Position numbers and translations under genes: made by a program. From Pseudaquidulcibacter saccharophilus (GTDB taxonomy: Bacteria; Pseudomonadota; Alphaproteobacteria; Caulobacterales; Aquidulcibacteraceae), in assembly GCF_019455445.1 (NCBI RefSeq), contig NZ_JAHWUS010000001.1:372001-436000 (forward strand): 64,000 nucleotides of DNA, in the 5' to 3' direction. Below are positions 1-64,000 of this stretch, piece by piece. The notes beneath the pieces were generated by a model. That model ran no database searches. It was not told the DNA's origin and was given only the letters and a program-made list of their open reading frames with translations. Every line of letters starts with the position of its first letter. Position 1 is the stretch's first letter.

Positions 1-434
1 TATTGCGCACGTCTAGTGCTTGTAAACATGCTGCCTTCAGATAGTTTGGCATTGGCATAAGAAAGGGTAAGTATGAGATAACCTTTTTGTGCAATTGCAC
101 CCGTCATCAAATCGTAATCGGGACCAGGGGCATCATCAGTGCAGCAGGCAATAATTGGCATTCGTGCTGACGGTGCCTCAGCAGGGGCAGCAATTCTCAC
201 ATCAATGTGTGAACCATCAAATGATTGAATTTGAACGTTTTTATAAACTGCAAGCGGAACTCCCAAACAATCGCGGTAAGATGTCTCGAAGTTTTTGTTC
301 GTGCTGCTGCCAAATAAATTTGAAAGCCCAAGTGAAAGTCCGCGCGCATTTGCACTGTTTGAACAAGCAAGAATAGGTGCGCACATGCAGGCACCCAAAA
401 TATTGCGCCGACTTAACAATGTTTTATTAATCAT
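1..434 (-). CDS. Partial Tat/lipoprotein-type alpha/beta-hydrolase-like protein (3' end outside window)
   Basis: An open frame runs on the minus strand from ATG at 434 off the left edge, giving 144 residues without a stop. The N-terminus has a twin-arginine-like motif (SRRNIL at residues 8-13) followed by a short apolar stretch and a lipobox-like ILAC, so export and lipidation are plausible. The following part (PIIACC...GPDYDLMTGAIAQKGY) resembles the first strands of a dienelactone-hydrolase or PAF-acetylhydrolase-like fold, but the nucleophile region is missing from the window, so the enzyme class is uncertain. An in-frame ATG at 446 is another possible start. A strong Shine-Dalgarno sequence sits further upstream, before a separate 11-codon frame. 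Confidence 0.55.
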   Translation of the reverse strand, partial: MINKTLLSRRNILGACMCAPILACSNSANARGLSLGLSNLFGSSTNKNFETSYRDCLGVPLAVYKNVQIQSFDGSHIDVRIAAPAEAPSARMPIIACCTDDAPGPDYDLMTGAIAQKGYLILTLSYANAKLSEGSMFTSTRRAQ

Positions 435-466
435 ATCTCGCTGCATTTTTTTAATCCAGTCTGCAT
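431..466 (-). CDS. Possible 11-codon leader peptide coupled to the hydrolase-like gene
   Basis: On the minus strand, GGGAGGG lies about 5 bases before an ATG at 466 that opens MQTGLKKCSEI and stops with TGA at 433-431, overlapping the ATG at 434 as ATGA. This is the best ribosome-binding site in the area and would load ribosomes onto the downstream gene by coupling. Alternatively, the run of seven A inside it marks a frameshift and the true protein starts at 466. The sequence alone cannot separate the two. Confidence 0.35.
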   Translation of the reverse strand: MQTGLKKCSEI

Positions 467-639
467 AATGACCCTCCCGTTTTATAAATTATGAGCCGTC
501 ATACATTTAACGCAAATTCATTAAATTGCCGTACAGCTTATAATGAATTTTGCGTTTGTCCAATTAAAAAGCAGTTTCGCTTAACACAATATGAACATTA
601 GATACTTCTAAGGTTAAATTTATGTCACCCGTATTACAG

Positions 640-2226
640 CTATGATAAGATTTTAATCAAATTAGCAGTAGATGGGTCGCGTTTTTCACATGCGCCATTG
701 GTTAAATCTTCATTGATTTCAAGGGCAATCACTTTTCCAAGCTCAACCCCCCATTGGTCAAATGAGTTAATGTCCCACAAAAGACCTTCAACCAACGTGC
801 GGTGTTCGTAAAAGGCAATTAATGCACCAATTTCATATGCGCCAAGTTTTGGAAGAACTACACATATATTAGGGCGATTGCCGGTAAACACGCGGTGCGG
901 TGCGATTTTTTCAATCTCTTCATCAGATTTACCGGCTTTGCGCATGTCTTCTTTTACCATCTCAAGGCTTTTGCCGCGCATTAGTGCTTCTGATTGGGCA
1001 AGGGCATTGGCAAGCGTTAATTGATTCGATGCCGCATATTTAGTGCCGCCATCTTTAATGATAATAAATTCAACCGGTGTGATTTGTGGGCTTTGGTGCA
1101 AGTGTTGGAAAAAGGCATGCTGTGCATTGGTTCCCTCTGCACCCCAAACCACTGGGCCAGAAATGGCAATCGGGTTATTGTTTTTGTCAATACCCTTGCC
1201 ATTTGATTCCATATCAAGTTGTTGCAAAAATTGTGGTAGCAGTTTTAAGCGTGCCGCATATGGAATAATTGCCCGTGTCGTATAGCCCAAATACGTATGG
1301 TTCCAATAACCAATCAGCCCACCCAAAAGCGGAATGTTTTGCCCAATATCAGTGGTTTCAAAATGTTCGTCCATTGCTTTGGCACCATCTAAAAATGCCT
1401 TAGCGATTTCAGAACCCAAAGACATTTCCAATGATAAGCCAACGGTTGACCATACCGAATAACGACCGCCAACCCATTCATCAAAACCAAAAATTCTGTC
1501 TTCTTTGATGCCGTATTTCATTGCCTTGTCTGGGGCGGATGAAATTGCAACCAAATGTTCTTTATCATCTGTTCCAATTGCCGCCTGCAACCAGTCGCGA
1601 GCAAGCGCAAAATTGGTAAGGGTTTCAATAGTGGTAAAAGTTTTCGATACACAAACAATTAAAGTGGTCTCTGGGTCAATTCCTGCAACCGCTTGTGCAA
1701 ATTCTGTTGGTTCTACATTTGCGCAAAACCGCAAAATAGGCCCAGTTGCATCGATTGGTCTTAAAGCCTCATAAACCATACGCGGACCAAGATCAGAACC
1801 GCCAATGCCAATATGCAAAATTGCCGAAAATGGCTTGCCGTTCTTTGCCTTCACACTGCCGTCAAAAACTTTTTGGGCAAATTCACTGGCGCGTTTCATA
1901 ACTTCTTTATATTCGTTTGCGTCTTCACCTTTTGCATGCCAATTGCGTGAATGATTACGAAGTGCAACATGCAAGACCGCCCGATTTTCAGTGGTGTTAA
2001 TGGCATCACCACTAAACATTGCCTTGATTTTATCGCCAAGGTTTTTCTCTTTTGCATATGCAATTAATGTCACAAGTTCGTCTTCAGACATTTGGGATTT
2101 TGAGAAATCAAAAAAGCATTCGCCAAACTGCAAACATAGTTTATCAAGACGGGTTCCTGTCTTGAATAATTCCTCAATCTTACGGGTTTTTGCAATTGTG
2201 GCCATTTGTTCTAATTCGTTTTTCAT
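640..2226 (-). CDS. pgi: Glucose-6-phosphate isomerase
   Basis: A 528-residue protein that interconverts glucose 6-phosphate and fructose 6-phosphate in the cytosol. It matches the PGI family along its whole length: the sugar-phosphate-binding segment IGIGGSDLGPRM, the SKTFTTIET phosphate loop, the GGRYSVWSTVGL signature, and a C-terminal stretch LLWDINSFDQWGVELGK carrying the conserved QWGVELGK motif. The length is slightly under the roughly 550 of the E. coli enzyme. It is divergent from the hybrid kinase gene, with 76 bases between the starts. The start at 2226 has only a weak AAGG upstream; a second ATG seven codons later is possible. Confidence 0.97.
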   Translation of the reverse strand: MKNELEQMATIAKTRKIEELFKTGTRLDKLCLQFGECFFDFSKSQMSEDELVTLIAYAKEKNLGDKIKAMFSGDAINTTENRAVLHVALRNHSRNWHAKGEDANEYKEVMKRASEFAQKVFDGSVKAKNGKPFSAILHIGIGGSDLGPRMVYEALRPIDATGPILRFCANVEPTEFAQAVAGIDPETTLIVCVSKTFTTIETLTNFALARDWLQAAIGTDDKEHLVAISSAPDKAMKYGIKEDRIFGFDEWVGGRYSVWSTVGLSLEMSLGSEIAKAFLDGAKAMDEHFETTDIGQNIPLLGGLIGYWNHTYLGYTTRAIIPYAARLKLLPQFLQQLDMESNGKGIDKNNNPIAISGPVVWGAEGTNAQHAFFQHLHQSPQITPVEFIIIKDGGTKYAASNQLTLANALAQSEALMRGKSLEMVKEDMRKAGKSDEEIEKIAPHRVFTGNRPNICVVLPKLGAYEIGALIAFYEHRTLVEGLLWDINSFDQWGVELGKVIALEINEDLTNGACEKRDPSTANLIKILS

Positions 2227-2302
2227 GGGAAAAATGCCTTAATCGATAAAATTTTAATTTAATTTTGAAATAAATTTAACTGATTTATGCGATGCTTCTA
2301 GC

Positions 2303-4015
2303 ATGAAAAATATTACAGTTTCAATCGACGACATTCCAGAGGCAACAGTTGTTGCCGGAAAAAACAGCCGAATCCTATTTTCGAACCAACTTGCACAAAA
2401 TCGGTTCAAAGAAAATGCCAAATTAGGAAGGCTTGCGCCATGGCTTGAAAGTCGTCATGGCTGGACCTGTAATGAATGTGAAGATGGCACAATTGTTGGT
2501 GTTTTCCGCCCTGATGCCGACGAAACTGCACGCGCAAAAACCATGCTTTTTGCCACCCTTAGTCATGAAATACGCACACCTTTAAACGGCATTATCGGCA
2601 TGGCCGGTCTTTTGGGTATGAGTGAGCTTACATCTGCGCAGCGTTCATGGCTTGGGTCGGTTCAAGACTCTGGCCAGCACCTTTTGGGGCTTTTAAATGA
2701 CATTCTCGATTATGCTAAACTTGAAAGCGGCAAAATCGATTTGGAAACCGTGAATTTTGACCCTGTTCATACATTGCAATCAATTGCTGAGATTTGCTCA
2801 CCGCGCGCCCATGAAAAGGGTTTGGACATAATGGTGGCAATTGGCAAAAATATTCCCAAGAAAGTTTCTGGTGACGATGGCCGCTTACGTCAAATCATCC
2901 TAAATCTTGCGTCCAATGCGGTTAAGTTTACGCATGAAGGCGGCATTGTTTTGCGCATTGATGTCCGCAATAGTGAACACTTATGTTTTTGTGTTGAAGA
3001 TAGCGGGATTGGTGTTCCACAAGACAAGATTGAAACCATTTTTGATGAGTTTGCCCAGGCAGATTCATCACACACACGCCAATATGGTGGCACGGGCCTT
3101 GGTCTTGCGATTGTGAAACGTTTATCAAAGGCAATGGGTGGCGATGTTAAAATTATGCAAAACCCAAGAGGCGGCACAATTTTCAGCGTGGAATTGCCGT
3201 TTAAAACCGTCGAACCCGCAACAAATGAATATAATTTCAAAAACAAGAAAATTGCAATCGCCACCAAGTCAGACGTTCTTTACGATGTGCTATCGTGTAA
3301 TCTTGGTGTTTATGGCGCAAATGTCATTCGTTTTAACAGCACAAAAGATTTAAGAGGTGTCAAAACCATATTGCTTGATGATGGTTTTGAAAGCGATGCC
3401 ATTGATACAATTTTAAAAGGCCCGCCACCATGTATCGCCATGATTGGGCAAGAAAAACGTGAATTAATCGAGACCTATCGGGAAAAGGGTGCATTTGGAT
3501 ATTTAATTAAACCATTGCGCCTTGGTTCATTGTTGGAACGGGTTAAACTTGCGCTTGATAATATAGTTGATGACATGATTGAAGTCAGCAATGATGAACG
3601 CGCCGATAATACTAAAAAGCTTTCTGGTGTACGGGTGCTTTTGGCCGAAGACAACCGAATTAATGCGCTTTTGGCGAAATCATTACTTGAGCGAATGGGC
3701 TGCGATGTTGTCACTGTTGGCAATGGTGAAGAAGCGGTGCAATCGGTTCAAACCACCCCATATGATCTTGTGTTCATGGATTTTCATATGCCGGTTATGG
3801 ATGGGCTTGCGGCAACACAACAAATTCGTGCCTTAGGGCTTAAGGCATTACCAATAATTGCCTTAACTGCCGCCGCAATGGAAGAAGATCGTCGTGCCTG
3901 TTCAGCCGCTGGTATGGATGATTTTATAACCAAACCACTGGAATTAAATGCGCTTGAAACCATTTTACAAAAATGGGTCAGTGGTAATGCGCAAAAAACA
4001 TTAAACGCGGCGTAA
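2303..4015 (+). CDS. Soluble hybrid sensor histidine kinase with two receiver-like domains
   Basis: A 570-residue kinase with no membrane segment. The order is a short N-terminal sensor-like region (about 1-75), a HisKA domain with the H-box LSHEIRTPLNG (phospho-acceptor His88), an HATPase_c domain (N-box NLASNAVKFT, G-boxes DSGIGV and GGTGLGLAIV), a degenerate receiver-like segment (about 313-420), and a true C-terminal receiver (about 447-560) whose acceptor is Asp493 in FMDFHMPVMDG. The middle segment keeps a KPLRLGSL-like receiver end but has LLDDGF where the acceptor lies, so I cannot say it is active. No cognate regulator adjoins it. It is an orphan hybrid kinase of unknown signal. Confidence 0.9.
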   Translation: MKNITVSIDDIPEATVVAGKNSRILFSNQLAQNRFKENAKLGRLAPWLESRHGWTCNECEDGTIVGVFRPDADETARAKTMLFATLSHEIRTPLNGIIGMAGLLGMSELTSAQRSWLGSVQDSGQHLLGLLNDILDYAKLESGKIDLETVNFDPVHTLQSIAEICSPRAHEKGLDIMVAIGKNIPKKVSGDDGRLRQIILNLASNAVKFTHEGGIVLRIDVRNSEHLCFCVEDSGIGVPQDKIETIFDEFAQADSSHTRQYGGTGLGLAIVKRLSKAMGGDVKIMQNPRGGTIFSVELPFKTVEPATNEYNFKNKKIAIATKSDVLYDVLSCNLGVYGANVIRFNSTKDLRGVKTILLDDGFESDAIDTILKGPPPCIAMIGQEKRELIETYREKGAFGYLIKPLRLGSLLERVKLALDNIVDDMIEVSNDERADNTKKLSGVRVLLAEDNRINALLAKSLLERMGCDVVTVGNGEEAVQSVQTTPYDLVFMDFHMPVMDGLAATQQIRALGLKALPIIALTAAAMEEDRRACSAAGMDDFITKPLELNALETILQKWVSGNAQKTLNAA

Positions 4016-4075
4016 ATATTATTTAGCGATGAGCTCCGAAAAGTGTGAAACGGTTTTCGGAACAGGCGAAGAGAC

Positions 4076-4098
4076 AAAATTTGCTACGCAAATTTTTT
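4076..4098 (+). terminator. Likely terminator of the hybrid kinase gene
   Basis: A perfect 9-bp stem AAAATTTGC/GCAAATTTT with loop tac is followed by further T residues, 60 bases after the kinase stop codon. The same structure recurs in the second repeat copy at about 4225-4247. Confidence 0.5.
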
Positions 4099-4259
4099 AT
4101 AAAAACGTTGGGCGGGTTTAATGCCCGCCGTTTACATTCTTCTTGCGCTGTAAAATATTTATCATCTCTACGCCGCGATGAGCCCCGAAAAGTGTGAAAC
4201 GGTTTTCGGAACAGGCGAAGAGACAAAATTTGCTACGCAAATTTTTTATAAAAACGTTG

Positions 4260-4278
4260 GGCGGGTTTAATGCCCGCC
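4260..4278 (-). terminator. GC hairpin overlapping the terC stop codon
   Basis: On the minus strand the stem GGCGGG...CCCGCC spans the TAA stop of terC (4267-4269) and is followed a few bases later by a run of five T. A stem overlapping the stop codon is compact but compatible with intrinsic termination. Confidence 0.5.
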
Positions 4279-5049
4279 GTTTACATTCTTCTTGCGTTGT
4301 AAAATATTTATCATCTCTACGCCCAACGAGAATGCGAGTGAGAAATATAAGAAGCCACGCGGAATATGTACGCCTGCACCGTCTGCAATCAATGCCACGC
4401 CAACCAGAAGGATAAAGGCAAGGGCAAGGGTTTTAACGGTTGGGTGGGCATCAACAAATGTGGTCAATGGTTTTGCCGCCACCGCCATAACAAAGGTTGA
4501 TAAAATAACCGCCAAAATCATAATACCCAAAACATCAGTCATACCCACCGCTGTAATCACGCTATCCATTGAGAATACAATATTGATGGTAATAAGTTGA
4601 ATAATAACCGAATTAAAGTTTGTGGCGGCTTTGCCTTCTTCATGACCAGTTCCTTCAACCGAGGCATGGATTTCTTCGGTTGCTTTGTACAAAAGAAACA
4701 ATCCGCCGCCGATTAAAATTAGGTCTTTTATGGTAACTTCAACAGCTTCTTTGATTGCTTCTTCATTGCCATGTCCAACCAACTCACCATAGGCATGGGG
4801 AAGGGTGAAAAGGGCATTTGCGCCCAACGAAATAATCCAAAAAATCCCGCCAAGCATTAGAATGCGTAAAACCATTGCGCCCCAAACCCCAATATTAGAG
4901 GCAAGGTCGCGCTGTTTCCCTTGTAATTTGGAGACGCCAATTGAAATGAATAATAAATTGTCGATGCCCAAAACCACCTCAAGGAAGGTAAGGGTTATTA
5001 AAGACATCCAGTGTGCGGGATCTGCAATCCAGTGAAACAAGTTTTCCAT
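4267..5049 (-). CDS. TerC family integral membrane protein
   Basis: With the ATG at 5049 the protein has 260 residues. The longer frame from 5130 would run into priA and adds an unrelated N-terminus. Hydrophobic segments cover most of the length, and the family signature LEVVLGIDNLLFISI is at the N-terminus, with NIVFSMDSVITAVGMTDV in the second half; the acidic residues in these two segments are the conserved core of TerC/Alx-type transporters. Family members are linked to metal (notably manganese) export or metallation of exported enzymes, but the substrate here is unknown. It lies 52 bases after priA on the same strand. Its last 57 bases are duplicated in the downstream tandem repeat. A paralogue is at 17618-18433. 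Confidence 0.88.
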   Translation of the reverse strand: MENLFHWIADPAHWMSLITLTFLEVVLGIDNLLFISIGVSKLQGKQRDLASNIGVWGAMVLRILMLGGIFWIISLGANALFTLPHAYGELVGHGNEEAIKEAVEVTIKDLILIGGGLFLLYKATEEIHASVEGTGHEEGKAATNFNSVIIQLITINIVFSMDSVITAVGMTDVLGIMILAVILSTFVMAVAAKPLTTFVDAHPTVKTLALAFILLVGVALIADGAGVHIPRGFLYFSLAFSLGVEMINILQRKKNVNGGH

Positions 5050-5101
5050 AATATTTGAATGCCAAAATTTGAATATTAGGGCAATATTCATTCTGTAAAT
5101 T

Positions 5102-7276
5102 TTACAAGAAACTGTATGGGTCGATATCAATTATAACCCGAACTTCGGGTGGAAGCTTAAATTTTTTGCGCCATGCCAACATAAAAGCGGAAATATCAAC
5201 ATTACGATCGGCACGCACCAAATAACGCCGCCGCCGCCAACCGCGTACAAGGGCAATTGGCGGTGGTGCGGGCCCCCAAACTTCCACCCCCTCGGCGGCA
5301 ATCAGGGCATTTGAAACAATTTCACATGCCTTTTCAATTGCTGCATCTGACTTTGCCATTAATTGCAAATTGGCAAGCCGTCCAAATGGTGGAAAGCCGG
5401 TTGCGGCGCGCATTTCAGTTTCAATTTGTAAAAAGCCATCTCTGTCTTGGTTTAAAAGTGCTTGGAAGGCCTCATTTTCGGGGTAATAGGTTTGGATAAT
5501 TGCTTTGCCACGTAATTCGGCGCGTCCGGCGCGCCCCGCAACCTGTGTCAAAAGTTGATAAGTGCGTTCTGATGCACGCGGATCGCCACCTTTTAATCCC
5601 AAATCGCCATCAACCACACCAACAAGTGTAAGGAATGGGAAATTATGACCCTTTGCGGTAATTTGTGTGCCGATTAGAATATCAATCTCATGGTTTTCCA
5701 TTTTATCGATTAGCTCGCGCAGCTTTTTTGGGTCGTTTGCAGTGTCGGATGACAAAACTTCAATGACTTTTTTGGGGAAGAGTTCTTTTGCTTCTTCTGC
5801 AATGCGTTCAACGCCTGGGCCAATTGAAACAAGGGTCTGAAAACCATGACATTCGGGGCAATTATCGGGTTTCGGAATTGTATAACCCGTAAGGTGGCAA
5901 ACAAGGGTATTATTATATTTATGTTCAACCAACCACGAATCGGTTTCTGGGCTGGTCATTTTATGGCCGCATCTACTGCACAAAACTACCGGTGCAAAAC
6001 CACGGCGGTTTAAAAACAATAAAACCTGTTCATTGCGATGAAGGGTATTGGCAATTTCTTCACGTAAAATCGGTGAAATCCAATGGTCTTTTGGCGGCGG
6101 ATAATCTTTTAAATTTACTAACTCAATATTGGGCAAAACCGCAGATCCAAAACGGTTGGCAAGTACCAAATGCCGATATTTTTGGGTAAGTGCATTATTG
6201 CGGGTTTCCAAAGATGGTGTTGCCGATGCCATAACAATTGCCGCATTTGCAAATTTGGCGCGCACAATTGCCATATCGCGTGCATGATAACGCAACCCAT
6301 CTTCTTGTTTATAAGATGTATCATGTTCCTCATCAATTATGATAAGGCGTAGGTTTTTAAACGGTAAAAATACGCTTGAGCGTGCGCCAATTATTATTTG
6401 TGCATTACCGTCATTTATTCTGCGCCAGACGCGGCGCTTTTGCGATGCGCCCAAATCATGATGCCATTCGGCGGGAATAATGCCAAACCGTTCTGAAATG
6501 CGGGAAATAATAGTTTGGGTTAAAGCAATCTCGGGAAGCATAATAAGGATTTGTGCCTGTGTATCCTTGGCAAGAATATCGGCAATTGCCTCAAGATACA
6601 CTTCGGTCTTGCCCGAACCCGTAACCCCATCAAGCAGAAATGGCGTAAACTTTTTTTCAATTGCCGCCGCCGCAATTTCATTCTTTGCCGCTAATTGGGC
6701 AGGGTTTAATTCAGTTTTGCTCGGCAACGCTTTTGGCGTTGCGAATGGCGCATCAACACTTACCGAAATTTCCGCCAATATTTCTTTTTTAATAAGTGTC
6801 GCGATGATTGCCACCGAAACACCGGCACATTGTGCCAATTCTGTTCGCGTTAATGGCATATAATCGTCTTGCCATAAAATTAGGACGACTTTTTCCTGAC
6901 TTTCTGTAAGTCTGGTGCGCGTGATTGGGCCGCGGATAACTTTTTTGATAAACGGTCCATCGGCTTGGGCATCTTGTGGGCGCAGGACATGCCCCAAAAT
7001 ACTTCCACGATATGTAACCAGATATTTTGCCGCCCAATCAACAAATTTTAATACATCAGGCGCAAGTGGTGGCGTGCTGCTTTTGGAAATTATGTCTTTT
7101 AGGGCGATATCTTTTGGTGGAATATTACCCAACCCCCAAACCACGCCGATTCGTGTGGTTTTTCCAAAAGGCACATAAACAAAATCGCCAATCCCTAATT
7201 CCATGCCTTGTGGGATTTGGTAATCAAACCCTTCTGAAATTGGCATTGGAAACAAGATATTGGCGATATTTGTCAT
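5102..7276 (-). CDS. priA: Primosomal protein N' (PriA helicase) with an incomplete zinc module
   Basis: A 724-residue replication-restart helicase. Visible motifs are Walker A (GVTGSGKTEVYLEA), the DEEH box (IIDEEHD), LFLNRRGF, and the C-terminal helicase motifs GTQITAKGHNF and QVAGRAGRAE. In PriA, eight cysteines in four CxxC pairs bind two zinc ions. Here the outer pairs are intact (Cys433/Cys436 and Cys473/Cys476), but the inner pairs read Ser442/Thr445 and Cys460/Thr463, so three of four ligands of the second site are gone. The rest of the helicase looks complete and I expect it to be functional. Confidence 0.95.
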   Translation of the reverse strand: MTNIANILFPMPISEGFDYQIPQGMELGIGDFVYVPFGKTTRIGVVWGLGNIPPKDIALKDIISKSSTPPLAPDVLKFVDWAAKYLVTYRGSILGHVLRPQDAQADGPFIKKVIRGPITRTRLTESQEKVVLILWQDDYMPLTRTELAQCAGVSVAIIATLIKKEILAEISVSVDAPFATPKALPSKTELNPAQLAAKNEIAAAAIEKKFTPFLLDGVTGSGKTEVYLEAIADILAKDTQAQILIMLPEIALTQTIISRISERFGIIPAEWHHDLGASQKRRVWRRINDGNAQIIIGARSSVFLPFKNLRLIIIDEEHDTSYKQEDGLRYHARDMAIVRAKFANAAIVMASATPSLETRNNALTQKYRHLVLANRFGSAVLPNIELVNLKDYPPPKDHWISPILREEIANTLHRNEQVLLFLNRRGFAPVVLCSRCGHKMTSPETDSWLVEHKYNNTLVCHLTGYTIPKPDNCPECHGFQTLVSIGPGVERIAEEAKELFPKKVIEVLSSDTANDPKKLRELIDKMENHEIDILIGTQITAKGHNFPFLTLVGVVDGDLGLKGGDPRASERTYQLLTQVAGRAGRAELRGKAIIQTYYPENEAFQALLNQDRDGFLQIETEMRAATGFPPFGRLANLQLMAKSDAAIEKACEIVSNALIAAEGVEVWGPAPPPIALVRGWRRRRYLVRADRNVDISAFMLAWRKKFKLPPEVRVIIDIDPYSFL

Positions 7277-7320
7277 TTTCTCACAAAATTGTCGTTACGT
7301 ATAATTACGCAATAACAATA

Positions 7321-8130
7321 TTATTCCGCGCTTGCGGCAGATTCGGGCACACCAACAGCATGGAAGCCAGCGTCAACATGCACAACCTCAGCAGTGGTTG
7401 ATGCACCAAGATCAGACAATAGCCATAATGCACAGCCGGCAATACCCTCCATTGTGGTATCTTCTTTTAACAATGACCATTCACGACCGGTTCCAACCAA
7501 ATCACGACCACCTTTAATGCCCGCAAGGGCAAGGGTGCGCATTGGGCCCGCAGAAATTGCATTAACGCGAATGCCAGATGGACCAAGGTCACGCGCAATA
7601 TAACGGGTTGATGCTTCAAGTGCTGCTTTGGCAACGCCCATAACATTATATGATGGAATGGTGCGCTCTGCACCCAAATAAGATAGGGTAATCATTGAGC
7701 CACCATCGGTCATAAGTTTTGATGCGCGTTTGGCAACCGCAACCCATGAATAAACCGAAACATCCATTGATTTAAGGAAGTTATCGCGTGATGTATTTTC
7801 AACAAATGAACCTTTAAGCTCATTTTTATCAGAGAAGGCAATCGCATGAACCAAAAAGTCAATCTTGCCCCATTTTGCCTCTAATTCGGCAAAGGTTTTG
7901 TCCATTGCTTCGTCATTTGTAACATCACATTCAAGGATAATGTTTGAACCAACGCTTTCAGCCAATGGGCGCATACGTTTTTCCAATGCCTCACCTTGAT
8001 AAGTGAAGGCAAGCTCTGCACCTTGTGCCGCCAATTGTTCGGCAATGCCCCATGCGATTGATTTATCATTGGCAACGCCCATAACAAGACCGCGTTTTCC
8101 TGCCATAATGTTTCCAGTCGGATAAGCCAT
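7321..8130 (-). CDS. fabI: Enoyl-[acyl-carrier-protein] reductase, NADH-type
   Basis: A 269-residue short-chain dehydrogenase-type reductase that carries out the last step of each type II fatty-acid elongation cycle. It has the FabI version of the nucleotide-binding loop (GVANDKSIAWGIA), the catalytic Tyr-x6-Lys arrangement in YNVMGVAKAALE, and SAGPMRTLA as in other FabI proteins. It lies 44 bases upstream of priA on the same strand; the genes are not obviously related in function. A long intergenic region precedes its start. Confidence 0.96.
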   Translation of the reverse strand: MAYPTGNIMAGKRGLVMGVANDKSIAWGIAEQLAAQGAELAFTYQGEALEKRMRPLAESVGSNIILECDVTNDEAMDKTFAELEAKWGKIDFLVHAIAFSDKNELKGSFVENTSRDNFLKSMDVSVYSWVAVAKRASKLMTDGGSMITLSYLGAERTIPSYNVMGVAKAALEASTRYIARDLGPSGIRVNAISAGPMRTLALAGIKGGRDLVGTGREWSLLKEDTTMEGIAGCALWLLSDLGASTTAEVVHVDAGFHAVGVPESAASAE

Positions 8131-8405
8131 TTCATATTCCTTCCGTGAATTGACTGTTTATTTGTTACAATTCCCTTTCGCAATTTTACGGTCAATGGTC
8201 AAGAAAAAGCCGCAACGAAACTAGAATTAAGGATTAAAAATTAAAAATTACGGATTTTGTCCGGCATCTGGTTGAATAACCAATGCCTCGCATAGATATT
8301 TAGTTCTATTCTACTCATTTGTAACAATATTTATTCCCAATAAAACCAATATTAATCAAACCTTTGCGTATGCAAAAAAGTCACATTTTTATCATTCCTA
8401 GAAAT

Positions 8406-8491
8406 GTTGACATTTGTTGACATTTCAACGTGTGAACAATTTCAAATGCAAAGAATGCAAACCACGCAAAACCCTGACATTTCCTGACATT
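8406..8491. repeat. Two pairs of 10-bp direct repeats with core TGACATT
   Basis: GTTGACATTT occurs twice head to tail at 8406-8425. Sixty-odd bases on, CCTGACATT occurs at 8473-8481 and 8483-8491, also with a 10-base period. The first pair includes the palindrome AAATGTTGACATTT. Sites one helical turn apart suggest cooperative binding by a regulator; which one is unknown. Confidence 0.6.
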
Positions 8492-8715
8492 GGTTTGACC
8501 ACATTATGTAAAATAACGGATTTCATTTTTTGGATTTTTCGGCAAATTATTTTAAAAAAAATCTATTCTACTATTACCGATGAACATATGGATAATATGC
8601 CCCCAATCCCCTGAATGATGCAATTAATCCATATATTATAACTTATTATCACTGTGACGTAATTTTAAAGTTCCATACAATAATCCCTGAATTACCTTAT
8701 AAAAATTGTGCAAAT

Positions 8716-8751
8716 GCGACAAGCTGTCGCGTGGCAACAGGTCGCGCGACA
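8716..8751 (+). promoter_or_regulatory. Mutually exclusive hairpins upstream of the ompW-like gene
   Basis: The segment TGTCGC (8725-8730) can pair either with GCGACA just upstream (8716-8721, 3-base loop) or, extended to TGTCGCG, with CGCGACA downstream (8745-8751). Only one pairing can form at a time. If this lies in the transcript it could act as a switch; no transcription start is visible, so it could equally be a DNA site with the palindrome GTCGCGCGAC (8741-8750). Confidence 0.4.
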
Positions 8752-8806
8752 AGGTGACTAATTGAAGAGCAGCTAAAAAAGTAACAAAAGGCAACCTTCA
8801 AATGTT

Positions 8807-8848
8807 GGCACGTTGGAGAGTTTGGTTCTCAAAACAATGGGGCGTGCC
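8807..8848 (+). promoter_or_regulatory. Leader stem-loop before the ompW-like gene
   Basis: GGCACG (8807-8812) pairs with CGTGCC (8843-8848), with an inner GAGA/TCTC pairing. It ends about 8 bases before a strong GAGGGG ribosome-binding site. Such 5' hairpins often stabilise abundant outer-membrane-protein mRNAs or serve small-RNA control. Confidence 0.4.
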
Positions 8849-8868
8849 GCGATTTTGAGGGGATTAAA

Positions 8869-9603
8869 ATGAAAAAAATACTTTTGGCTTCTGCTGCTTT
8901 GATTGCTTTCGGCGCTACTGCTGCTAATGCACAAGATTTGGTAACTGCTAAAGCTGGTACTATCAAATTAGACGTTCGCGTAACCGGTATCCTTCCTGAT
9001 GAAGATGCTCCTTTGCGTGTTGGTAATGGTCTTAGCGGTGTTCTTGCACCAACTTTGACAACTGACAAACAAACTGGCCTAAAAGCAGAAGTTGACGATT
9101 CATATGTACCTACTATTGGTCTTGAATATTACCTAACTGATAATATTTCTGTTGAAGCAATCGCAGGTACCGGCGTTCACGAAGTTACCGTTCCTGGTGC
9201 AAAAGCTGCTCTTGGCGCACTTGTTCCAATGACAAGCGACAAAGTTGCTAAAGTTGCTCACCTTCCACCAACTGTAACTGCTAAATACCACTTCAACTCT
9301 AAAGGCAAATTCTCTCCTTATGTTGGTGCTGGTGTAACTTACATTTGGTTCTATTCTGAAGACAGCAAAAACAATGTTGACCTTAACCTAAAAGATGGTT
9401 TCGGATATGCTGTTCAACTTGGTCTTGACGTGAACACGGCTTCTAAATGGTCTTATAACGTTGACGTTAAGAAAATTTTCTTTGAAACAGACGCTTATGT
9501 TGGCGCAACTACTGCTGGTGGCGCATACGTAGCAGACGCTTTGAGATCAAAAGTAACTCTTGATCCATTGGTTGTTTCTGTAGGTTTCGGTTATAAATTC
9601 TAA
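8869..9603 (+). CDS. OmpW family outer membrane beta-barrel protein
   Basis: A 244-residue protein with a clear signal peptide (KKILLASAALIAFGATAANA, cleaved before Gln22). The mature part alternates polar and apolar residues as in small beta-barrels, includes an OmpW-like segment (KFSPYVGAGVTYIWFYSE), and ends in the aromatic YKF expected for outer-membrane insertion. Codon choice is strongly skewed to GCT, GGT and GTT, unlike its neighbours, as in very highly expressed genes. A strong GAGGGG ribosome site, a long leader and a strong terminator support high expression of a single-gene unit. OmpW proteins form narrow channels for hydrophobic solutes; the substrate here is unknown. Confidence 0.88.
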   Translation: MKKILLASAALIAFGATAANAQDLVTAKAGTIKLDVRVTGILPDEDAPLRVGNGLSGVLAPTLTTDKQTGLKAEVDDSYVPTIGLEYYLTDNISVEAIAGTGVHEVTVPGAKAALGALVPMTSDKVAKVAHLPPTVTAKYHFNSKGKFSPYVGAGVTYIWFYSEDSKNNVDLNLKDGFGYAVQLGLDVNTASKWSYNVDVKKIFFETDAYVGATTAGGAYVADALRSKVTLDPLVVSVGFGYKF

Positions 9604-9656
9604 TTTATAGCCAAAAACTCTCCCTGATAGGCAATTTGGTGCCTCTCATAACTTTT

Positions 9657-9690
9657 CAGCCTAAACCGCATGGTTTAGGCTGATTTTTTA
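9657..9690 (+). terminator. Strong intrinsic terminator after the ompW-like gene
   Basis: A perfect 11-bp stem CAGCCTAAACC/GGTTTAGGCTG with tetraloop GCAT is followed by a T-rich tract. Confidence 0.9.
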
Positions 9691-9775
9691 TTTGGCTGTA
9701 TGAAAACTATGGCACGCATAATATACGTTGCCGTGCAATATACGCCAACTTTTATGAGAAAAATAAAATAAGAAA

Positions 9776-10459
9776 TTAGATTTTTATAAAATCAAAGAAA
9801 TGCGGCGCACAATCGCCCAGGCCCTTTAATTGATAGCGGGTAGTAAAATGGTCTTGTGGTGGCGTTAACCAGTCCTCTGGGCCTTCTGCAAGCCATTTAA
9901 GCGATGGATTCTTGGTAAGTGCCAATAGCGCAGTTTCTGCATAATTTGCCCAATCGGTGGCAAACCTTAACTTCCCATCATTTTTTAAAAGCCGTGTTAT
10001 TTCGTGCGCAAAGGCATCGTTTACAAGACGACGTTTACGGTGGCGAAGTTTTTGCCACGGATCAGGAAACATAATAAAAATTCTATCAATTGAATTGTCT
10101 TGAAAGTTTGCAAGGTATTTTCTGGCGTCATCATTAATCAGGCGCACATTTTCAAGCTTGTTTTCAATTATGCCATCCAGTGCTTTGGCAACGCCATCAA
10201 AGAATGGTTCAGCACCGATAATAAGTGTATCTGGATTGGCTTTTGCCTGGGCAATCAAATGCTCGCTACCACCGAAACCAATCTCAAACCAAACGGCTTT
10301 GGCATTTGGCATAAGGCCTTTTGGGTCAAAGTTATTTGAACCTTCATTTGAAATTTCAACAGGCAATAAAAAATCTGCAAGCCTTGCATCCACAAGACTT
10401 GCTTTTCTAAATGACAATGGTCTGCCACGGGTGCGACCAAAGGTTTTTATATTTTGCAA
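9776..10459 (-). CDS. trmB: tRNA (guanine-N7-)-methyltransferase
   Basis: A 227-residue SAM-dependent enzyme that makes m7G46 in the variable loop of tRNAs. Family motifs are FEIGFGGSEHLIAQA (SAM loop), IFPDPW-type IMFPDPWQKLRHRKRR, and TDWANYAE near the C-terminus. It lies 25 bases after the XRE-type regulator gene on the same strand. In relatives metK sits between these two genes; here it is absent. Confidence 0.95.
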   Translation of the reverse strand: MQNIKTFGRTRGRPLSFRKASLVDARLADFLLPVEISNEGSNNFDPKGLMPNAKAVWFEIGFGGSEHLIAQAKANPDTLIIGAEPFFDGVAKALDGIIENKLENVRLINDDARKYLANFQDNSIDRIFIMFPDPWQKLRHRKRRLVNDAFAHEITRLLKNDGKLRFATDWANYAETALLALTKNPSLKWLAEGPEDWLTPPQDHFTTRYQLKGLGDCAPHFFDFIKI

Positions 10460-10484
10460 TTTAACAATCCGAACAAATTAGTGA

Positions 10485-10883
10485 TTAATTTGCCAGAACG
10501 CGCACCAATTCCACGATTTTTTTACGCTGTGCCGGCGAGGTAACTTTAGCATATTCTGTCAAAAGCTCCATAGCACCAGGTGCGGCTAGTAATTCTGCCA
10601 CTTGTAAAGGTTGTGGTCCATCATTTTCTGCCAAACCGCCGCGTCCGCTTGGTTCAACACCTTCAAAGAAAAATGCAGTCGGAACGCCAAGTGCTTCACC
10701 AATTTGGAAAAGACGGCTTGCACCAACACGGTTAAATCCTCTTTCGTATTTTTGCACTTGTTGGAAGGAAATTCCTAAAAAGTCTGCTAATTTTTCTTGG
10801 CTCAATCCCAGCTCTTCACGTCTTTGTTTAAGACGACGTCCAACATAAGCGTCAATAGCTGTTGAGCTTCTTTCGTTACTCAT
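10485..10883 (-). CDS. XRE-family transcriptional regulator
   Basis: A 132-residue protein with an N-terminal helix-turn-helix (residues about 14-68; SQEKLADFLGISFQQVQKYE is the recognition region). The C-terminus is a short helical tail (SPAQRKKIVELVRVLA) typical of the small HTH protein found between lnt and metK in alphaproteobacteria. Its targets are unknown. Confidence 0.88.
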   Translation of the reverse strand: MSNERSSTAIDAYVGRRLKQRREELGLSQEKLADFLGISFQQVQKYERGFNRVGASRLFQIGEALGVPTAFFFEGVEPSGRGGLAENDGPQPLQVAELLAAPGAMELLTEYAKVTSPAQRKKIVELVRVLAN

Positions 10884-10920
10884 AAATTACCTCGTTCTAT
10901 TTAGTGTTTTTGTTAATAAA

Positions 10921-12468
10921 CTACATAACAGCTTTTTTATCAATTAAAATAGCTGCAACAAAGAAACAGAGCAAAAAAGCCGCAAAGATACTGTTACCAA
11001 GCCTTGAATAAGGCGTAGATTCGATTTTTGAAGGCAGTAACGCGGAAATTAGGCGACTACCGCTTCTAAATTGTACAACAGGCTCCCCGAAAGAATCAGT
11101 AATCGATGACCAACCACCAGAGGCTGCACGAATCAAGGGCTTGCCTTGCTCAATTGCGCGCCACCTTGCTTGGTTATAATGCTGGTCTGGGCCAAGAAGA
11201 TCGCCATACCATGCATCCACCGAAACATTGACTATCCAGTCTGCTTTTATACTCTCTTTATTTGTATAATTAGGGAATATTATCTCATAACAAATGCGAG
11301 GTTCTATTAACGGAATATCTGCAATTTTAATTAATTGTGGGCCAGTGCCACTATTAAAGTCTGTGCCGTATGAAACTAGGCTAGTTATTCCCAATGCGTT
11401 GAAAACAGATTTGAATGGCAAATACTCCCCAAATGGTACAAGATGCCCTTTGTCATATAGCTTTAGAAGCGCTGGTGCCTTTGGGGTTCCACCAATAAAA
11501 GCGATGGAATTATAATATATATCTTCATTGTTGAAATCGCGGCGTGGCGCACCAACAATCAATAATTTATTTTGGATATATTTGTTGATTTCAAATAAAA
11601 CATAAGGTTCTTCTAATAATAAAAAAGGAAAAGTTCCTTCGGGCAAAACAATTATTTTTGATTTCTTTGCGTCTTCGCTTTGTAAAAGCCCAAGATAGGT
11701 TTCAACCACGTGTAATTCATTGCCGGTTTGGTATAATTCTTTTTGGCTAAAACCACCTTGTCCAGTGGCAATTATTGGCGGGTTGTTGCGCGCGACCAAA
11801 TGGGTGAAGTTCTTATGATAAAACCCATAAGCAAAGCCAATGCCGCAAACCGCAACCATACATGCAAAAATTTGCTTGCCCCATTTTTTATCGATTACAG
11901 CAATCGCGGCAAAAACGAAAATTGTGAACAGGGTTACGCCATATGGCCCAAGCCATGCCGCATTTTGCGATATTAAACCGCCTGCATTAAAGATATAGGC
12001 CGGGAGATTCCACGGTAAACCGGTGAATAATGTGCCACGCAAATATTCAATCAGGGTAAAAGTTGCGGCGAATAATAATGATTTAGTTGCCGATTGTGGG
12101 CGGAATTTAAAATAAACCAGACCGCCAACGCCCCAAAACAATGCCAAAACCGCCGGCAATAGGGTTATCGCAAATGGCATAAGCCAAAAAAACTTTTCGG
12201 CATCAACCAAAAATGCAGCCCCAAGCCAAAACATAGATGCCGCAAACATTATAAAGGCAAAAAACCACGCCCGCCAAAATGCCGCCTTTAAACTCGGTGC
12301 GTTTTCAAGGGCGAAAAATAGTAAAATAATTCCCAAACCATAAAGCGGGGCAATAAAAAATGGCGCAAAACCAAAAACCGCACCAATCCCGCCGAGGGTA
12401 AGCCATAAATAGACAAAACGTGTCTTACCCGAAAACAAAGAATTTAGTTTTTGCAAAATTTGGTTCAA
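10921..12468 (-). CDS. lnt: Apolipoprotein N-acyltransferase
   Basis: A 515-residue inner-membrane enzyme that adds the third acyl chain to lipoproteins. About six to seven membrane segments in the first 210 residues are followed by a nitrilase domain with the catalytic triad visible in LPEGTFPF (Glu), YDKGHLVPFGEYLPF (Lys) and EPRICYEIIFP (Cys), and a last membrane helix at the C-terminus. The start overlaps the stop of corC by 4 bases, so the two are translationally coupled. Several lipoproteins encoded in this window (Pal and the predicted ones at 37709 and 46189) would be substrates. Confidence 0.96.
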   Translation of the reverse strand: MNQILQKLNSLFSGKTRFVYLWLTLGGIGAVFGFAPFFIAPLYGLGIILLFFALENAPSLKAAFWRAWFFAFIMFAASMFWLGAAFLVDAEKFFWLMPFAITLLPAVLALFWGVGGLVYFKFRPQSATKSLLFAATFTLIEYLRGTLFTGLPWNLPAYIFNAGGLISQNAAWLGPYGVTLFTIFVFAAIAVIDKKWGKQIFACMVAVCGIGFAYGFYHKNFTHLVARNNPPIIATGQGGFSQKELYQTGNELHVVETYLGLLQSEDAKKSKIIVLPEGTFPFLLLEEPYVLFEINKYIQNKLLIVGAPRRDFNNEDIYYNSIAFIGGTPKAPALLKLYDKGHLVPFGEYLPFKSVFNALGITSLVSYGTDFNSGTGPQLIKIADIPLIEPRICYEIIFPNYTNKESIKADWIVNVSVDAWYGDLLGPDQHYNQARWRAIEQGKPLIRAASGGWSSITDSFGEPVVQFRSGSRLISALLPSKIESTPYSRLGNSIFAAFLLCFFVAAILIDKKAVM

Positions 12469-13376
12469 TCTGCGCCTTTTTCATCTTTTTTATTGTCGGT
12501 TTTGCGAATTATAAGACGGTTGATACGGCGCGGGTCGGCATCGATAATTTCCATCTCAAACCCGTCAAGATCGCTAATAATCTCGCCACGAAGTGGAACG
12601 CGACCCAAAACCGCAAATGCAAGACCGCCCATTGTATCAACTTCTAATTCCGCATCCTCGGTATTAAAAATTATGCCGGTTTCTTCTTCAAATTCTTTAA
12701 TCGGAAGCCTTGCATCAACTTCCCATTTATCTGGACCACGTTCGATTAGGGCGTTGGTGATTTCATCATCATATTCATCGTCAATCTCGCCGATAATTTC
12801 TTCGACCAAATCTTCGATTGTAACCAAACCATCGGTTCCGCCATACTCATCAATCACAAGCGCCATATGGCATCTCTGGGCGCGCATCAGAAGCAAAAGA
12901 TTAGGTAGGCGCATGGATACCGGCGCATAAACCAAATCCCGCTTGATGCGGCTTATAGGCTTGTCATCAAAGCCTGCCTCAACCACACCGTCACTATTGG
13001 GGGTTAAAAGTGAAAGAATATCTTTTACGTGAACAAAACCAATCGGATTATCAAGATTTTCGCGGTAAACCGGCATGCGTGAATGTTGATTTTCGGCAAA
13101 GATTTGTGCCAATTCGCCCAATGTGGTTTCGGCCTCCACGGCCTCTATATCCGCGCGCGGAACCATAACATCGCCAACATTTAACCGGTCGAATGATGCC
13201 ACTTTGAACAACATTTCGCGCTTGTTTTGGGAATAGGTGTCCTTGTTCGCCTGTTCAAGGGTTTCAATAATTTCTTGCGATTCTGAATCAATGGTCTTAC
13301 GAGCCATTACCGAACGTAAACGACCGAATAAACTCTTCTTCTCACTACTGCCATCATCAGAGCTTGGCATCATCAA
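12465..13376 (-). CDS. corC: CorC/HlyC family CBS-domain protein
   Basis: A 303-residue protein with two CBS motifs (about 75-195; VMVPRADIEAVEAE and MALVIDEYGGTDGLVTIED are characteristic) and a C-terminal CorC/HlyC transporter-associated domain (about 215-295). There is no N-terminal DUF21 membrane domain, so it is the short soluble form encoded beside ybeY and lnt. In enterobacteria this form is tied to magnesium/cobalt efflux; the role here is inferred from that. It overlaps ybeY by 20 bases and lnt by 4. Confidence 0.93.
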   Translation of the reverse strand: MMMPSSDDGSSEKKSLFGRLRSVMARKTIDSESQEIIETLEQANKDTYSQNKREMLFKVASFDRLNVGDVMVPRADIEAVEAETTLGELAQIFAENQHSRMPVYRENLDNPIGFVHVKDILSLLTPNSDGVVEAGFDDKPISRIKRDLVYAPVSMRLPNLLLLMRAQRCHMALVIDEYGGTDGLVTIEDLVEEIIGEIDDEYDDEITNALIERGPDKWEVDARLPIKEFEEETGIIFNTEDAELEVDTMGGLAFAVLGRVPLRGEIISDLDGFEMEIIDADPRRINRLIIRKTDNKKDEKGAD

Positions 13377-13875
13377 CCCCTATTAAATCCCCTTCATTAG
13401 CGTCATAAGGGTTATTAATTCCCAATTTGGATAAAATTTCAACCTCCAAGGCTTCCATTTCCTGCGCTTCATCATCTTCAATATGGTCAAAACCAATTAA
13501 ATGAAGCACACCATGCACAATCATATGCGCAATATGGTCTTTGAATGCCTTGTTTTGCGTATTTGCTTCGTTTTGGCAATAATTATGGGCAATCGCTATA
13601 TTGCCCAAAATATCATCATCAACAGACTCAAAAGATAAAACATTGGTTGGCTTATCATGGCCACGCCATAATTTATTCAATTCATGGATGCGATCATCAT
13701 TGCAAAGCAAAATATCGATATTGCCAAAAGGTGGCTCGAATTCATCTAAAACCGATTTTACAATTTCAATTGTAAAAGTTTCAGTATCGGGCAGGCTGGT
13801 TTCCCAAACCGTATCTTCGATTAGTATTTCAATACTCTGGTCTTCGCTATTGTCGTCATCATTAGGCATTTGCAT
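13357..13875 (-). CDS. ybeY: Endoribonuclease YbeY
   Basis: A 172-residue zinc endoribonuclease acting in 16S rRNA 3' maturation and ribosome quality control. The three-histidine zinc motif HGVLHLIGFDH is intact. The N-terminus up to about residue 20 is acidic and poorly conserved; the chosen ATG overlaps miaB by 14 bases, while a later start would remove part of the first strand. In most relatives phoH lies between miaB and ybeY; here the genes overlap directly. Confidence 0.95.
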   Translation of the reverse strand: MQMPNDDDNSEDQSIEILIEDTVWETSLPDTETFTIEIVKSVLDEFEPPFGNIDILLCNDDRIHELNKLWRGHDKPTNVLSFESVDDDILGNIAIAHNYCQNEANTQNKAFKDHIAHMIVHGVLHLIGFDHIEDDEAQEMEALEVEILSKLGINNPYDANEGDLIGVDDAKL

Positions 13876-15232
13876 CGGCCTTTAATAATTCACCCGCCAA
13901 AGAGTTAAGGCCCGCACCAACGGCCTTCACGCGAACGGTTTTATTAATCATGCTTTCGTCGCCAGCAAAAAATACCGATTGTTGCCAAGGTGCTTTGCCA
14001 AGCATCTGACCCGGGTTGCGGCCTTTGCCAGTTACCAAAACATCGACCTCTTGCCCGATTTTTGACGCGTTAAACGCAGTTTGTTGTTCGGCCAATAATG
14101 CCTGTAATGCCTGAAGGCGCTCATCCTTAATGTTTTCAGCAATTTGATACATCATTGCCGAAGCCGGCGTTCCCGGGCGGCGTGAGTATTTGAAACTATA
14201 TGCACTTGCATATTTAATTTCACGGACAAGCGCCATGGTTTCTTCAAAATCCTTATCGCTTTCACCAGGGAAACCAACAATGAAATCAGACGCAATAGCA
14301 ATATCAGGGCGCATTTTGCGAACTTGTGCAATGGTTTCGGCATAGGATTCGACCGTATGCTTACGGTTCATTGCTTTTAGAACCTTGTTAGAACCCGCCT
14401 GTACCGGAAGGTGAAGATAAGGCATTAATTTGGCAATGCTGCCGTGTGCGGCGATTAAATCATCGCGCATATCGCATGGGTGGGAAGTAGTGTAACGAAT
14501 ACGCTCAACCCCATTTAATTCGGCAATCTTTTCAATTAATTGCGCAAGGCCGATATTATTGCCGCCATCATAGGCATTAACATTTTGCCCCAAAAGAATG
14601 ATTTCTTTTACGCCATTATCAACAAGTGATTTTGCCTCATCCATAACTTTGGCAAACGGGCGTGAGAATTCTTCGCCGCGCGTATATGGCACAACACAGA
14701 AAGAACAGAATTTGTCGCAACCTTCCTGAACCGATAAAAATGCAGAAACGCCGGTGTTTTCGCGCTTGATAGGAAGGGCATCAAATTTATCAATCGCATC
14801 AAATGAAGTGTCCAAAACTTCACCAGATTTACGGGCGGCCCGCGCAATAAGCTCTGGTAAATGGTGATATGCCTGTGGACCAACCACAAGCTCGACTACG
14901 GGCGCGCGGTTCATGATTTCCGCACCTTCGGCCTGTGCAACGCATCCGGCAACGGCAATCATCATATCGCCATTACCTGCCTTTTGCTTGGCTTCTTTTT
15001 GCATTTTAAGGCGGCCAATTTCTGAATAAACTTTTTCGGTTGCTTTTTCACGAATGTGGCAAGTGTTTAACACCACTAAATCGGCATCTTCGGGTTTTTC
15101 AACCGGCGCGTACCCAAGCGGCGCAAGGACATCGACCATACGCTCACTATCATAGACGTTCATTTGGCAACCATAAGATTGCACGAAAAGCCCTTTTTTG
15201 GCCTTTGTGTTTGTTTTATTATTTTCTGACAT
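13862..15232 (-). CDS. miaB: tRNA-2-methylthio-N6-isopentenyladenosine37 methylthiotransferase
   Basis: A 456-residue radical-SAM enzyme that adds the methylthio group to i6A37 of tRNAs. Domain order: UPF0004 (about 10-130; Cys in YGCQMN, NTCHIR and AGCVAQ bind the auxiliary cluster), radical SAM with CDKFCSFCVVPYTRG, then a TRAM domain (about 380-450). It follows fur by 14 bases in the same direction and runs into ybeY. Confidence 0.97.
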   Translation of the reverse strand: MSENNKTNTKAKKGLFVQSYGCQMNVYDSERMVDVLAPLGYAPVEKPEDADLVVLNTCHIREKATEKVYSEIGRLKMQKEAKQKAGNGDMMIAVAGCVAQAEGAEIMNRAPVVELVVGPQAYHHLPELIARAARKSGEVLDTSFDAIDKFDALPIKRENTGVSAFLSVQEGCDKFCSFCVVPYTRGEEFSRPFAKVMDEAKSLVDNGVKEIILLGQNVNAYDGGNNIGLAQLIEKIAELNGVERIRYTTSHPCDMRDDLIAAHGSIAKLMPYLHLPVQAGSNKVLKAMNRKHTVESYAETIAQVRKMRPDIAIASDFIVGFPGESDKDFEETMALVREIKYASAYSFKYSRRPGTPASAMMYQIAENIKDERLQALQALLAEQQTAFNASKIGQEVDVLVTGKGRNPGQMLGKAPWQQSVFFAGDESMINKTVRVKAVGAGLNSLAGELLKADANA

Positions 15233-15246
15233 AAACCTTTGTTGCC

Positions 15247-15660
15247 TTATTTATTTAAAGGCACCCCATATAATTCTAAGCGGTGATCAACCAGCCGATA
15301 GCCAAGTTTTTCCGCGATTTTTCTTTGTAGCTCTTCAATTTCTGGATCTGAGAATTCAAGAACTTTGCCACTTTGCAAATCGATTAAATGGTCGTGATGG
15401 TCGTCGCCAATTTCTTCATAGCGTGAACGACCATTACGGAAATCATGACGCTCCACAATGCCAGATTCTTCAAGCAAAGAGACGGTGCGATAAACGGTGG
15501 CGATAGAAATACCTTTATCAATCGCCGATGCACGGCGATGTAATTCTTCGACATCTGGATGGTCTTTGGCACTTGATAAAACGCGGGCAATAATGCGGCG
15601 CTGTTCTGTCATGCGCAGACCTTTTTCAGCGCAAAGTTTCTCGATTCTATCTTCCATCAT
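15247..15660 (-). CDS. fur: Fur family metal-responsive regulator
   Basis: A 137-residue Fur-superfamily repressor: an N-terminal winged helix (TEQRRIIARVLSSAKDHPDVEELHRR...GISIATVYRT region, about 15-75) and a dimerisation domain with the metal-binding HHDHLID motif near residue 90. No C-terminal CxxC pairs are present, as is usual in alphaproteobacterial Fur/Mur. In rhizobia this orthologue often senses manganese (Mur) rather than iron, so the metal is undetermined. Confidence 0.9.
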   Translation of the reverse strand: MMEDRIEKLCAEKGLRMTEQRRIIARVLSSAKDHPDVEELHRRASAIDKGISIATVYRTVSLLEESGIVERHDFRNGRSRYEEIGDDHHDHLIDLQSGKVLEFSDPEIEELQRKIAEKLGYRLVDHRLELYGVPLNK

Positions 15661-15735
15661 GTGTCAAATCCGTACGAATTGTGTTTTGCCCTAAATAACA
15701 GGCAACACCAGTATTTTACAAGTAATTATTTCAAT

Positions 15736-16173
15736 TCAGCAATTCAAATTCATTGTAATTGCATCAATCAAACAATTATCATCGGTCTTATAATAGTCTT
15801 TACGGCGTCCAATTTCAATAAAGCCTGATTTTTGGTATAATTTTATTGCATTTTGGTTGTTTTCGGCGACTTCTAAAAACAGGTTTTTAATTCCATGTTT
15901 TTGTAGTTCATTAATCGCATATTCAAGCAATTTTACCCCATGCCCCATGCCGCGCATTGTGGGGGAAATCCAGATCATTATTATTTCGGCCTCATCAAGG
16001 ACTTTTTGCAAAAGAATAAAGCCAGTGTTTTCCATTAAATAACAAATTTGGTTTTCACTATTTAAGGCGCTTTCAAAATCCTTTTGCCCCCATGAATGGG
16101 CTGATGCATCACCGGAAATAAGTGCCACTAGCTGCGGAATATCATCTGTGCAAATTTCCCTAATGACCTGCAA
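15736..16173 (-). CDS. rimI: Ribosomal-protein-alanine N-acetyltransferase-like GNAT protein
   Basis: A GNAT acetyltransferase of 145 residues when started at the TTG at 16173, which sits 5 bases after an excellent AAGGAGG. Longer frames from ATGs at 16260 or 16200 would overlap tsaB much further and lack such a site. The acetyl-CoA-binding motif is seen in ISPTMRGMGHGVKLLEYAI (Q/R-x-x-G-x-G/A type) and the C-terminal motif in NNQNAIKLYQKSGF. RimI acetylates ribosomal protein S18 in E. coli; in alphaproteobacteria the gene is usually paired with tsaB, as here, with a 14-base overlap. Confidence 0.88.
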   Translation of the reverse strand: MQVIREICTDDIPQLVALISGDASAHSWGQKDFESALNSENQICYLMENTGFILLQKVLDEAEIIMIWISPTMRGMGHGVKLLEYAINELQKHGIKNLFLEVAENNQNAIKLYQKSGFIEIGRRKDYYKTDDNCLIDAITMNLNC

Positions 16174-16777
16174 ATTTGCCTCCTTGCCATAAAACAGCAT
16201 CCGCACCACGCATATATTGCGGAACAGGCGGTCTTGTTTGCTGATTTTCATTTTTGGCAATTTCGCAAAGCCTTAAAGGGTGAATAAAATCATCCAATGA
16301 TGCGCCCAATTCTTTGGGAATGGCGTGGCCAACTAGGGTAAAGCCTTTATAGTCATTTATTGTTGTAAAGTCTTCAAAACGGGTTGGTGGCAAAATCCAG
16401 TTATCACCGTCTTTTGCCGCCATAAAAACGCTTCCGGCGACATTTATTGCACAAATCGTTTTAGGTGCATTGGCTTGTTTAACGAATGCCTCAAAGCTAT
16501 TGATGCCCAATAATTCGCTGCCCAAAGAAATTGCCAAACCTTTGGCAAATGCCAAACCAACCCTAACACCGGTGAATGAACCCGGGCCAATGGTAACGGC
16601 AATCTTTTCGATATCAGAATTTTTAATGCCGGTTTTAAGAAGCGCGTCCGACAACATTTGTGGCAAGATTTCCGCCTGATTAGACGGCGCGGGAACACAT
16701 TGCTCATAATTTATTCCATCACCCAAAATGGCGATTGAGCAATGTTTCAACGCGGTATCAATGCCAATGATTGCCAT
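16160..16777 (-). CDS. tsaB: tRNA threonylcarbamoyladenosine biosynthesis protein TsaB
   Basis: A 205-residue ASKHA-fold protein, the scaffold partner of TsaD in t6A37 synthesis. Typical features are the N-terminal IGIDTALKHCSIAI phosphate-like loop and TIGPGSFTGVRVGLAFAKGLA, which carries the family signature. It overlaps xthA by one base and rimI by 14 bases, so all three are probably co-transcribed. Confidence 0.93.
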   Translation of the reverse strand: MAIIGIDTALKHCSIAILGDGINYEQCVPAPSNQAEILPQMLSDALLKTGIKNSDIEKIAVTIGPGSFTGVRVGLAFAKGLAISLGSELLGINSFEAFVKQANAPKTICAINVAGSVFMAAKDGDNWILPPTRFEDFTTINDYKGFTLVGHAIPKELGASLDDFIHPLRLCEIAKNENQQTRPPVPQYMRGADAVLWQGGKFAGH

Positions 16778-17577
16778 TAAATTTCCATTTCAATAGTTAT
16801 TGGAACATGGTCAGACGGTTTTACCCAACTGCGGGCATGGGTATGGATTTTGTAGGATTCAGGCACAAATTTATCGCCAATTGCTTTTGAAACCCAAATA
16901 TGATCAAGGCGGCGACCACGGTTATTTTTTGTCCAATCCGCAGAACGATAAGACCACCATGAATAAAGCTTTTCATCCATATTATGCGCAATGCGTGCAA
17001 TATCCAAAAGGTCGCCATCAATACGCAATTTTTCCAAGGTTTCGGTTTCAATTGGGGTATGTGATACCACATCCAAAAGCGCCTTGTGTGACCAAACGTC
17101 ATGCTCATGCGGGGCAATGTTTAAATCGCCAACCACAATATATTGCCCCATTTTTTGTTTATAATACGCATCCATTTGCGCCAAGAAATCTAGTTTGTGG
17201 GCAAATTTATCATTTTGCGCGGCATCGGGAATATCACCACCTGCAGGGACATAAAGGTTATGAATTATAATATCACTATCGCCAATTTTTGCCGCCGCCA
17301 CGCGGGCATGGTCGTGCATACAAAATTTAGGTTCTTCAACTTCGGTTAGTGGAATTTTGGAGGCAATCGCAACACCGTGCCAGCCCTTTTGCCCGCGAAT
17401 TACAAAATGATTATAGCCCAAATCCTTGAAGACTTTGGATGGGAATTCAGCGGTTTGGCATTTGATTTCTTGAAGGCATAAAATATCTGGTGCGGCCTCA
17501 TTGATAAAGTCCGCAACGATGGGCGCGCGCAGGCGTACCGAATTAATGTTCCAAGTGGCAATTTTAATTTTTGTCAT
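16777..17577 (-). CDS. xthA: Exodeoxyribonuclease III family AP endonuclease
   Basis: A 266-residue EEP-fold nuclease for base-excision repair. Conserved residues are seen in TWNINSVR (Asn), CLQEIKCQ (metal-binding Glu), GDLNIAPHEHDVW (Asp and Asn), RRLDHIWVS (Asp) and SDHVPI (catalytic Asp-His). The start codon lies 4 bases after a perfect hairpin whose 3' arm contains the only G-rich stretch available as ribosome site. Confidence 0.94.
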   Translation of the reverse strand: MTKIKIATWNINSVRLRAPIVADFINEAAPDILCLQEIKCQTAEFPSKVFKDLGYNHFVIRGQKGWHGVAIASKIPLTEVEEPKFCMHDHARVAAAKIGDSDIIIHNLYVPAGGDIPDAAQNDKFAHKLDFLAQMDAYYKQKMGQYIVVGDLNIAPHEHDVWSHKALLDVVSHTPIETETLEKLRIDGDLLDIARIAHNMDEKLYSWWSYRSADWTKNNRGRRLDHIWVSKAIGDKFVPESYKIHTHARSWVKPSDHVPITIEMEI

Positions 17578-17581
17578 ATGC

Positions 17582-17604
17582 CCCGTCTAAAGATTTTAGA
17601 CGGG
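17582..17604 (-). promoter_or_regulatory. Perfect 10-bp hairpin just before xthA start
   Basis: On the minus strand CCCGTCTAAA pairs with TTTAGACGGG across a 3-base loop. It follows the terC2 stop by 13 bases and ends 4 bases before the xthA ATG, with no T-run after it. It could end the terC2 message, be an RNA-processing site, or mask the GGGG that would serve as the xthA ribosome site. Confidence 0.5.
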
Positions 17605-17617
17605 TTTGGCAAGGTTG

Positions 17618-18433
17618 CTATTCTTCGTCTGAAACGCTGGTTTCGTCACCAACTTCGATGCGTGGCTCATCATATTTAACGTGAGATAGTTTGCCCAATG
17701 CCGCTTTTTCCATGCGGTTGCGGGCAATGATGTTTAGCGCCTCAAGGATGGTACAGAAAATAATAACCGCATAAATATAGGTGCGTGAAATATGGTGCCC
17801 CAAACCATCGGAAACCAAAATCCCACCAACAAATACCAAGAATGCAAGCGCGAGCATTTTTGTGGTTGGGTGTTTTTCAACAAAGTGTGAAACGATTGCG
17901 GTCGCATACATCATGATAATTACTGCAATTACAACCGCACTAATCATGATTGGTAAGTGGTTGGTCATGCCAACAGCGGTGATGATTGAATCAATTGCAA
18001 AGACAACGTCAACGACGGCAATTTGTGCCACAACCATGAAAAATGCGCTTTTGCCGGTATTGTTTTCGGCCTTCTCATGTTCTTCTTCGGGGTTTAACAT
18101 TTCCCAAATTTCGGCACTGGCCTTGTAAATAAGATATAGACCACCACCAAGCAGGATTAAATCACGCTTTGAAAAACCGTGTCCAAAAACGCTAAACCAA
18201 ACATCGGTAAGGCCGGCAAGCCATGTTAAGAGTGTTAAAAGCGCAATTCGCAAAAACATTGCCAGAAACAAACCAATGCGGCGCGCACTATCGCGCGTCT
18301 CAATCGGCAGTTTTGATGCCGCAATTGATACAAAGATCACATTGTCGATACCCAAAACAATTTCTAATGCCGTAAGGGTAAACAAAGAGACCCATCCCTC
18401 TACTGTATATACCCATGAGAAAAGCTCTGCCAA
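17618..18433 (-). CDS. TerC family integral membrane protein (second paralogue)
   Basis: A 271-residue polytopic protein with the TerC signatures LEIVLGIDNVIFVSI at the N-terminus and DVVFAIDSIITAVGMTNH in the second half. These align directly with the copy at 4267-5049, but the two are clearly diverged, so the duplication is old. The C-terminus (about 235-271) is a charged, acidic cytoplasmic-type tail that the other copy lacks. Substrate unknown; the family is associated with metal homeostasis. Confidence 0.88.
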   Translation of the reverse strand: MAELFSWVYTVEGWVSLFTLTALEIVLGIDNVIFVSIAASKLPIETRDSARRIGLFLAMFLRIALLTLLTWLAGLTDVWFSVFGHGFSKRDLILLGGGLYLIYKASAEIWEMLNPEEEHEKAENNTGKSAFFMVVAQIAVVDVVFAIDSIITAVGMTNHLPIMISAVVIAVIIMMYATAIVSHFVEKHPTTKMLALAFLVFVGGILVSDGLGHHISRTYIYAVIIFCTILEALNIIARNRMEKAALGKLSHVKYDEPRIEVGDETSVSDEE

Positions 18434-18577
18434 TTTCTGCCCCGATAAATTTCGCTATTTTTTTAATTTTTGCGACTTAATTGTTGAAATGATTATTACG
18501 TTGATTTGCAGCTTTTAAAATAAAATGTCAAACGATGCACCGCAAAATCTATAAAAACTATACCAAAGATGGGTGGT

Positions 18578-19363
18578 TTATTCCCCACTAAAGCTGACCT
18601 TTCGTTTTTCACGAAAGGCCTTGACCCCTTCAACAAAGTCTTTGGTGCGCGACGCCGCACATTGATAGTGACGTTCGGCCTGAAGGTGTTCAAAAAAGCC
18701 ATTATCAAGTGCATCCCACGCAATCTTTCTAATATAGCCCAAGGATTTAGTTGGCCCTTTTGCGATTTCGTGGGCGATTTCATTTACGCTTTTATCAAAA
18801 TCGTGCTTGCGGTAAACGCGCGTAAAAAGACCATTATCAAGCGCTTCTTTCGCACCCACTTTATGCCCCATCAACATCATTTCCATTGCCCGAACTCGAC
18901 CAATTGCCCGCGCCAAAAGATATGCAGAGCCACCATCGGGAACAAGTGCAATATTTTTGAATGATTGCATAATATAGGTATCATCACGGGCAAGGATTAA
19001 ATCACCCATTAATGCCACAGAACAACCAATGCCAACCACTGCACCCTTTAATGCGGTGATAATTGGCGTATCCATATTTCTTAATTGCTCAATCACCGGG
19101 TTATAAGTGGTTTCAAGAATTAGACCTAAATCACGATTGTCATCCTCAAGATCAAAACCAGTATCAAGTAAATTTGCACCAGAGCAGAAGTTGTCACCCT
19201 CGGATGAAATGATGACAACCCGTGCGGCATTATCGGCATTTGTTAATGCATCAAGCAGTTCATTTGCCATATTTTGTGAAATGGCATTAAAGTTTTTCGG
19301 GCTGTTGAGATTTATGCGCGCAATATCGTCTTCGATTTTGTAGGTAATTTCACTATAAACCAT
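18578..19363 (-). CDS. Enoyl-CoA hydratase/isomerase family protein, isomerase-like active site
   Basis: A 261-residue crotonase-fold protein. The oxyanion-hole segments are FCSGANLLD and ALKGAVVGIGCSVAL. The two glutamates of true enoyl-CoA hydratases are not seen: the first position reads GIGCSVAL and the second lies in FKNIALVPDGG. The aspartate in VPDGG matches PaaG-type isomerases, so an isomerase or another crotonase-family reaction is more likely than hydration. No beta-oxidation genes adjoin it; the gene stands alone between terC2 and ssrA. Confidence 0.85.
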   Translation of the reverse strand: MVYSEITYKIEDDIARINLNSPKNFNAISQNMANELLDALTNADNAARVVIISSEGDNFCSGANLLDTGFDLEDDNRDLGLILETTYNPVIEQLRNMDTPIITALKGAVVGIGCSVALMGDLILARDDTYIMQSFKNIALVPDGGSAYLLARAIGRVRAMEMMLMGHKVGAKEALDNGLFTRVYRKHDFDKSVNEIAHEIAKGPTKSLGYIRKIAWDALDNGFFEHLQAERHYQCAASRTKDFVEGVKAFREKRKVSFSGE

Positions 19364-19701
19364 TTTGTTCTCTTTTATTTTGCCGTGAATTTATTAATCT
19401 GCGCCGTTATAATTGTCATCAAGAAAAATGGGAAATAACATATTGGCGGCTTTATTTATCTCATTGTAGATATTATATTAAATTTGTCTGGTCGCACCAG
19501 ACTATGGCGATAAACGCGCATATAATAAGCAGGCTTATGGGTCAAATTTCCACCCTCCTCGCTTTGCTCGTCACTCAGAAATTTGGAAATTTGCGAAAAT
19601 AAAAACCCAAAAACGCGGTTTTAGGTTTTTATTTGCATTTTTGCTGCGAGATTTTCATTGTTGGCACTTTAATTCTTAAGCTTCCTTACTTATACTAATA
19701 C
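19364..19701. other. 338-bp intergenic region upstream of ssrA
   Basis: No gene seen. It holds the start region of the enoyl-CoA hydratase-like gene, a 51-bp exact partial copy of the tmRNA acceptor piece (19485-19535), a hairpin CAAATTTC/GAAATTTG (19543-19585), and a perfect 10-bp stem AATAAAAACC/GGTTTTTATT (19598-19633) that looks like a bidirectional terminator. Confidence 0.7.
19485..19535 (+). repeat. 51-bp exact duplicate of the 5' part of the tmRNA acceptor piece
   Basis: Identical to 19702-19752, including the perfect GTCTGGT-cgc-ACCAGAC hairpin and the strand that would pair in tmRNA helix P2. The T-arm and CCA end are missing here. Copy offset is 217 bases. Confidence 0.95.
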
Positions 19702-20119
19702 TGTCTGGTCGCACCAGACTATGGCGATAAACGCGCATATAATAAGCAGGCTGGACCGGGGTGCGATTCCCCGCGGCTCCACCATATATCTCAACTCGCC
19801 GCCTTCGGCACTTTGTGCCTCACTTAGCGAGTTGAGGAATAAGGACAGAATTTTTACGGAAGTAAATTCCGCAAAAATTACGGCATTTATGCTTGTTCTT
19901 ATTTTGTTATGGGGCCGATATAGGATCGACAGATGTCTAAAAATGTTGCTTTTGCCCGCATGGGTTACGTTAAAAACCCGTTTTTACAAATGCAAACGAT
20001 AATTTTGCACAGGATTATGCTTTGGCTGCGTAAGCAGTTACGGTTAAATCCGACTAAGTCCTGACACTACGCGTCTCAGGCGGGGTTTGGCAGTTTTCCT
20101 GGCAACAGAAAAAACTGCC
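19702..20119 (+). ncRNA. ssrA: Circularly permuted two-piece tmRNA
   Basis: Acceptor piece: about 19702-19784, with T-stem CGGGG/CCCCG, 7-base T-loop, and CGGCTCCACCA ending at 19784. Spacer: 19785-19910, with a perfect hairpin CTCAACTCGC/GCGAGTTGAG (19790-19836), removed in maturation. Coding piece: from 19911, GGGGCCG pairs with CGGCTCC of the acceptor piece and keeps the G3-U pair needed by alanyl-tRNA synthetase; GGATCGACAG is the conserved tmRNA segment after it. The tag frame 19992-20033 encodes ANDNFAQDYALAA followed by TAA, to which the charged alanine is added in front. A hairpin GGCAGTTTT/AAAACTGCC (20089-20119) marks the 3' end or terminator. Piece ends are approximate. Together with SmpB (not in this window) it rescues stalled ribosomes. 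Confidence 0.95.
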
Positions 20120-20287
20120 TCTTCATTTATCGTTTTCCCGTTTCCGTTTTTTACGGAAAACCTTTTCACACTTTTCCTAACTTGTCGCGATAATTGACTT
20201 GAAGTAGGTTATTTTCAGTAATTTACGAGCCGTATTTTTTCATCATTTGTTAAATTGTAAAAATCGATAAATTTACTCTTGCAAAAT

Positions 20288-20322
20288 ATATCATATGATA
20301 TTATATAAGAGCTATCATATAG
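20288..20322. promoter_or_regulatory. Probable PadR operators
   Basis: A perfect 14-bp palindrome ATATCATATGATAT (20288-20301) and a related partial one CTATCATATAG (20312-20322) lie just upstream of the padR-like start. They share the core ATCATAT. PadR-type regulators bind AT-rich dyads next to their own genes, so autoregulation and control of the reductase gene is likely. Confidence 0.65.
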
Positions 20323-20340
20323 AAATAAAGGAATAAAAAT

Positions 20341-21030
20341 ATGAGATTTGGAAAAAAATTTGGTTTTGGTCGTTGTGATGACGATGATGGTTTTGGTCAT
20401 CACCATAGATTTGCATTTGGCGGCCGTGGACGTGGTCGTGGAATGTTTGGCGAAGGTGGCCCTTTTGGCGGCCGCGGTTTTGGTGGCACTGATATGGGGC
20501 GGATGCGCGGCAAGCTTTTAAGCTCTGAGGAGGTGCATCTTATTATTCTTGAGTTGATGAGTGAAACTGAAATCTACGGTTATGAAATTATGAAAGCGAT
20601 TGAAGCCATGACATCGGGCGTTTATACCCCATCACCTGGCATGATTTATCCGCTTTTGAACTATATTACCGAATTGGGTCATGCAACATCAGAAGCAGAT
20701 GGCAACCGCAAACGCTTTAAAATCACTGATGAAGGTAAGCAATTCTTAGAAGAAAATCGCGAACAACTCGCGAAAATACTTGATAAGATCAAGGCCTTTT
20801 CGGAGCGCTTTGCAACAATGAACACCCGCTTTAATGAAGACGAATCTGCAGAAGAGGCATGGGGTCGTGAAGATGGCGGTCGCCATAATTTTGATATGCG
20901 CCGCGAATTTCACGAAATCCGCCATCAATTGCGCAAAGCATTATTTTCAAAACGTATGGCGTCTAAAGAAGAAAAAGCCCGTGTGCTTGAAATCTTGCGC
21001 CGCGCAATCGATGAGATAATAGGCGAATAA
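20341..21030 (+). CDS. PadR family regulator with metal-binding-type N-terminus (YqjI-like)
   Basis: A 229-residue protein. Residues 1-58 are rich in Gly, Arg, Phe, Asp and His (CDDDDGFGHHH, repeated GGRGRG), a likely metal-binding, disordered extension. The PadR winged helix follows (about 60-135, including YGYEIMKAIE and YTPSPGMIYPLLNYI), then a helical dimerisation tail. E. coli YqjI has the same build and, on binding nickel, controls the ferric reductase gene yqjH. Here the next gene, 2 bases downstream, is the YqjH-type reductase, so the same metal-iron crosstalk is likely. Unlike YqjI, the extension has few Cys and His, so the metal and affinity may differ. Confidence 0.88.
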   Translation: MRFGKKFGFGRCDDDDGFGHHHRFAFGGRGRGRGMFGEGGPFGGRGFGGTDMGRMRGKLLSSEEVHLIILELMSETEIYGYEIMKAIEAMTSGVYTPSPGMIYPLLNYITELGHATSEADGNRKRFKITDEGKQFLEENREQLAKILDKIKAFSERFATMNTRFNEDESAEEAWGREDGGRHNFDMRREFHEIRHQLRKALFSKRMASKEEKARVLEILRRAIDEIIGE

Positions 21031-21032
21031 TC

Positions 21033-21770
21033 ATGAGCATTTTCATAAACCGCATTCGTCATGAAATTAAAAAACGCAAACTGGTGGTAAAGGAAAATAA
21101 AAGCCTTACCCCAAATATGCGGCGGGTTGTTTTTGAGGGGGATGATTTGGCGGATTTTCCTTTTCTGTCCCCTGATGACCATGTAAAATTATTTTTTAAT
21201 ACTGAAAATGGCTATGAAATGCGTGATTATACGCCGCGTGCAATTGATAAAATTGCAAAAGAATTGGTGATTGACTTTGCGATGCATGAAAATGGAATCG
21301 CTACTGATTGGGCGCGATATGCAAAAATTGGTGATACCATTGAAATTGGTGGCCCGCGCGGTTCATCGGTGGTCGAAGGTTCAGAGTGGTGGGTTTTAAT
21401 TGGTGATGAAACCGCAATTCCTGCAATTGCCCGCCGTCTTGAAGAATTACCAAACGGCACGAATGTTACCGCAATTATAGCAATTACTGACCCCGCAGAG
21501 CGGCATGAGTTTAAAACCAATGCCAAACTAAATTTAAAATGGATTATCCGCCCCGAAAGTGAGAAAACCAATCCACAAGAACTGCTATTTGCCCTCGAAA
21601 ATACAAATTTTCCAGAGGGGGAGGGTTATGTTTGGGTTGCGTGTGAAGCGCATGTCACCCGTAAAATCCGTGAATATCTTTTGACAACACGCAAACACCC
21701 GCCCAAAAACCTAAAGGCTAGTGGTTATTGGGTTAAAGGGCAAATGGGTGCGCATGAAAAATTTGAATAA
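21033..21770 (+). CDS. Siderophore-interacting protein / NADPH-dependent ferric-chelate reductase (YqjH-like)
   Basis: A 245-residue flavoprotein with an N-terminal FAD-binding barrel (RDYTPRAID is the FAD motif, LVIDFAMHENGIATDWA follows) and a C-terminal NAD(P)-binding half (WWVLIGDETAIPAIARRL). It reduces ferric siderophore complexes to release iron in the cytosol. It is in one transcription unit with the PadR regulator, 2 bases apart, and ends directly against the convergent AhpD-like gene. Confidence 0.9.
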   Translation: MSIFINRIRHEIKKRKLVVKENKSLTPNMRRVVFEGDDLADFPFLSPDDHVKLFFNTENGYEMRDYTPRAIDKIAKELVIDFAMHENGIATDWARYAKIGDTIEIGGPRGSSVVEGSEWWVLIGDETAIPAIARRLEELPNGTNVTAIIAITDPAERHEFKTNAKLNLKWIIRPESEKTNPQELLFALENTNFPEGEGYVWVACEAHVTRKIREYLLTTRKHPPKNLKASGYWVKGQMGAHEKFE

Positions 21771-22163
21771 TTAACCGAATTCGTCAAAAACTTCTTTTGC
21801 CGCAAAAATGGCATTTAATGCCTTTGGAAACCCGCAATATAACGCCATTTGTATAAATATCTCGATGATTTCTTCGCGTGTTATACCGATATTAAGACTG
21901 GCGGCGATGTGGACTTTTAATTGCGGGATGGTGCCAAGCGCGCAAAGTGCCGATATAGTTGCAATCTCGCGGGCGCGTAATTCAAGCCCTTTTCGGGCAT
22001 ATATTTCACCAAAGCCAAACCCAATAACATATTGCGCCATATCGGGCGCAATATCTTTTAGTGCGTCAATAACTCTTTGCCCTTGTTCGCCATCAATTTT
22101 GGCAAGGTTTTCAAGACCGATTGCAAAGCGTTGTTCAAGTGTCTGATTTTGGTTCATCATCAT
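21771..22163 (-). CDS. Carboxymuconolactone decarboxylase / AhpD-like protein
   Basis: A 130-residue helical protein of the CMD family (ELRAREIATISALCALGTIPQLKVHIAASLN-type segment around residues 58-90). It lacks the CxxC pair of AhpD, having a single Cys in SALCALG, so peroxidase-type redox cycling as in AhpD is unlikely. The start overlaps merR by up to 29 bases (three consecutive ATGs are available), so the pair is co-translated and presumably under MerR control. The reaction is not known. Confidence 0.8.
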   Translation of the reverse strand: MMMNQNQTLEQRFAIGLENLAKIDGEQGQRVIDALKDIAPDMAQYVIGFGFGEIYARKGLELRAREIATISALCALGTIPQLKVHIAASLNIGITREEIIEIFIQMALYCGFPKALNAIFAAKEVFDEFG

Positions 22164-22521
22164 CTATATCCTTTTCAATTTGGCGATAGATGGTGATTTT
22201 GGTTTTCAATGTGCTGATATTATCTTTGAGGCGTGCTTGCTTTTCCGTTAGTTCTTGCAAATGCTTTTCCAAAAGTATGCGGCGCAATGCGGCGGTTTCA
22301 TTACCCATGGCGCGCAGTTTTGCGTATTCGATTTGCTTTTTAAGCGGCATATCAGTTTCTTTTAAACGCGCCAAAAACCCAAGCCATTGCATGATTTCGG
22401 GGTCATAAACCCGATGCCCACCACCGTCACGTAGGGGCTTTTCAAGCAAGCCAATCTTTTCATAGAAACGCAAAGTATCTATTGAAAGCCCGCATTTTTT
22501 TGATAATTCACCAATTTTCAT
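22135..22521 (-). CDS. MerR family transcriptional regulator
   Basis: With ATG at 22521 the protein has 128 residues and begins MKIGELSKKCGLS, the usual MerR start; the upstream ATG at 22536 adds five residues of no family character. The helix-turn-helix and wing cover residues 1-70 (DTLRFYEKIGLL and RVYDPEIMQWL are typical), followed by a long dimerisation coiled coil. Only one Cys is present and no metal-binding loop, so a metal or thiol signal through conserved cysteines is unlikely. Confidence 0.9.
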   Translation of the reverse strand: MKIGELSKKCGLSIDTLRFYEKIGLLEKPLRDGGGHRVYDPEIMQWLGFLARLKETDMPLKKQIEYAKLRAMGNETAALRRILLEKHLQELTEKQARLKDNISTLKTKITIYRQIEKDIDDDEPKSDT

Positions 22522-22530
22522 AATTACCCA

Positions 22531-22552
22531 TATCACGAAATCTATCGTGATA
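22531..22552. promoter_or_regulatory. Inverted repeat TATCACGA-N6-TCGTGATA before merR
   Basis: Perfect 8-bp arms 9 bases upstream of the merR start, downstream of the predicted -10 element. It could be a second operator or an RNA hairpin masking the start. Confidence 0.5.
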
Positions 22553-22556
22553 ATAT

Positions 22557-22587
22557 CATCTAAATGCTGGAGTATACTCTAGGTCAA
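22557..22587 (-). promoter_or_regulatory. MerR-type promoter with 19-bp spacer
   Basis: On the minus strand a -35 box TTGACC (22587-22582) is separated by exactly 19 bases from a -10-like TAGATG (22562-22557), and the spacer carries the dyad GAGTATACTC (22570-22579). An overlong spacer with a dyad inside is the hallmark of promoters activated by DNA distortion by MerR proteins, so autoregulation is likely. Confidence 0.7.
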
Positions 22588-22615
22588 GTGATGTTTATTG
22601 ATTATGATGACTTTT

Positions 22616-23953
22616 TTAATGGGTTTTTGAAATTTCCTGAACAGCACGTTCAAGGATTTCGTCACGCCCTTGTTTTATGCCTTCGAGAGTTGGGTGAACG
22701 ATTATATCAGGCGTAACTCCAATTCCTTCGATTGGATTTTTGTTGGCATCGAGATAATTTTCTATTGGAATATGCTGTTTTCCCCAAAAACCTAATCGAT
22801 AAAACCTGGAAGCAAGGACTGAACCATTTGAATTTTCACCAATAACCACACCGCGCTTATAATGCATTATGCAAGAAGAAAAAACTTCTGATGCGCTTGC
22901 GGAGTTAGAATTAATCAAAATAATTAGTTGTCCTTCATAATGTTGAAAAATGCCATTTGTAGAAAATTTATTTGTTTTATTTCTTGAAACTCGATACCCG
23001 CAAATTGTATCGGGCGGTAAAAAAAGACTGATAAGTTTATTTTCGTATTTGATGCTCCCCCCGCGATTTTCCCGTAAATCTAAAATTATCCCGTTGGGGC
23101 TAGTTTTAGCTATTTCAAATACTTGATTAATGTTTTCTATTTTGTCGAAACTTTGCAGCTTTATGTATGAAACTGAAGGCGGTATTTGGATTAAATTAGA
23201 ATATTTTGCAACACGCGGTATATTTGTTTGAAACTTTATCATTATGGGTTGGACATAGTTGATATCAGGAATTTTTTGCCTGTTATCTCCGGGCGAATTT
23301 ATTACACGGTCATCATAATATTCGGTTTGTAAAATATAACCGTAATCATAAAAAACCTTATTGCCTTTTGCATCAACCTCTATTGTGGCATCTTTAACAT
23401 AAAGGGGATAATTGGGTTTGACGGCAGCTTCAAATGCTGGGGTATTGGGATAAACCCAAGTAATGACCGTTCTGGGTTTACCACGGATATTTATGGATGA
23501 ATATTCAATCCCTGAAATATCAATGGCGTCTTTATATTTTTCTTTGAGCTTTGATAAAACATTAGGTTGGGTGCTATTACTACTTAGCTGTTCAGCATAA
23601 AGTGGGTTTATTCGTTTTTTTAATGTTAAAGATTGGTGCGATGATTTCAAAATTTCAAAATCTTTAGCCATTATCATAGCAAGCTCAACATTGGTTTTTG
23701 CTAATTTTGCTTTTTGCCTTCCATCAAGACAGATTTTATTCCAATCATTGCCACCAAAATTGGGGTCATAATATTTTTTTCGTATGTTGTCACAAAACTT
23801 GTCGTAAATAATTACGTTCTGTTCGGCAAATGGCATTTTTTTTTGCTTTTGAAATTCCAAATATCGTGTTGTGAAAACACCCAATAATATGGCGGCGGCA
23901 AGAATAATTATTACAATTATTCCTAAGACTATTTTTCCCAAATGTTTCAGCAT
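22616..23953 (-). CDS. S41 peptidase-like protein, membrane-anchored
   Basis: A 445-residue protein with one N-terminal membrane helix (about 8-30) and a periplasmic part. The core (PNGIILDLRENRGGS, then INSNSASASEVFSS around residues 348-360, then GVVIGENSNGSV around 369-379, then GIGVTPDIIVHPTLEG) matches S41 C-terminal-processing peptidases. The serine in SASASE is kept, but the lysine of the usual FGKG motif is replaced (NSNGS), so it is either of the tricorn/IRBP-like type with another catalytic base or inactive. I see no clear PDZ domain. It stands downstream of ftsH, where relatives carry glmM. Confidence 0.75.
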   Translation of the reverse strand: MLKHLGKIVLGIIVIIILAAAILLGVFTTRYLEFQKQKKMPFAEQNVIIYDKFCDNIRKKYYDPNFGGNDWNKICLDGRQKAKLAKTNVELAMIMAKDFEILKSSHQSLTLKKRINPLYAEQLSSNSTQPNVLSKLKEKYKDAIDISGIEYSSINIRGKPRTVITWVYPNTPAFEAAVKPNYPLYVKDATIEVDAKGNKVFYDYGYILQTEYYDDRVINSPGDNRQKIPDINYVQPIMIKFQTNIPRVAKYSNLIQIPPSVSYIKLQSFDKIENINQVFEIAKTSPNGIILDLRENRGGSIKYENKLISLFLPPDTICGYRVSRNKTNKFSTNGIFQHYEGQLIILINSNSASASEVFSSCIMHYKRGVVIGENSNGSVLASRFYRLGFWGKQHIPIENYLDANKNPIEGIGVTPDIIVHPTLEGIKQGRDEILERAVQEISKTH

Positions 23954-24024
23954 TTACCTACCTGTATACAACCTTTAATCAATATTTGATAAAAAATGCA
24001 ATGCGTGTTTTACGCAATAATACA

Positions 24025-24054
24025 CAAAAAAGCCCAAGCATTGCTTGGGCTTTT
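24025..24054 (-). terminator. Strong terminator after ftsH
   Basis: Stem AGCCCAAGC/GCTTGGGCT with a 3-base loop, followed on the minus strand by six T. It separates ftsH from the S41 gene. Confidence 0.9.
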
Positions 24055-24079
24055 GAAGTTGTTATTAAAGTGGAAGATT

Positions 24080-25984
24080 TTATTCCGCCGGTGTTGGTGC
24101 CGGATCGCCACCTTTGGAAACGGTTGGCACGGTTGGCGTTACATCACGACCGTCGTCATTGTCCTTGTCTTCGCGAATTGGCTTGATACCTTTAATAAGG
24201 TCTTTCAATTCGTCACCAGAAAGGGTTTCATATTCCAACAAGCCTTTGGCAACCGATTCCAAATCTTCACGGCGCTCGGTTAAAATGCGTGTGGCTTCTT
24301 GATAGCCCCAATCAACCAAACGGCGCACTTCGGCATCAATGATTTGTGCGGTGGCTTCAGAGATATTTTGGGTGCGTGAAACGCTGTGACCCAAGAAAAC
24401 TTCTTCTTGGTTTTCGCCATAAGCAACTTTACCGAGTTTGTCAGAGAAGCCCCAACGGGTTACCATATTTCTAGCAAGTCTTGTTCCCGCCTCGATATCA
24501 GAGCTTGCGCCCGATGTAATGGCATCTTTACCGAATACCAATTCCTCGGCAACGCGACCACCCATGATAACGGCAAGACGGCTCATCATTTGTTGGTAAG
24601 AGAACGACAATTTATCCGATTCCGGTAATTGCATCACCATACCAAGCGCGCGACCACGTGGAATAATGGTTGCTTTATGCACGGGGTCGGTGTTTGGCAC
24701 GGTCAAGGCAACAAGTGCGTGACCACCTTCATGATATGCCGTAAGTTTCTTTTCTTCCTGCGACATTGCCATGGTTTTACGTTCAACGCCCATCATAACC
24801 TTGTCTTTGGCGTCTTCAAATTCTTTCATGGTTACAAGGCGCATTCCACGGCGTGCCGCCAATAATGCCGCCTCGTTCACAAGGTTCATAAGATCCGCAC
24901 CCGAAAAGCCAGGGGTTCCGCGTGCGATAACTTTGGCATCAACATCTGATGCAAGTGGGGTTTTGCGCATATGAACTTTAAGGATTTTTTCGCGTCCATT
25001 AATGTCAGGAAGCCCTACAACAACTTGGCGGTCAAAACGACCTGGGCGAAGTAATGCAGGGTCAAGAACATCTGGGCGGTTAGTTGCGGCAATGATGATA
25101 ATACCTTCATTGGCCTCAAAACCATCCATCTCAACAAGTAATTGGTTTAGGGTCTGTTCGCGTTCATCGTTTCCGCCGCCAAGACCTGCGCCACGGTGAC
25201 GACCAACTGCGTCAATCTCATCGATAAAGATAATGCATGGCGCGTTTTTCTTGGCTTGTTCAAACATATCGCGTACGCGGGATGCACCAACACCAACAAA
25301 CATTTCCACAAAGTCAGAGCCAGAAATTGTAAAGAACGGAACGTTTGCTTCGCCGGCAACGGCGCGCGCAGTTAAGGTTTTACCTGTACCCGGAGGACCA
25401 ACAAGCAATGCACCTTTAGGAATTTTTCCGCCTAAACGTTGGAATTTTTGTGGATCTTTTAGGAAATCAACGATTTCTTGCAATTCTTCGCGGGCTTCAT
25501 CAATACCGGCCACATCTTCAAATGTTACACGACCTTTGGCTTCGTTTAAAAGTTTGGCTTTTGACTTCCCAAAGCCCATTGCGCCGCCGCCTTTGCCGCC
25601 AGACATTTGGCGCATAACCAAAAACCAAAGCCCAAGCATAAGTAATAATGGCAATAAATTACCCAAAACAGTCATCAAGAATGATGGGCGGCCTGGTTCA
25701 TCTTCAATTGAAACCTGAACCCCAGCTTTTAAAAGCATATCAGACGCAGAATCTTTGCTTGGTGCCACACTTACATATGGTGAGCCATCTTTCTTTTCAC
25801 CGTGCACTTTATCGCCGGAAATAGTGGCATTTTTAATTTGCCCGCCATTAACCTCGGCAACAAAGGTTGAATAAGGTAGAGAGGTTGCGGCTTGTGGCTG
25901 GGCAACCGGATGTTTATTCAGCGAAAAAATCGTTATAAATACAAGGACAAAAAAGCCCCAAATTGCAAGATCGCGTATCTTCAT
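24080..25984 (-). CDS. ftsH: ATP-dependent zinc metalloprotease FtsH
   Basis: A 634-residue inner-membrane AAA+ protease that degrades LpxC, sigma-32 and misassembled membrane proteins. There are two membrane helices (about 7-25 and 103-125) around a periplasmic domain, then Walker A GPPGTGKT, Walker [13 protein letters not shown], the [21 protein letters not shown], and the zinc site HEGGH with a downstream aspartate region. The Pro-rich tail is short. It is the last gene of the tol-pal-tilS-ftsH series but is set apart by a palindromic intergenic element. Confidence 0.98.
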
Positions 25985-25994
25985 TTCAAACCTT

Positions 25995-26102
25995 CTAGAG
26001 CATCGTGAAGTTAATCGATTTGATTAACGGCTCGCACGATGCGACAAAATAAAGGATCTAGTGCATTTTCGTCTAGTGGTTACTAAACGCAAAATGCGCT
26101 AG
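25995..26102. repeat. RIME-like intergenic palindromic mosaic
   Basis: Two adjoining inverted repeats. The first has outer arms GCATCGTG (26000-26007)/CACGATGC (26035-26042) and inner arms GTTAATC/GATTAAC (26010-26028). The second runs from CTAGTGCATTTT (from 26058) to AAAATGCGCTAG (ending 26102). Both resemble the short palindromes scattered between rhizobial genes. It fills most of the 234-base gap between tilS and ftsH and contains no gene. Confidence 0.75.
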
Positions 26103-26218
26103 GCGGCAAAAACATTTAGCAACTTCTAATGTTTCGCCAGACATATATAAATAGTCCCAAATTCACAAGTTAAAAGGGGCATTGGCAAATTATTGCACAA
26201 AATATGCTATAATTATAC

Positions 26219-27316
26219 TTAAGAAAATGGGACAATATTGCACATCACCATTGCTTTTTGAATAAGACTTTTTGCTTCAAATGGTTTTTGTTGTGCAATA
26301 ATATCGCTGTCTTGCTGATTTTTCCGTTTATTTTCACGTTTAATAATCAGTGATTCCTTGCGTATTTTAACAGTGAAATGGTGTAAATTAACCCCTTTAA
26401 AATCTGGCGTTAATTTATCAATCATAGCTTCAATTTTTTTTCTTTGTGGTGGGTAATTGCTGTTACCCATTACTTGCAACAGCTTGCTAATAATAAAAAT
26501 TTGCATTTCTTTGCTGTGCCAGAATAAATCCTTAAGCTTGATTGAAACATAGTCTGGCAGAACGCGAACCTTCTCTGCAATAAATGCAAAGCAAACAACC
26601 TCATAATATTCACGGATTTTTTGGCAGTTTTTAGCGATAGACAAAATTTTATTTTCATTAATATTATTGGACAAAAGCCATTTTCGTAATTTTACACGCG
26701 AAAATAAAAGGCTTTCATTGGCGGGATCGTCATAATATTCAATGTGGTGTTCGACGCATATTTTACGCAAGTCGTCACGTGTAATATCAAGAACTGGTCG
26801 TAATAAATGCCCAATTTGCCCTTTAAATCTATAAAGACTGATTTCACGCATTGCCCCAAGCCCAAAAATATCAGATTGGCGCATCATGCGAAACATAATG
26901 GTTTCGATATTATCGCCATAATTATGGGCAAGAAGAATATTGTTGGCACCAGTTTCATGCGCCGCCTGTTTCAATAATTCATAGCGAAAATGCCGCGCAT
27001 TTTCTTGTATTGAGTTTTCAATTTTGTTTGTGATTTTTAGGATTTTGGCATCAAAGCCAAGGCGGCGCGCCAAAACCAATGCAACTTGGGCAACCGTATA
27101 GGAATTTTTCGCAATATTATGGTCAATAATTATGGGGTGGATTTTGGCATTAAATTCCCTCGCAAATGGGGTTTTTAACCATTCATAACATATATATAGC
27201 AGGGCAGAAGAATCCCCACCACCAGAAAGCCCAAGGACAAATTCTGCCCCGAATTCCCGTGACCACGCATTTAATTTTTCAAAAACGCCCCGAAATACAA
27301 TATTATCACTGCCCAT
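26219..27316 (-). CDS. tilS: tRNA(Ile)-lysidine synthase
   Basis: A 365-residue enzyme that converts C34 of the AUA-reading isoleucine tRNA to lysidine. The PP-loop SGGGDSSALLYI is near the N-terminus (about 30-40), and the RHFRYELL and LLAHNYGDNIETIMFRM segments are family-typical. The C-terminal part (about 230-330) is shorter than in E. coli TilS, as usual for alphaproteobacteria. The context between cpoB and ftsH is the conserved one. Confidence 0.92.
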   Translation of the reverse strand: MGSDNIVFRGVFEKLNAWSREFGAEFVLGLSGGGDSSALLYICYEWLKTPFAREFNAKIHPIIIDHNIAKNSYTVAQVALVLARRLGFDAKILKITNKIENSIQENARHFRYELLKQAAHETGANNILLAHNYGDNIETIMFRMMRQSDIFGLGAMREISLYRFKGQIGHLLRPVLDITRDDLRKICVEHHIEYYDDPANESLLFSRVKLRKWLLSNNINENKILSIAKNCQKIREYYEVVCFAFIAEKVRVLPDYVSIKLKDLFWHSKEMQIFIISKLLQVMGNSNYPPQRKKIEAMIDKLTPDFKGVNLHHFTVKIRKESLIIKRENKRKNQQDSDIIAQQKPFEAKSLIQKAMVMCNIVPFS

Positions 27317-27394
27317 AAGTGCGTATTAGACCAAAGGCAGCCATTTAACAATTACGAATTATCCAAAAACAGAAATTTCAATAATTTGATAATA

Positions 27395-28246
27395 TTATGG
27401 ACAAGGTGCCTTTGCCATTTCGGCATCGGCGCGTGCTTTTAAGATTGCCGATGGATTTGGCGCGCGGCGTTTATACTCATTCAAGGCTTTACAACGTTGG
27501 CCATTGTCACCTAATTCGCGGAATGCACCAGCAATGCGCACCAGAACATCAGGAACTTTGGGTCCAGTTGGCGCTTTGTTTAAATAGGCAACATATGCCT
27601 GCGCCGCCGGGGCCCATGCCTGCTGGACATAGCGGGTTTCACCCAAAAGCCAGAATGCCTCCGGTGCATTGGAATCATCGGCATGATTATCGGTGAAATC
27701 GGTTAGGATAGCTTCTGCGTTTTGATATTCACCAGCTTGTATTTTGGTTTTTGCGGTTTGCAAGACTTTGTTTGCATCAAAAACTGCTGGCTTTGGCGCC
27801 GCAGACGCCGCTGGAGATATTATAGGGGCAGATGTGGCGGGCGCAGGGGTGGTGGGTGCAACGCTATTTGGTGCGGGTTGCTTAATAACACTTGCCGCCT
27901 GATTATTGGTTTGTATCGCCGGAGTTGCCTCATTTGTCTGTGCCGCTGCGGGGGCATCCATTGGCGGTTGAGATACTTCTTGTGCAACGTTGTTTGCAAC
28001 GGTTGGAGCAGTATCTGGCGTTGCTTTACGCTGTTCTAATTCACCTTTTAGGGCCTGATTTTGTGCCTCAAGAATTTCGACACGATTGGTCAAATCGCGA
28101 ATCTGTGTCTCTAATTCGTCAAGGCGAACCAAGGCACGTGATGCCTCGGTTTCTTTCATGCCTTGTGCATGTGCCATTAAAGGCGCAGAAAGCGCCCCAA
28201 GGCACACACCCGCCATTATCAGTGATTTTCCAATTAGTTTTGCCAT
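27395..28246 (-). CDS. cpoB: Tol-Pal system periplasmic protein CpoB (YbgF)
   Basis: A 283-residue periplasmic protein: signal peptide ending at AHAQG (cleavage near residue 27), an N-terminal coiled coil (about 33-72, LDELETQIRDLTNRVEILEAQ region) for trimerisation, a long Pro/Ala/Thr/Gln-rich linker (75-155), and C-terminal TPR repeats (about 160-280). CpoB links Tol-Pal constriction to peptidoglycan synthesis. It is the last tol gene, 41 bases after pal. Confidence 0.92.
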   Translation of the reverse strand: MAKLIGKSLIMAGVCLGALSAPLMAHAQGMKETEASRALVRLDELETQIRDLTNRVEILEAQNQALKGELEQRKATPDTAPTVANNVAQEVSQPPMDAPAAAQTNEATPAIQTNNQAASVIKQPAPNSVAPTTPAPATSAPIISPAASAAPKPAVFDANKVLQTAKTKIQAGEYQNAEAILTDFTDNHADDSNAPEAFWLLGETRYVQQAWAPAAQAYVAYLNKAPTGPKVPDVLVRIAGAFRELGDNGQRCKALNEYKRRAPNPSAILKARADAEMAKAPCP

Positions 28247-28287
28247 ATCAAGCCCTGATAATATCTGTCTCGTATTAATATAATGAT

Positions 28288-28860
28288 TTAGTTTTGTTGT
28301 GCCGCAGTGTGGGCATTACGGTTCTTTGCCCAACCATCAGCGTTGGAGCGTTCATCAATTGGGCGTTCTTTACCATATGAAACGGTATCGATTTGGTTTG
28401 AATTAATACCCAATGAAACCAAATAATCCTTAACCGCACCGGCGCGGCGCGCACCAAGCGCAAGGTTATATTCACGGGTTCCACGTTCATCGGCGTTACC
28501 ATCAACCAAAACTTTTACTTTTGGATATTTTTGTAAAACCTTGGCTTGTTTTGACAAAATAGCACGTGCATCAGTAGAAAGCGTATATGAATCAGTGTCG
28601 AAATACACGCGCTCACCGGCGATTACGATTTCGTTATTAACCTTGGCAACCAATTCCGCAGATGCCGAATAGCCACCATTCATATCACTATCGCTTGGTG
28701 CGGTAATGGGTGCAGAAGTCACAGAATCTGCCGTTGATGTAGTTGGCGCAGCAACAACTGCACTATCATTAGTTTTTGGTTTGGTCGCACAAGCGCCCAA
28801 GGCCGTCAAAAGGGCAAGGCTGATTATGGTTAGCTTTTTGGTTTCCAATATTTTCATCAC
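28288..28860 (-). CDS. pal: Peptidoglycan-associated lipoprotein Pal
   Basis: A 190-residue outer-membrane lipoprotein with lipobox LGAC (acylated Cys about residue 25), a Thr/Ser-rich linker, and an OmpA-C peptidoglycan-binding domain (about 85-185; VYFDTDSYTL, GNADERGTREYNLALGARRA). It anchors the outer membrane to peptidoglycan and partners with TolB. The gene order tolB-pal-cpoB is kept. Confidence 0.97.
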   Translation of the reverse strand: MMKILETKKLTIISLALLTALGACATKPKTNDSAVVAAPTTSTADSVTSAPITAPSDSDMNGGYSASAELVAKVNNEIVIAGERVYFDTDSYTLSTDARAILSKQAKVLQKYPKVKVLVDGNADERGTREYNLALGARRAGAVKDYLVSLGINSNQIDTVSYGKERPIDERSNADGWAKNRNAHTAAQQN

Positions 28861-28884
28861 AAAATTCCTTTTGATAAATATAAT

Positions 28885-30219
28885 CTAATTCAAGGGTGAC
28901 CATGCCGGATCTGAACCCGATGCCGAAAATGATAATTTCCGAAGATTTGCACCGGAAATATCTATTGTCCAAAGGCTTGGGTTTTGCCCTGGGCCTTCTT
29001 CACGTTGAAATACAATTGCGCGTCCGTTCGGGCTGAAACTTGGCCCTTCAACCAGATACGCAGAGGTTAAAAGACGTTCGTTGCCGCCATTTGCATCCAT
29101 GATGCCAATATAAAATCTGCCGTCAACATATTTCGTAAAAGCAATTGTGCTTCCACTTGGTGAAAACACAGGTGTTGAATATTGCCCGCGCCCAAATGAA
29201 ATGCGCTTTTCGTTACCACCATCGGCATTCATTATGTAAATTTGCGGGCTACCAGAACGGTCGGATGTAAAGACAACCTTGTCCATACCTTCTGAAAATG
29301 ATGGTGATGTATCAATTGACGGATTTTGTGTAAGTTGTTTCAAGCTACCGGTGCGAAGGTTTTTCACATAAATATCGGTATTGCCGCCTTTATCGATTGA
29401 ATAAATCACGCTTTGCCCATCTGGTGAAAAGCGCGGTGCGAATACAAGGTTGGAAACACCAGAAACCATTTCTTTGCGACCGGTTTCGATATCAAGAACC
29501 CAAATGCGCAAACCCTTGTCTGAAAGTGCGGTATAAACCACTTGTTTGCCATCTCTTGAAAAGCGCGGGTTCAAAATCTGTTCACTGCCATCGGTAAGAT
29601 AGCTTGGGTTGGCACCATCCTGATCCATTAAAGCAAGGCGTTTTACACGTTTGGTTTTGGGGCCAGATTCCGCAACGAAAATTACACGACTGTCAAACAT
29701 GCCGCCAGTTCCGGTAAGGCGTCCATAAATTGCATCAGAGATTTTATGCGCAATTCGGCGCCAGTTTTCTTGTGCCGATGAAAACTCCAAACCTAAAACT
29801 TGGCTTTCGCCATAAATATCCCATAGGCGGAATTCAACACGGATTTTATTGCCAATTGCTTGTGATTTACCGACCACAAGACCTTGTGACGCGATATAGC
29901 GCCAATCAGAAAATTTTGGCGTTAAGTTTACATCATTGTTTTTGGCAATAAATGTTGCGGGATCTTGGACAGTAAAAAGGCCAGAACGGTCAAGGTCTTC
30001 ACGAACAACGCGGGCAATGTTTTCGCCCATTGGCCCTGAAAAATTGGTGATTGCAATTGGTTTTGGTTGCTTAAAGCCTTCGTTAATATCAATAACAAGA
30101 TCTTTTTTATCGGTTTGTGGGGCATCGGCCTGAGCATAGGCATTTGACGAAACGCCAAAACAAAGCGCGCCCAAAAGCATCGCAAAAGCTGGTTTCAGAA
30201 TTTTATCATTTTTAAGCAT
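28885..30219 (-). CDS. tolB: Tol-Pal system beta-propeller protein TolB
   Basis: Started at the ATG at 30219, preceded by GGGAAGAG, the protein has 444 residues and begins with a good signal peptide (cleavage after NAYA). The frame from 30261 would add 14 residues ahead of the signal peptide and lacks a ribosome site. An N-terminal domain (about 30-160) is followed by a six-bladed WD40-like propeller with repeated FSPDG/FSRDG/SPAFSPSG-type motifs. It acts in the periplasm between Pal and TolA. Confidence 0.96.
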
Positions 30220-30288
30220 CAGCTCTTCCCTTTTAAATTCCTTAATTCGTAAGAATGACATTTTTTAGGCAATAAAATTAATTCCTAC

Positions 30289-31197
30289 TTATTTTAATTG
30301 TTTGGTATTAAATTGCATCGTGCTTAGATTACCCCATTCATTAAAACGGTTTGCGGGCAAATTAAACGGTGAACAGTCACGAATGGCCTTCATGGCGTTA
30401 TCAATTGCAATTTTCTGCGCGCTATTTGCGCCAACGCCATTTGGTGAAATCAATTTTGTTGATACAACGGCGCCATTCTGATTAAATTTAATTCCAACTA
30501 CAACGGTAACAGATGCTGCGCCGCCTGCTGGCTCGGCCCAGCAGCGCTTCATTTGTGATTTTATTTGGGCTTGTAAATCATTTGCAAGTTTGCCACCTGA
30601 TGATGAAACGCTGCTGGCAGATGTTCCTAAATTCGGTGCTTTGCGCCCTTTGGCATCAACCCCGCTTGCACTTTTCATGGCGGCAGAAAGATCAAATTCT
30701 GCACCAAAGGGTGTGCTGCTGGGCTTGGCTTGTGATGGTGCTTTAGCCGCAAGTTTGGCTTGGGCTTGGGTTGCCCTTTGCATTGGTGCAGGAGTAGGGG
30801 CGGGCGTTGGTGGCGCTTGTTTGGTTATTTGTTTTGCCGGTGCCGTTGATGGTGCGGGTGTGGGTTTTGCAACGGGTTGCGCCATTGGTTGTGTTTGTTG
30901 TGGTGCGGCTTCCATTGGTGCCGCTTGTGGTGCTTGCTGTGGTGTGGTTTCTGGTACGGGCGGTGGTGGCAATGGTATGTTGTTGCCATCTGGATTGCCG
31001 CTATCAATTTTTGAATCGGCTTTTGATTCAAGTGATGAAATCACTGCATCGCTATTGGCATCGGTGACGATATCAACAGTAATTGCTGGCGGCTCGATTT
31101 TAAATGGCCTTGCTTGCCACATGAAAATTAACGCAAGCAAAAATAGGGCATGTAGCCCAAAAGAAGAAATTATTGCAGCTGAGAATCTGCCTTTCAT
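30289..31197 (-). CDS. tolA: TolA-like energy-transducing protein
   Basis: A 302-residue protein with one N-terminal membrane helix (about 8-27), a long Pro/Ala/Gln-rich linker (75-165), and a C-terminal TonB/TolA-like domain (about 205-300) with SQMKRCWAEPAGG and SPNGVGANSAQ-type segments. It links TolQR in the inner membrane to TolB/Pal. The linker is Pro/Ala/Gln-rich rather than the Ala/Lys/Glu helix of enterobacteria, as is common in alphaproteobacteria. It lies 20 bases after tolR. Confidence 0.9.
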   Translation of the reverse strand: MKGRFSAAIISSFGLHALFLLALIFMWQARPFKIEPPAITVDIVTDANSDAVISSLESKADSKIDSGNPDGNNIPLPPPPVPETTPQQAPQAAPMEAAPQQTQPMAQPVAKPTPAPSTAPAKQITKQAPPTPAPTPAPMQRATQAQAKLAAKAPSQAKPSSTPFGAEFDLSAAMKSASGVDAKGRKAPNLGTSASSVSSSGGKLANDLQAQIKSQMKRCWAEPAGGAASVTVVVGIKFNQNGAVVSTKLISPNGVGANSAQKIAIDNAMKAIRDCSPFNLPANRFNEWGNLSTMQFNTKQLK

Positions 31198-31217
31198 AAT
31201 ACTTCCGCTTTTAAATC

Positions 31218-31658
31218 CTATTTAGTGCCGTCTGTTTTGGTGGTTGGATCGGTAACAAGACCAAGATTACGGTATCCGGCGGCATTTATATTTGCCATTA
31301 CCTGCATCACAATCCCATATTGCGAGGTGGAATCCCCGCGAATAAAAATTCGGCGTTCAAAATCGTTTTTAGTAATAGCGTTAAGGCGTGCCAAAACCTC
31401 TTGTTGAGAAACAGGATCTTGTTGCAAATAAATCTGCCCATTGTTTAAAATGGTTATGCTTACTGGCTCTTGCTCATTAGGTAATGATTTTGCATCGGTT
31501 TTCGGTAAATCAACTGGCACACCAACGGTTAAGAGTGGTGCGGCAACCATGAAAATAATCAAAAGCACAAGGGTTACGTCCACAAATGGCGTAACGTTTA
31601 TTTCGCCCATAAGACGCCTACCGCGCCGCGCCTTTCGTCTTCCTGCTGCAATTGCCAT
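31218..31658 (-). CDS. tolR: Tol-Pal system protein TolR
   Basis: A 146-residue ExbD/TolR protein: a membrane helix at about 25-45 containing the proton-path aspartate in TPFVDVTLVLLIIFMV, then a periplasmic domain. It forms the proton-driven motor with TolQ, whose stop codon it overlaps by one base. Confidence 0.96.
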   Translation of the reverse strand: MAIAAGRRKARRGRRLMGEINVTPFVDVTLVLLIIFMVAAPLLTVGVPVDLPKTDAKSLPNEQEPVSITILNNGQIYLQQDPVSQQEVLARLNAITKNDFERRIFIRGDSTSQYGIVMQVMANINAAGYRNLGLVTDPTTKTDGTK

Positions 31659-32353
31659 TATTGTCCCCCATCGGTAAGGCGACGTGATGCGCGGGCAATA
31701 ATTTCATCGCAAAGGGTTTCAACGCGCCCTGCATAGCGGTCAATTCCGCCAGTTAGCCAGTTGTAAAAAACAACCGCAGGAATTGCGGCAAACAAACCCA
31801 TTGCAGTTGCAAACAATGCCTCGGCAATGCCGGGCGCAACTACTGCAAGGTTGGTGTCGTGTGACGCGGCGATTGAACGGAAAGAGTTCATAATGCCCCA
31901 TACCGTTCCAAAAAGACCAACAAATGTTGCCGCCGAACCAATGGTGGCAAGTATTCCAAGACCTTTATCGGCACGCGCTAATTCGCGTCCGGTTTGTGCC
32001 TGCATGATTCTTTGCATGCGTTCAATAGTAAGTGAAATTAGGCCATCGCTAAGGTTGCCACCTTTTTTGGCAATGCGTGCTTCTTGCAATCCAATTGCCA
32101 TAATGCGCGCAGTTGCATCACCAGAGCGGGCGGCATCTTCGATAATTGCATCCGAACGGGCATCACCCAGTGCCTGTTCGACAAATCTGGCACCTTTCTC
32201 AAGTTTTTTAAGTTGGAAAAATTTGTCGATGGTAACTGCCCATGACAAAACCGAAGTCAAGCCAAGACCAATCATCACGATTTTAACGATAATATCCGCC
32301 TTTAAGAACAATTCTACAAAAGAGAATTGATTTATTGCTTCTTGAACCTCCAT
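31658..32353 (-). CDS. tolQ: Tol-Pal system protein TolQ
   Basis: A 231-residue ExbB/TolQ protein with three membrane helices (about 18-40, 135-160, 170-195). The conserved TVWGIMNSF and GIAEALFATAMGLFAAIPAVVFYNW segments are present. It is the first gene of the minus-strand tol unit; GAGG lies 7 bases before its ATG. In most relatives ybgC precedes tolQ directly; here ybgC lies 6 kb away in the other orientation. Confidence 0.97.
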   Translation of the reverse strand: MEVQEAINQFSFVELFLKADIIVKIVMIGLGLTSVLSWAVTIDKFFQLKKLEKGARFVEQALGDARSDAIIEDAARSGDATARIMAIGLQEARIAKKGGNLSDGLISLTIERMQRIMQAQTGRELARADKGLGILATIGSAATFVGLFGTVWGIMNSFRSIAASHDTNLAVVAPGIAEALFATAMGLFAAIPAVVFYNWLTGGIDRYAGRVETLCDEIIARASRRLTDGGQ

Positions 32354-32591
32354 GCCAATGCCTCATATATTTAAAATTTTGCGCACTTTAAAATCTGAAT
32401 TTGGCGCGTTTGTGGCAAGCATGGTTAATATTCGGTTTCCATATGGTTAATTTTCGTTGCAAATTAAGAATTAATTGCATTAATCTTATTTTATATTGCG
32501 GTTAAATATCACTTTTTTACCTTGCGCGGAAAAATAATTGTGCTTAACCTCAATTATAAGAAAAATTTTCCAAAAACCTTAATTGGGGATT

Positions 32592-34436
32592 ATGATAAAT
32601 ATGCAAATTACAAGACGTGATGCTTTGGCGGGTGCTTCGACACTTGCGTTTTCAACAGTTTTTGGGGCATCGGCATTTGCCGCAACTGCGGGTTATAAAA
32701 CAATCAATGCACTTACCGATAAAATTGCCAATGATATGTTGCGCGATTCACCGGAAACCTGCACATCTTTTGCGCTTGATCCCAAATTGGTTGGTGGGCC
32801 ATATGTTGGCAAAGTAAGTGATTTATCAATGGCGGCCGGTAAAAAACGCAATCAAATGGTTGCTGGCTGGATAAAAGAATTAAAGTCTTTCCCGAGCAAA
32901 GGGCTTTCTGAAAATGATAAATTAACCCGTGAAATTGCGCTTTCTGCGGCTAATTATGCTTATGCTGCATCAAAGTTTGGTTATGGTGATGCGGGTTATG
33001 GTTCGCCAAATCCTTATACTGTTTCACAGCTTACTGGGGCATATGTTGGTTTCCCTGATTTTATGGCATCTCAACATGCGATTAAAAACAAAGAAGATGC
33101 AGATGGCTGGATTTCACGCCTTAATGGCTTTGCCACCCAATTAAAAGATAATATCGCAACCGTAAAAGCGGATTCTGCCAAGGGCGTTATCCCGCCTGAT
33201 TTCATTATTGATACCGCATTGGTACAATTAAAATCTTTTACCGATATTGCACCAAATAAATCAGTTCTTGTGACTTCGTTGGTTGAAAAAGCCAATGGCG
33301 CCAAGCTTGATGGCATGACATATGGTATGACTGCGACAGAAATTGTAAAAGAAAAAATCTATCCGCAATATGCGGCGTTAATTGCGCTCTTTACTGATTT
33401 ACGCAAAAAAGCGACCCATGACGCAGGTGTTTGGAAATTGCCAAAAGGTGATGATTATTACAAAGTCGCACTTGCATATTGGACGACAACCAACAAATCA
33501 CCTGATGAAGTTCATGAAACCGGCAAAAAATTGGTGATTGAACTACAAAAGCAAATGGATGCTTCATTCAAGGAAATCGGCTATACTGACGGTACAATCG
33601 CCGAGCGTATGCAAAAATTATACAAAGATCCGCAATATCTTTATCCAAATGATGATCCGGGTCGTGCAAAATTATTGTCCGACATTAATGGCATGGTAAA
33701 GGCAATTTATGATAAATTACCGCTTGCATTCGCAACCCTCCCAAAAGCTGGTTTAGAGGTTAAACGCGTTCCACCATATACCGAAGCCGGCGCACCAGGT
33801 GGTTATTATAACTCACCCGCACCAGATGGTTCACGCCCTGGCGCATATTATATCAATCTGCGTGATACTGCGGCATATCCACGTTGGACATTGCCAACAC
33901 TAACTTATCACGAGGGTGTCCCTGGTCACCACTTACAAATCTCATTGGCACAAGAAGCAAAAGGCCTTCCATTCTTGCGCTCTAAAATGCTGTGGTTTGG
34001 TGCATATGGTGAAGGTTGGGCACTTTATTCCGAAACCCTTGCCGATGAATTGGGCATGTATAAAAATGACCCTGCGGGAAGAATTGGTTATTTGCAATCA
34101 ATGGCATTCCGCGCATCACGCCTTGTTTGCGATACCGGTATGCACGCGAAAAAATGGTCAAAAGAACAGGCGATTGATTATATGCATCAGGCAACTGGCG
34201 ATACAATCGAATCTATAACCACCGAGATTGAGCGTTATTGCGTATGGCCGGGTCAGGCATGTTGCTATATGGTTGGTCGTATTAAAATTATGGAATTGCG
34301 TGAAAAAGCCAAAGCGCAATTGGGTGATAAATTTGACCTTAAAGCCTTCCATGACAAAGTCTTGCTTGAGGGGCCAATGCCATTAGACGTTCTTGAACGT
34401 GTGATTGATGATTGGATTAAATCAGTAAAAGCATAA
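32592..34436 (+). CDS. Tat-exported DUF885 family protein (metallopeptidase-like)
   Basis: About 614 residues. The N-terminus carries a twin-arginine motif (TRRDALAG) and an apolar stretch ending in SAFAATAG, so it is likely exported folded. The DUF885 core has YHEGVPGHHLQ (near residue 440) and GEGWALYSETLADELG, together resembling a zinc-peptidase HExxH-like site plus downstream glutamate. Members are thought to be peptidases, but a substrate is not known. ATG 32592, ATG 32601 and TTG 32583 are all possible starts around GGGGA. It is divergent from tolQ, with about 240 bases between. Confidence 0.85.
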   Translation: MINMQITRRDALAGASTLAFSTVFGASAFAATAGYKTINALTDKIANDMLRDSPETCTSFALDPKLVGGPYVGKVSDLSMAAGKKRNQMVAGWIKELKSFPSKGLSENDKLTREIALSAANYAYAASKFGYGDAGYGSPNPYTVSQLTGAYVGFPDFMASQHAIKNKEDADGWISRLNGFATQLKDNIATVKADSAKGVIPPDFIIDTALVQLKSFTDIAPNKSVLVTSLVEKANGAKLDGMTYGMTATEIVKEKIYPQYAALIALFTDLRKKATHDAGVWKLPKGDDYYKVALAYWTTTNKSPDEVHETGKKLVIELQKQMDASFKEIGYTDGTIAERMQKLYKDPQYLYPNDDPGRAKLLSDINGMVKAIYDKLPLAFATLPKAGLEVKRVPPYTEAGAPGGYYNSPAPDGSRPGAYYINLRDTAAYPRWTLPTLTYHEGVPGHHLQISLAQEAKGLPFLRSKMLWFGAYGEGWALYSETLADELGMYKNDPAGRIGYLQSMAFRASRLVCDTGMHAKKWSKEQAIDYMHQATGDTIESITTEIERYCVWPGQACCYMVGRIKIMELREKAKAQLGDKFDLKAFHDKVLLEGPMPLDVLERVIDDWIKSVKA

Positions 34437-34477
34437 TTTAATACCCCGCCTGTTTATTGGAAAATGAATGGGCGGGT

Positions 34478-34891
34478 TTATATTATTTTTTCACTTTCTT
34501 CTTGTGCCGCTTTCCAACCGATTGCGGCATTATTTATTAGCTGCTTACCGTTTTCAGTTAGCGTAAGGATACGCTTTCTTGCGTCTTCTTCATCGCTTTG
34601 TGAAAGTAATAGACCATCACGCACCAATGGGTTAAGGCCACGTGATAATGCAGACTGATTAAGGTCAAGAAAATCTGCAAGTTCTTGTACCGATATTTCT
34701 TTTTTAACAAAGATTGTGGTCATTATACCAAATTGAGTTACAGTTAAGCCATATTCGCTTAATTTATCGTCATAAATTCGGGTTATTTGCCGTGCTTTTT
34801 TTCTTATTGCCAGACAATGGCAAGAGCCAGTCATTGCCTCTTTCAGCTCTTTATTAATTTGTATTCTATGCTCTTTGTCCGCACTGCTCAT
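34478..34891 (-). CDS. MarR family transcriptional regulator
   Basis: A 137-residue winged-helix protein (helix-turn-helix about 52-100: ISVQELADFLDLNQSALSRGL, wing with DEEDARKRILTLTENG). Two nearby Cys (SCHCLAIR, residues about 18-20) might sense oxidants or metals, but this is speculation. It is divergent from the thioesterase gene across a 14-bp-arm palindrome, so it probably represses both. Confidence 0.92.
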   Translation of the reverse strand: MSSADKEHRIQINKELKEAMTGSCHCLAIRKKARQITRIYDDKLSEYGLTVTQFGIMTTIFVKKEISVQELADFLDLNQSALSRGLNPLVRDGLLLSQSDEEDARKRILTLTENGKQLINNAAIGWKAAQEESEKII

Positions 34892-34927
34892 GACGAAATA
34901 TATACATGTAATTTAAATGTTGACAAT

Positions 34928-34964
34928 ATAGTCATATGCATACAATATCCATGCATATGACTAT
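34928..34964. promoter_or_regulatory. Long perfect inverted repeat, probable MarR operator
   Basis: ATAGTCATATGCAT (34928-34941) and its exact reverse complement (34951-34964) flank a 9-base spacer, between the divergent marR-like and thioesterase genes and 12 bases before the latter's ATG. Position and symmetry fit a dimeric MarR regulator. Confidence 0.85.
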
Positions 34965-34976
34965 AAAGGAAAAAAT

Positions 34977-35450
34977 ATGGAGCAATATCAATTTCCGGTG
35001 GGGCTAACCGAGCATTCGCAGCGCTTGTCCATGACGGGTATGGAATTTGTTGGGGCAATGGGAAATAAAACCTTGCCAATGCCACCAATGGCAGAGTCTT
35101 TGCCGGTTATTCCACATTCTTTCGAACTTGGAATTGTGGAGTTTAGGGCAACTTCAGAAGATCGTTTTGCAAATCCAATGCACACGACACATGGCGGTTG
35201 GGCATTATCAATGATTGATACGGCGACCGCAATGGCGGCCTATACAACACTAAAAAGAGGTGAAAGCCTTGTGACACTCGATACTTCGGGAAAGTTTATA
35301 AGGCCAATAACCCCTAAACTCGGTGAATTGCGTATAATTGGCAAGGTGATTAGCCGTGGCAGGACAATAATAACTATTGAGGGTCGCATAGAAGATTTGA
35401 ACGGCAAAATTTATGTCTATGGCAATTCAACTTGCCAAATAATTTCCTGA
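34977..35450 (+). CDS. PaaI-like hotdog thioesterase
   Basis: A 157-residue hotdog-fold protein with the PaaI-type motif FANPMHTTHGGWALSMIDTATAMA (His-Gly-Gly and following Asp, residues about 60-85). It probably hydrolyses an acyl-CoA thioester; the acyl group is unknown. The gene lies opposite the MarR regulator and behind its palindrome, so its substrate or a related compound may be the inducer. Confidence 0.88.
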   Translation: MEQYQFPVGLTEHSQRLSMTGMEFVGAMGNKTLPMPPMAESLPVIPHSFELGIVEFRATSEDRFANPMHTTHGGWALSMIDTATAMAAYTTLKRGESLVTLDTSGKFIRPITPKLGELRIIGKVISRGRTIITIEGRIEDLNGKIYVYGNSTCQIIS

Positions 35451-35512
35451 TTAAAACCTAAGTTCAGATAAAAGTTCTTGATTTGTTCATAATTTAGCGC
35501 CATGATTGCGCC

Positions 35513-36031
35513 ATGAGTTTTGGGCGCGCAATTACAATTATCGGCATTGACCCCGGTCTTAACCACACCGGCTGGGGCATTGTGAAAAGTGTGAATAATA
35601 AAATCTCTTGGGTGGCGCATGGCGTTATTTCCCCACCATCAAAGGCACCACTAGCCAGTCGTTTGGGAACAATCGGCAATGCGATTAATGAAATAATTGA
35701 TGCCTATAACCCTGATGAAGCGGCGGTTGAGGAAACCTTTGTTGCCAATTCCAACAAATCTTCGCTTTTGCTTGGCCATGCGCGTGGTGCGGCAATTGCC
35801 GCCCTTGCCATGCGTAATCTTGATGTTGCCGAATATGCAACCCGCCTTGTTAAAAAGGCGGTTGTCGGTACGGGTACGGCGGAAAAGGAGCAGGTGGTTT
35901 TCATGGTAAAACGCCTTTTGCCAAATGCGGTTTCGGAAAATAAAGAAAAAATGGATTCTTATGACGCATTGGCGGTGGCTATTTGTCATTCTTCGATGCG
36001 TAATAATTTACGATTAATAGGTGCAAAATGA
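35513..36031 (+). CDS. ruvC: Holliday junction resolvase RuvC
   Basis: A 172-residue RNase-H-fold nuclease that cuts Holliday junctions. The acidic active-site residues are in IIGIDPGLNHTGWG (Asp), AVEETFVA (Glu) and KMDSYDALAVAICH (Asp). It overlaps ruvA by 4 bases. Confidence 0.97.
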   Translation: MSFGRAITIIGIDPGLNHTGWGIVKSVNNKISWVAHGVISPPSKAPLASRLGTIGNAINEIIDAYNPDEAAVEETFVANSNKSSLLLGHARGAAIAALAMRNLDVAEYATRLVKKAVVGTGTAEKEQVVFMVKRLLPNAVSENKEKMDSYDALAVAICHSSMRNNLRLIGAK

Positions 36032-36684
36032 TTGGTTCGCTAAAGGGCATTGTTGCCGGTCTTTATGATGATCGCGCAATTATTGAGGTTAATGGCGTTG
36101 GCTATCTTGTATTTTTGGGAACTGCATCATTGGCGCGCCTAAAAAATGGGGATGCGGTGCAATTATTTATTGAAACCTATGTCCGCGAAGATGCGTTAAA
36201 GCTCTTTGGTTTTTTTAGCGATGTTGAACGCGCATGGTTTGTAAGGTTGCAAGAAGTTTCGGGTGTGGGTGCAAAGGTTGCGCTTGCGATACTAGATATT
36301 TTATCACCATCACAAATTATTCAAGCGGTCGAAATTGGTGATAAAGGTATGGTTGGGCGTGCTTCTGGTGTTGGGCCAAAATTGGCGCAACGTATCGTTA
36401 CCGAATTAAAAGGGCGTCCAATGCCGGCAACTCTTTATGGCGCAAAGTCTGACGTTATAACAAGTGCTTATACCCCACCATCCGAGGATGTTCAGACCGA
36501 AGAAATAAGGCGTGATGCATTGGGCGATATGACACTTAGGAATAGTGCAATTTCCGCTTTGCAAAATTTGGGAATTGGGCAATCTGATGCCATGAATGCG
36601 GTGGCGCATGCCTATCAAAAATTCGAAACAGACCCTGAACTTAACGCACTCGTCAAACAGGCACTAAAAGAGCTTAAATCGTGA
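36028..36684 (+). CDS. ruvA: Holliday junction branch-migration protein RuvA
   Basis: A 218-residue protein: an N-terminal OB-fold (1-62), two helix-hairpin-helix motifs ([16 protein letters not shown] and [18 protein letters not shown]), a flexible linker, and a C-terminal RuvB-binding three-helix domain (about 165-215). It overlaps ruvC and ruvB by 4 bases each. Confidence 0.97.
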
Positions 36685-37712
36685 CAGAATATGATAACAG
36701 ACTTTTAAATTCTGAACGCGCAACCGGCGAAGGGCATGACCGCGCTTTGCGCCCAAGTGGTTTTGACGAATTTGTTGGGCAAAAAGATTTAAAAGAAAAT
36801 TTGAAAGTTTTTGTAAAAGCGGCATCATCGCGCAAAGATGCGCTTGATCACCTTTTGCTTTTTGGTCCACCCGGTCTTGGTAAAACTACCTTGGCGCAAA
36901 TTGTGGCGCGCGAAATGGGGGTTGGCTTTAAATCAACCTCTGGGCCGGTGATTGCCAAGGCGGGGGATTTGGCGGCACTTTTGACCAATCTTGAACCAAA
37001 TGATGTTTTGTTCATTGATGAAATTCACCGTTTGCCAGCGAATGTTGAGGAAATTTTATATCCCGCCATGGAGGATTACGCCCTTGATTTAGTTATCGGC
37101 GAAGGGCCTTCGGCGCGGTCAATCCGTATTGATTTATCGCCCTTTACCCTTGTGGGGGCAACCACGCGCTCGGGGCTTTTATCAAGCCCGCTACGTGATA
37201 GATTTGGCATTGTTTCACGCCTGGATTTTTATAATGTCGCCGAATTAATGGTTATTTTGCAACGTGCTGCACAAAAACTCGGTGCAAATTTAACCAAAGA
37301 CGGTGCCGAAGAAATCGCAAAACGTTCACGTGGAACCCCGCGTATTGCCATGCGGCTTTTGCGGCGCGTGCGTGATTTTGCCGATGCGGCGGGAACCGCA
37401 CTTGATGCCGCCGTTGCAGCACATGGTCTAAGTCGGCTTGATATTGACCCCGATGGTCTTGATATGCTTGATCGCCGTTATTTGAGGGCGTTGGTCGAAA
37501 CCTATGGCGGTGGTCCGGTTGGGGTTGAAACCTTGGCGGCAGCATTAGCAGAGGCAAAAGACGGTGTCGAAGATGTTATCGAGCCTTATTTGCTTCAACA
37601 AGGGTTTATAATGCGCACCCCACGTGGGCGTATGGCGGCGGCGCGGGCCTATGAATTATTTGGTTTACCCCAACCAAAAATCAAAGGCAGCGATTTATTT
37701 GACGAAAATTAA
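36681..37712 (+). CDS. ruvB: Holliday junction branch-migration ATPase RuvB
   Basis: A 343-residue AAA+ motor: Walker [13 protein letters not shown], Walker [11 protein letters not shown], sensor [19 protein letters not shown], and a C-terminal winged helix with PHxxxGRMA-type RTPRGRMAA. The 3' end overlaps that of the convergent lipoprotein gene by 4 bases. Confidence 0.98.
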
Positions 37713-38266
37713 TGCGCGCGTGCTTTGGCGGCGGCGATTAATTCCTCCATTGAACCCACGGTTTTGATATTATATTTGGCCGCAACTGCATCGACATTAC
37801 CCTTGCGCCAAAAACCATCGGGGCAATAGATTATTAATTTATCGGTGCGGGCATAAAGGCCAAGTTCCAAAAGGCTAATTGGGCTTTGGGTATTGGGTGC
37901 AAGATACATTATAATTGTGTCGGCATCTTCTAATGCGGATAATTCCCACTCGACTTGTTGTTTAAAATGTGGGTCGGAAAGTTCGGGCTTCCAATCCTTG
38001 TTCCAATCACTACGGCGCGGGTTATAAACAACGGTATTTGTGTCTTTTAAGGCATTGATAACATCGGCTTGCCAATCTGTTGCCTTGCCCATTTCAATTG
38101 AGCCGGCAAGAAATATTTTATGTTCCTTTGAATTGGTTGCAATTGGTGCGGGCGATGTAACCACCGTAAAGCCATGCGGCACGGTTGCGCAACCTGCAAT
38201 AGATGCGGCATTTAACATCAAAAACAATGTTGCAAGCCGCCGCAAATAAGTTTTATAAAGAGCCAA
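37709..38266 (-). CDS. Predicted lipoprotein with nucleoside 2-deoxyribosyltransferase-like domain
   Basis: Read from the TTG at 38266, which follows GGGGGA by 6 bases, the product has 185 residues; an ATG at 38299 adds 11 residues with no ribosome site. A positively charged start (KTYLRR), an apolar stretch and a lipobox SIAGC give a lipoprotein signal. The rest ([58 protein letters not shown] with the catalytic-type Glu) matches nucleoside deoxyribosyltransferase-like proteins, which are normally cytosolic. Its location between ruvB and ybgC, convergent with ruvB, is unusual. Enzyme activity outside the cytoplasm is uncertain. Confidence 0.75.
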
Positions 38267-38333
38267 AGAACCATCCCCCGTTTTTACACACCCTCCCATA
38301 TCTGATGGTTTCTTTCAACATAGGCGATGATTT

Positions 38334-38807
38334 ATGACTGATATTGACAATGCATATAGCGGACGTTTTGCCGAAGATGGCAAAACCCACATCCTTCCAG
38401 TTCGGATTTATTATAAAGATACGGATATGTCGGGCATTGTTTATCACGGCAATTATGTTTCGTATTTTGAGCGTGGTCGCACCGATCATATGCGCCAAAT
38501 TGGCATTACACACACCGATATTGGTAAACGTGAAAAGCCACTTGCCTTTGCGGTGATTGCAATGGATCTACGCTTTAAAAAGGCGGCGCGCATTGATGAT
38601 AATCTATTGGTTCATACCAAATATGTGGCGCTTAATGGTGCAAAGGTTCACATCAAACAATGGATTACCCGCAAAAATGACAAAGGCGGCGAAGACATGA
38701 TTTGCACCAATGACATCACCGCAGTTACCATTGATATGAACGGTATGCCCCAACGTCCACAACCCGATATTGTTGAGGCTTTCAAGCCTTATCTGGCGGA
38801 AGAGTAG
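38334..38807 (+). CDS. ybgC: Tol-Pal-associated acyl-CoA thioesterase YbgC
   Basis: A 157-residue hotdog thioesterase with the YbgC signature YYKDTDMSGIVYHGNYVSYFERGRTDHM (Asp and His of the active site, residues about 24-52). Normally the gene precedes tolQ; here it follows ruvB with one minus-strand gene between, and tolQRAB lie about 6 kb to the left on the other strand. It ends one base before the convergent fghA stop. Confidence 0.93.
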   Translation: MTDIDNAYSGRFAEDGKTHILPVRIYYKDTDMSGIVYHGNYVSYFERGRTDHMRQIGITHTDIGKREKPLAFAVIAMDLRFKKAARIDDNLLVHTKYVALNGAKVHIKQWITRKNDKGGEDMICTNDITAVTIDMNGMPQRPQPDIVEAFKPYLAEE

Positions 38808-39668
38808 TTATCCCAAATAATCCGCGTGAAAGCGCAAATGTTCTTCTATAAATGTGCTTATGAAATAATATGAATGGTCATAGCCGTCTTGGATGCGTAC
38901 ATTTGCCTTTTGCCCCGAATTTTCCAATGCCTCATTGAAAAGCTGGGTTTTTAATTGCCTCTCAAGGAAGTTATCGGCACTGCCTTGATCAATAAGGCAT
39001 GGGATTAATTCCGCACCATCTTCGAGTAATGCGCAGGCATCATATTCACGCCAAAAAATTTGATTTTCACCCAAATAGCCCGACAATGCTTTTTGTCCCC
39101 ATGGGCAATTAATGGGCGACACAATCGGTGCAAATGCCGAAACCGATTTGAATTTATCGGGATTACGCAGTGCAATGGTCAATGCCCCATGCCCGCCCAT
39201 TGAATGTCCGGTAATCGAAACCCGACCCATATCGGCGGGAAGGTTTTCACCAATTACGCCCAATAATTCTTCTTCGATATAGGTTTTCATGCGGTAATTT
39301 TCCGCCCAAGGTTCTTGTGTGGCATCAACATAAAACCCCGCACCCAAACCAAAATCATATGCCGCATCGGCATCATCAGGCACATTTTCGCCGCGTGGGC
39401 TGGTATCGGGGGCAATAAAAATTAAGCCCAATTCTGATGCAATGCGCTGTGCACCCGCTTTAACGGTTACATTCTCTTCGGTGCAAGTAAGACCAGAAAG
39501 ATAAATTACCACTGGTAACTTTGTGCCCGCTTCATGCGGTGGGACATATGCGGCAAAGCGCATTTTGGTTTTGGTTTCAATGCTTTCATGGGCATAAATA
39601 AATTGCGTACCACCGAAAGCTTTATTTTGCGAAATTATTTCAAGTGTCATATTATCCCCATTTGCCAA
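38808..39668 (-). CDS. fghA: S-formylglutathione hydrolase
   Basis: A 286-residue esterase-D family serine hydrolase that splits S-formylglutathione into formate and glutathione. The nucleophile elbow GHSMGGHGAL and the late Asp and His (DNFLERQL and YDHSYYFI) are present. It works with AdhC, encoded two genes upstream on the same strand, to detoxify formaldehyde. Confidence 0.96.
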   Translation of the reverse strand: MANGDNMTLEIISQNKAFGGTQFIYAHESIETKTKMRFAAYVPPHEAGTKLPVVIYLSGLTCTEENVTVKAGAQRIASELGLIFIAPDTSPRGENVPDDADAAYDFGLGAGFYVDATQEPWAENYRMKTYIEEELLGVIGENLPADMGRVSITGHSMGGHGALTIALRNPDKFKSVSAFAPIVSPINCPWGQKALSGYLGENQIFWREYDACALLEDGAELIPCLIDQGSADNFLERQLKTQLFNEALENSGQKANVRIQDGYDHSYYFISTFIEEHLRFHADYLG

Positions 39669-39742
39669 TACATAAAACTAATAATTGGTCCCATCATAAG
39701 CGATGTATGCTATAAGATTATAAATACCCGAACGAACAACCA

Positions 39743-40309
39743 TTATCCCGCTTGTTCATATGCCATACGAATGACGTTTATAAAATTATCATCAATTTCA
39801 TCTGGCTTAGAAATATGGGCGCAATATTGGCACATTCCGCCTGGCTTTTGGGCGATGAATCTTTCATCTGTAATTACACCTTTGTAGTTTAAGCCCAACT
39901 CAAATTTTTCATTATTCTTGGGACCCAATGTTGCAAATTGCTTTTTACGACGCAATGAAACATAACCCTTTTTAGGTGAAGTCTCATATTCGCCAAACAA
40001 ATTTATTGCTGCAACCAATTTTTCGTGTACTGGCCGCAAATGCGCTTTCTTTGCTTGATAGATTTCACTTAAAATATCACCATTATCCGTTTCTGGCTTT
40101 GCGAATGTCCCGCCATTTTTTGCAAAATGCGCCAAAGTGTTAGCATCACCATGCCCAAGGCCAAATTCTTGCTTGAGCCACGAAACAATTTCACCATGCT
40201 TAGATTTGCCACTTGCATTGACCAATTCAACCATTTGCTCTTTCGATTTTTCGAGCTTTTTTGAAATATTTGAAATTTGGGTTTCAAGTGCTTTTTCAAC
40301 CTTATCCAT
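39743..40309 (-). CDS. DUF4287/DUF5655 domain protein in the formaldehyde operon
   Basis: A 188-residue cytosolic protein. The N-terminal part (about 1-65: a coiled segment, then SGKSKHGEIVSWLKQEFGLGHGDANTLAHF) matches DUF4287, and the C-terminal part (about 90-170: LRPVHEKLVAAINLFG, YVSLRRKKQFATLGP) matches DUF5655. Near the end is a CQYC pair within GGMCQYCAHI that might bind metal. It lies 12 bases after adhC and 74 before fghA, so it is probably co-expressed with them, but no role in formaldehyde metabolism is known to me. Confidence 0.75.
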   Translation of the reverse strand: MDKVEKALETQISNISKKLEKSKEQMVELVNASGKSKHGEIVSWLKQEFGLGHGDANTLAHFAKNGGTFAKPETDNGDILSEIYQAKKAHLRPVHEKLVAAINLFGEYETSPKKGYVSLRRKKQFATLGPKNNEKFELGLNYKGVITDERFIAQKPGGMCQYCAHISKPDEIDDNFINVIRMAYEQAG

Positions 40310-40321
40310 AACAAAATTTCC

Positions 40322-41434
40322 TTAGAAAGTGACAACTGATCTTATAGACTTTCCTTCATGCATCAAATCAAATGCGTCATTGATTTTTTCCAATGGCATT
40401 ACGTGGGTGATAAGGTCGTCAATATTAATTTTGCCTTCCATATACCAATCCACGATTTTTGGCACATCGGTGCGCCCGCGTGCGCCACCAAAGGCCGAAC
40501 CTTTCCATACGCGCCCTGTTACAAGTTGGAATGGGCGGGTAGAGATTTCTTTGCCTGCTTCGGCAACGCCGATAACAATGCTTTCGCCCCAACCACGGTG
40601 GCAGCATTCAAGCGCTTGACGCATAACATCAGTGTTTCCGGTTGCATCAAAGCTAAAATCTGCACCACCACCGGTTAAATCAACAATTGCCTGCACCACC
40701 TTGTCATTACCAATTTCTTTGGGGTTGATAAAATGTGTCATGCCGAATTTCTTCGCCATTTCCTGCTTGGCGGGGTTGATATCAACGCCGATAATTTTAT
40801 CCGCGCCAACCATGCGCGCCCCTTGGATAACATTCAAACCAATGCCGCCAAGACCAAAGACAACGACATTCGCACCCGGCCAAACCTTGGCAGTGTAAAT
40901 AACTGCGCCAATGCCGGTGGTAACGCCACAGCCAATATAACAAATCTTGTCAAATGGTGCGTCTTCACGAACTTTGGCAACCGCAATTTCTGGCAAAACC
41001 GTAAAATTTGAAAAGGTTGAACAGCCCATATAATGGAAAATATCTTTGCCACCCATTGAAAAACGACTTGTGCCATCGGGCATTAATCCTTGCCCTTGGG
41101 TCGCACGAATAGAGGTGCAAAGGTTTGATCTTTGCGATAAACATGTTTTGCAACCACGGCATTCAGGTGTGTAAAGCGGTATAACGTGGTCGCCCTCTTT
41201 AACACTGGTAACGCCTTTGCCGACCGCGCGCACAATGCCCGCGCCCTCATGCCCCAAAATCGCGGGGAATTTCCCCTCCGAATCTAGGCCAGAAAGTGTA
41301 TAGGCATCGGTATGACAAATTCCGGTTGCCATGATTTCAACCAAAACCTCACCATCTTTTGGACCATCAAGCTTAACGGTTTCGATTGTTAATGGTTTTT
41401 TGGCTTCCCATGCGACTGCGGCGCGTGTTTCCAT
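40322..41434 (-). CDS. adhC: S-(hydroxymethyl)glutathione dehydrogenase, class III alcohol dehydrogenase
   Basis: A 370-residue zinc-dependent MDR enzyme oxidising S-hydroxymethylglutathione with NAD to S-formylglutathione. The catalytic zinc site begins with CHTDAYTLSG and GHEGAG; the structural zinc cysteines are in CRGCKTCLSQRSNLC; the NAD loop is FGLGGIGLNV. The first gene of the adhC-DUF4287-fghA unit. Confidence 0.97.
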   Translation of the reverse strand: METRAAVAWEAKKPLTIETVKLDGPKDGEVLVEIMATGICHTDAYTLSGLDSEGKFPAILGHEGAGIVRAVGKGVTSVKEGDHVIPLYTPECRGCKTCLSQRSNLCTSIRATQGQGLMPDGTSRFSMGGKDIFHYMGCSTFSNFTVLPEIAVAKVREDAPFDKICYIGCGVTTGIGAVIYTAKVWPGANVVVFGLGGIGLNVIQGARMVGADKIIGVDINPAKQEMAKKFGMTHFINPKEIGNDKVVQAIVDLTGGGADFSFDATGNTDVMRQALECCHRGWGESIVIGVAEAGKEISTRPFQLVTGRVWKGSAFGGARGRTDVPKIVDWYMEGKINIDDLITHVMPLEKINDAFDLMHEGKSIRSVVTF

Positions 41435-41541
41435 TTTCGTGCTCCCTGAAAATGAGTATGATTTTTAAAATGATTGTTATTTTTTGAAAATAATTAGTGA
41501 AACGGTTTTTTTATTTTTGCAAGGTTGCTATAAGAATATTT

Positions 41542-42237
41542 ATGAGATTTGGACCGCTTATTTTTGGTGCGACTTTGTTATTTGCAACCGCGTTTGCAAA
41601 TGCCAATATCCCTGTAAAACAGGAAATGTCATCCCATGCTGACAAGATTTTTAGCCAATATTCATTTGAAATTTGGCGTGGCCAAAGCACTGAAAATCGT
41701 GAAAATTTTAAAAGATTCGAGAAGTTTCTCAAGGATAGGCAGGTTCTAAATGTTATCCCAACCTATCAATTATTGCGTACGGCATCGGATGCCGGAATGT
41801 GCCGTGAAAGCGCATTTGAGGTTCCACCAATGAAGTTTTGGGACAATATTGTTACCACCCTTGTTTATATTCGTGATTATGTAAAACCCGAACTTGGCGC
41901 CTTGGAGGCAATGTCGGGGTATCGCAATCCAACGTTAAATGCCTGTGCCAGTGGTGCGCCGCGTTCGGCACATACTGAATATTATGCGCTTGATTTAGTT
42001 CCAGTTCACGATATGCCGCGCAAAGAGTTGTTTTATAAAATCTGCCGCGCCCATGAAAAGCATGGTGAAGAATATCATATTGGGCTTGGTTTTTATTCTG
42101 GTCTGCGGTTTCATGTGGATTCGCGCTCTTATAGGCGTTGGGGATTTAATGGGCGGGGAATAACGTCGCCTTGTGTTTATTATGATTTACCAAAAGATGA
42201 GAATGAAACAGCAAATGCAACCAACGCGACACAATAG
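41542..42237 (+). CDS. Exported M15-type peptidase (D,D-carboxypeptidase-like fold)
   Basis: From ATG 41542 the protein has 231 residues and starts with a clean signal peptide (cleavage after AFANA). The frame can be read from GTG 41497, but this adds a poor N-terminus. The C-terminal half has SAHTEYYALDL (metal-binding His and Asp) and LRFHVDSRSYRRWG (second His) as in peptidase M15A/M15_3 proteins. It probably acts on peptidoglycan in the periplasm. It is upstream of mic60-hemY, where relatives usually carry hemCD. Confidence 0.8.
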   Translation: MRFGPLIFGATLLFATAFANANIPVKQEMSSHADKIFSQYSFEIWRGQSTENRENFKRFEKFLKDRQVLNVIPTYQLLRTASDAGMCRESAFEVPPMKFWDNIVTTLVYIRDYVKPELGALEAMSGYRNPTLNACASGAPRSAHTEYYALDLVPVHDMPRKELFYKICRAHEKHGEEYHIGLGFYSGLRFHVDSRSYRRWGFNGRGITSPCVYYDLPKDENETANATNATQ

Positions 42238-42337
42238 AGACTTGTCTTTTTATTTGTAATAGACTTAAAATCAACATAGATATAAGCCGTTAATATAGGC
42301 AAGAAAATATTTGTAAAATCCGGCAGGGAATTTGAAA

Positions 42338-43684
42338 ATGTCAAACATAGATAATAATGACGAAAACATTGCATCAACAGAAGCAAATGTAGAGCCAAAA
42401 AAAGTTGAAGAAATTAAAAAAGAAATACCGGATTATAAACCTTCTGCTGCGGCATCTAATACGCCTGAAACCAAAACCATTATTCAAAAGCGTGGTGGTG
42501 TTGGCTTTATGACGGCGACCTTCTTGTCATGCTGTGCTGCACTTGGTGGTGCATATTTGGCATTATTTATTCAGGCGCGTCCAGATATTGCCCAAACCCT
42601 AAAAATTACGCCATTCTTACCAAAAAGCCAAAACTTAGCCGAGCTTGATAAATTACAAAAAGATATTGCCGATTTGCAAAAATCGGTTGCGGCGGTTTCC
42701 CAGCCAATGGTTAATGTAACTGCCCCTGCTGCAGCTCCTGCACAGCCTGCTGCGGCACCAAATGCCGCACAACCTGCACAAACTGCTGATGCGAATGCGC
42801 CAAAAATTCCGCTACAAAATACCCAAGTGCCACAAGCACAGGTTCAAGCAGCACAACAGGCAATTACATTAGAACCACTTCGGGCCGACATTGCGGGTCT
42901 ATCGGGTCGCCTAACGGCGATTGAAACCCGCCTTGCCGCACTTGATCCAACCGGAACTGGCGGTGCAATTATTGCGTCATTGCAAACCGAAATTGCGACC
43001 CTTAAGGTAACGGTTGCTAACTTGCAGCAGCAGGTCGCACAAACCCCATCACCGGCAACCACCTTTGCAATTATGTCATTGGCGGAGGCAGCGGGTAGAA
43101 ATGGTTCATTCATGCCGGAATTTGAGGCGGTTCGTTCTGCATTGCCATATTTGCCAGAAGTTTCAGCACTAGAACCATTGGCAAAAACTGGTGCGCCGAC
43201 ACGTGGTCTTTTGCGTGAAGAATTTATGGATCTAAGTGCAGAAGTTAACAAAGCCCAACAACAGGCGCAAAAACAAGAAAAAGGTCTAACCGGATTTTTC
43301 CATAATCTTTTTGCCAATGCCTTCAAGGTTGAGGTTAAACAAAACAATCAAAACAATCCATCTGAAATATTGGCACGTGCCAAAACCAAACTGGATTTAG
43401 ATGATCTTCAAGGTGCCATTGCTGAATTGCAAACCCTTCCAAATGCCCCGCAAAGTGTTGGTAAATGGATTGAAGAAGCAAAACGGCGCCAAGACCTCGA
43501 GGTTAAAATTTCTACCCTTCGTGCCGCAATTGAGCGCAATATGTATGCGCAAATTCAACAACCGCAATTGCAGCAACAAAACGCAAATGCACAAGCGCCA
43601 ATTGGCACTATTGCACCGCCGCCAGCAAATAATAATGCAATGGTAAATGGTCAAAATGCTAATCAGGGGGCAGCAGGCAAATGA
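42338..43684 (+). CDS. Alphaproteobacterial Mic60 (mitofilin) family protein
   Basis: A 448-residue protein from ATG 42338 (TTG at 42332 is less likely). A charged N-terminal cytosolic part is followed by one membrane helix (about 50-72, TATFLSCCAALGGAYLALFI), an Ala/Gln/Pro-rich linker, coiled coils (about 170-235), and a C-terminal mitofilin-like part with tandem helices (LARAKTKLDLDDLQGAIAEL). Alphaproteobacterial Mic60 shapes intracytoplasmic membranes and is related to the mitochondrial cristae-junction protein. The adjacent hemY, overlapping by 4 bases, is its usual partner gene. Confidence 0.85.
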   Translation: MSNIDNNDENIASTEANVEPKKVEEIKKEIPDYKPSAAASNTPETKTIIQKRGGVGFMTATFLSCCAALGGAYLALFIQARPDIAQTLKITPFLPKSQNLAELDKLQKDIADLQKSVAAVSQPMVNVTAPAAAPAQPAAAPNAAQPAQTADANAPKIPLQNTQVPQAQVQAAQQAITLEPLRADIAGLSGRLTAIETRLAALDPTGTGGAIIASLQTEIATLKVTVANLQQQVAQTPSPATTFAIMSLAEAAGRNGSFMPEFEAVRSALPYLPEVSALEPLAKTGAPTRGLLREEFMDLSAEVNKAQQQAQKQEKGLTGFFHNLFANAFKVEVKQNNQNNPSEILARAKTKLDLDDLQGAIAELQTLPNAPQSVGKWIEEAKRRQDLEVKISTLRAAIERNMYAQIQQPQLQQQNANAQAPIGTIAPPPANNNAMVNGQNANQGAAGK

Positions 43685-45153
43685 AATTAATAAGACTTAT
43701 TCTGATTATTCTTTTGGTTCTGGCACTCGTTGCTGGATTTGGGTATTTGGCACTGCAAACCGGAACAATTACTTATAGTGACGGCGCGCGAACCATTACC
43801 ACAAGCCCATTAATCGCGGTTGCCAGTCTTTTATTGGCGGTAATAATTTTAATGGTTGTGATTGGCTTTTTGGGTTGGCTTATTGCCTTGCCTGCAAAAA
43901 TTAGCCGCGCAAATCTTGAAAACAATCGTAAGAAATCAATTGAATATATGGGCAGTGCTTTTGCGGCATTTGAAAGCGGTGATTATCTTGAAAGCCGTCG
44001 TGTTGCGCAAAAGGCATATAGCCTATTTCCGAAAAGCCCAACTTTGCAGCTTATGAATGCACGTTTTAGCTTTGCCGCAGAAGATTACGCGGCGGCAGAA
44101 AAACTATTCGGCGAATTAACCCAAGTTGCGGGTTATGAGGTTGCGGCACGTAAAGGTCTTGCTGAAATTGCGCAAAAAAATTCAAACTTTGCGGCGGCGA
44201 TTTCCCATGCCGATGCGGCACTACAAGTTTCTAAGAAGGCAACTTGGCCAATTGAAATGATTTTCAAAGAACGCGTTAATAATGGTGATTGGGAAGGGGC
44301 GTTGACCACGCTTGATAATGCCGAAAAACGTGGACTTATTGGCAAGCAGACATTGGCAAGACGTCGTGCTGTGGTTTTGACTGCGGCGGCGCACCGTGCA
44401 GAAAAAGCCGGCGAATTATCTAAGGCTCTTGAATATTCAACCCGTGCGGTAAAATTATCTTCATCCTTTGCCCCGGCGGCGGTAATGGCAGCCAGATTGC
44501 AAAATATGTCTGGTAAAACTTGGGCGGCGGCATCAACAATTGAACAGGCGTGGGAACGCGAACCACACCCTGCTTTAGCGATTGCTTACCGCGACCTTAA
44601 ATCAGACGAATCCAAAGAAGCCGTCGCACGCTGGGCGGAGGCATTGGTTCGCCTGAAGCCAGAACACCGCGAAAGCAAAATCCTTCAGGTTGAGGATGCG
44701 ATTGCCGCCGGTGATGCAGCAACTGCGGGGGCAATTCTTGATAGATTATTGCAAGATCGGGCAACTTCACGCCTTTGGGCATTAAAGGCACAAGTGGCAC
44801 AATTGCTTAAAGATGGTGTGAAATTCGATGAATTCATGCACAAAGCCGCCGCCGCACCACGCGAACCAGATTGGTCAGATCTTGACCCCGATGGCAATGC
44901 CTTTGCCTATGAGGATGAAGATTGGGCAAGAATGGTTGAATCATATGGCGACAAGGGGCAGCTTATTCACCCGCGTCTTGAGCGGTTGCAGCCATCAAAG
45001 GCCCTAAAATCGGTTGCCGAAGATGTTCCGCCGGCAATTATAACCGCACCCGATGCCGAAGTTACGCCGCCTGCAGTCGATGGTGTGGAGGCATTCAGCC
45101 ATTTGGGTGAAGATATCGAAGACAGCAAAAAGAAAAACTGGCTTGGAATATAG
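43681..45153 (+). CDS. hemY: HemY-like TPR membrane protein
   Basis: A 490-residue protein with two N-terminal membrane helices (about 5-25 and 42-68, the HemY_N domain) and TPR repeats over about 90-420. The last 60 residues are acidic and low-complexity. Its function is unknown despite the name; it travels with mic60 in alphaproteobacteria. Translation is coupled to mic60 by an ATGA overlap. Confidence 0.9.
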   Translation: MKLIRLILIILLVLALVAGFGYLALQTGTITYSDGARTITTSPLIAVASLLLAVIILMVVIGFLGWLIALPAKISRANLENNRKKSIEYMGSAFAAFESGDYLESRRVAQKAYSLFPKSPTLQLMNARFSFAAEDYAAAEKLFGELTQVAGYEVAARKGLAEIAQKNSNFAAAISHADAALQVSKKATWPIEMIFKERVNNGDWEGALTTLDNAEKRGLIGKQTLARRRAVVLTAAAHRAEKAGELSKALEYSTRAVKLSSSFAPAAVMAARLQNMSGKTWAAASTIEQAWEREPHPALAIAYRDLKSDESKEAVARWAEALVRLKPEHRESKILQVEDAIAAGDAATAGAILDRLLQDRATSRLWALKAQVAQLLKDGVKFDEFMHKAAAAPREPDWSDLDPDGNAFAYEDEDWARMVESYGDKGQLIHPRLERLQPSKALKSVAEDVPPAIITAPDAEVTPPAVDGVEAFSHLGEDIEDSKKKNWLGI

Positions 45154-45186
45154 TCATTATTGCTTGAAGATTTAAATATTACAAAA

Positions 45187-45214
45187 AGACCCCGCAATTT
45201 TGTGGGGTCTTTTA
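45187..45214. terminator. Bidirectional terminator between hemY and the M23 gene
   Basis: Stem AGACCCC/GGGGTCT with A-rich and T-rich flanks on either side, between two convergent stop codons. Confidence 0.85.
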
Positions 45215-45227
45215 CGTATCTGATAAT

Positions 45228-46157
45228 TTATTTTCCTTGATATTCCTGCAATGGATGCACCATAAGAGTGGGGTCGAGCTGACGTCCGTGCCATTTCAAT
45301 GACCAATGAAGGTGTGGGCCATTTGAACGACCAGTCGAGCCAACTTCACCAACCTTATCACCTTGTTTTAGGCGTTGCCCTGCGGTCACGCTAACTTTGC
45401 TCATATGCATTGAATATGAAATTAGACCCTGACCATGATCTATGCCAACAAGCCCGCCCTCGTAGAATAAATCGGGTTCGGCAATAACCACAATGCCTGA
45501 TGCGGGTGCATAAATTGGGGTTCCGGTTGGTGCGCCAACATCAACCCCATAATGCGGGGTTTGCAGAGTGCCATTTAGTTTGCGTACCGCACCCCATGGT
45601 GATGTGATACGAATTTTATCAATTGGCCAACGGAAAGTTTCGAGAAAACCATGTTCATAAGGATCAAGAGAGGCCCATGCACGGGTTTTAATTTCTTTAT
45701 CGGCGGCTATCTTTGCCATTGCCGAATCCGGCGGGTTTACTTTGGCCGGTGGAAGACCATTAACTTCGGTCACTTTATAGGTGCGGGTCCATATATTAAG
45801 GGTTTTTGAAATTGTCTTTCCATTAAGTGTGATTTTAAGTTCGGCAGTATTTGCGGCATCCCTATCAAGACCCAAAACAAAATTACCATCTTTATCAGCA
45901 TTAAAAATCACAGGTTCTTTGCCAGGCTCACCAAAGCTAATGTTTGCAAATGGTGCGGTTTTTCCGATAATAACACCCGATTGCATAAAGTTTCCCTTCA
46001 TGCTTAGCGGGATTTGCACGTCTTTATTAGCAATATTTTGGGTTGACGCCATCGCAACCGATTGATGCGACATGTAAAAAACGCCGCCCAATGCAACGCT
46101 TGATATAAGTGCGACTTTACCAAAAGTGAAAATACTTTTTACTAATTCTTGTTTCAT
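45228..46157 (-). CDS. M23 family peptidase with complete LytM site
   Basis: A 309-residue protein from ATG 46157 (GTG 46163 is two codons earlier). An N-terminal membrane/signal segment (about 5-35) is followed by a domain of beta-sandwich type (about 50-130) and a C-terminal LytM domain: HYGVD gives the first zinc His and Asp, and GPHLHW (second His at 284) completes the site. It probably cuts peptidoglycan peptide bonds. It lies 31 bases downstream of a paralogue of the same domain layout, a tandem duplication. Confidence 0.9.
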   Translation of the reverse strand: MKQELVKSIFTFGKVALISSVALGGVFYMSHQSVAMASTQNIANKDVQIPLSMKGNFMQSGVIIGKTAPFANISFGEPGKEPVIFNADKDGNFVLGLDRDAANTAELKITLNGKTISKTLNIWTRTYKVTEVNGLPPAKVNPPDSAMAKIAADKEIKTRAWASLDPYEHGFLETFRWPIDKIRITSPWGAVRKLNGTLQTPHYGVDVGAPTGTPIYAPASGIVVIAEPDLFYEGGLVGIDHGQGLISYSMHMSKVSVTAGQRLKQGDKVGEVGSTGRSNGPHLHWSLKWHGRQLDPTLMVHPLQEYQGK

Positions 46158-46188
46158 TTTCACTTCCCCCTGTAAAATCTATTTTGAA

Positions 46189-47112
46189 TTAATCTGCTTG
46201 AATTTCCTGTTGTTTGCCGACCATTTCCATGGGGTCAAGTTGCCGCCCGCGCCAACGCATACGCCAGCAAAGGTGTGGCCCTGTTGCCCGACCTTCTTTG
46301 CCAATTTCGCCAATCTTCTCGCCCTTTTTAACCATTTGCCCAACTTGAACCATGATTTTCTTTTGGTGCAAATACATGGAAATAAGCCCCTGACCATGAT
46401 CAATTGCAACCATGCCGCCTTCTATTAGCATTCCTGATTGGGCGATTACTATTTTTCCATCCGCAGGGGCATAAATTGGCGTTCCCGCAGGCGCGGCAAG
46501 GTCAACACCATAATGAGGTTGCAGCGGGTTTCCATTAAGGCTTCTTTGTGCGCCCCATGGCGATGAAATCACATAGTTTTTAACTGGAACTTCAAATTGC
46601 TGCAAATAGCCACGAATGCCATCATCGCGCGAACTTAAACCCTCTTGCTTGACGGCTTGATCTTTATCAATTTTATCAAGCAGGTTTTGCGGTGGGTTCA
46701 CTGTCGCAGGGGGCAAGCCATAAATGGCAACAACTTTGTATTTTTTTTTGGCGACGTTAAAGGTGCGCGACTTTGTATGACCATCAGGTGTTGTTATGGT
46801 TATGGTTGCGGTTTTAGGCGCATCGCGGTCAAAGCCAAAAACAAAATATCCATCACTATCGGCAGTAGCCTTTATGCCTGCGGCATCAATATTTGAATAT
46901 GGCGTAGTTTTACCAATAATTGTGCCTGCTTGCTCGATTTTACCCCATAATTCGAGTGGGGCTTCAGCCTGTGGCGCATCTTCGCTATTAACAAAACCCC
47001 GCAAATTGTCTGCCTTGGCCCAATCGCAAGACGATAAAAATGGTGTGGTCATCAATAATAATGATGCGCCCAAAGCTTTATTGAAAAAACAAAAAAATGC
47101 GGGTTTATTCAA
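46189..47112 (-). CDS. M23 family lipoprotein with altered zinc motif (HxC in place of HxH)
   Basis: A 307-residue paralogue of the next gene, sharing the beta-sandwich and LytM domains and sentences such as YAPADGKIVIAQSG and IDHGQGLIS. The N-terminus has the lipobox LSSC (Cys29) followed by Asp, the residue that in enterobacteria keeps lipoproteins in the inner membrane. HYGVD is kept, but the second zinc motif reads GPHLCW: Cys282 replaces the metal-binding His. CAT to TGC needs three changes, so a sequencing slip is unlikely. It may be a regulator or activator of other hydrolases, like inactive LytM factors, or may bind zinc through the Cys. Confidence 0.9.
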   Translation of the reverse strand: MNKPAFFCFFNKALGASLLLMTTPFLSSCDWAKADNLRGFVNSEDAPQAEAPLELWGKIEQAGTIIGKTTPYSNIDAAGIKATADSDGYFVFGFDRDAPKTATITITTPDGHTKSRTFNVAKKKYKVVAIYGLPPATVNPPQNLLDKIDKDQAVKQEGLSSRDDGIRGYLQQFEVPVKNYVISSPWGAQRSLNGNPLQPHYGVDLAAPAGTPIYAPADGKIVIAQSGMLIEGGMVAIDHGQGLISMYLHQKKIMVQVGQMVKKGEKIGEIGKEGRATGPHLCWRMRWRGRQLDPMEMVGKQQEIQAD

Positions 47113-47217
47113 GCTACAACCATTTTATCATTATAAAGTCGAATCAAAACAAAATGTAACCTTATAGTTAATTTATTATTTCTAAATCATAATGCTTAAT
47201 TATTTTCCAGCACTTTT

Positions 47218-48687
47218 TTAGAATAAATTACCTTGTTCAGGTTTTTGCGGCTTGATTTGTGCAATTATGCCACTATCGGCAAATATAATATTTAGTTCAT
47301 GGGCTTTTTTTGCGGCTTCTGCGCTTTTGATAATTTGGTTGTTTTTATCTTGCACTAGGGCAAAGCCGCGTTTTAATACATTTTTATAGTCAAGGATATT
47401 TAAACGGTTGCCAAGACTGTCAAGTTTTACTGTTAGACTATTTGTATTTTGCTTGAATGCCAATGATAAACGACCAAAAACTTGGGTGGCGGCGTCTTTT
47501 TGCCGTTCGATTTTTATAATTTCATGGCGAAGTGTACTTTTAACCCCTTGGGCTAAGCGGTTTTCAAGGGCAGAGAGATTTTGTTTTTTAAGCCGTAAAT
47601 CTTGCCCTAATAAATGCGTGCCAAATTTAGTTCCGGTTTTGGCAAATAAATTATTTGCTTTTGATATTTGGCTTTGCAGTGCCGGCAAAAGCCGCAGTTC
47701 GATATTATCAAGCTGTTGCGCCTGATAGGCAAACAAATCCTGCCCCTTCGGGAAATTGCTTTGGATGGCGTTTAATTCCAATTTTGCATTATTTAATCTG
47801 CGCAAAAGTGCTGATTTTAAACGCCCTTCAACACTACTTAAATATGCATCAAGTTCGGCACGAACCGGAACCGCCTTTTCCGCAGCGCCAGTAGGGGTTG
47901 GGGCGCGCAAATCTGCGGCATAGTCGATTAATGTCGTATCGGTCTCATGCCCGACCGCAGAAATAATCGGTATTTCAGATGCAGCAACGGCACGCACTAC
48001 GCTTTCTTCGTTAAAACACCATAAATCTTCAATAGATCCGCCACCCCGTGCCACAATTAGTAAATCTGGCCGTGGGGTTTCACCATTTGGTGATAGCGCA
48101 TTAAACCCCTCAACGGCATGAACTATTTGGGCGGCTGCTTTGTCGCCCTGCACCAATACCCCCCAAAGCAGGATATGTGATGGGAAACGTTCGGTAATAC
48201 GGTGTAAAATATCGCGAATTACTGCACCGGTTGGCGAAGTAATGACCCCAATGGTTTTTGGTAAATAGGGGATGGCTTTTTTGCGGGTCTCATCAAAAAG
48301 ACCCTCGGCGGCAAGTTTTTTGCGGCGTTCCTCAAGTTGGGCCAAGATAGCACCCATGCCTGCGGGTTCAATGGTGTCGATAATTATTTGATAGCGTGAT
48401 TGCCCTTCAAAAGTGGTGATGCGTCCGGTTGCGATAACCTCCAAACCTTCTTCAGGTTTGGTTTTAAGGTTACGCGCCGTGCCCGCCCAAATAATTGCAT
48501 TAATGACCGCTTTGTCGTCTTTTAAATCAAAATAAATATGCCCAGATTTGGCAATTGTAACCCGCCCACATTCGGCACGAACCCGAACTTGTGAAAAACC
48601 ATTTTCCAAAGTCTTCTTAATTGCGCCCGATAGTTCGGACACAGAAAATTCAGGGATGTTGGATGGTGTTTGGTTTAAAACTGGCAT
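47218..48687 (-). CDS. xseA: Exodeoxyribonuclease VII large subunit
   Basis: A 489-residue nuclease subunit: N-terminal OB-fold (about 10-105), catalytic core with GVITSPTGAVIRDI, IARGGGSIEDLWCFNEE and SAVGHETDTTLIDYAADLRAPTPTGAAE, and a long coiled-coil C-terminal region. The partner xseB is not nearby. The reading frame ends close to the left M23 gene in the same orientation. Confidence 0.96.
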   Translation of the reverse strand: MPVLNQTPSNIPEFSVSELSGAIKKTLENGFSQVRVRAECGRVTIAKSGHIYFDLKDDKAVINAIIWAGTARNLKTKPEEGLEVIATGRITTFEGQSRYQIIIDTIEPAGMGAILAQLEERRKKLAAEGLFDETRKKAIPYLPKTIGVITSPTGAVIRDILHRITERFPSHILLWGVLVQGDKAAAQIVHAVEGFNALSPNGETPRPDLLIVARGGGSIEDLWCFNEESVVRAVAASEIPIISAVGHETDTTLIDYAADLRAPTPTGAAEKAVPVRAELDAYLSSVEGRLKSALLRRLNNAKLELNAIQSNFPKGQDLFAYQAQQLDNIELRLLPALQSQISKANNLFAKTGTKFGTHLLGQDLRLKKQNLSALENRLAQGVKSTLRHEIIKIERQKDAATQVFGRLSLAFKQNTNSLTVKLDSLGNRLNILDYKNVLKRGFALVQDKNNQIIKSAEAAKKAHELNIIFADSGIIAQIKPQKPEQGNLF

Positions 48688-48740
48688 TGGCGATAAGAAT
48701 TACCAATATCAAATTGATTATGCAAATAGAAAGTTTAGGC

Positions 48741-49733
48741 TTATGAAATTATGGCTTGGTTTTGCCTGAATTTGACTGGCGGAAAATTATAAAAACTATT
48801 CCAAACACGCCGAAAATGACGGGTAGAAGAAAATCCGCATTTTTGGGCAACACTTTCCATGTCTATTTGCGATGATGCAATAAATTCTCTGGCAAGGGCA
48901 ACACGGATATTATTTATATACTCATTTACGCTCATGCCAGTATGTTCTTTGAAAATGCGTGATAAATTTCGGCTGCTGGTCATTGCAATTTTAGCAACCG
49001 TATCAATATCCCAATTATTAGCTGGATTTTTAATAATCATATCCTGTGCGCGATGTATCGCGGGGTGGATGTGGTTGCGCCCGTCAAGCCAAGGCGATAT
49101 TTGCGGGTCGCCACCACCACGACGCATATAAACAACCATGTTACGAGCAACTTTTATTGCAACATCGTGGGAAGTTTCTTTTGCAACCATATAAAGTGAT
49201 AAATCAATTCCTGCGGTTACGCCAGCGCTGGTTAGTATTTTATCATCCTCAACAAAAAGTCGGTTATCATAAACTTTTGCCGTGGGTGCAATTTGTCTTA
49301 ATTGTTCGATTTCGGCATAATGGGTTGTACATTCTACATTATCCAACAACCCTGCTTTTGCCGCCAATAATGCGCCCGAACAAATTGAAACAAGCTGTGT
49401 GTCTTTTTTTATATTGGTTTTAAGCCATTCTATAATAGAGGTTTCATGCGCTGCATCATCCTTGGTATTTTGCGCATTTTTATTAAATGGCTTGTTGGTA
49501 TTGCCTGAGATTATAATTGTTGAACTTTGTGCCAATTTTTCAGGTAATGGCTCAATATTTCCAATAACGAGTCCAACAGAGGAAGCGACCATATTTTTAG
49601 GGCCTGCATAATGCAGGTTAAATAAAACCTCATTCTGTTCATTATTGGCAATACGGAAAACCTCCGCTGGCCCTGCAATATCAAGCAGCAGGGCGCGGGG
49701 TGGGATTAAGATGAAAACATCAATTATTTTCAT
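48741..49733 (-). CDS. GlxA-type AraC family regulator with DJ-1/PfpI domain
   Basis: A 330-residue protein: an N-terminal DJ-1/PfpI-type domain (about 5-190) whose nucleophile-elbow Cys is seen in VSICSGALLAAKAG, and a C-terminal AraC DNA-binding domain (about 225-325; DTVAKIAMTSSRNLSRIFKEH and MESVAQKCGFSSTRHFRR are the two helix-turn-helix units). It overlaps the upstream isochorismatase-like gene by 4 bases, so both are made together; it may control that unit. Confidence 0.92.
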   Translation of the reverse strand: MKIIDVFILIPPRALLLDIAGPAEVFRIANNEQNEVLFNLHYAGPKNMVASSVGLVIGNIEPLPEKLAQSSTIIISGNTNKPFNKNAQNTKDDAAHETSIIEWLKTNIKKDTQLVSICSGALLAAKAGLLDNVECTTHYAEIEQLRQIAPTAKVYDNRLFVEDDKILTSAGVTAGIDLSLYMVAKETSHDVAIKVARNMVVYMRRGGGDPQISPWLDGRNHIHPAIHRAQDMIIKNPANNWDIDTVAKIAMTSSRNLSRIFKEHTGMSVNEYINNIRVALAREFIASSQIDMESVAQKCGFSSTRHFRRVWNSFYNFPPVKFRQNQAIIS

Positions 49734-50275
49734 ATATTTTCTAATGCCTGTTCAACATTTACAATTTTGGCAAATCTTTGCGAAAGCACAAGTTCGGTTT
49801 TTTCTTTAATTTCTTCTGGGGAAAAGATTTTGCCATTCTTTGCTTCCATTGCGAATGTTAATGTTGCTTCGGTTACATAATCAATATCATAGCCCAAATC
49901 AGAACCGTGACGCGTTGTGGTTTCACAGCATTGTTCTGAGCGAATACCAGAAATGATTAGTTTTTTTATCCCTTTTTGGGTAAGCCAAATTGTAAGCGGG
50001 GTTCCTATAAAGGCACTATGGCGCATTTTGTGAATTATTAAATCTGGTTTGATTTGTAATTCTTCGAGCGTTTTCACATGCCCCGAAGCAATTGAAAATA
50101 CGCCTTCTTCTTCAACATGGAAAATTTGAATTATTGGGATGTTTTTTAAAGTAGCACCATCAATCAGCATTTGTTGGTTTTTTATGTAATCTGCAAAATG
50201 GGTTTTAGAAAAATATGGGCGATGCTTGAATGATTCTTGGGCATCAATAACAATTAGTGCGGTACTTGCGGACAT
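49730..50275 (-). CDS. Isochorismatase-like cysteine hydrolase
   Basis: A 181-residue hydrolase of the cysteine-hydrolase/isochorismatase superfamily. The triad is Asp (ALIVIDAQESF), Lys (IHKMRHSAF) and Cys (GIRSEQCCETTTRHG). It probably cleaves an amide or nicotinamide-like substrate. The start is preceded by AAGGAGTTC. The coupling to a GlxA-type regulator suggests a small catabolic unit. Confidence 0.85.
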   Translation of the reverse strand: MSASTALIVIDAQESFKHRPYFSKTHFADYIKNQQMLIDGATLKNIPIIQIFHVEEEGVFSIASGHVKTLEELQIKPDLIIHKMRHSAFIGTPLTIWLTQKGIKKLIISGIRSEQCCETTTRHGSDLGYDIDYVTEATLTFAMEAKNGKIFSPEEIKEKTELVLSQRFAKIVNVEQALENI

Positions 50276-50373
50276 TTTTGAACTCCTTTTAAAAAGTGTT
50301 CAAATTTATAAATGCTGATAAATAATGCGAAATACCAATGTCGGACTTTTACAGGACATTTTACGCCAAATAA

Positions 50374-50399
50374 AAAGCCCCGCCAAAAGACGGGGCTTT
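50374..50399 (-). terminator. Terminator after rpsD
   Basis: Stem AAAGCCCCG/CGGGGCTTT with an 8-base loop, followed on the minus strand by a T-rich stretch. Confidence 0.85.
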
Positions 50400-50423
50400 G
50401 AAACTTTGGAAATCCAAAATTTA

Positions 50424-51044
50424 TTAAGATGCGTAGTATTCCACAACCAAGTTTGGTTCCATTTGCGCGCCATAAGGAACGTCAGCAAGTTCAGGAACGC
50501 GAAGGAAAGTTGCTTTCATGTGCGGTGCGTCAAGCTCGATATAATCAGGAACATCACGTTCAGCAGATTCAAGAGCTTCAAGAACCAATGCCATTGTGCG
50601 TGAACGTTCACGAACTTCAACAACATCACCAACTTTTAAACGGTAAGAAGGAATATTTACTTTTTTGCCGTTAACCAAAACGTGACCGTGGTTTACAAAC
50701 TGACGAGCAGCGAAAACAGTCGGAACGAATTTTGCACGGTAAACAACCGCGTCAAGGCGTTGCTCAAGAAGACCGATAAGGTTTTCCGCAGTGTTGCCTT
50801 TAATACGGTCAGCTTCTTCATAAAGACCAGCGAAATGTTTTTCAGAAATAGAGCCGTAATAGCCTTTAAGTTTCTGTTTTGCGCGAAGCTGTAAACCAAA
50901 GTCAGAAAGTTTGCCGCTGCGGCCGGTTGGACCGTGTTGACCAGGTTTATAAGAACGTTTGTTTACAGGAGATTTCGCACGACCCCAAATGTTTTCACCC
51001 ATACGGCGGTCGATTTTGTACTTAGCATTATGACGTTTAGACAT
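50424..51044 (-). CDS. rpsD: 30S ribosomal protein S4
   Basis: A 206-residue S4: N-terminal domain ([15 protein letters not shown]), core, and the S4 RNA-binding domain (about 95-160; [34 protein letters not shown] region). It binds 16S rRNA early in 30S assembly. It stands alone rather than in the alpha operon, as usual in alphaproteobacteria. Codon use is biased, as expected for a ribosomal protein. Confidence 0.98.
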
Positions 51045-51210
51045 AGATAATCCTATTTGGCGGTTCGGGTGTTACCCATGCAACACTTTAAAATGGCCGA
51101 ATTCGCCTGCCCATTAATGGGATAAATCCCATAAGAATTGGCGCATAGACAATCTTTGCCCGCAAATGTCAAGGGGAAAAAGCAATTATTTCCCATATGG
51201 GTTAATGGCT

Positions 51211-52353
51211 TTAGCCAATATGCTCTAATTCCAGATATTCATGGGAACGCATTTCATAAAGGCGTGATGCTGTGCGCTCAAATTCAAAGCTTTGGGTGCC
51301 ATCAGTATATAATTTGTCGGCCTCGACTTCTGCTGTGATGATGGTTTTGCATTTATTTTCGTATAATGCGTCAATCAAATTGCGGAAGCGGGTGGCCTCA
51401 TTGGCCTGATCGCGCCCAAGTTTTGGTATGTTTTCAATCATTACCGTATGATAAATGCGTGCAATTTGCAGATAGTCGCGCACACCAAGAGGGCTGGTGG
51501 ATGTACCAAAATTTCCGCAAATATCCATAAATTCAAAGCGCGCACAGCCGGCGGCAACCTGTGGAATCGGAATTTCGCGCCCATCATTAATAATAATGGT
51601 TGATTGCGGTTTTGCCCCAAATGTAAGGCGTTCCCATGCGCGGTCCATGAAGCTTTTGGCACCATTATCAAGCGGGGAATAATAAACCGGCTCTGCCTCA
51701 AGCCGTTTTAGGCGATAGTCACGCTCGGAATCAAGTGAATGAATTTCCAACTCTTTGGCAAGGCGTTCAAGAAATGGCACAACCAATTGCCGATTTAGGC
51801 CGTTTTTATATAATTCTGATGGGTGGCGGTTGGAGGTTGCAACTACAACCACTTGCCTATCCCATAATGCATTAAAGAGGCGGCCCAAAACCATTGCATC
51901 GGCAATATCGGTAATTTGAAACTCGTCAAAGCAAATCAGGCTGGCTTCGTTAAAAATCTTTTGTGCAATTGGTGGAATGGGGTCGTCACCTGCACCTTTT
52001 ACATAATGGGGCGCGGCGCGTCTTTGTTTTTCATCCAATTTACGCCAAGTGTTAATGTCGTCATGAACCTTTGCCATGAATTCATGAAAATGGATGCGTT
52101 TTTTTGATGCATAATTTGTGTTTTCATAAAACAAATCCATCAACATAGATTTTCCGCGCCCGACCTTGCCGTAAATATAAATGCCTTTTGGCATTGGCTC
52201 AGGCTTACCAAAAAGGAATTTAACGCGATTTGGCTTGAAATTTTTTAAACGATTTTCAAGAACAGATAAATATTCCGCTGCTTCAGCTTGTGCTGGGTCA
52301 AATTCAATAAGGCCAGCGGCGGCTTTTTCGCGATATGCGGTGATTAAGGTCAT
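51211..52353 (-). CDS. zapE: Cell division ATPase ZapE (AFG1-like)
   Basis: A 380-residue P-loop ATPase: Walker A YGKVGRGKSMLMDLFYE, Walker B LICFDEFQITDIADAM, and ATSNRHPSELYKNGLNR. ZapE acts at the divisome and in envelope protein quality control. The start codon overlaps the stop of a 32-codon upstream frame as ATGA. Confidence 0.95.
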   Translation of the reverse strand: MTLITAYREKAAAGLIEFDPAQAEAAEYLSVLENRLKNFKPNRVKFLFGKPEPMPKGIYIYGKVGRGKSMLMDLFYENTNYASKKRIHFHEFMAKVHDDINTWRKLDEKQRRAAPHYVKGAGDDPIPPIAQKIFNEASLICFDEFQITDIADAMVLGRLFNALWDRQVVVVATSNRHPSELYKNGLNRQLVVPFLERLAKELEIHSLDSERDYRLKRLEAEPVYYSPLDNGAKSFMDRAWERLTFGAKPQSTIIINDGREIPIPQVAAGCARFEFMDICGNFGTSTSPLGVRDYLQIARIYHTVMIENIPKLGRDQANEATRFRNLIDALYENKCKTIITAEVEADKLYTDGTQSFEFERTASRLYEMRSHEYLELEHIG

Positions 52354-52448
52354 ACCAATGCCTTAAAAATTAAATAGCCTCCAAGGGCAAATGCAACGCC
52401 CGCTATGAAGAAAAATAGCAATGGGTTTTTGAATGACGCGTGTTTCAT
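52350..52448 (-). CDS. Small single-span membrane protein coupled to zapE
   Basis: A 32-residue frame starting MKHASFKNPLLFF, mostly one membrane helix (about 9-28) and ending FKALV. Its TGA stop overlaps the zapE ATG, suggesting co-translation. An AAAGGG lies close before its ATG. Not a family I recognise. Confidence 0.5.
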   Translation of the reverse strand: MKHASFKNPLLFFFIAGVAFALGGYLIFKALV

Positions 52449-52627
52449 GCCCTTTAAATATGAAATATAAATCAATTTGCAAATGATAATTGTGCTTATT
52501 TTTAGTGACAAAGTGATTTTTTTTCGCTATTGCCCGCACCGCCTAGTTATTAGGCGAACTTTGACAACAACAAAAATGCGAAAAAATTAAAACTCGTTTT
52601 TAATTTTACCCGTGCAAAGGACTAAAA

Positions 52628-53005
52628 ATGACAAATATTATCGACACTCTTAACAAAGAAGAGATTGCCCGCGTTTCAGAAGGCAAAAACATCCCTGAAT
52701 TTTCTCCTGGTGATACTTTACGCGTAAACGTAAAAATCAAAGAGGGTGAACGCGAACGTGTTCAGGCTTATGAAGGTGTTTGTATCGCCCGTTCTGGTGG
52801 CGGTCTTTCTGCAAACTTCACTGTTCGTAAAATTTCATTCGGCGAAGGCGTGGAACGTGTATTCCCACTTTACTCACCAAATGTTGAATCAATTCAATTG
52901 GTTCGTAAAGGTAAAGTTCGTCGTGCGAAACTTTACTATCTTCGTGAACGTCGTGGTAAATCTGCACGTATCGCAGAGCGTACAACAGGTCGTACATACG
53001 AATAA
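52628..53005 (+). CDS. rplS: 50S ribosomal protein L19
   Basis: A 125-residue L19: [34 protein letters not shown] and [19 protein letters not shown] are diagnostic. It sits at the subunit interface. The codons are strongly biased. Good SD (AAGGACT) before the ATG. The usual rpsP-rimM-trmD neighbours are absent here, and rplS forms its own unit with a terminator. Confidence 0.98.
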
Positions 53006-53040
53006 TTGGCGAATAATTCCCAAATTATTTCAAAACCAAA

Positions 53041-53067
53041 AAGCCCGAACAAAGTTTCGGGCTTTTT
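53041..53067 (+). terminator. Terminator after rplS
   Basis: Stem AAGCCCGAA/TTCGGGCTT followed by four further T. It also lies just beyond the stop of the convergent secreted-protein gene. Confidence 0.9.
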
Positions 53068-53073
53068 TGTTGT

Positions 53074-53763
53074 TTAAAATTTCGGTTGGGTATGCGTATC
53101 GGCAGCGGTGCGGTAAATTTGCGCCATTTGTAGTGCAATTGCGCGACCTTGTTTGGCATATGATGCTTCACGCGTGTCTTTGTCGGATGGGCATGGGTTC
53201 TGCCCTTGGCCTAATGATTCAAAGCCAGAATTAAAGGCAACGATTAACGGGTCGCGAATATATTCGGCACTTGGTGCCTCGAGGTCAAGCATAGTCGCCA
53301 TTTTGGATCGATAGGTTTGATCACCTGCACCCATACAGGAAACCCGCAAAGCATGTAATGCCCCCATAATACGTGATAGTTCCATGAGTTTTGTTTTTTT
53401 TGCCGGCTCTATCTCACGTTTGCGGTGTGGTGTGGCGGCAATAATTTGCTGATCTTCGGGGCTGTTTTGCCAATAAACTTCGCCATCATACGAACCATCG
53501 TAGCCAGCATCCTTCAAGGTTTGTTTTTTGACCTGTGGCACGGGCGGGGTGTCGTCTGGCGGTAGGTCGGGGGCAAATTCATCAGGAATTTGTGCATCCG
53601 GAGCGGCATTTTCAGTGTTGGTTTGGTTTTGTTGTGGTGTGGTGACAACTTCTGGGTTTGGTGGCAGATTGTCGGTGCTATGGGTTTCTTGGGCAATTGC
53701 GGCGGCAACGCCCAATGCACAAACCATAACTATCGAAGAAAGCAGTATTTTGCCACTCATCAT
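53074..53763 (-). CDS. TIGR02301-type secreted protein of unknown function
   Basis: A 229-residue protein with signal peptide (cleavage near AIAQ, residue 25), a Pro/Gln/Asp-rich linker (25-75), and a conserved C-terminal helical domain (about 115-220) with LMELSRIMGALHALRVSCMG, LEAPSAEYIRDPLIVAFNSGF and a second Cys in NPCPSD. These match what I know of TIGR02301, found mainly in Hyphomicrobiales. The two conserved Cys could form a disulfide. Function unknown. Confidence 0.7.
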   Translation of the reverse strand: MMSGKILLSSIVMVCALGVAAAIAQETHSTDNLPPNPEVVTTPQQNQTNTENAAPDAQIPDEFAPDLPPDDTPPVPQVKKQTLKDAGYDGSYDGEVYWQNSPEDQQIIAATPHRKREIEPAKKTKLMELSRIMGALHALRVSCMGAGDQTYRSKMATMLDLEAPSAEYIRDPLIVAFNSGFESLGQGQNPCPSDKDTREASYAKQGRAIALQMAQIYRTAADTHTQPKF

Positions 53764-53846
53764 AAACCTCTAATGCTGATTTTGGGCTAATTTGACCGTT
53801 TTCGTCAATATGGTAATGTAAATAATTATGTTTTTGTGGGGTTGGA

Positions 53847-54506
53847 ATGTGCGGTCGTTTTGCATTGGCAAAGTTTTTGGAAAAACTCGCAGAAATATTT
53901 GCCGCTTCTTATGCCGGAAAATATGAGGCAAATTTCAACATTGCCCCAACCAATGATATTTTAATGGTTGCAATTGGCAAAGACGGCGGGCGAAAAATTG
54001 TAAATGCAAGATGGGGGCTGGTTCCCGATTGGATGGATATAGACGGTAATAGCGTGCTTTATAATGCACGTTCCGAAACTTTGCTTGAAAAGCCATCTTT
54101 TAAAAATGCATTTTTAAAACGCCGTTGTATAATCCCTGCCGATGGTTTTTATGAATGGGCCCGCGAAGGAAAAAACCGTATCCCATATTATATTGAACGG
54201 AATGATGAAATGCCGCTTGCCTTTGCGGGGCTTTGGGAAATGAAAAAACTTGGTGACGAAATCTTGCTTTCGGCAAGTATTATAACCACCCAAGCAAGCG
54301 AAAAGTTTTCCGAGATTCATCACCGGTTTCCAGTTACGCTTGAGCAAAAGGACTGGAACATATGGCTTGATAAAGATGCCGATGTTTCGCAATTACAATG
54401 CTTGTTCAAGGCCCCTGATGATGGCATATTAAATGTCAATAAAGTGTCATCAGAAATAAATAAGATAAAAAATAATTATGCGGCGTTGAAAGATCCCGTT
54501 TTATAG
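53847..54506 (+). CDS. SRAP domain protein (HMCES/YedK-like)
   Basis: A 219-residue protein starting MCGRF, so that Cys2 becomes the N-terminal catalytic residue. Other signature parts are NIAPTND, WGLVPDW, NARSETLLEKPSF, DGFYEW and the HHRFPVTL motif. SRAP proteins form a covalent link with abasic sites in single-stranded DNA to protect them. It is followed 8 bases later by an MFS gene. Confidence 0.94.
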   Translation: MCGRFALAKFLEKLAEIFAASYAGKYEANFNIAPTNDILMVAIGKDGGRKIVNARWGLVPDWMDIDGNSVLYNARSETLLEKPSFKNAFLKRRCIIPADGFYEWAREGKNRIPYYIERNDEMPLAFAGLWEMKKLGDEILLSASIITTQASEKFSEIHHRFPVTLEQKDWNIWLDKDADVSQLQCLFKAPDDGILNVNKVSSEINKIKNNYAALKDPVL

Positions 54507-54514
54507 GCAGGCGG

Positions 54515-55732
54515 ATGGAAAATAATAATGGGGCAATAACACAATCGCCAAAAATATGGCTATATTTAATAAGTATCGGCATAGCCTATATGGCAAGCCG
54601 TTATGATTTTCAGCTTTCGACACTTACTTTACCGCAATATCAGGTGTCATTAGGACTTTCAGAAAGCCTTGCGCAGAAAATCACTGCTTTCGTAAAACTT
54701 GGTGCGCTTCCTGCAATATTAATTGTGTTTTTTGCCGACAAAATCGGTCGTAAGCCTGTGTTCATCTGGTCCTTTATTGGCTTTTGTTTGTCAGCAATAT
54801 TGGTTGCCAGTGCGCAAAATGCCCTAATGCTTTTGGCGGGATTATTTTCAACCCGTTTGTTTACGATGGTTGGTGAATTATTGGCGGTGGTATTGCTTGC
54901 TGAGGCAGTTGGTGCGGATCGTCGTGGCTATTTCCTTGGGCTTTTGGCGCTATTTGGAACCGCAGGTGATGCACTTGCATTAATATTATATGGTATTTTT
55001 GGTGAAGAGCATGAGGTATGGCGCAGCCTTTATTTCCTTGGCGCAAGTCCAATATTCATGGTGATATGGTGGCATTTTTCATTACGTGAATCACAGGCGT
55101 TTATTGCGGCAAAATCAAATCATGGTGCGGTAATAAACCCATTAAAAGAAATAAGGCCATATCTTAAAACGCTTGGGGTCATTTCAATATTTTTGTTTTT
55201 ATTTTGGATACCGGTTTCACCAGCGCTTAGTCTTTTATCACAATATTTGCAAACTCATTTAGGGTGGAAACCATCGCAAATTACAATGCTTTATATGATT
55301 GCCGGATTACTTGGCATGCTTGGCAATATTTACGGCGGAAAACTATCCGACATTTTCGGTCGTAAGATTATAATTTATATCTCAACAATAATGGTTGGAA
55401 TTGGTCTTTCGATATTATATCTAAGTGATAACAAGATTATAATTGGTATTTCATATTCGATTGGCCTTATTGGTTGGTTTGGCTTTTTAACCGCAACCCG
55501 CACCCTTATTACCGAGAGCGTTAATACAGAAGCGCGCGCCACCGCAATATCGGGAACCGACATTTTCTCAACCCTAGGATCATTTATCGGTAATTATGCT
55601 GTGGGGCATATGGTTATGATGAATATCAAAACCGATACCGCGATGATTTATCTTATGCCGGCAATGTTTATTGGGCTTTTGTTATTGTTAAAGATTGATG
55701 AGACCAAGCCCAAATTAAATTCAACTAAATAA
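54515..55732 (+). CDS. MFS transporter
   Basis: A 405-residue major facilitator with about 12 membrane helices and the loop 2-3 motif DKIGRKPVFIWS; a repeat of it in the second half reads GKLSDIFGRKIIIYI. Substrate unknown; the sequence is of the sugar/metabolite:H+ symporter type. The tail overlaps that of the convergent oxidase gene by 12 bases. Confidence 0.88.
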   Translation: MENNNGAITQSPKIWLYLISIGIAYMASRYDFQLSTLTLPQYQVSLGLSESLAQKITAFVKLGALPAILIVFFADKIGRKPVFIWSFIGFCLSAILVASAQNALMLLAGLFSTRLFTMVGELLAVVLLAEAVGADRRGYFLGLLALFGTAGDALALILYGIFGEEHEVWRSLYFLGASPIFMVIWWHFSLRESQAFIAAKSNHGAVINPLKEIRPYLKTLGVISIFLFLFWIPVSPALSLLSQYLQTHLGWKPSQITMLYMIAGLLGMLGNIYGGKLSDIFGRKIIIYISTIMVGIGLSILYLSDNKIIIGISYSIGLIGWFGFLTATRTLITESVNTEARATAISGTDIFSTLGSFIGNYAVGHMVMMNIKTDTAMIYLMPAMFIGLLLLLKIDETKPKLNSTK

Positions 55733-57112
55733 ATTCCTTGAATTAAGAATATTTTGCGGGTCTATCACTGCCTTTAACGCCTTCATTAATTCAAGGTGGG
55801 CCTTGGGTTCGCGGGCACAAAATTCGTCTTTGCGCGCAATTCCTATTCCATGTTCCGCAGATATTGAACCGCCCAAAGACACCACCACATCATTAACCGC
55901 ATGGTTGATATCTTTGATAAAGTTCTGGAATTCGTCATCTGGCATATTTTCAGGGCGGGCAACATCATAATGAATGTTGCCATCACTAATATGGCCAAAG
56001 GCAACAATTCGTGCGCCATTCACTATATTTTTTGCCGCTGCTTCGGCTTGGTCAAGGAATGATGGAATTTTAGATATTGGCACAGAGACATCGTGCTTTG
56101 CTGCACGCCCTTCGGGTTTTTGTGCCGCGCTCATTCCTTCGCGTAAGTGCCAGAATGAATTCGCCTGTGCCTCATTTTGGGCGATTGTTGCATCGTTAAT
56201 TTTTCCGGCTTCGATAAGTGTTGAAAGTGCGTCTTCAATATGCTCTGGAAGGTCGGGAAACGCCCCTTCAAACTCCACTAAGGCGGTGAAATTATGCAAT
56301 TCTGTTAAAGGATTGCGCGCACCAAGGTTTTTAATACCGAATTGCAATGCTTGCTTATTCATAATTTCAAATGCGGTAATTGCGGCGGTCTGTTCTTCTA
56401 GTGCATGTAAACATTCAACCGCCATTTGGGCATTTTCAAGCCCCAGCATGGCATTAACACTATATTTCGGGCGCGCCGATATTTTCAAACTTGCCGCAGT
56501 AATAACCCCAAGCGTGCCTTCAGCGCCGATAAATAGCTGTTTTAAGTCATAACCAGTATTATCTTTGCGCAATGCTGAAAGTTCTGAATAAATTTCGCCA
56601 TTTGGCAAAACCACCTCAAGACCCAAAACCAACTGCCGCATCATGCCGAATTTACGCACATGTACACCGCCAGCATTAGTAGAGATTAGTCCGCCAATTG
56701 TTGCCGATCCTTGAGATGCAAGCATAAGCGGGAAGCGGCGATTATTTTGCGCCGCCGCGTTTTGTAAATTCTCCAAAATCACGCCAGCTTCGGCAATTAT
56801 GCAATCATCAAGCGGGTTAATCTCACGAATTTTATTTAGGCGGTGAAGTGATAATAAGATTTCGCCCATTGGGATTTGCCCACCAACTAGGCCGGTATTT
56901 CCACCTTGTGACACCAATTTTAGGTGATTTTGCGCGCAAAATTTAACAATCTTTTGAACTTGTTCGGTTGAATTGGGTGCAAGCATGAAAGGCGTATTGC
57001 CAAAATATCTATCACGCCATTCCTTTAGGTGCGGCGCGATTAAATCAACATCTGTGATTATACCTTCATCACCGAGAAAATTACGAAAATGTTGCAGCAA
57101 TCCTATTTCCAT
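55721..57112 (-). CDS. FAD-binding oxidoreductase (GlcD / D-2-hydroxyacid dehydrogenase type)
   Basis: A 463-residue flavoprotein with an N-terminal FAD-binding PCMH domain (about 38-215; SQGGNTGLVGGQIP is the pyrophosphate loop, ISTNAGGVHVRKFG follows) and a C-terminal FAD-oxidase domain ending with HISDGNIHYDV and SAEHGIGIARKDEF, which hold the metal-binding residues. It oxidises a D-2-hydroxy acid, e.g. D-2-hydroxyglutarate, D-lactate or glycolate; the substrate cannot be read from sequence. No GlcEF partners adjoin it, favouring the single-subunit type. It overlaps the nitroreductase gene by 10 bases. Confidence 0.9.
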   Translation of the reverse strand: MEIGLLQHFRNFLGDEGIITDVDLIAPHLKEWRDRYFGNTPFMLAPNSTEQVQKIVKFCAQNHLKLVSQGGNTGLVGGQIPMGEILLSLHRLNKIREINPLDDCIIAEAGVILENLQNAAAQNNRRFPLMLASQGSATIGGLISTNAGGVHVRKFGMMRQLVLGLEVVLPNGEIYSELSALRKDNTGYDLKQLFIGAEGTLGVITAASLKISARPKYSVNAMLGLENAQMAVECLHALEEQTAAITAFEIMNKQALQFGIKNLGARNPLTELHNFTALVEFEGAFPDLPEHIEDALSTLIEAGKINDATIAQNEAQANSFWHLREGMSAAQKPEGRAAKHDVSVPISKIPSFLDQAEAAAKNIVNGARIVAFGHISDGNIHYDVARPENMPDDEFQNFIKDINHAVNDVVVSLGGSISAEHGIGIARKDEFCAREPKAHLELMKALKAVIDPQNILNSRNLFS

Positions 57113-57723
57113 TCGCTTAGCAATTCGGAAACATTTGGTCTTTCACGTTCGGTTGGTGGATTTTTTGGTTTACCAATGAAGAAAAAGCCGATGATTTTTT
57201 CACTTTCAGTCATGTTGAATAGTGGCTTGATGTCATCATCAAATGCAACCCATTCAGTAAGCCAAGTTGCTGCATAACCAAATGCATTGGCCGCCAAATT
57301 TATGGCAAATCCAAGTCCACCTGCGCTCATTAATTGTTCAAATTCTGGTGCTTTGGGGTGTGGAATTGGGCTGGAAATTAATAAAAGAATTGTATGCGCA
57401 CGTTCAAAACGTGCCGATTCCATTGCATAATGGTTTTCATCCATTTCAGGGTGTTTGGCTTTGTATATATCCGCCATTTTAACGCCAAGTTTGCGGCGTG
57501 CTTCACCGCTAAATTTCACAAAGCGCCAAGGGTTAATTTTGCCATGATCCGGCACACGACTTGCCACTTTTAAAATATCCAATAATTCATCATCAGATGG
57601 TCCATTATTGGGATCGATATCTTTTACCATTGTTGAGCGGCGATTTAAAAGGGCATCAACCAATGCTTGGTTGGGTGCGGGCATTGGCAAAGTGGCGTTT
57701 AATTCCGGAAGGTTTATTTTCAT
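57103..57723 (-). CDS. Nitroreductase family flavoprotein (YdjA-like)
   Basis: A 206-residue FMN-dependent oxidoreductase: RRSTMVKDI at the N-terminus, SRVPDHGKINPWRFV (FMN phosphate site), SAGGLGFAINLAANAFGYAATWLT, and the C-terminal GFFFIGKPKNPPTER. The short form with PDHGxxxPW is like YdjA. Probable NAD(P)H:nitro or quinone substrate; true substrate unknown. Confidence 0.9.
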   Translation of the reverse strand: MKINLPELNATLPMPAPNQALVDALLNRRSTMVKDIDPNNGPSDDELLDILKVASRVPDHGKINPWRFVKFSGEARRKLGVKMADIYKAKHPEMDENHYAMESARFERAHTILLLISSPIPHPKAPEFEQLMSAGGLGFAINLAANAFGYAATWLTEWVAFDDDIKPLFNMTESEKIIGFFFIGKPKNPPTERERPNVSELLSEWK

Positions 57724-57801
57724 GACATTTTCCTTGAGATCAATTAAACATTTATATTAGAAATTTGGAATTTTTCAAAGCGTAATTCAAGTATGAAAGG
57801 A

Positions 57802-58692
57802 TTAATCTTCTAATGCTGCAAGTGATTTTCTAAGATTGCCATTAGATGCCTCAAGCGATTTTGAAACCTGTTCAAAATCACCCATTCCCAGCGCAATTAA
57901 AATTGCCGCTTTAAGATTACCATGTGAATCCTTGATTGCGTTTTGGGCAACATTATCATCGCAATGGGTAAGGGATTTAATAATCCGTACCGCACGATTT
58001 CTAAGCTTTTGGTTGGTGGCAATCATGCCAACCATAAGCCCTTTATAAACACCACCAAGCGCAATCATTAATGCGGTGGAAAAAATATTTAGCGCAACTT
58101 TTTGCGATGTTCCCGCCTTCATGCGGGTTGATCCCGCCACCGGTTCAGAACCAGTATCAAGGAATATTGAACAATGTGGCTCTAGGATTAATGGGGTTCC
58201 ATTATTGTTGGCAAAACCAATTGTAAGTGCGCCGCGCTGTTTTCCTTCTTCAACTGCACCAAGTGTGAATGGTGTTCGGCCCGATGCAGCAACCGCGATA
58301 ATTACATCATCTTTGCCAACATTATATTCAGCCATCGTCTGACGACCACTATCAAAATCATCTTCGGCATTTTCAACAGCACGCATCAATGCCTCTTCGC
58401 CGCCCGCCATGGCAAAAACCAATCTTTCCCATGGCCAGCCATAGGTTGGAACGAGTTCAACCCCATCTTGCACTGCAACACGGCCCGATGTTCCCGCGCC
58501 AACATAAACAATGCGTCCTTGTGTGCCATCAAGTCGTTCACGGGCTTTTTCAACCGCATATGCGATTTGCTCTTTGGCGTTTTGAACCGCAGAAACCGCA
58601 GTAAACTGCCCCTCTGCCATTGCGTTTACGGCATCAAGTGCCGACCATTTGTCAATGTCGATAAAACGGGAATCTGGTGTTTCTGTTGTCAT
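57802..58692 (-). CDS. murQ: N-acetylmuramic acid 6-phosphate etherase
   Basis: With ATG 58692 the protein has 296 residues, the usual MurQ length; the longer frame begins at a TTG with no family similarity. SIS domain motifs are VYVGAGTSGRVAVQDGVELVPTYG, VAASGRTPFT and GSTRMKAGTSQKVALN, and a UBA-like tail (NLKAAILIALGM) follows. It splits MurNAc-6-P into GlcNAc-6-P and lactate in cell-wall recycling. Its usual partner anmK is not in the window. Confidence 0.95.
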   Translation of the reverse strand: MTTETPDSRFIDIDKWSALDAVNAMAEGQFTAVSAVQNAKEQIAYAVEKARERLDGTQGRIVYVGAGTSGRVAVQDGVELVPTYGWPWERLVFAMAGGEEALMRAVENAEDDFDSGRQTMAEYNVGKDDVIIAVAASGRTPFTLGAVEEGKQRGALTIGFANNNGTPLILEPHCSIFLDTGSEPVAGSTRMKAGTSQKVALNIFSTALMIALGGVYKGLMVGMIATNQKLRNRAVRIIKSLTHCDDNVAQNAIKDSHGNLKAAILIALGMGDFEQVSKSLEASNGNLRKSLAALED

Positions 58693-58798
58693 GTTTGAGA
58701 TACCGATTTTGAATAAAATAGAAAAGTGCAAATGACTTTAACCAATAAAGCCGCCCTAAGCCAAGGCAAAATAGCATGGTTTAAGTTAAATAACAGAA

Positions 58799-58825
58799 AA
58801 TGCTGCGCATTTATTGCGCAGCATT
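58799..58825 (-). terminator. Terminator after the DUF533 gene
   Basis: Stem AATGCTGCGCA/TGCGCAGCATT with a 5-base loop; TTTT and more T-rich sequence follows on the minus strand. Confidence 0.7.
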
Positions 58826-58844
58826 ACAGGGCTTTAAAACGCTC

Positions 58845-59507
58845 TTATTCTTCCAATGCACCCGCATGAACGTGGGCAATTAGTTCGGGGGCAAGATTTA
58901 ATTTTTTTGCCAAATCTGCCAAATATGCCTTTTCTGCTACACCATCAGGATTAATGGCAACCAATGAAGCCGCGTAAAGCTCCAGTGCAATTTCCTGTGT
59001 CGTTGCTGCTGCTACTAATGCTTCTGTATCAATTGGTTTTTCAAGTTCGTCTAACAGAAATGCTTTTTCTTCATCGCTTAGAGCAGCTTTTTGAAGTTTA
59101 TTATAAAGGCGTGCGCGTTCGGAATCATCAATTTTGCCATCGGCCTTCATTGCGTTGATAATGGCTTTTAGGGTTGCTTTACCGATTGTTGCGCGTGCGG
59201 CGCTATCGGTTGGAAGGAATTTACCCTCATCACCATCGCCTTTATGTTTTTGCCATGCTTGATAAGCAAGTGTGCCAAGCGCAGCAAGCCCGCCATAGGT
59301 TGCCATTTTGCGCCCAAATTTGCCCATAACCCCGCTTAAAAGCACCGCACCCAAAGCGCCGGCTGCTGCGGCACCCATTGCGGTATTTTTGCTATTATCA
59401 TCACTTTTGACCTTATCGATCAAGGCGCCGCCTTCGGTTTTTATTGCCTCTAATCCTTTTGGTAATTCGCGCTGTAAAGCGGCAATAATTTTATCGGGGT
59501 CAAACAT
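58845..59507 (-). CDS. DUF533 (YebE/TerB-like) membrane-associated protein
   Basis: A 220-residue protein. An Ala/Gly-rich apolar segment (about 42-82, GAAAAGALGAVLLSG...GLAALGTLAYQAW) can enter the membrane, and a C-terminal TerB-like helical domain follows (about 105-215; IINAMKADGKIDDSERARL and ALELYAASLVAINPDG). An excellent GGAGG precedes the ATG. Function unknown; E. coli YebE is an envelope-stress-induced homologue. Confidence 0.85.
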   Translation of the reverse strand: MFDPDKIIAALQRELPKGLEAIKTEGGALIDKVKSDDNSKNTAMGAAAAGALGAVLLSGVMGKFGRKMATYGGLAALGTLAYQAWQKHKGDGDEGKFLPTDSAARATIGKATLKAIINAMKADGKIDDSERARLYNKLQKAALSDEEKAFLLDELEKPIDTEALVAAATTQEIALELYAASLVAINPDGVAEKAYLADLAKKLNLAPELIAHVHAGALEE

Positions 59508-59566
59508 CTATTCCTCCTTCAAAAAAGAATAATAGATATTTAATCCCTATCTTTGTGATTTCAATG

Positions 59567-59956
59567 TCAAAAGAATATTTTGTATAAAAGCCGCCCCGGT
59601 GTTAGGGTAAAGGCAAGGGCAATTATTAAGCCCCCAGCATAAAGGCCAAGCATAAAGGCACGATGCAGCATAATATTACCACGCTTTATTGCCCAAATGC
59701 CGAGTGGCAGGCCAATTACAAGCCAAACCGTTAGCGTGGTGGTAAGAATATAGGTTGATTGATGGCGTTCTGGTAAAAATACTGCCGTAATGGCAACTAT
59801 CGTCATTAAAACAACCCAAAACCAACCACGATAAAAGTGGAATTTTGTTCCTTTTTTACTTATCAATTGCGTAGCGCCAACAATTACCGCGACAACCGCC
59901 GTCGCGATATGAACTTTTAATATCATTGGTGCATTTAATAATGGTTCAATATTCAT
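59567..59956 (-). CDS. DUF2306-like small membrane protein
   Basis: A 129-residue protein with four membrane helices. The conserved histidines of HIATAVVAVIVGATQL and MLHRAFMLGLYAGG, and HFYRGWFW between, fit DUF2306, whose members look like heme- or quinone-binding membrane proteins. Function unknown. Confidence 0.7.
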   Translation of the reverse strand: MNIEPLLNAPMILKVHIATAVVAVIVGATQLISKKGTKFHFYRGWFWVVLMTIVAITAVFLPERHQSTYILTTTLTVWLVIGLPLGIWAIKRGNIMLHRAFMLGLYAGGLIIALAFTLTPGRLLYKIFF

Positions 59957-60106
59957 AGCTATTTCAAAGACTAAGTGGCCGATATTTATTAACTGCGCAA
60001 GATGGCAATATTTTGCGAAAATTAGAAAAAAAGAACTTTACAACCGTCACTATTTTCAATTTATTGAATTGGAATATTATCAATATATCCAGAAATTCAG
60101 TAATTA

Positions 60107-61561
60107 ATGACCCTTTTATTGCCAAATGGCCCGCCTATTATTGCGCTAACTCCTCGCGAAAAAAATGCTGCGCACAATGGCGTTATGAGACTAAATGTCG
60201 CACAAATAAAAGCTGCTGAACATTCATTAATCGAGCTTAACCCCAATTTTTCGGCGCGCTTTGGTGCGGGGCGTGTAATGGCAAGCCTAGTTTTACTCAC
60301 CACCCTTGTTGCGATTATTGGGGTTATTATGGGCTGGGGGCGGCAGGTATCATACATTATGATTGCGCTAAATTTGCCGTTGTTAATCATTCGCATTTTA
60401 ACATTGTTCGATTTTAATAGCGAGGCAAAGGGATTCGATGGCGGCAAATATCGTGAAGAACTTGACGATTTACCAATCTATTCATTGCTAATTGCGGTTT
60501 ATAATGAAAAAGACGTGATTAGTAATTTGATTACGGCATTATCAAAATTAATTTGGGCGAAAAACAAATTAGACATAATTTTTCTATGTGAAGAAGATGA
60601 CATAAAAACTTATGAAGAAATTCAAAAACATAAATCACTCTTAAAATTCAGGACGCTTATTTTGCCCAAGGGTGAAATTAAAACTAAACCAAGGGCGTTG
60701 CAGGCTGGGTTTGAATATGTTCGTGGAAAATATGTTGCGGTTTTTGATGCCGAAGACCGACCCCACCCAGAACAATTATTGGAGGCATATGACGCATTTT
60801 TGCGCGGTGATGAAAAACTTGCTGTTGTACAAGCGCCATTAGTGCCGTGGAATTTCCGTGAAAATATTATCGCGGCATTATTTGCGGTTGATTATGCAAC
60901 TTGGTACCGCGTTATAATTCCATTTTATGCGCGGTTTTTCAAGGTTTTCCCATTGGGTGGGACATCAAATCATTTTAAAGTAGAGACATTAAAGGCCGTC
61001 GGTGGCTGGGATCCCGCTAATCTTACCGAAGATGCGGATTTGGGAATGCGTTTTGCGCTTTTCGGCTATATGGCGGGTAATATTTATTTACCAACCGAAG
61101 AAGAAGCGCCACCGCGTTTAAGTGTGTGGCTACGGCAACGTACACGTTGGATACAGGGGCATTTACAGACACTTGATGTTGCAGGGCGCAATTTCAAGAT
61201 TGGTTTAAAAAAGCAAAGTCGGTTTGAGTATCTTTCAATTATTTTTGCGCTGGCCAGTGGTCCTTTTTACGGTGCGTTGCGCCTACCGATGTTGATATTG
61301 TTGTTTTTAAATCCTTTTGACCAAGGATTAATTTGGATATTTCCGCTTCTTGAAACTTTGATTGCGACCAAAGCGGTTATAAGAGATGGTCGTTATATTT
61401 TATTATTACAAAATTTTTTATTGCCGTTTTACTGGTTAATACAAACCATTGCCTTGTATCGCGCAATTTATAGGGTTTTTACAAAACCTCTGATTTGGGA
61501 AAAAACTATGCATGGAAAAGGTGCGCGATTACAGCGGCTACGGTTTAAATGCTTTAATTGA
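60107..61561 (+). CDS. GT2 family membrane glycosyltransferase
   Basis: A 484-residue glycosyltransferase. Two N-terminal membrane helices (about 60-105) are followed by a GT-A domain with the sugar-nucleotide site in DAEDRPHPEQL (DxD-like), NLTEDADLGMR (the catalytic Asp region) and RQRTRWIQGH (QxxRW motif), and further C-terminal helices. The QxxRW motif is typical of processive synthases such as cellulose, hyaluronan and mannan synthases, so a polysaccharide is the likely product. No ribosome site is seen before 60107; an ATG at 60185 is an alternative. Confidence 0.88.
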   Translation: MTLLLPNGPPIIALTPREKNAAHNGVMRLNVAQIKAAEHSLIELNPNFSARFGAGRVMASLVLLTTLVAIIGVIMGWGRQVSYIMIALNLPLLIIRILTLFDFNSEAKGFDGGKYREELDDLPIYSLLIAVYNEKDVISNLITALSKLIWAKNKLDIIFLCEEDDIKTYEEIQKHKSLLKFRTLILPKGEIKTKPRALQAGFEYVRGKYVAVFDAEDRPHPEQLLEAYDAFLRGDEKLAVVQAPLVPWNFRENIIAALFAVDYATWYRVIIPFYARFFKVFPLGGTSNHFKVETLKAVGGWDPANLTEDADLGMRFALFGYMAGNIYLPTEEEAPPRLSVWLRQRTRWIQGHLQTLDVAGRNFKIGLKKQSRFEYLSIIFALASGPFYGALRLPMLILLFLNPFDQGLIWIFPLLETLIATKAVIRDGRYILLLQNFLLPFYWLIQTIALYRAIYRVFTKPLIWEKTMHGKGARLQRLRFKCFN

Positions 61562-61605
61562 AACCTATATAAAATTAGATTTTATTGAATTTATATGGGC
61601 TGGTG

Positions 61606-61809
61606 ATGGATTTAAAAACAACCGCAATTGTTATGGTGATTGTTATCGCGTTATATGGGATAAGTTTATGGCAATCAAAACGCCCTGTGATTTTGGGTAA
61701 GATTCGCTATGTTCCTTGGCCGCAAATTTCATTTATATCATTGCTTGCAGCATTGTTTTTATTGGTTCATTTTCTAACATTATTAAAACAATATCTTGGT
61801 GGTTATTGA
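61606..61809 (+). CDS. Small two-helix membrane protein after the glycosyltransferase
   Basis: A 67-residue protein from ATG 61606 (TTG 61585 would add seven residues). Two membrane helices (about 5-20 and 38-57) are separated by a basic loop. It is not a family I recognise. The short distance of 44 bases suggests co-expression with the glycosyltransferase gene. Confidence 0.6.
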   Translation: MDLKTTAIVMVIVIALYGISLWQSKRPVILGKIRYVPWPQISFISLLAALFLLVHFLTLLKQYLGGY

Positions 61810-62001
61810 TTGCTGGTTTGATTATTTAATTGGCTTAATGTGACTATAAATAATACACTTTTTTAAAGATAGACTTGTTGAAAGTCTGAAACACTTATAA
61901 TAAAGCTTGTTTTAACTATTCAGGTTCTTTTAATCTTTAGTGATTTATTTAGTGCCATAATAGATTTTTGAACAAATTTTTTTGATTGTAGCTTTTGATA
62001 T

Positions 62002-62490
62002 ATGTCTTTGCCAATAAATATATTGCTGGTTGATGATAATCAACATATGCGTAAACTCTTACGAGAAATGCTTAAGGCAATTGGGATTGATTCAGTGCGT
62101 GAGGCATCGGATCCCGTTGAGGCATTAGAAAGTATGAGTACGTCTCATTATGATCTTCTAATTGTGGATTTATCAATGCCAATGATTGATGGCATCGAGT
62201 TCATAAAAATGATACGTACTGGCGCCGATAGCCAGAATCCATTCCTTCCAATCCTTATGGTTACTGGTCACTCTGAAAGGTCAAAGGTAATTGGTGCACG
62301 CGATGCCGGCGTAAACGAATTTATGGTAAAGCCAGTCACCGCGAAAAACCTTTTGCTTCGTATTCAATCAATTATTGACAATCCACGTCCTTTTATCCGC
62401 ACTTCCTCATATTTTGGCCCGGATAGACGACGTGTGCAAAAAGCAAATTATGAGGGGCCTTGGCGCAGAAAAGACGATACAGTGGCATAA
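62002..62490 (+). CDS. Single-domain (CheY-like) response regulator
   Basis: A 162-residue protein: a receiver domain (about 5-125) with acidic pocket LLVDDNQHMR, phosphoacceptor in LIVDLSMPMIDG, Thr in MVTGHSE and Lys in FMVKPVTAKN, and a basic C-terminal tail with FGPDRRR and GPWRRKDD. This tail recurs in many alphaproteobacterial single-domain regulators. No output domain, so it signals by protein binding. No adjacent kinase; the orphan hybrid kinase is 58 kb away. Confidence 0.92.
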   Translation: MSLPINILLVDDNQHMRKLLREMLKAIGIDSVREASDPVEALESMSTSHYDLLIVDLSMPMIDGIEFIKMIRTGADSQNPFLPILMVTGHSERSKVIGARDAGVNEFMVKPVTAKNLLLRIQSIIDNPRPFIRTSSYFGPDRRRVQKANYEGPWRRKDDTVA

Positions 62491-62580
62491 ACTGCCTAAT
62501 ATCGTCTCAAATCTCATATTGTGACATCATTTTGCTTGTATAGTCATAATCATCGTTATATTTGTCGGTTATTGGGTTCG

Positions 62581-62598
62581 GAACTAATCAATTAGTTC
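62581..62598. promoter_or_regulatory. Perfect palindrome upstream of the phosphomannomutase gene
   Basis: GAACTAAT-CA-ATTAGTTC, 36 bases before the start codon. Probably an operator or an RNA hairpin; binding protein unknown. Confidence 0.5.
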
Positions 62599-62634
62599 TG
62601 ATACTTTATGCATAGTTTTAAAATGGGAAAAAAT

Positions 62635-64000
62635 ATGAAAACGCCTGTATCCTCATTGCTGCCAAATACTTTTGATTTTGAGAACACACCACTTGTTAAG
62701 CCAACTGGTTTTCGCGAATATGATGCACGTTGGTGGTTTGGTATTATAGGCAACGATAAGGTTCCTGAACTTAACCTTTTGGGTGTTGAGGCATTGGGTC
62801 TTGGTCTTGGCACATTGTTGCACGAATATGGCGCAACAAAAGTTGTGGTTGGGCATGATTTCCGTTTTTATTCTTTGACTATTAAAAAGTCGCTTACTAT
62901 TGGGCTTATGCGCGCTGGCTGCGAGGTTTTGGATATTGGCTTGGCCCTTTCTCCAGTTGCTTATTATGCACAGTTTGCGCTTGATGCCCCTGCGGTTGCT
63001 ATGGTTACTGCAAGCCATAATGAAAATGGCTGGACGGGTGTTAAAATGGGTGCAAAGCGCCCGCTTACTTTTGGTCCTGATGAAATGGGTCGCCTAAAAG
63101 AAATTGTTCTTGAGGGTAAGTTTGCCCCGCGTGCTGGTGGTTCTTTAACCTATGTTGAAGGCATGAAAGAGCGCTATATCAAGGCGCTTGTTGGTGATTT
63201 TAAACTTAAAAAACCTATCAAAGTTATTGCGGCGTGCGGCAATGGCGCGGCGGGTGCATATGCACCAGAGGCATTGCGGATGATGGGTGCCGACGTAATC
63301 GAGATGGATTGTAATCTTGATTATACTTTCCCGAAATATAACCCAAACCCTGAAGATGTTGAAATGCTTCATTCAATGGCGGAACAAGTGCGCGAAACCG
63401 GTGCAGAAGTTGCCTTTGGTTTTGATGGTGATGGCGATCGTTGTGGCGTGGTTGATGACAAAGGTGAAGAGATTTTTGCCGATAAAATTGGTCTTTTGGT
63501 GGCGCGCGATATTTCAAAAACCCACAAAGGTGCAACTTTTGTTGTCGATGTAAAATCGACCGGCGCATATGAAATTGACCCTGTATTAAAAGAAAATAAT
63601 GTGACGGTTGATTATTATAAAACTGGGCACTCATACATCAAACGCCGCACTACCGAACTTAACGCCATTGCTGGTTTTGAAAAATCGGGCCACTTCTTTT
63701 TCCGTGCACCATATGGCCTTGGTTATGATGATGGTATTGTTGCCGCCAAAGCAGTTTTACAAATGCTTGATAATGCCAATGGCGCAAAACTTTCTGAATT
63801 AAAACAAGATTTACCAAAGACATGGACTTCTATTACAATGTCTTGCCATTGCGATGACGAAATTAAATATGGCATCGTTGATAAAATTGTTGCTGGTTTT
63901 GAAAAACTTGCTGCTGATGGCGGTAAGATTTTGGGAACTGATATTAAAAACGTCAACACAATTAATGGCGCCCGTGTTAATCTTGTAAATGGTTCATTTG
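62635..64000 (+). CDS. manB: Phosphomannomutase/phosphoglucomutase (5' part; 3' end outside window)
   Basis: The first 455 residues of an alpha-D-phosphohexomutase, running off the right edge. ATG 62635 is used; an in-frame ATG at 62623 is possible. The active-site serine loop TASHNENGWTGVKMG, the metal loop FGFDGDGDRCGV and the sugar-binding loop GFEKSGHFFF are all seen. It matches the bacterial PMM/PGM class rather than GlmM, supplying mannose 1-P or glucose 1-P for surface polysaccharides, which fits the nearby glycosyltransferase gene. Confidence 0.9.
   Translation, partial: MKTPVSSLLPNTFDFENTPLVKPTGFREYDARWWFGIIGNDKVPELNLLGVEALGLGLGTLLHEYGATKVVVGHDFRFYSLTIKKSLTIGLMRAGCEVLDIGLALSPVAYYAQFALDAPAVAMVTASHNENGWTGVKMGAKRPLTFGPDEMGRLKEIVLEGKFAPRAGGSLTYVEGMKERYIKALVGDFKLKKPIKVIAACGNGAAGAYAPEALRMMGADVIEMDCNLDYTFPKYNPNPEDVEMLHSMAEQVRETGAEVAFGFDGDGDRCGVVDDKGEEIFADKIGLLVARDISKTHKGATFVVDVKSTGAYEIDPVLKENNVTVDYYKTGHSYIKRRTTELNAIAGFEKSGHFFFRAPYGLGYDDGIVAAKAVLQMLDNANGAKLSELKQDLPKTWTSITMSCHCDDEIKYGIVDKIVAGFEKLAADGGKILGTDIKNVNTINGARVNLVNGSF

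Follow-up and report, generated by a model that had tools for sequence, protein, structure and literature searches.

The tmRNA gene of Pseudaquidulcibacter saccharophilus is preceded by a truncated second copy of its acceptor piece, which we regard, with a probability of about two in three, as the relic of an old partial duplication of the permuted tmRNA acceptor gene, carrying a 3'-end element of its own. The gene lies in a window of 64,000 nucleotides (the whole stretch of DNA analysed, from contig NZ_JAHWUS010000001.1). The element behind the truncated copy is a previously uncatalogued structured repeat that occurs at gene ends throughout one genus, and its strong covariation, tight position rule and whole-arm turnover between close species make this family matter more than the half-acceptor itself.

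The covariance-model scan proposed in an earlier, sequence-only reading of the locus placed a complete permuted tmRNA at 19664-20119 (Rfam alpha_tmRNA, RF01849; 212.7 bits, model positions 1-355, above the gathering cut-off), and RF04321 also matched this gene. ARAGORN reported neither a tmRNA nor a tRNA in the window, though the Rfam model matches the gene end to end; the 125-nt spacer between the acceptor and coding pieces may be the cause of this miss. A second alpha_tmRNA match in the same genome (C4:76247) scored 19.8 bits, below the cut-off. The upstream unit gave no RF01849 match, only the downstream true gene scoring. The latter is thus a full member of the permuted alpha_tmRNA class, whereas the upstream unit shares with it only the first 51 nt and the -10 box, and has no T-arm, acceptor strand, CCA or coding piece.

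Sequence self-comparison bore out the exact 51-bp copy described by the sequence-only reading (19485-19535 against 19702-19752, with a spacing of 217 bp) and widened it to 63 bp at 94% identity between 19473-19535 and 19690-19752. The copy starts with the -10 box of the acceptor gene and continues as far as helix P2 reaches. Beyond the -10 box the two promoters show no significant homology (P 0.08), which leaves it uncertain how far the duplication extended. At its 3' end the half-acceptor reads GCAGGCT and stops just before the last P2 pair, and the final 32 nt of the acceptor piece (GGACC...CCACCA in the true gene), which comprise the T-arm, acceptor strand and CCA, are missing behind it; the lack of T-arm and CCA had been claimed correctly. 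The element begins 4 nt past this truncation point (TATG) and also 4 nt past the true CCA (TATA). These equal gaps support the earlier proposal that the acceptor was duplicated in tandem together with its 3' flank, and that the copy then lost its tRNA-like part. We found no report of half-acceptor duplicates in the open-access literature. The features of the locus are collected in the table.

Table. Features of the tmRNA locus (positions in the window)
Feature	Position	Strand	Remarks
Left promoter-like site	19450..19479	+	CTTTAT, 18 nt, TATATT; resembles relatives' tmRNA promoters
Half-acceptor	19485..19535	+	First 51 nt of tmRNA acceptor piece, exact; holds the 5' stem-loop and nearly the whole P2 strand
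TATG	19536..19539	+	Counterpart of TATA behind the true acceptor's CCA; same 4-nt gap to element
Element copy 1	19540..19643	+	102 bits with model R1, whose training alignment A2 includes this copy
Hairpin A of element copy 1	19543..19585	+	Arms CAAATTTC/GAAATTTG at 19543-19550/19578-19585
Hairpin B of element copy 1	19597..19634	+	'Terminator' of the sequence-only reading; stem 89% complementary
True tmRNA promoter	19667..19696	+	CTTTAA, 18 nt, TATACT; inside the alpha_tmRNA match
True tmRNA acceptor piece, to CCA	19702..19784	+	Rfam match; 19753-19784 are the 32 nt absent upstream
Element copy 2, filling the tmRNA spacer	19789..19891	+	59.9 bits with R1, outside the training set
tmRNA coding piece	19910..20119	+	Rfam match; tag ANDNFAQDYALAA, read by eye

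Comparison with related genomes, which had also been proposed, found the same upstream unit between the same flanking genes in Hyphomonadaceae bacterium UBA1933, a member of the same genus, with sequence differences of its own. The upstream unit is therefore neither an assembly error nor recent, and arose no later than the divergence from UBA1933. The refutation envisaged by the sequence-only reading, which called for no copy in any relative, thus does not apply. A second acceptor segment occurred in only these two species among 30 tmRNA loci from the own and related genomes, and was absent from the tmRNA loci of the three other species of the genus. The two genomes differ at 340 of 1061 4-fold degenerate sites (32%). 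Against this background the true acceptor shows no difference in 83 positions, the coding piece 6 in 208 and the true promoter region (19659-19701) 5 in 43, while upstream hairpins A and B differ at 1 of 45 and 5 of 40 positions, respectively. The half-acceptor carries 5 differences in 51 positions, all in the P2 segment; its 5' stem-loop carries none in 19. Since the true acceptor has remained unchanged, these five changes argue that the half-acceptor of UBA1933 is under no tmRNA-type constraint. A point against the relic is the complete identity of the half-acceptor of P. saccharophilus with its own true acceptor (51/51), despite 32% divergence at 4-fold sites, which must be due to purifying selection or to gene conversion by the true gene. 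Conversion by the neighbour accounts for the low divergence of the half-acceptor equally well as selection, and we have therefore rejected this low divergence as proof of function. In UBA1933 the spacer of the true tmRNA gene (L020) holds no more than a remnant of it (CAAATGCCACCTTCGGCAC, from the element), and the copy behind the half-acceptor is intact.

The element is about 105 bp long, and an alignment of 22 copies (A2) folds into two successive hairpins. Over these copies 17 of 23 pairs had changes on both sides (7 of 8 in hairpin A, 10 of 15 in hairpin B), and 95.6% of the cells of the alignment pair. This covariation score was reached by none of 500 shuffles, and the signal collapsed when pairing partners were slid by one column. 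The likeness that had been noticed between the upstream hairpin and the hairpin of the tmRNA spacer is real, as the covariance model R1, built from A2 with the spacer copy (19789-19891) left out, finds that copy, and the compared loop texts, CGCTTTGCTCGTCACTCA and CACTTTGTGCCTCACTTA, are the conserved interior of the element family. BLAST of the region against the genus, however, gave numerous partial hits, and the upstream hairpin matched other dispersed copies better than the spacer copy. It is a member of a family found throughout the genus, and no private copy of the spacer hairpin. For the same reason the stretch 19536-19630, which had been thought unique to the upstream unit, is part of a repeat dispersed over the whole genome.

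Raw element matches in the five genomes of the genus numbered 39 in P. saccharophilus, 34 in UBA1933 and 37, 69 and 65 in the others, counts in which the same palindromes also appear as weaker matches on the reverse strand. In the own genome a looser threshold gave 44 matches, of which about 30 forward copies remained after removal of the reverse-strand ones. Of 249 genomes sampled from 49 genera of the order, five contained the element, all of them from one genus; it was found in none of 55 other genomes of the family and none of 244 other genomes of the order. No Rfam family reached its gathering score with the window copies or at five other loci, and we found no report of the element in the open-access literature.

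The position of the element follows a strict rule. A same-strand gene was the nearest upstream feature in 51 of 54 copies, and in 41 of these 51 the stop codon or tRNA 3' end lay within 10 nt of the element. The three exceptions are the copies at tmRNA loci, which stand 4 nt behind the CCA or behind the truncated end. The element is thus found on mRNA, tRNA and tmRNA genes, usually 0-10 nt behind the stop codon or CCA. At sites shared between species the flanking gene and the terminator are conserved, and the arms of the element, though replaced wholesale, stay complementary; at C6:393124, for instance, CAACTTG/CAAGTTG in P. saccharophilus stands against CAAGTCG/CGACTTG in UBA1933 before the same terminator. 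This turnover of arms between conserved flanks points to a swapping of one element for another in the same slot behind the gene. In relatives some of the sites lack the element, and some carry unrelated palindromic repeats in its place, which suggests that several repeat families have gene 3' ends as common hot spots. Among orthologous gene ends of four genus-mates (L143-L171) the slots held the element, nothing, or unrelated palindromes such as TGTCATCCCGCACTTG...GGGGTGACAG in L153.

Like an intrinsic terminator, the element places a stem near the gene 3' end, but hairpin B has no free T-tract behind it, and in 18 of 38 protein-gene copies a separate canonical intrinsic terminator starts a few nt past the element, which therefore often occupies the gap between stop codon and terminator. 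The 'perfect' terminator-like stem formerly assigned to 19598-19633 exists as a long stem, but it falls short of perfection (table), and a terminator scan did not score it as an intrinsic terminator, its T-rich stretch being one of the arms of the stem.

Other dispersed repeats resemble the element in part. RIME, Bru-RS and the Caulobacter CIR are alphaproteobacterial intergenic repeats of about 100 bp with two inverted repeats. The element is similar to them in size, intergenic place and the possession of two palindromes, but among the genomes of the family and order that were scanned it is confined to a single genus. REP elements, with GTAG or CGTC tags, lie mostly less than 20 bp behind ORF 3' ends and are plausibly transcribed (PMC3733652). 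They share with the element the character of small dispersed palindromes in many copies close behind ORF 3' ends. Unlike them, the element consists of two successive hairpins over ~105 bp, with arms that vary with compensation, has a fixed orientation to the upstream gene, and follows tRNA and tmRNA genes as well as ORFs; inspection by eye showed neither GTAG nor CGTC as a conserved tag at the foot of its stem. Furthermore, a RAYT-class Y1 transposase (PF01797) was found in none of the five genomes of the genus, while controls such as E. coli and Caulobacter matched. The family raises the questions of what, in the absence of a RAYT-type transposase, directs the element to gene ends, and of how a structured stretch behind the stop codon affects termination, ribosome rescue and 3'-end stability.

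For the upstream unit, whose duplication, age and truncation are shown by the comparisons above, we infer the following order of events. The acceptor gene and the two-hairpin element in its 3' flank would have been duplicated in tandem in the common ancestor with UBA1933, and the upstream copy would then have lost the 32 nt that carry T-arm, acceptor strand and CCA. Behind the half-acceptor, the hairpins are one member of the genus-specific dispersed gene-end element, which probably works as an RNA structure at 3' ends and presumably spreads, or is exchanged, between gene-end slots. Such exchange is needed in this account, because a simple tandem duplication does not predict that the upstream element should be nearer to other copies than to the spacer copy; exchange in place is seen elsewhere. 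If the left promoter is used in this species, its transcripts would probably read through to form a leader of the tmRNA precursor or remain at a low level, and a relic would need no dedicated decoy function. The truncated acceptor offers a rare view of a permuted tmRNA gene duplicating and decaying.

Several other explanations of the upstream unit deserve consideration. The exact identity of 51 bp within 217 bp might arouse suspicion of an assembly artefact, which we reject as practically inconceivable, the same unit being present with its own sequence differences in the independent assembly of UBA1933. The 51-bp repeats could also be attachment sites, or a target duplication, around a 166-bp insert, as tmRNA genes are frequent integration sites (PMC11915505) and the direct repeats enclose a segment that holds a dispersed element. 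This we consider highly improbable and have rejected. The repeat covers the -10 box and the promoter-proximal 5' half, and not the 3' end of the gene, which does not suit an attachment site; at other loci, where the element lies 0-10 nt behind the gene, the flanks inspected showed no duplication of this kind; and the gap between copy end and element equals that between CCA and element. The half-acceptor might instead be transcribed as a decoy or sponge RNA that binds the coding piece in trans by way of P2 and blocks the assembly of functional tmRNA. RNAcofold gave similar energies for all versions of half-acceptor and coding piece and missed the established P2 register, so pairs were counted in the Rfam register. 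Over the 17 positions of this register the true acceptor forms 16 standard P2 pairs with the coding piece (16/17), 15 of which can form with the half-acceptor of this species (15/17) and, despite five changes, 14 with that of UBA1933, where one A-U has become G-U and one G-U has been lost. The pairing capacity claimed by the sequence-only reading is thus possible by pair count, and the unchanged 5' stem-loop and the promoter-like site in this species are in keeping with a decoy. However, with no more than five changes the survival of the pairs carries no significance (0.2 by a rough estimate by hand). Furthermore, the true acceptor and the coding piece pair in cis within one precursor, to which the true acceptor adds the acceptor stem, so that a half-acceptor pairing in trans would be expected to lose. 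In addition, the left -35 is not conserved in UBA1933, the half-acceptor is present in only two species, and, with no terminator at 19598-19633, a discrete decoy RNA is not predicted. A decoy function of the half-acceptor is thus unsupported, and we judge it improbable. We give very little credence to a broader proposal, in which the element is exchanged between stop/CCA-terminator slots of dozens of genes with its fold kept, and one member would have made the truncated acceptor copy a small RNA unit tuning trans-translation.

A further, unlikely alternative is that of tandem promoters, in which the left promoter would yield a longer tmRNA precursor whose leader contains the half-acceptor and the element, and the half-acceptor may compete in cis with the true acceptor and so modulate maturation. 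The two units lie on the same strand, the scan found no intrinsic terminator between them, and the left site resembles the tmRNA promoters of relatives. It scored 9.4 with a position weight matrix (PWM) trained with members of the genus included (99th percentile of random 75-mers, 7.4), but only 2.2 with training outside the genus, a value reached by 5% of random 75-mers, and the true tmRNA promoter itself scored only -2.5 with this second matrix. Since the scores shift with the choice of training set, no firm measure of promoter strength is drawn from them; the site may still be active in this species. In UBA1933 the -10 region has no substitutions and one gap, but 8 of 33 positions differ in the -35 region and the -35 box has been lost, and three relatives in the genus manage without the left unit, which speaks against a regulatory leader. 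We therefore retain the relic of a duplicated acceptor gene as the best explanation.

A second dispersed repeat, ACGGAAAA(N)CTTTTCCTA(N)TCGC, lies at about 20151-20190 of the window, just past the tmRNA coding piece, and occurs also at L127, L128, L129 and L148. At L148 a stretch related to this repeat sits inside a copy of the two-hairpin element.
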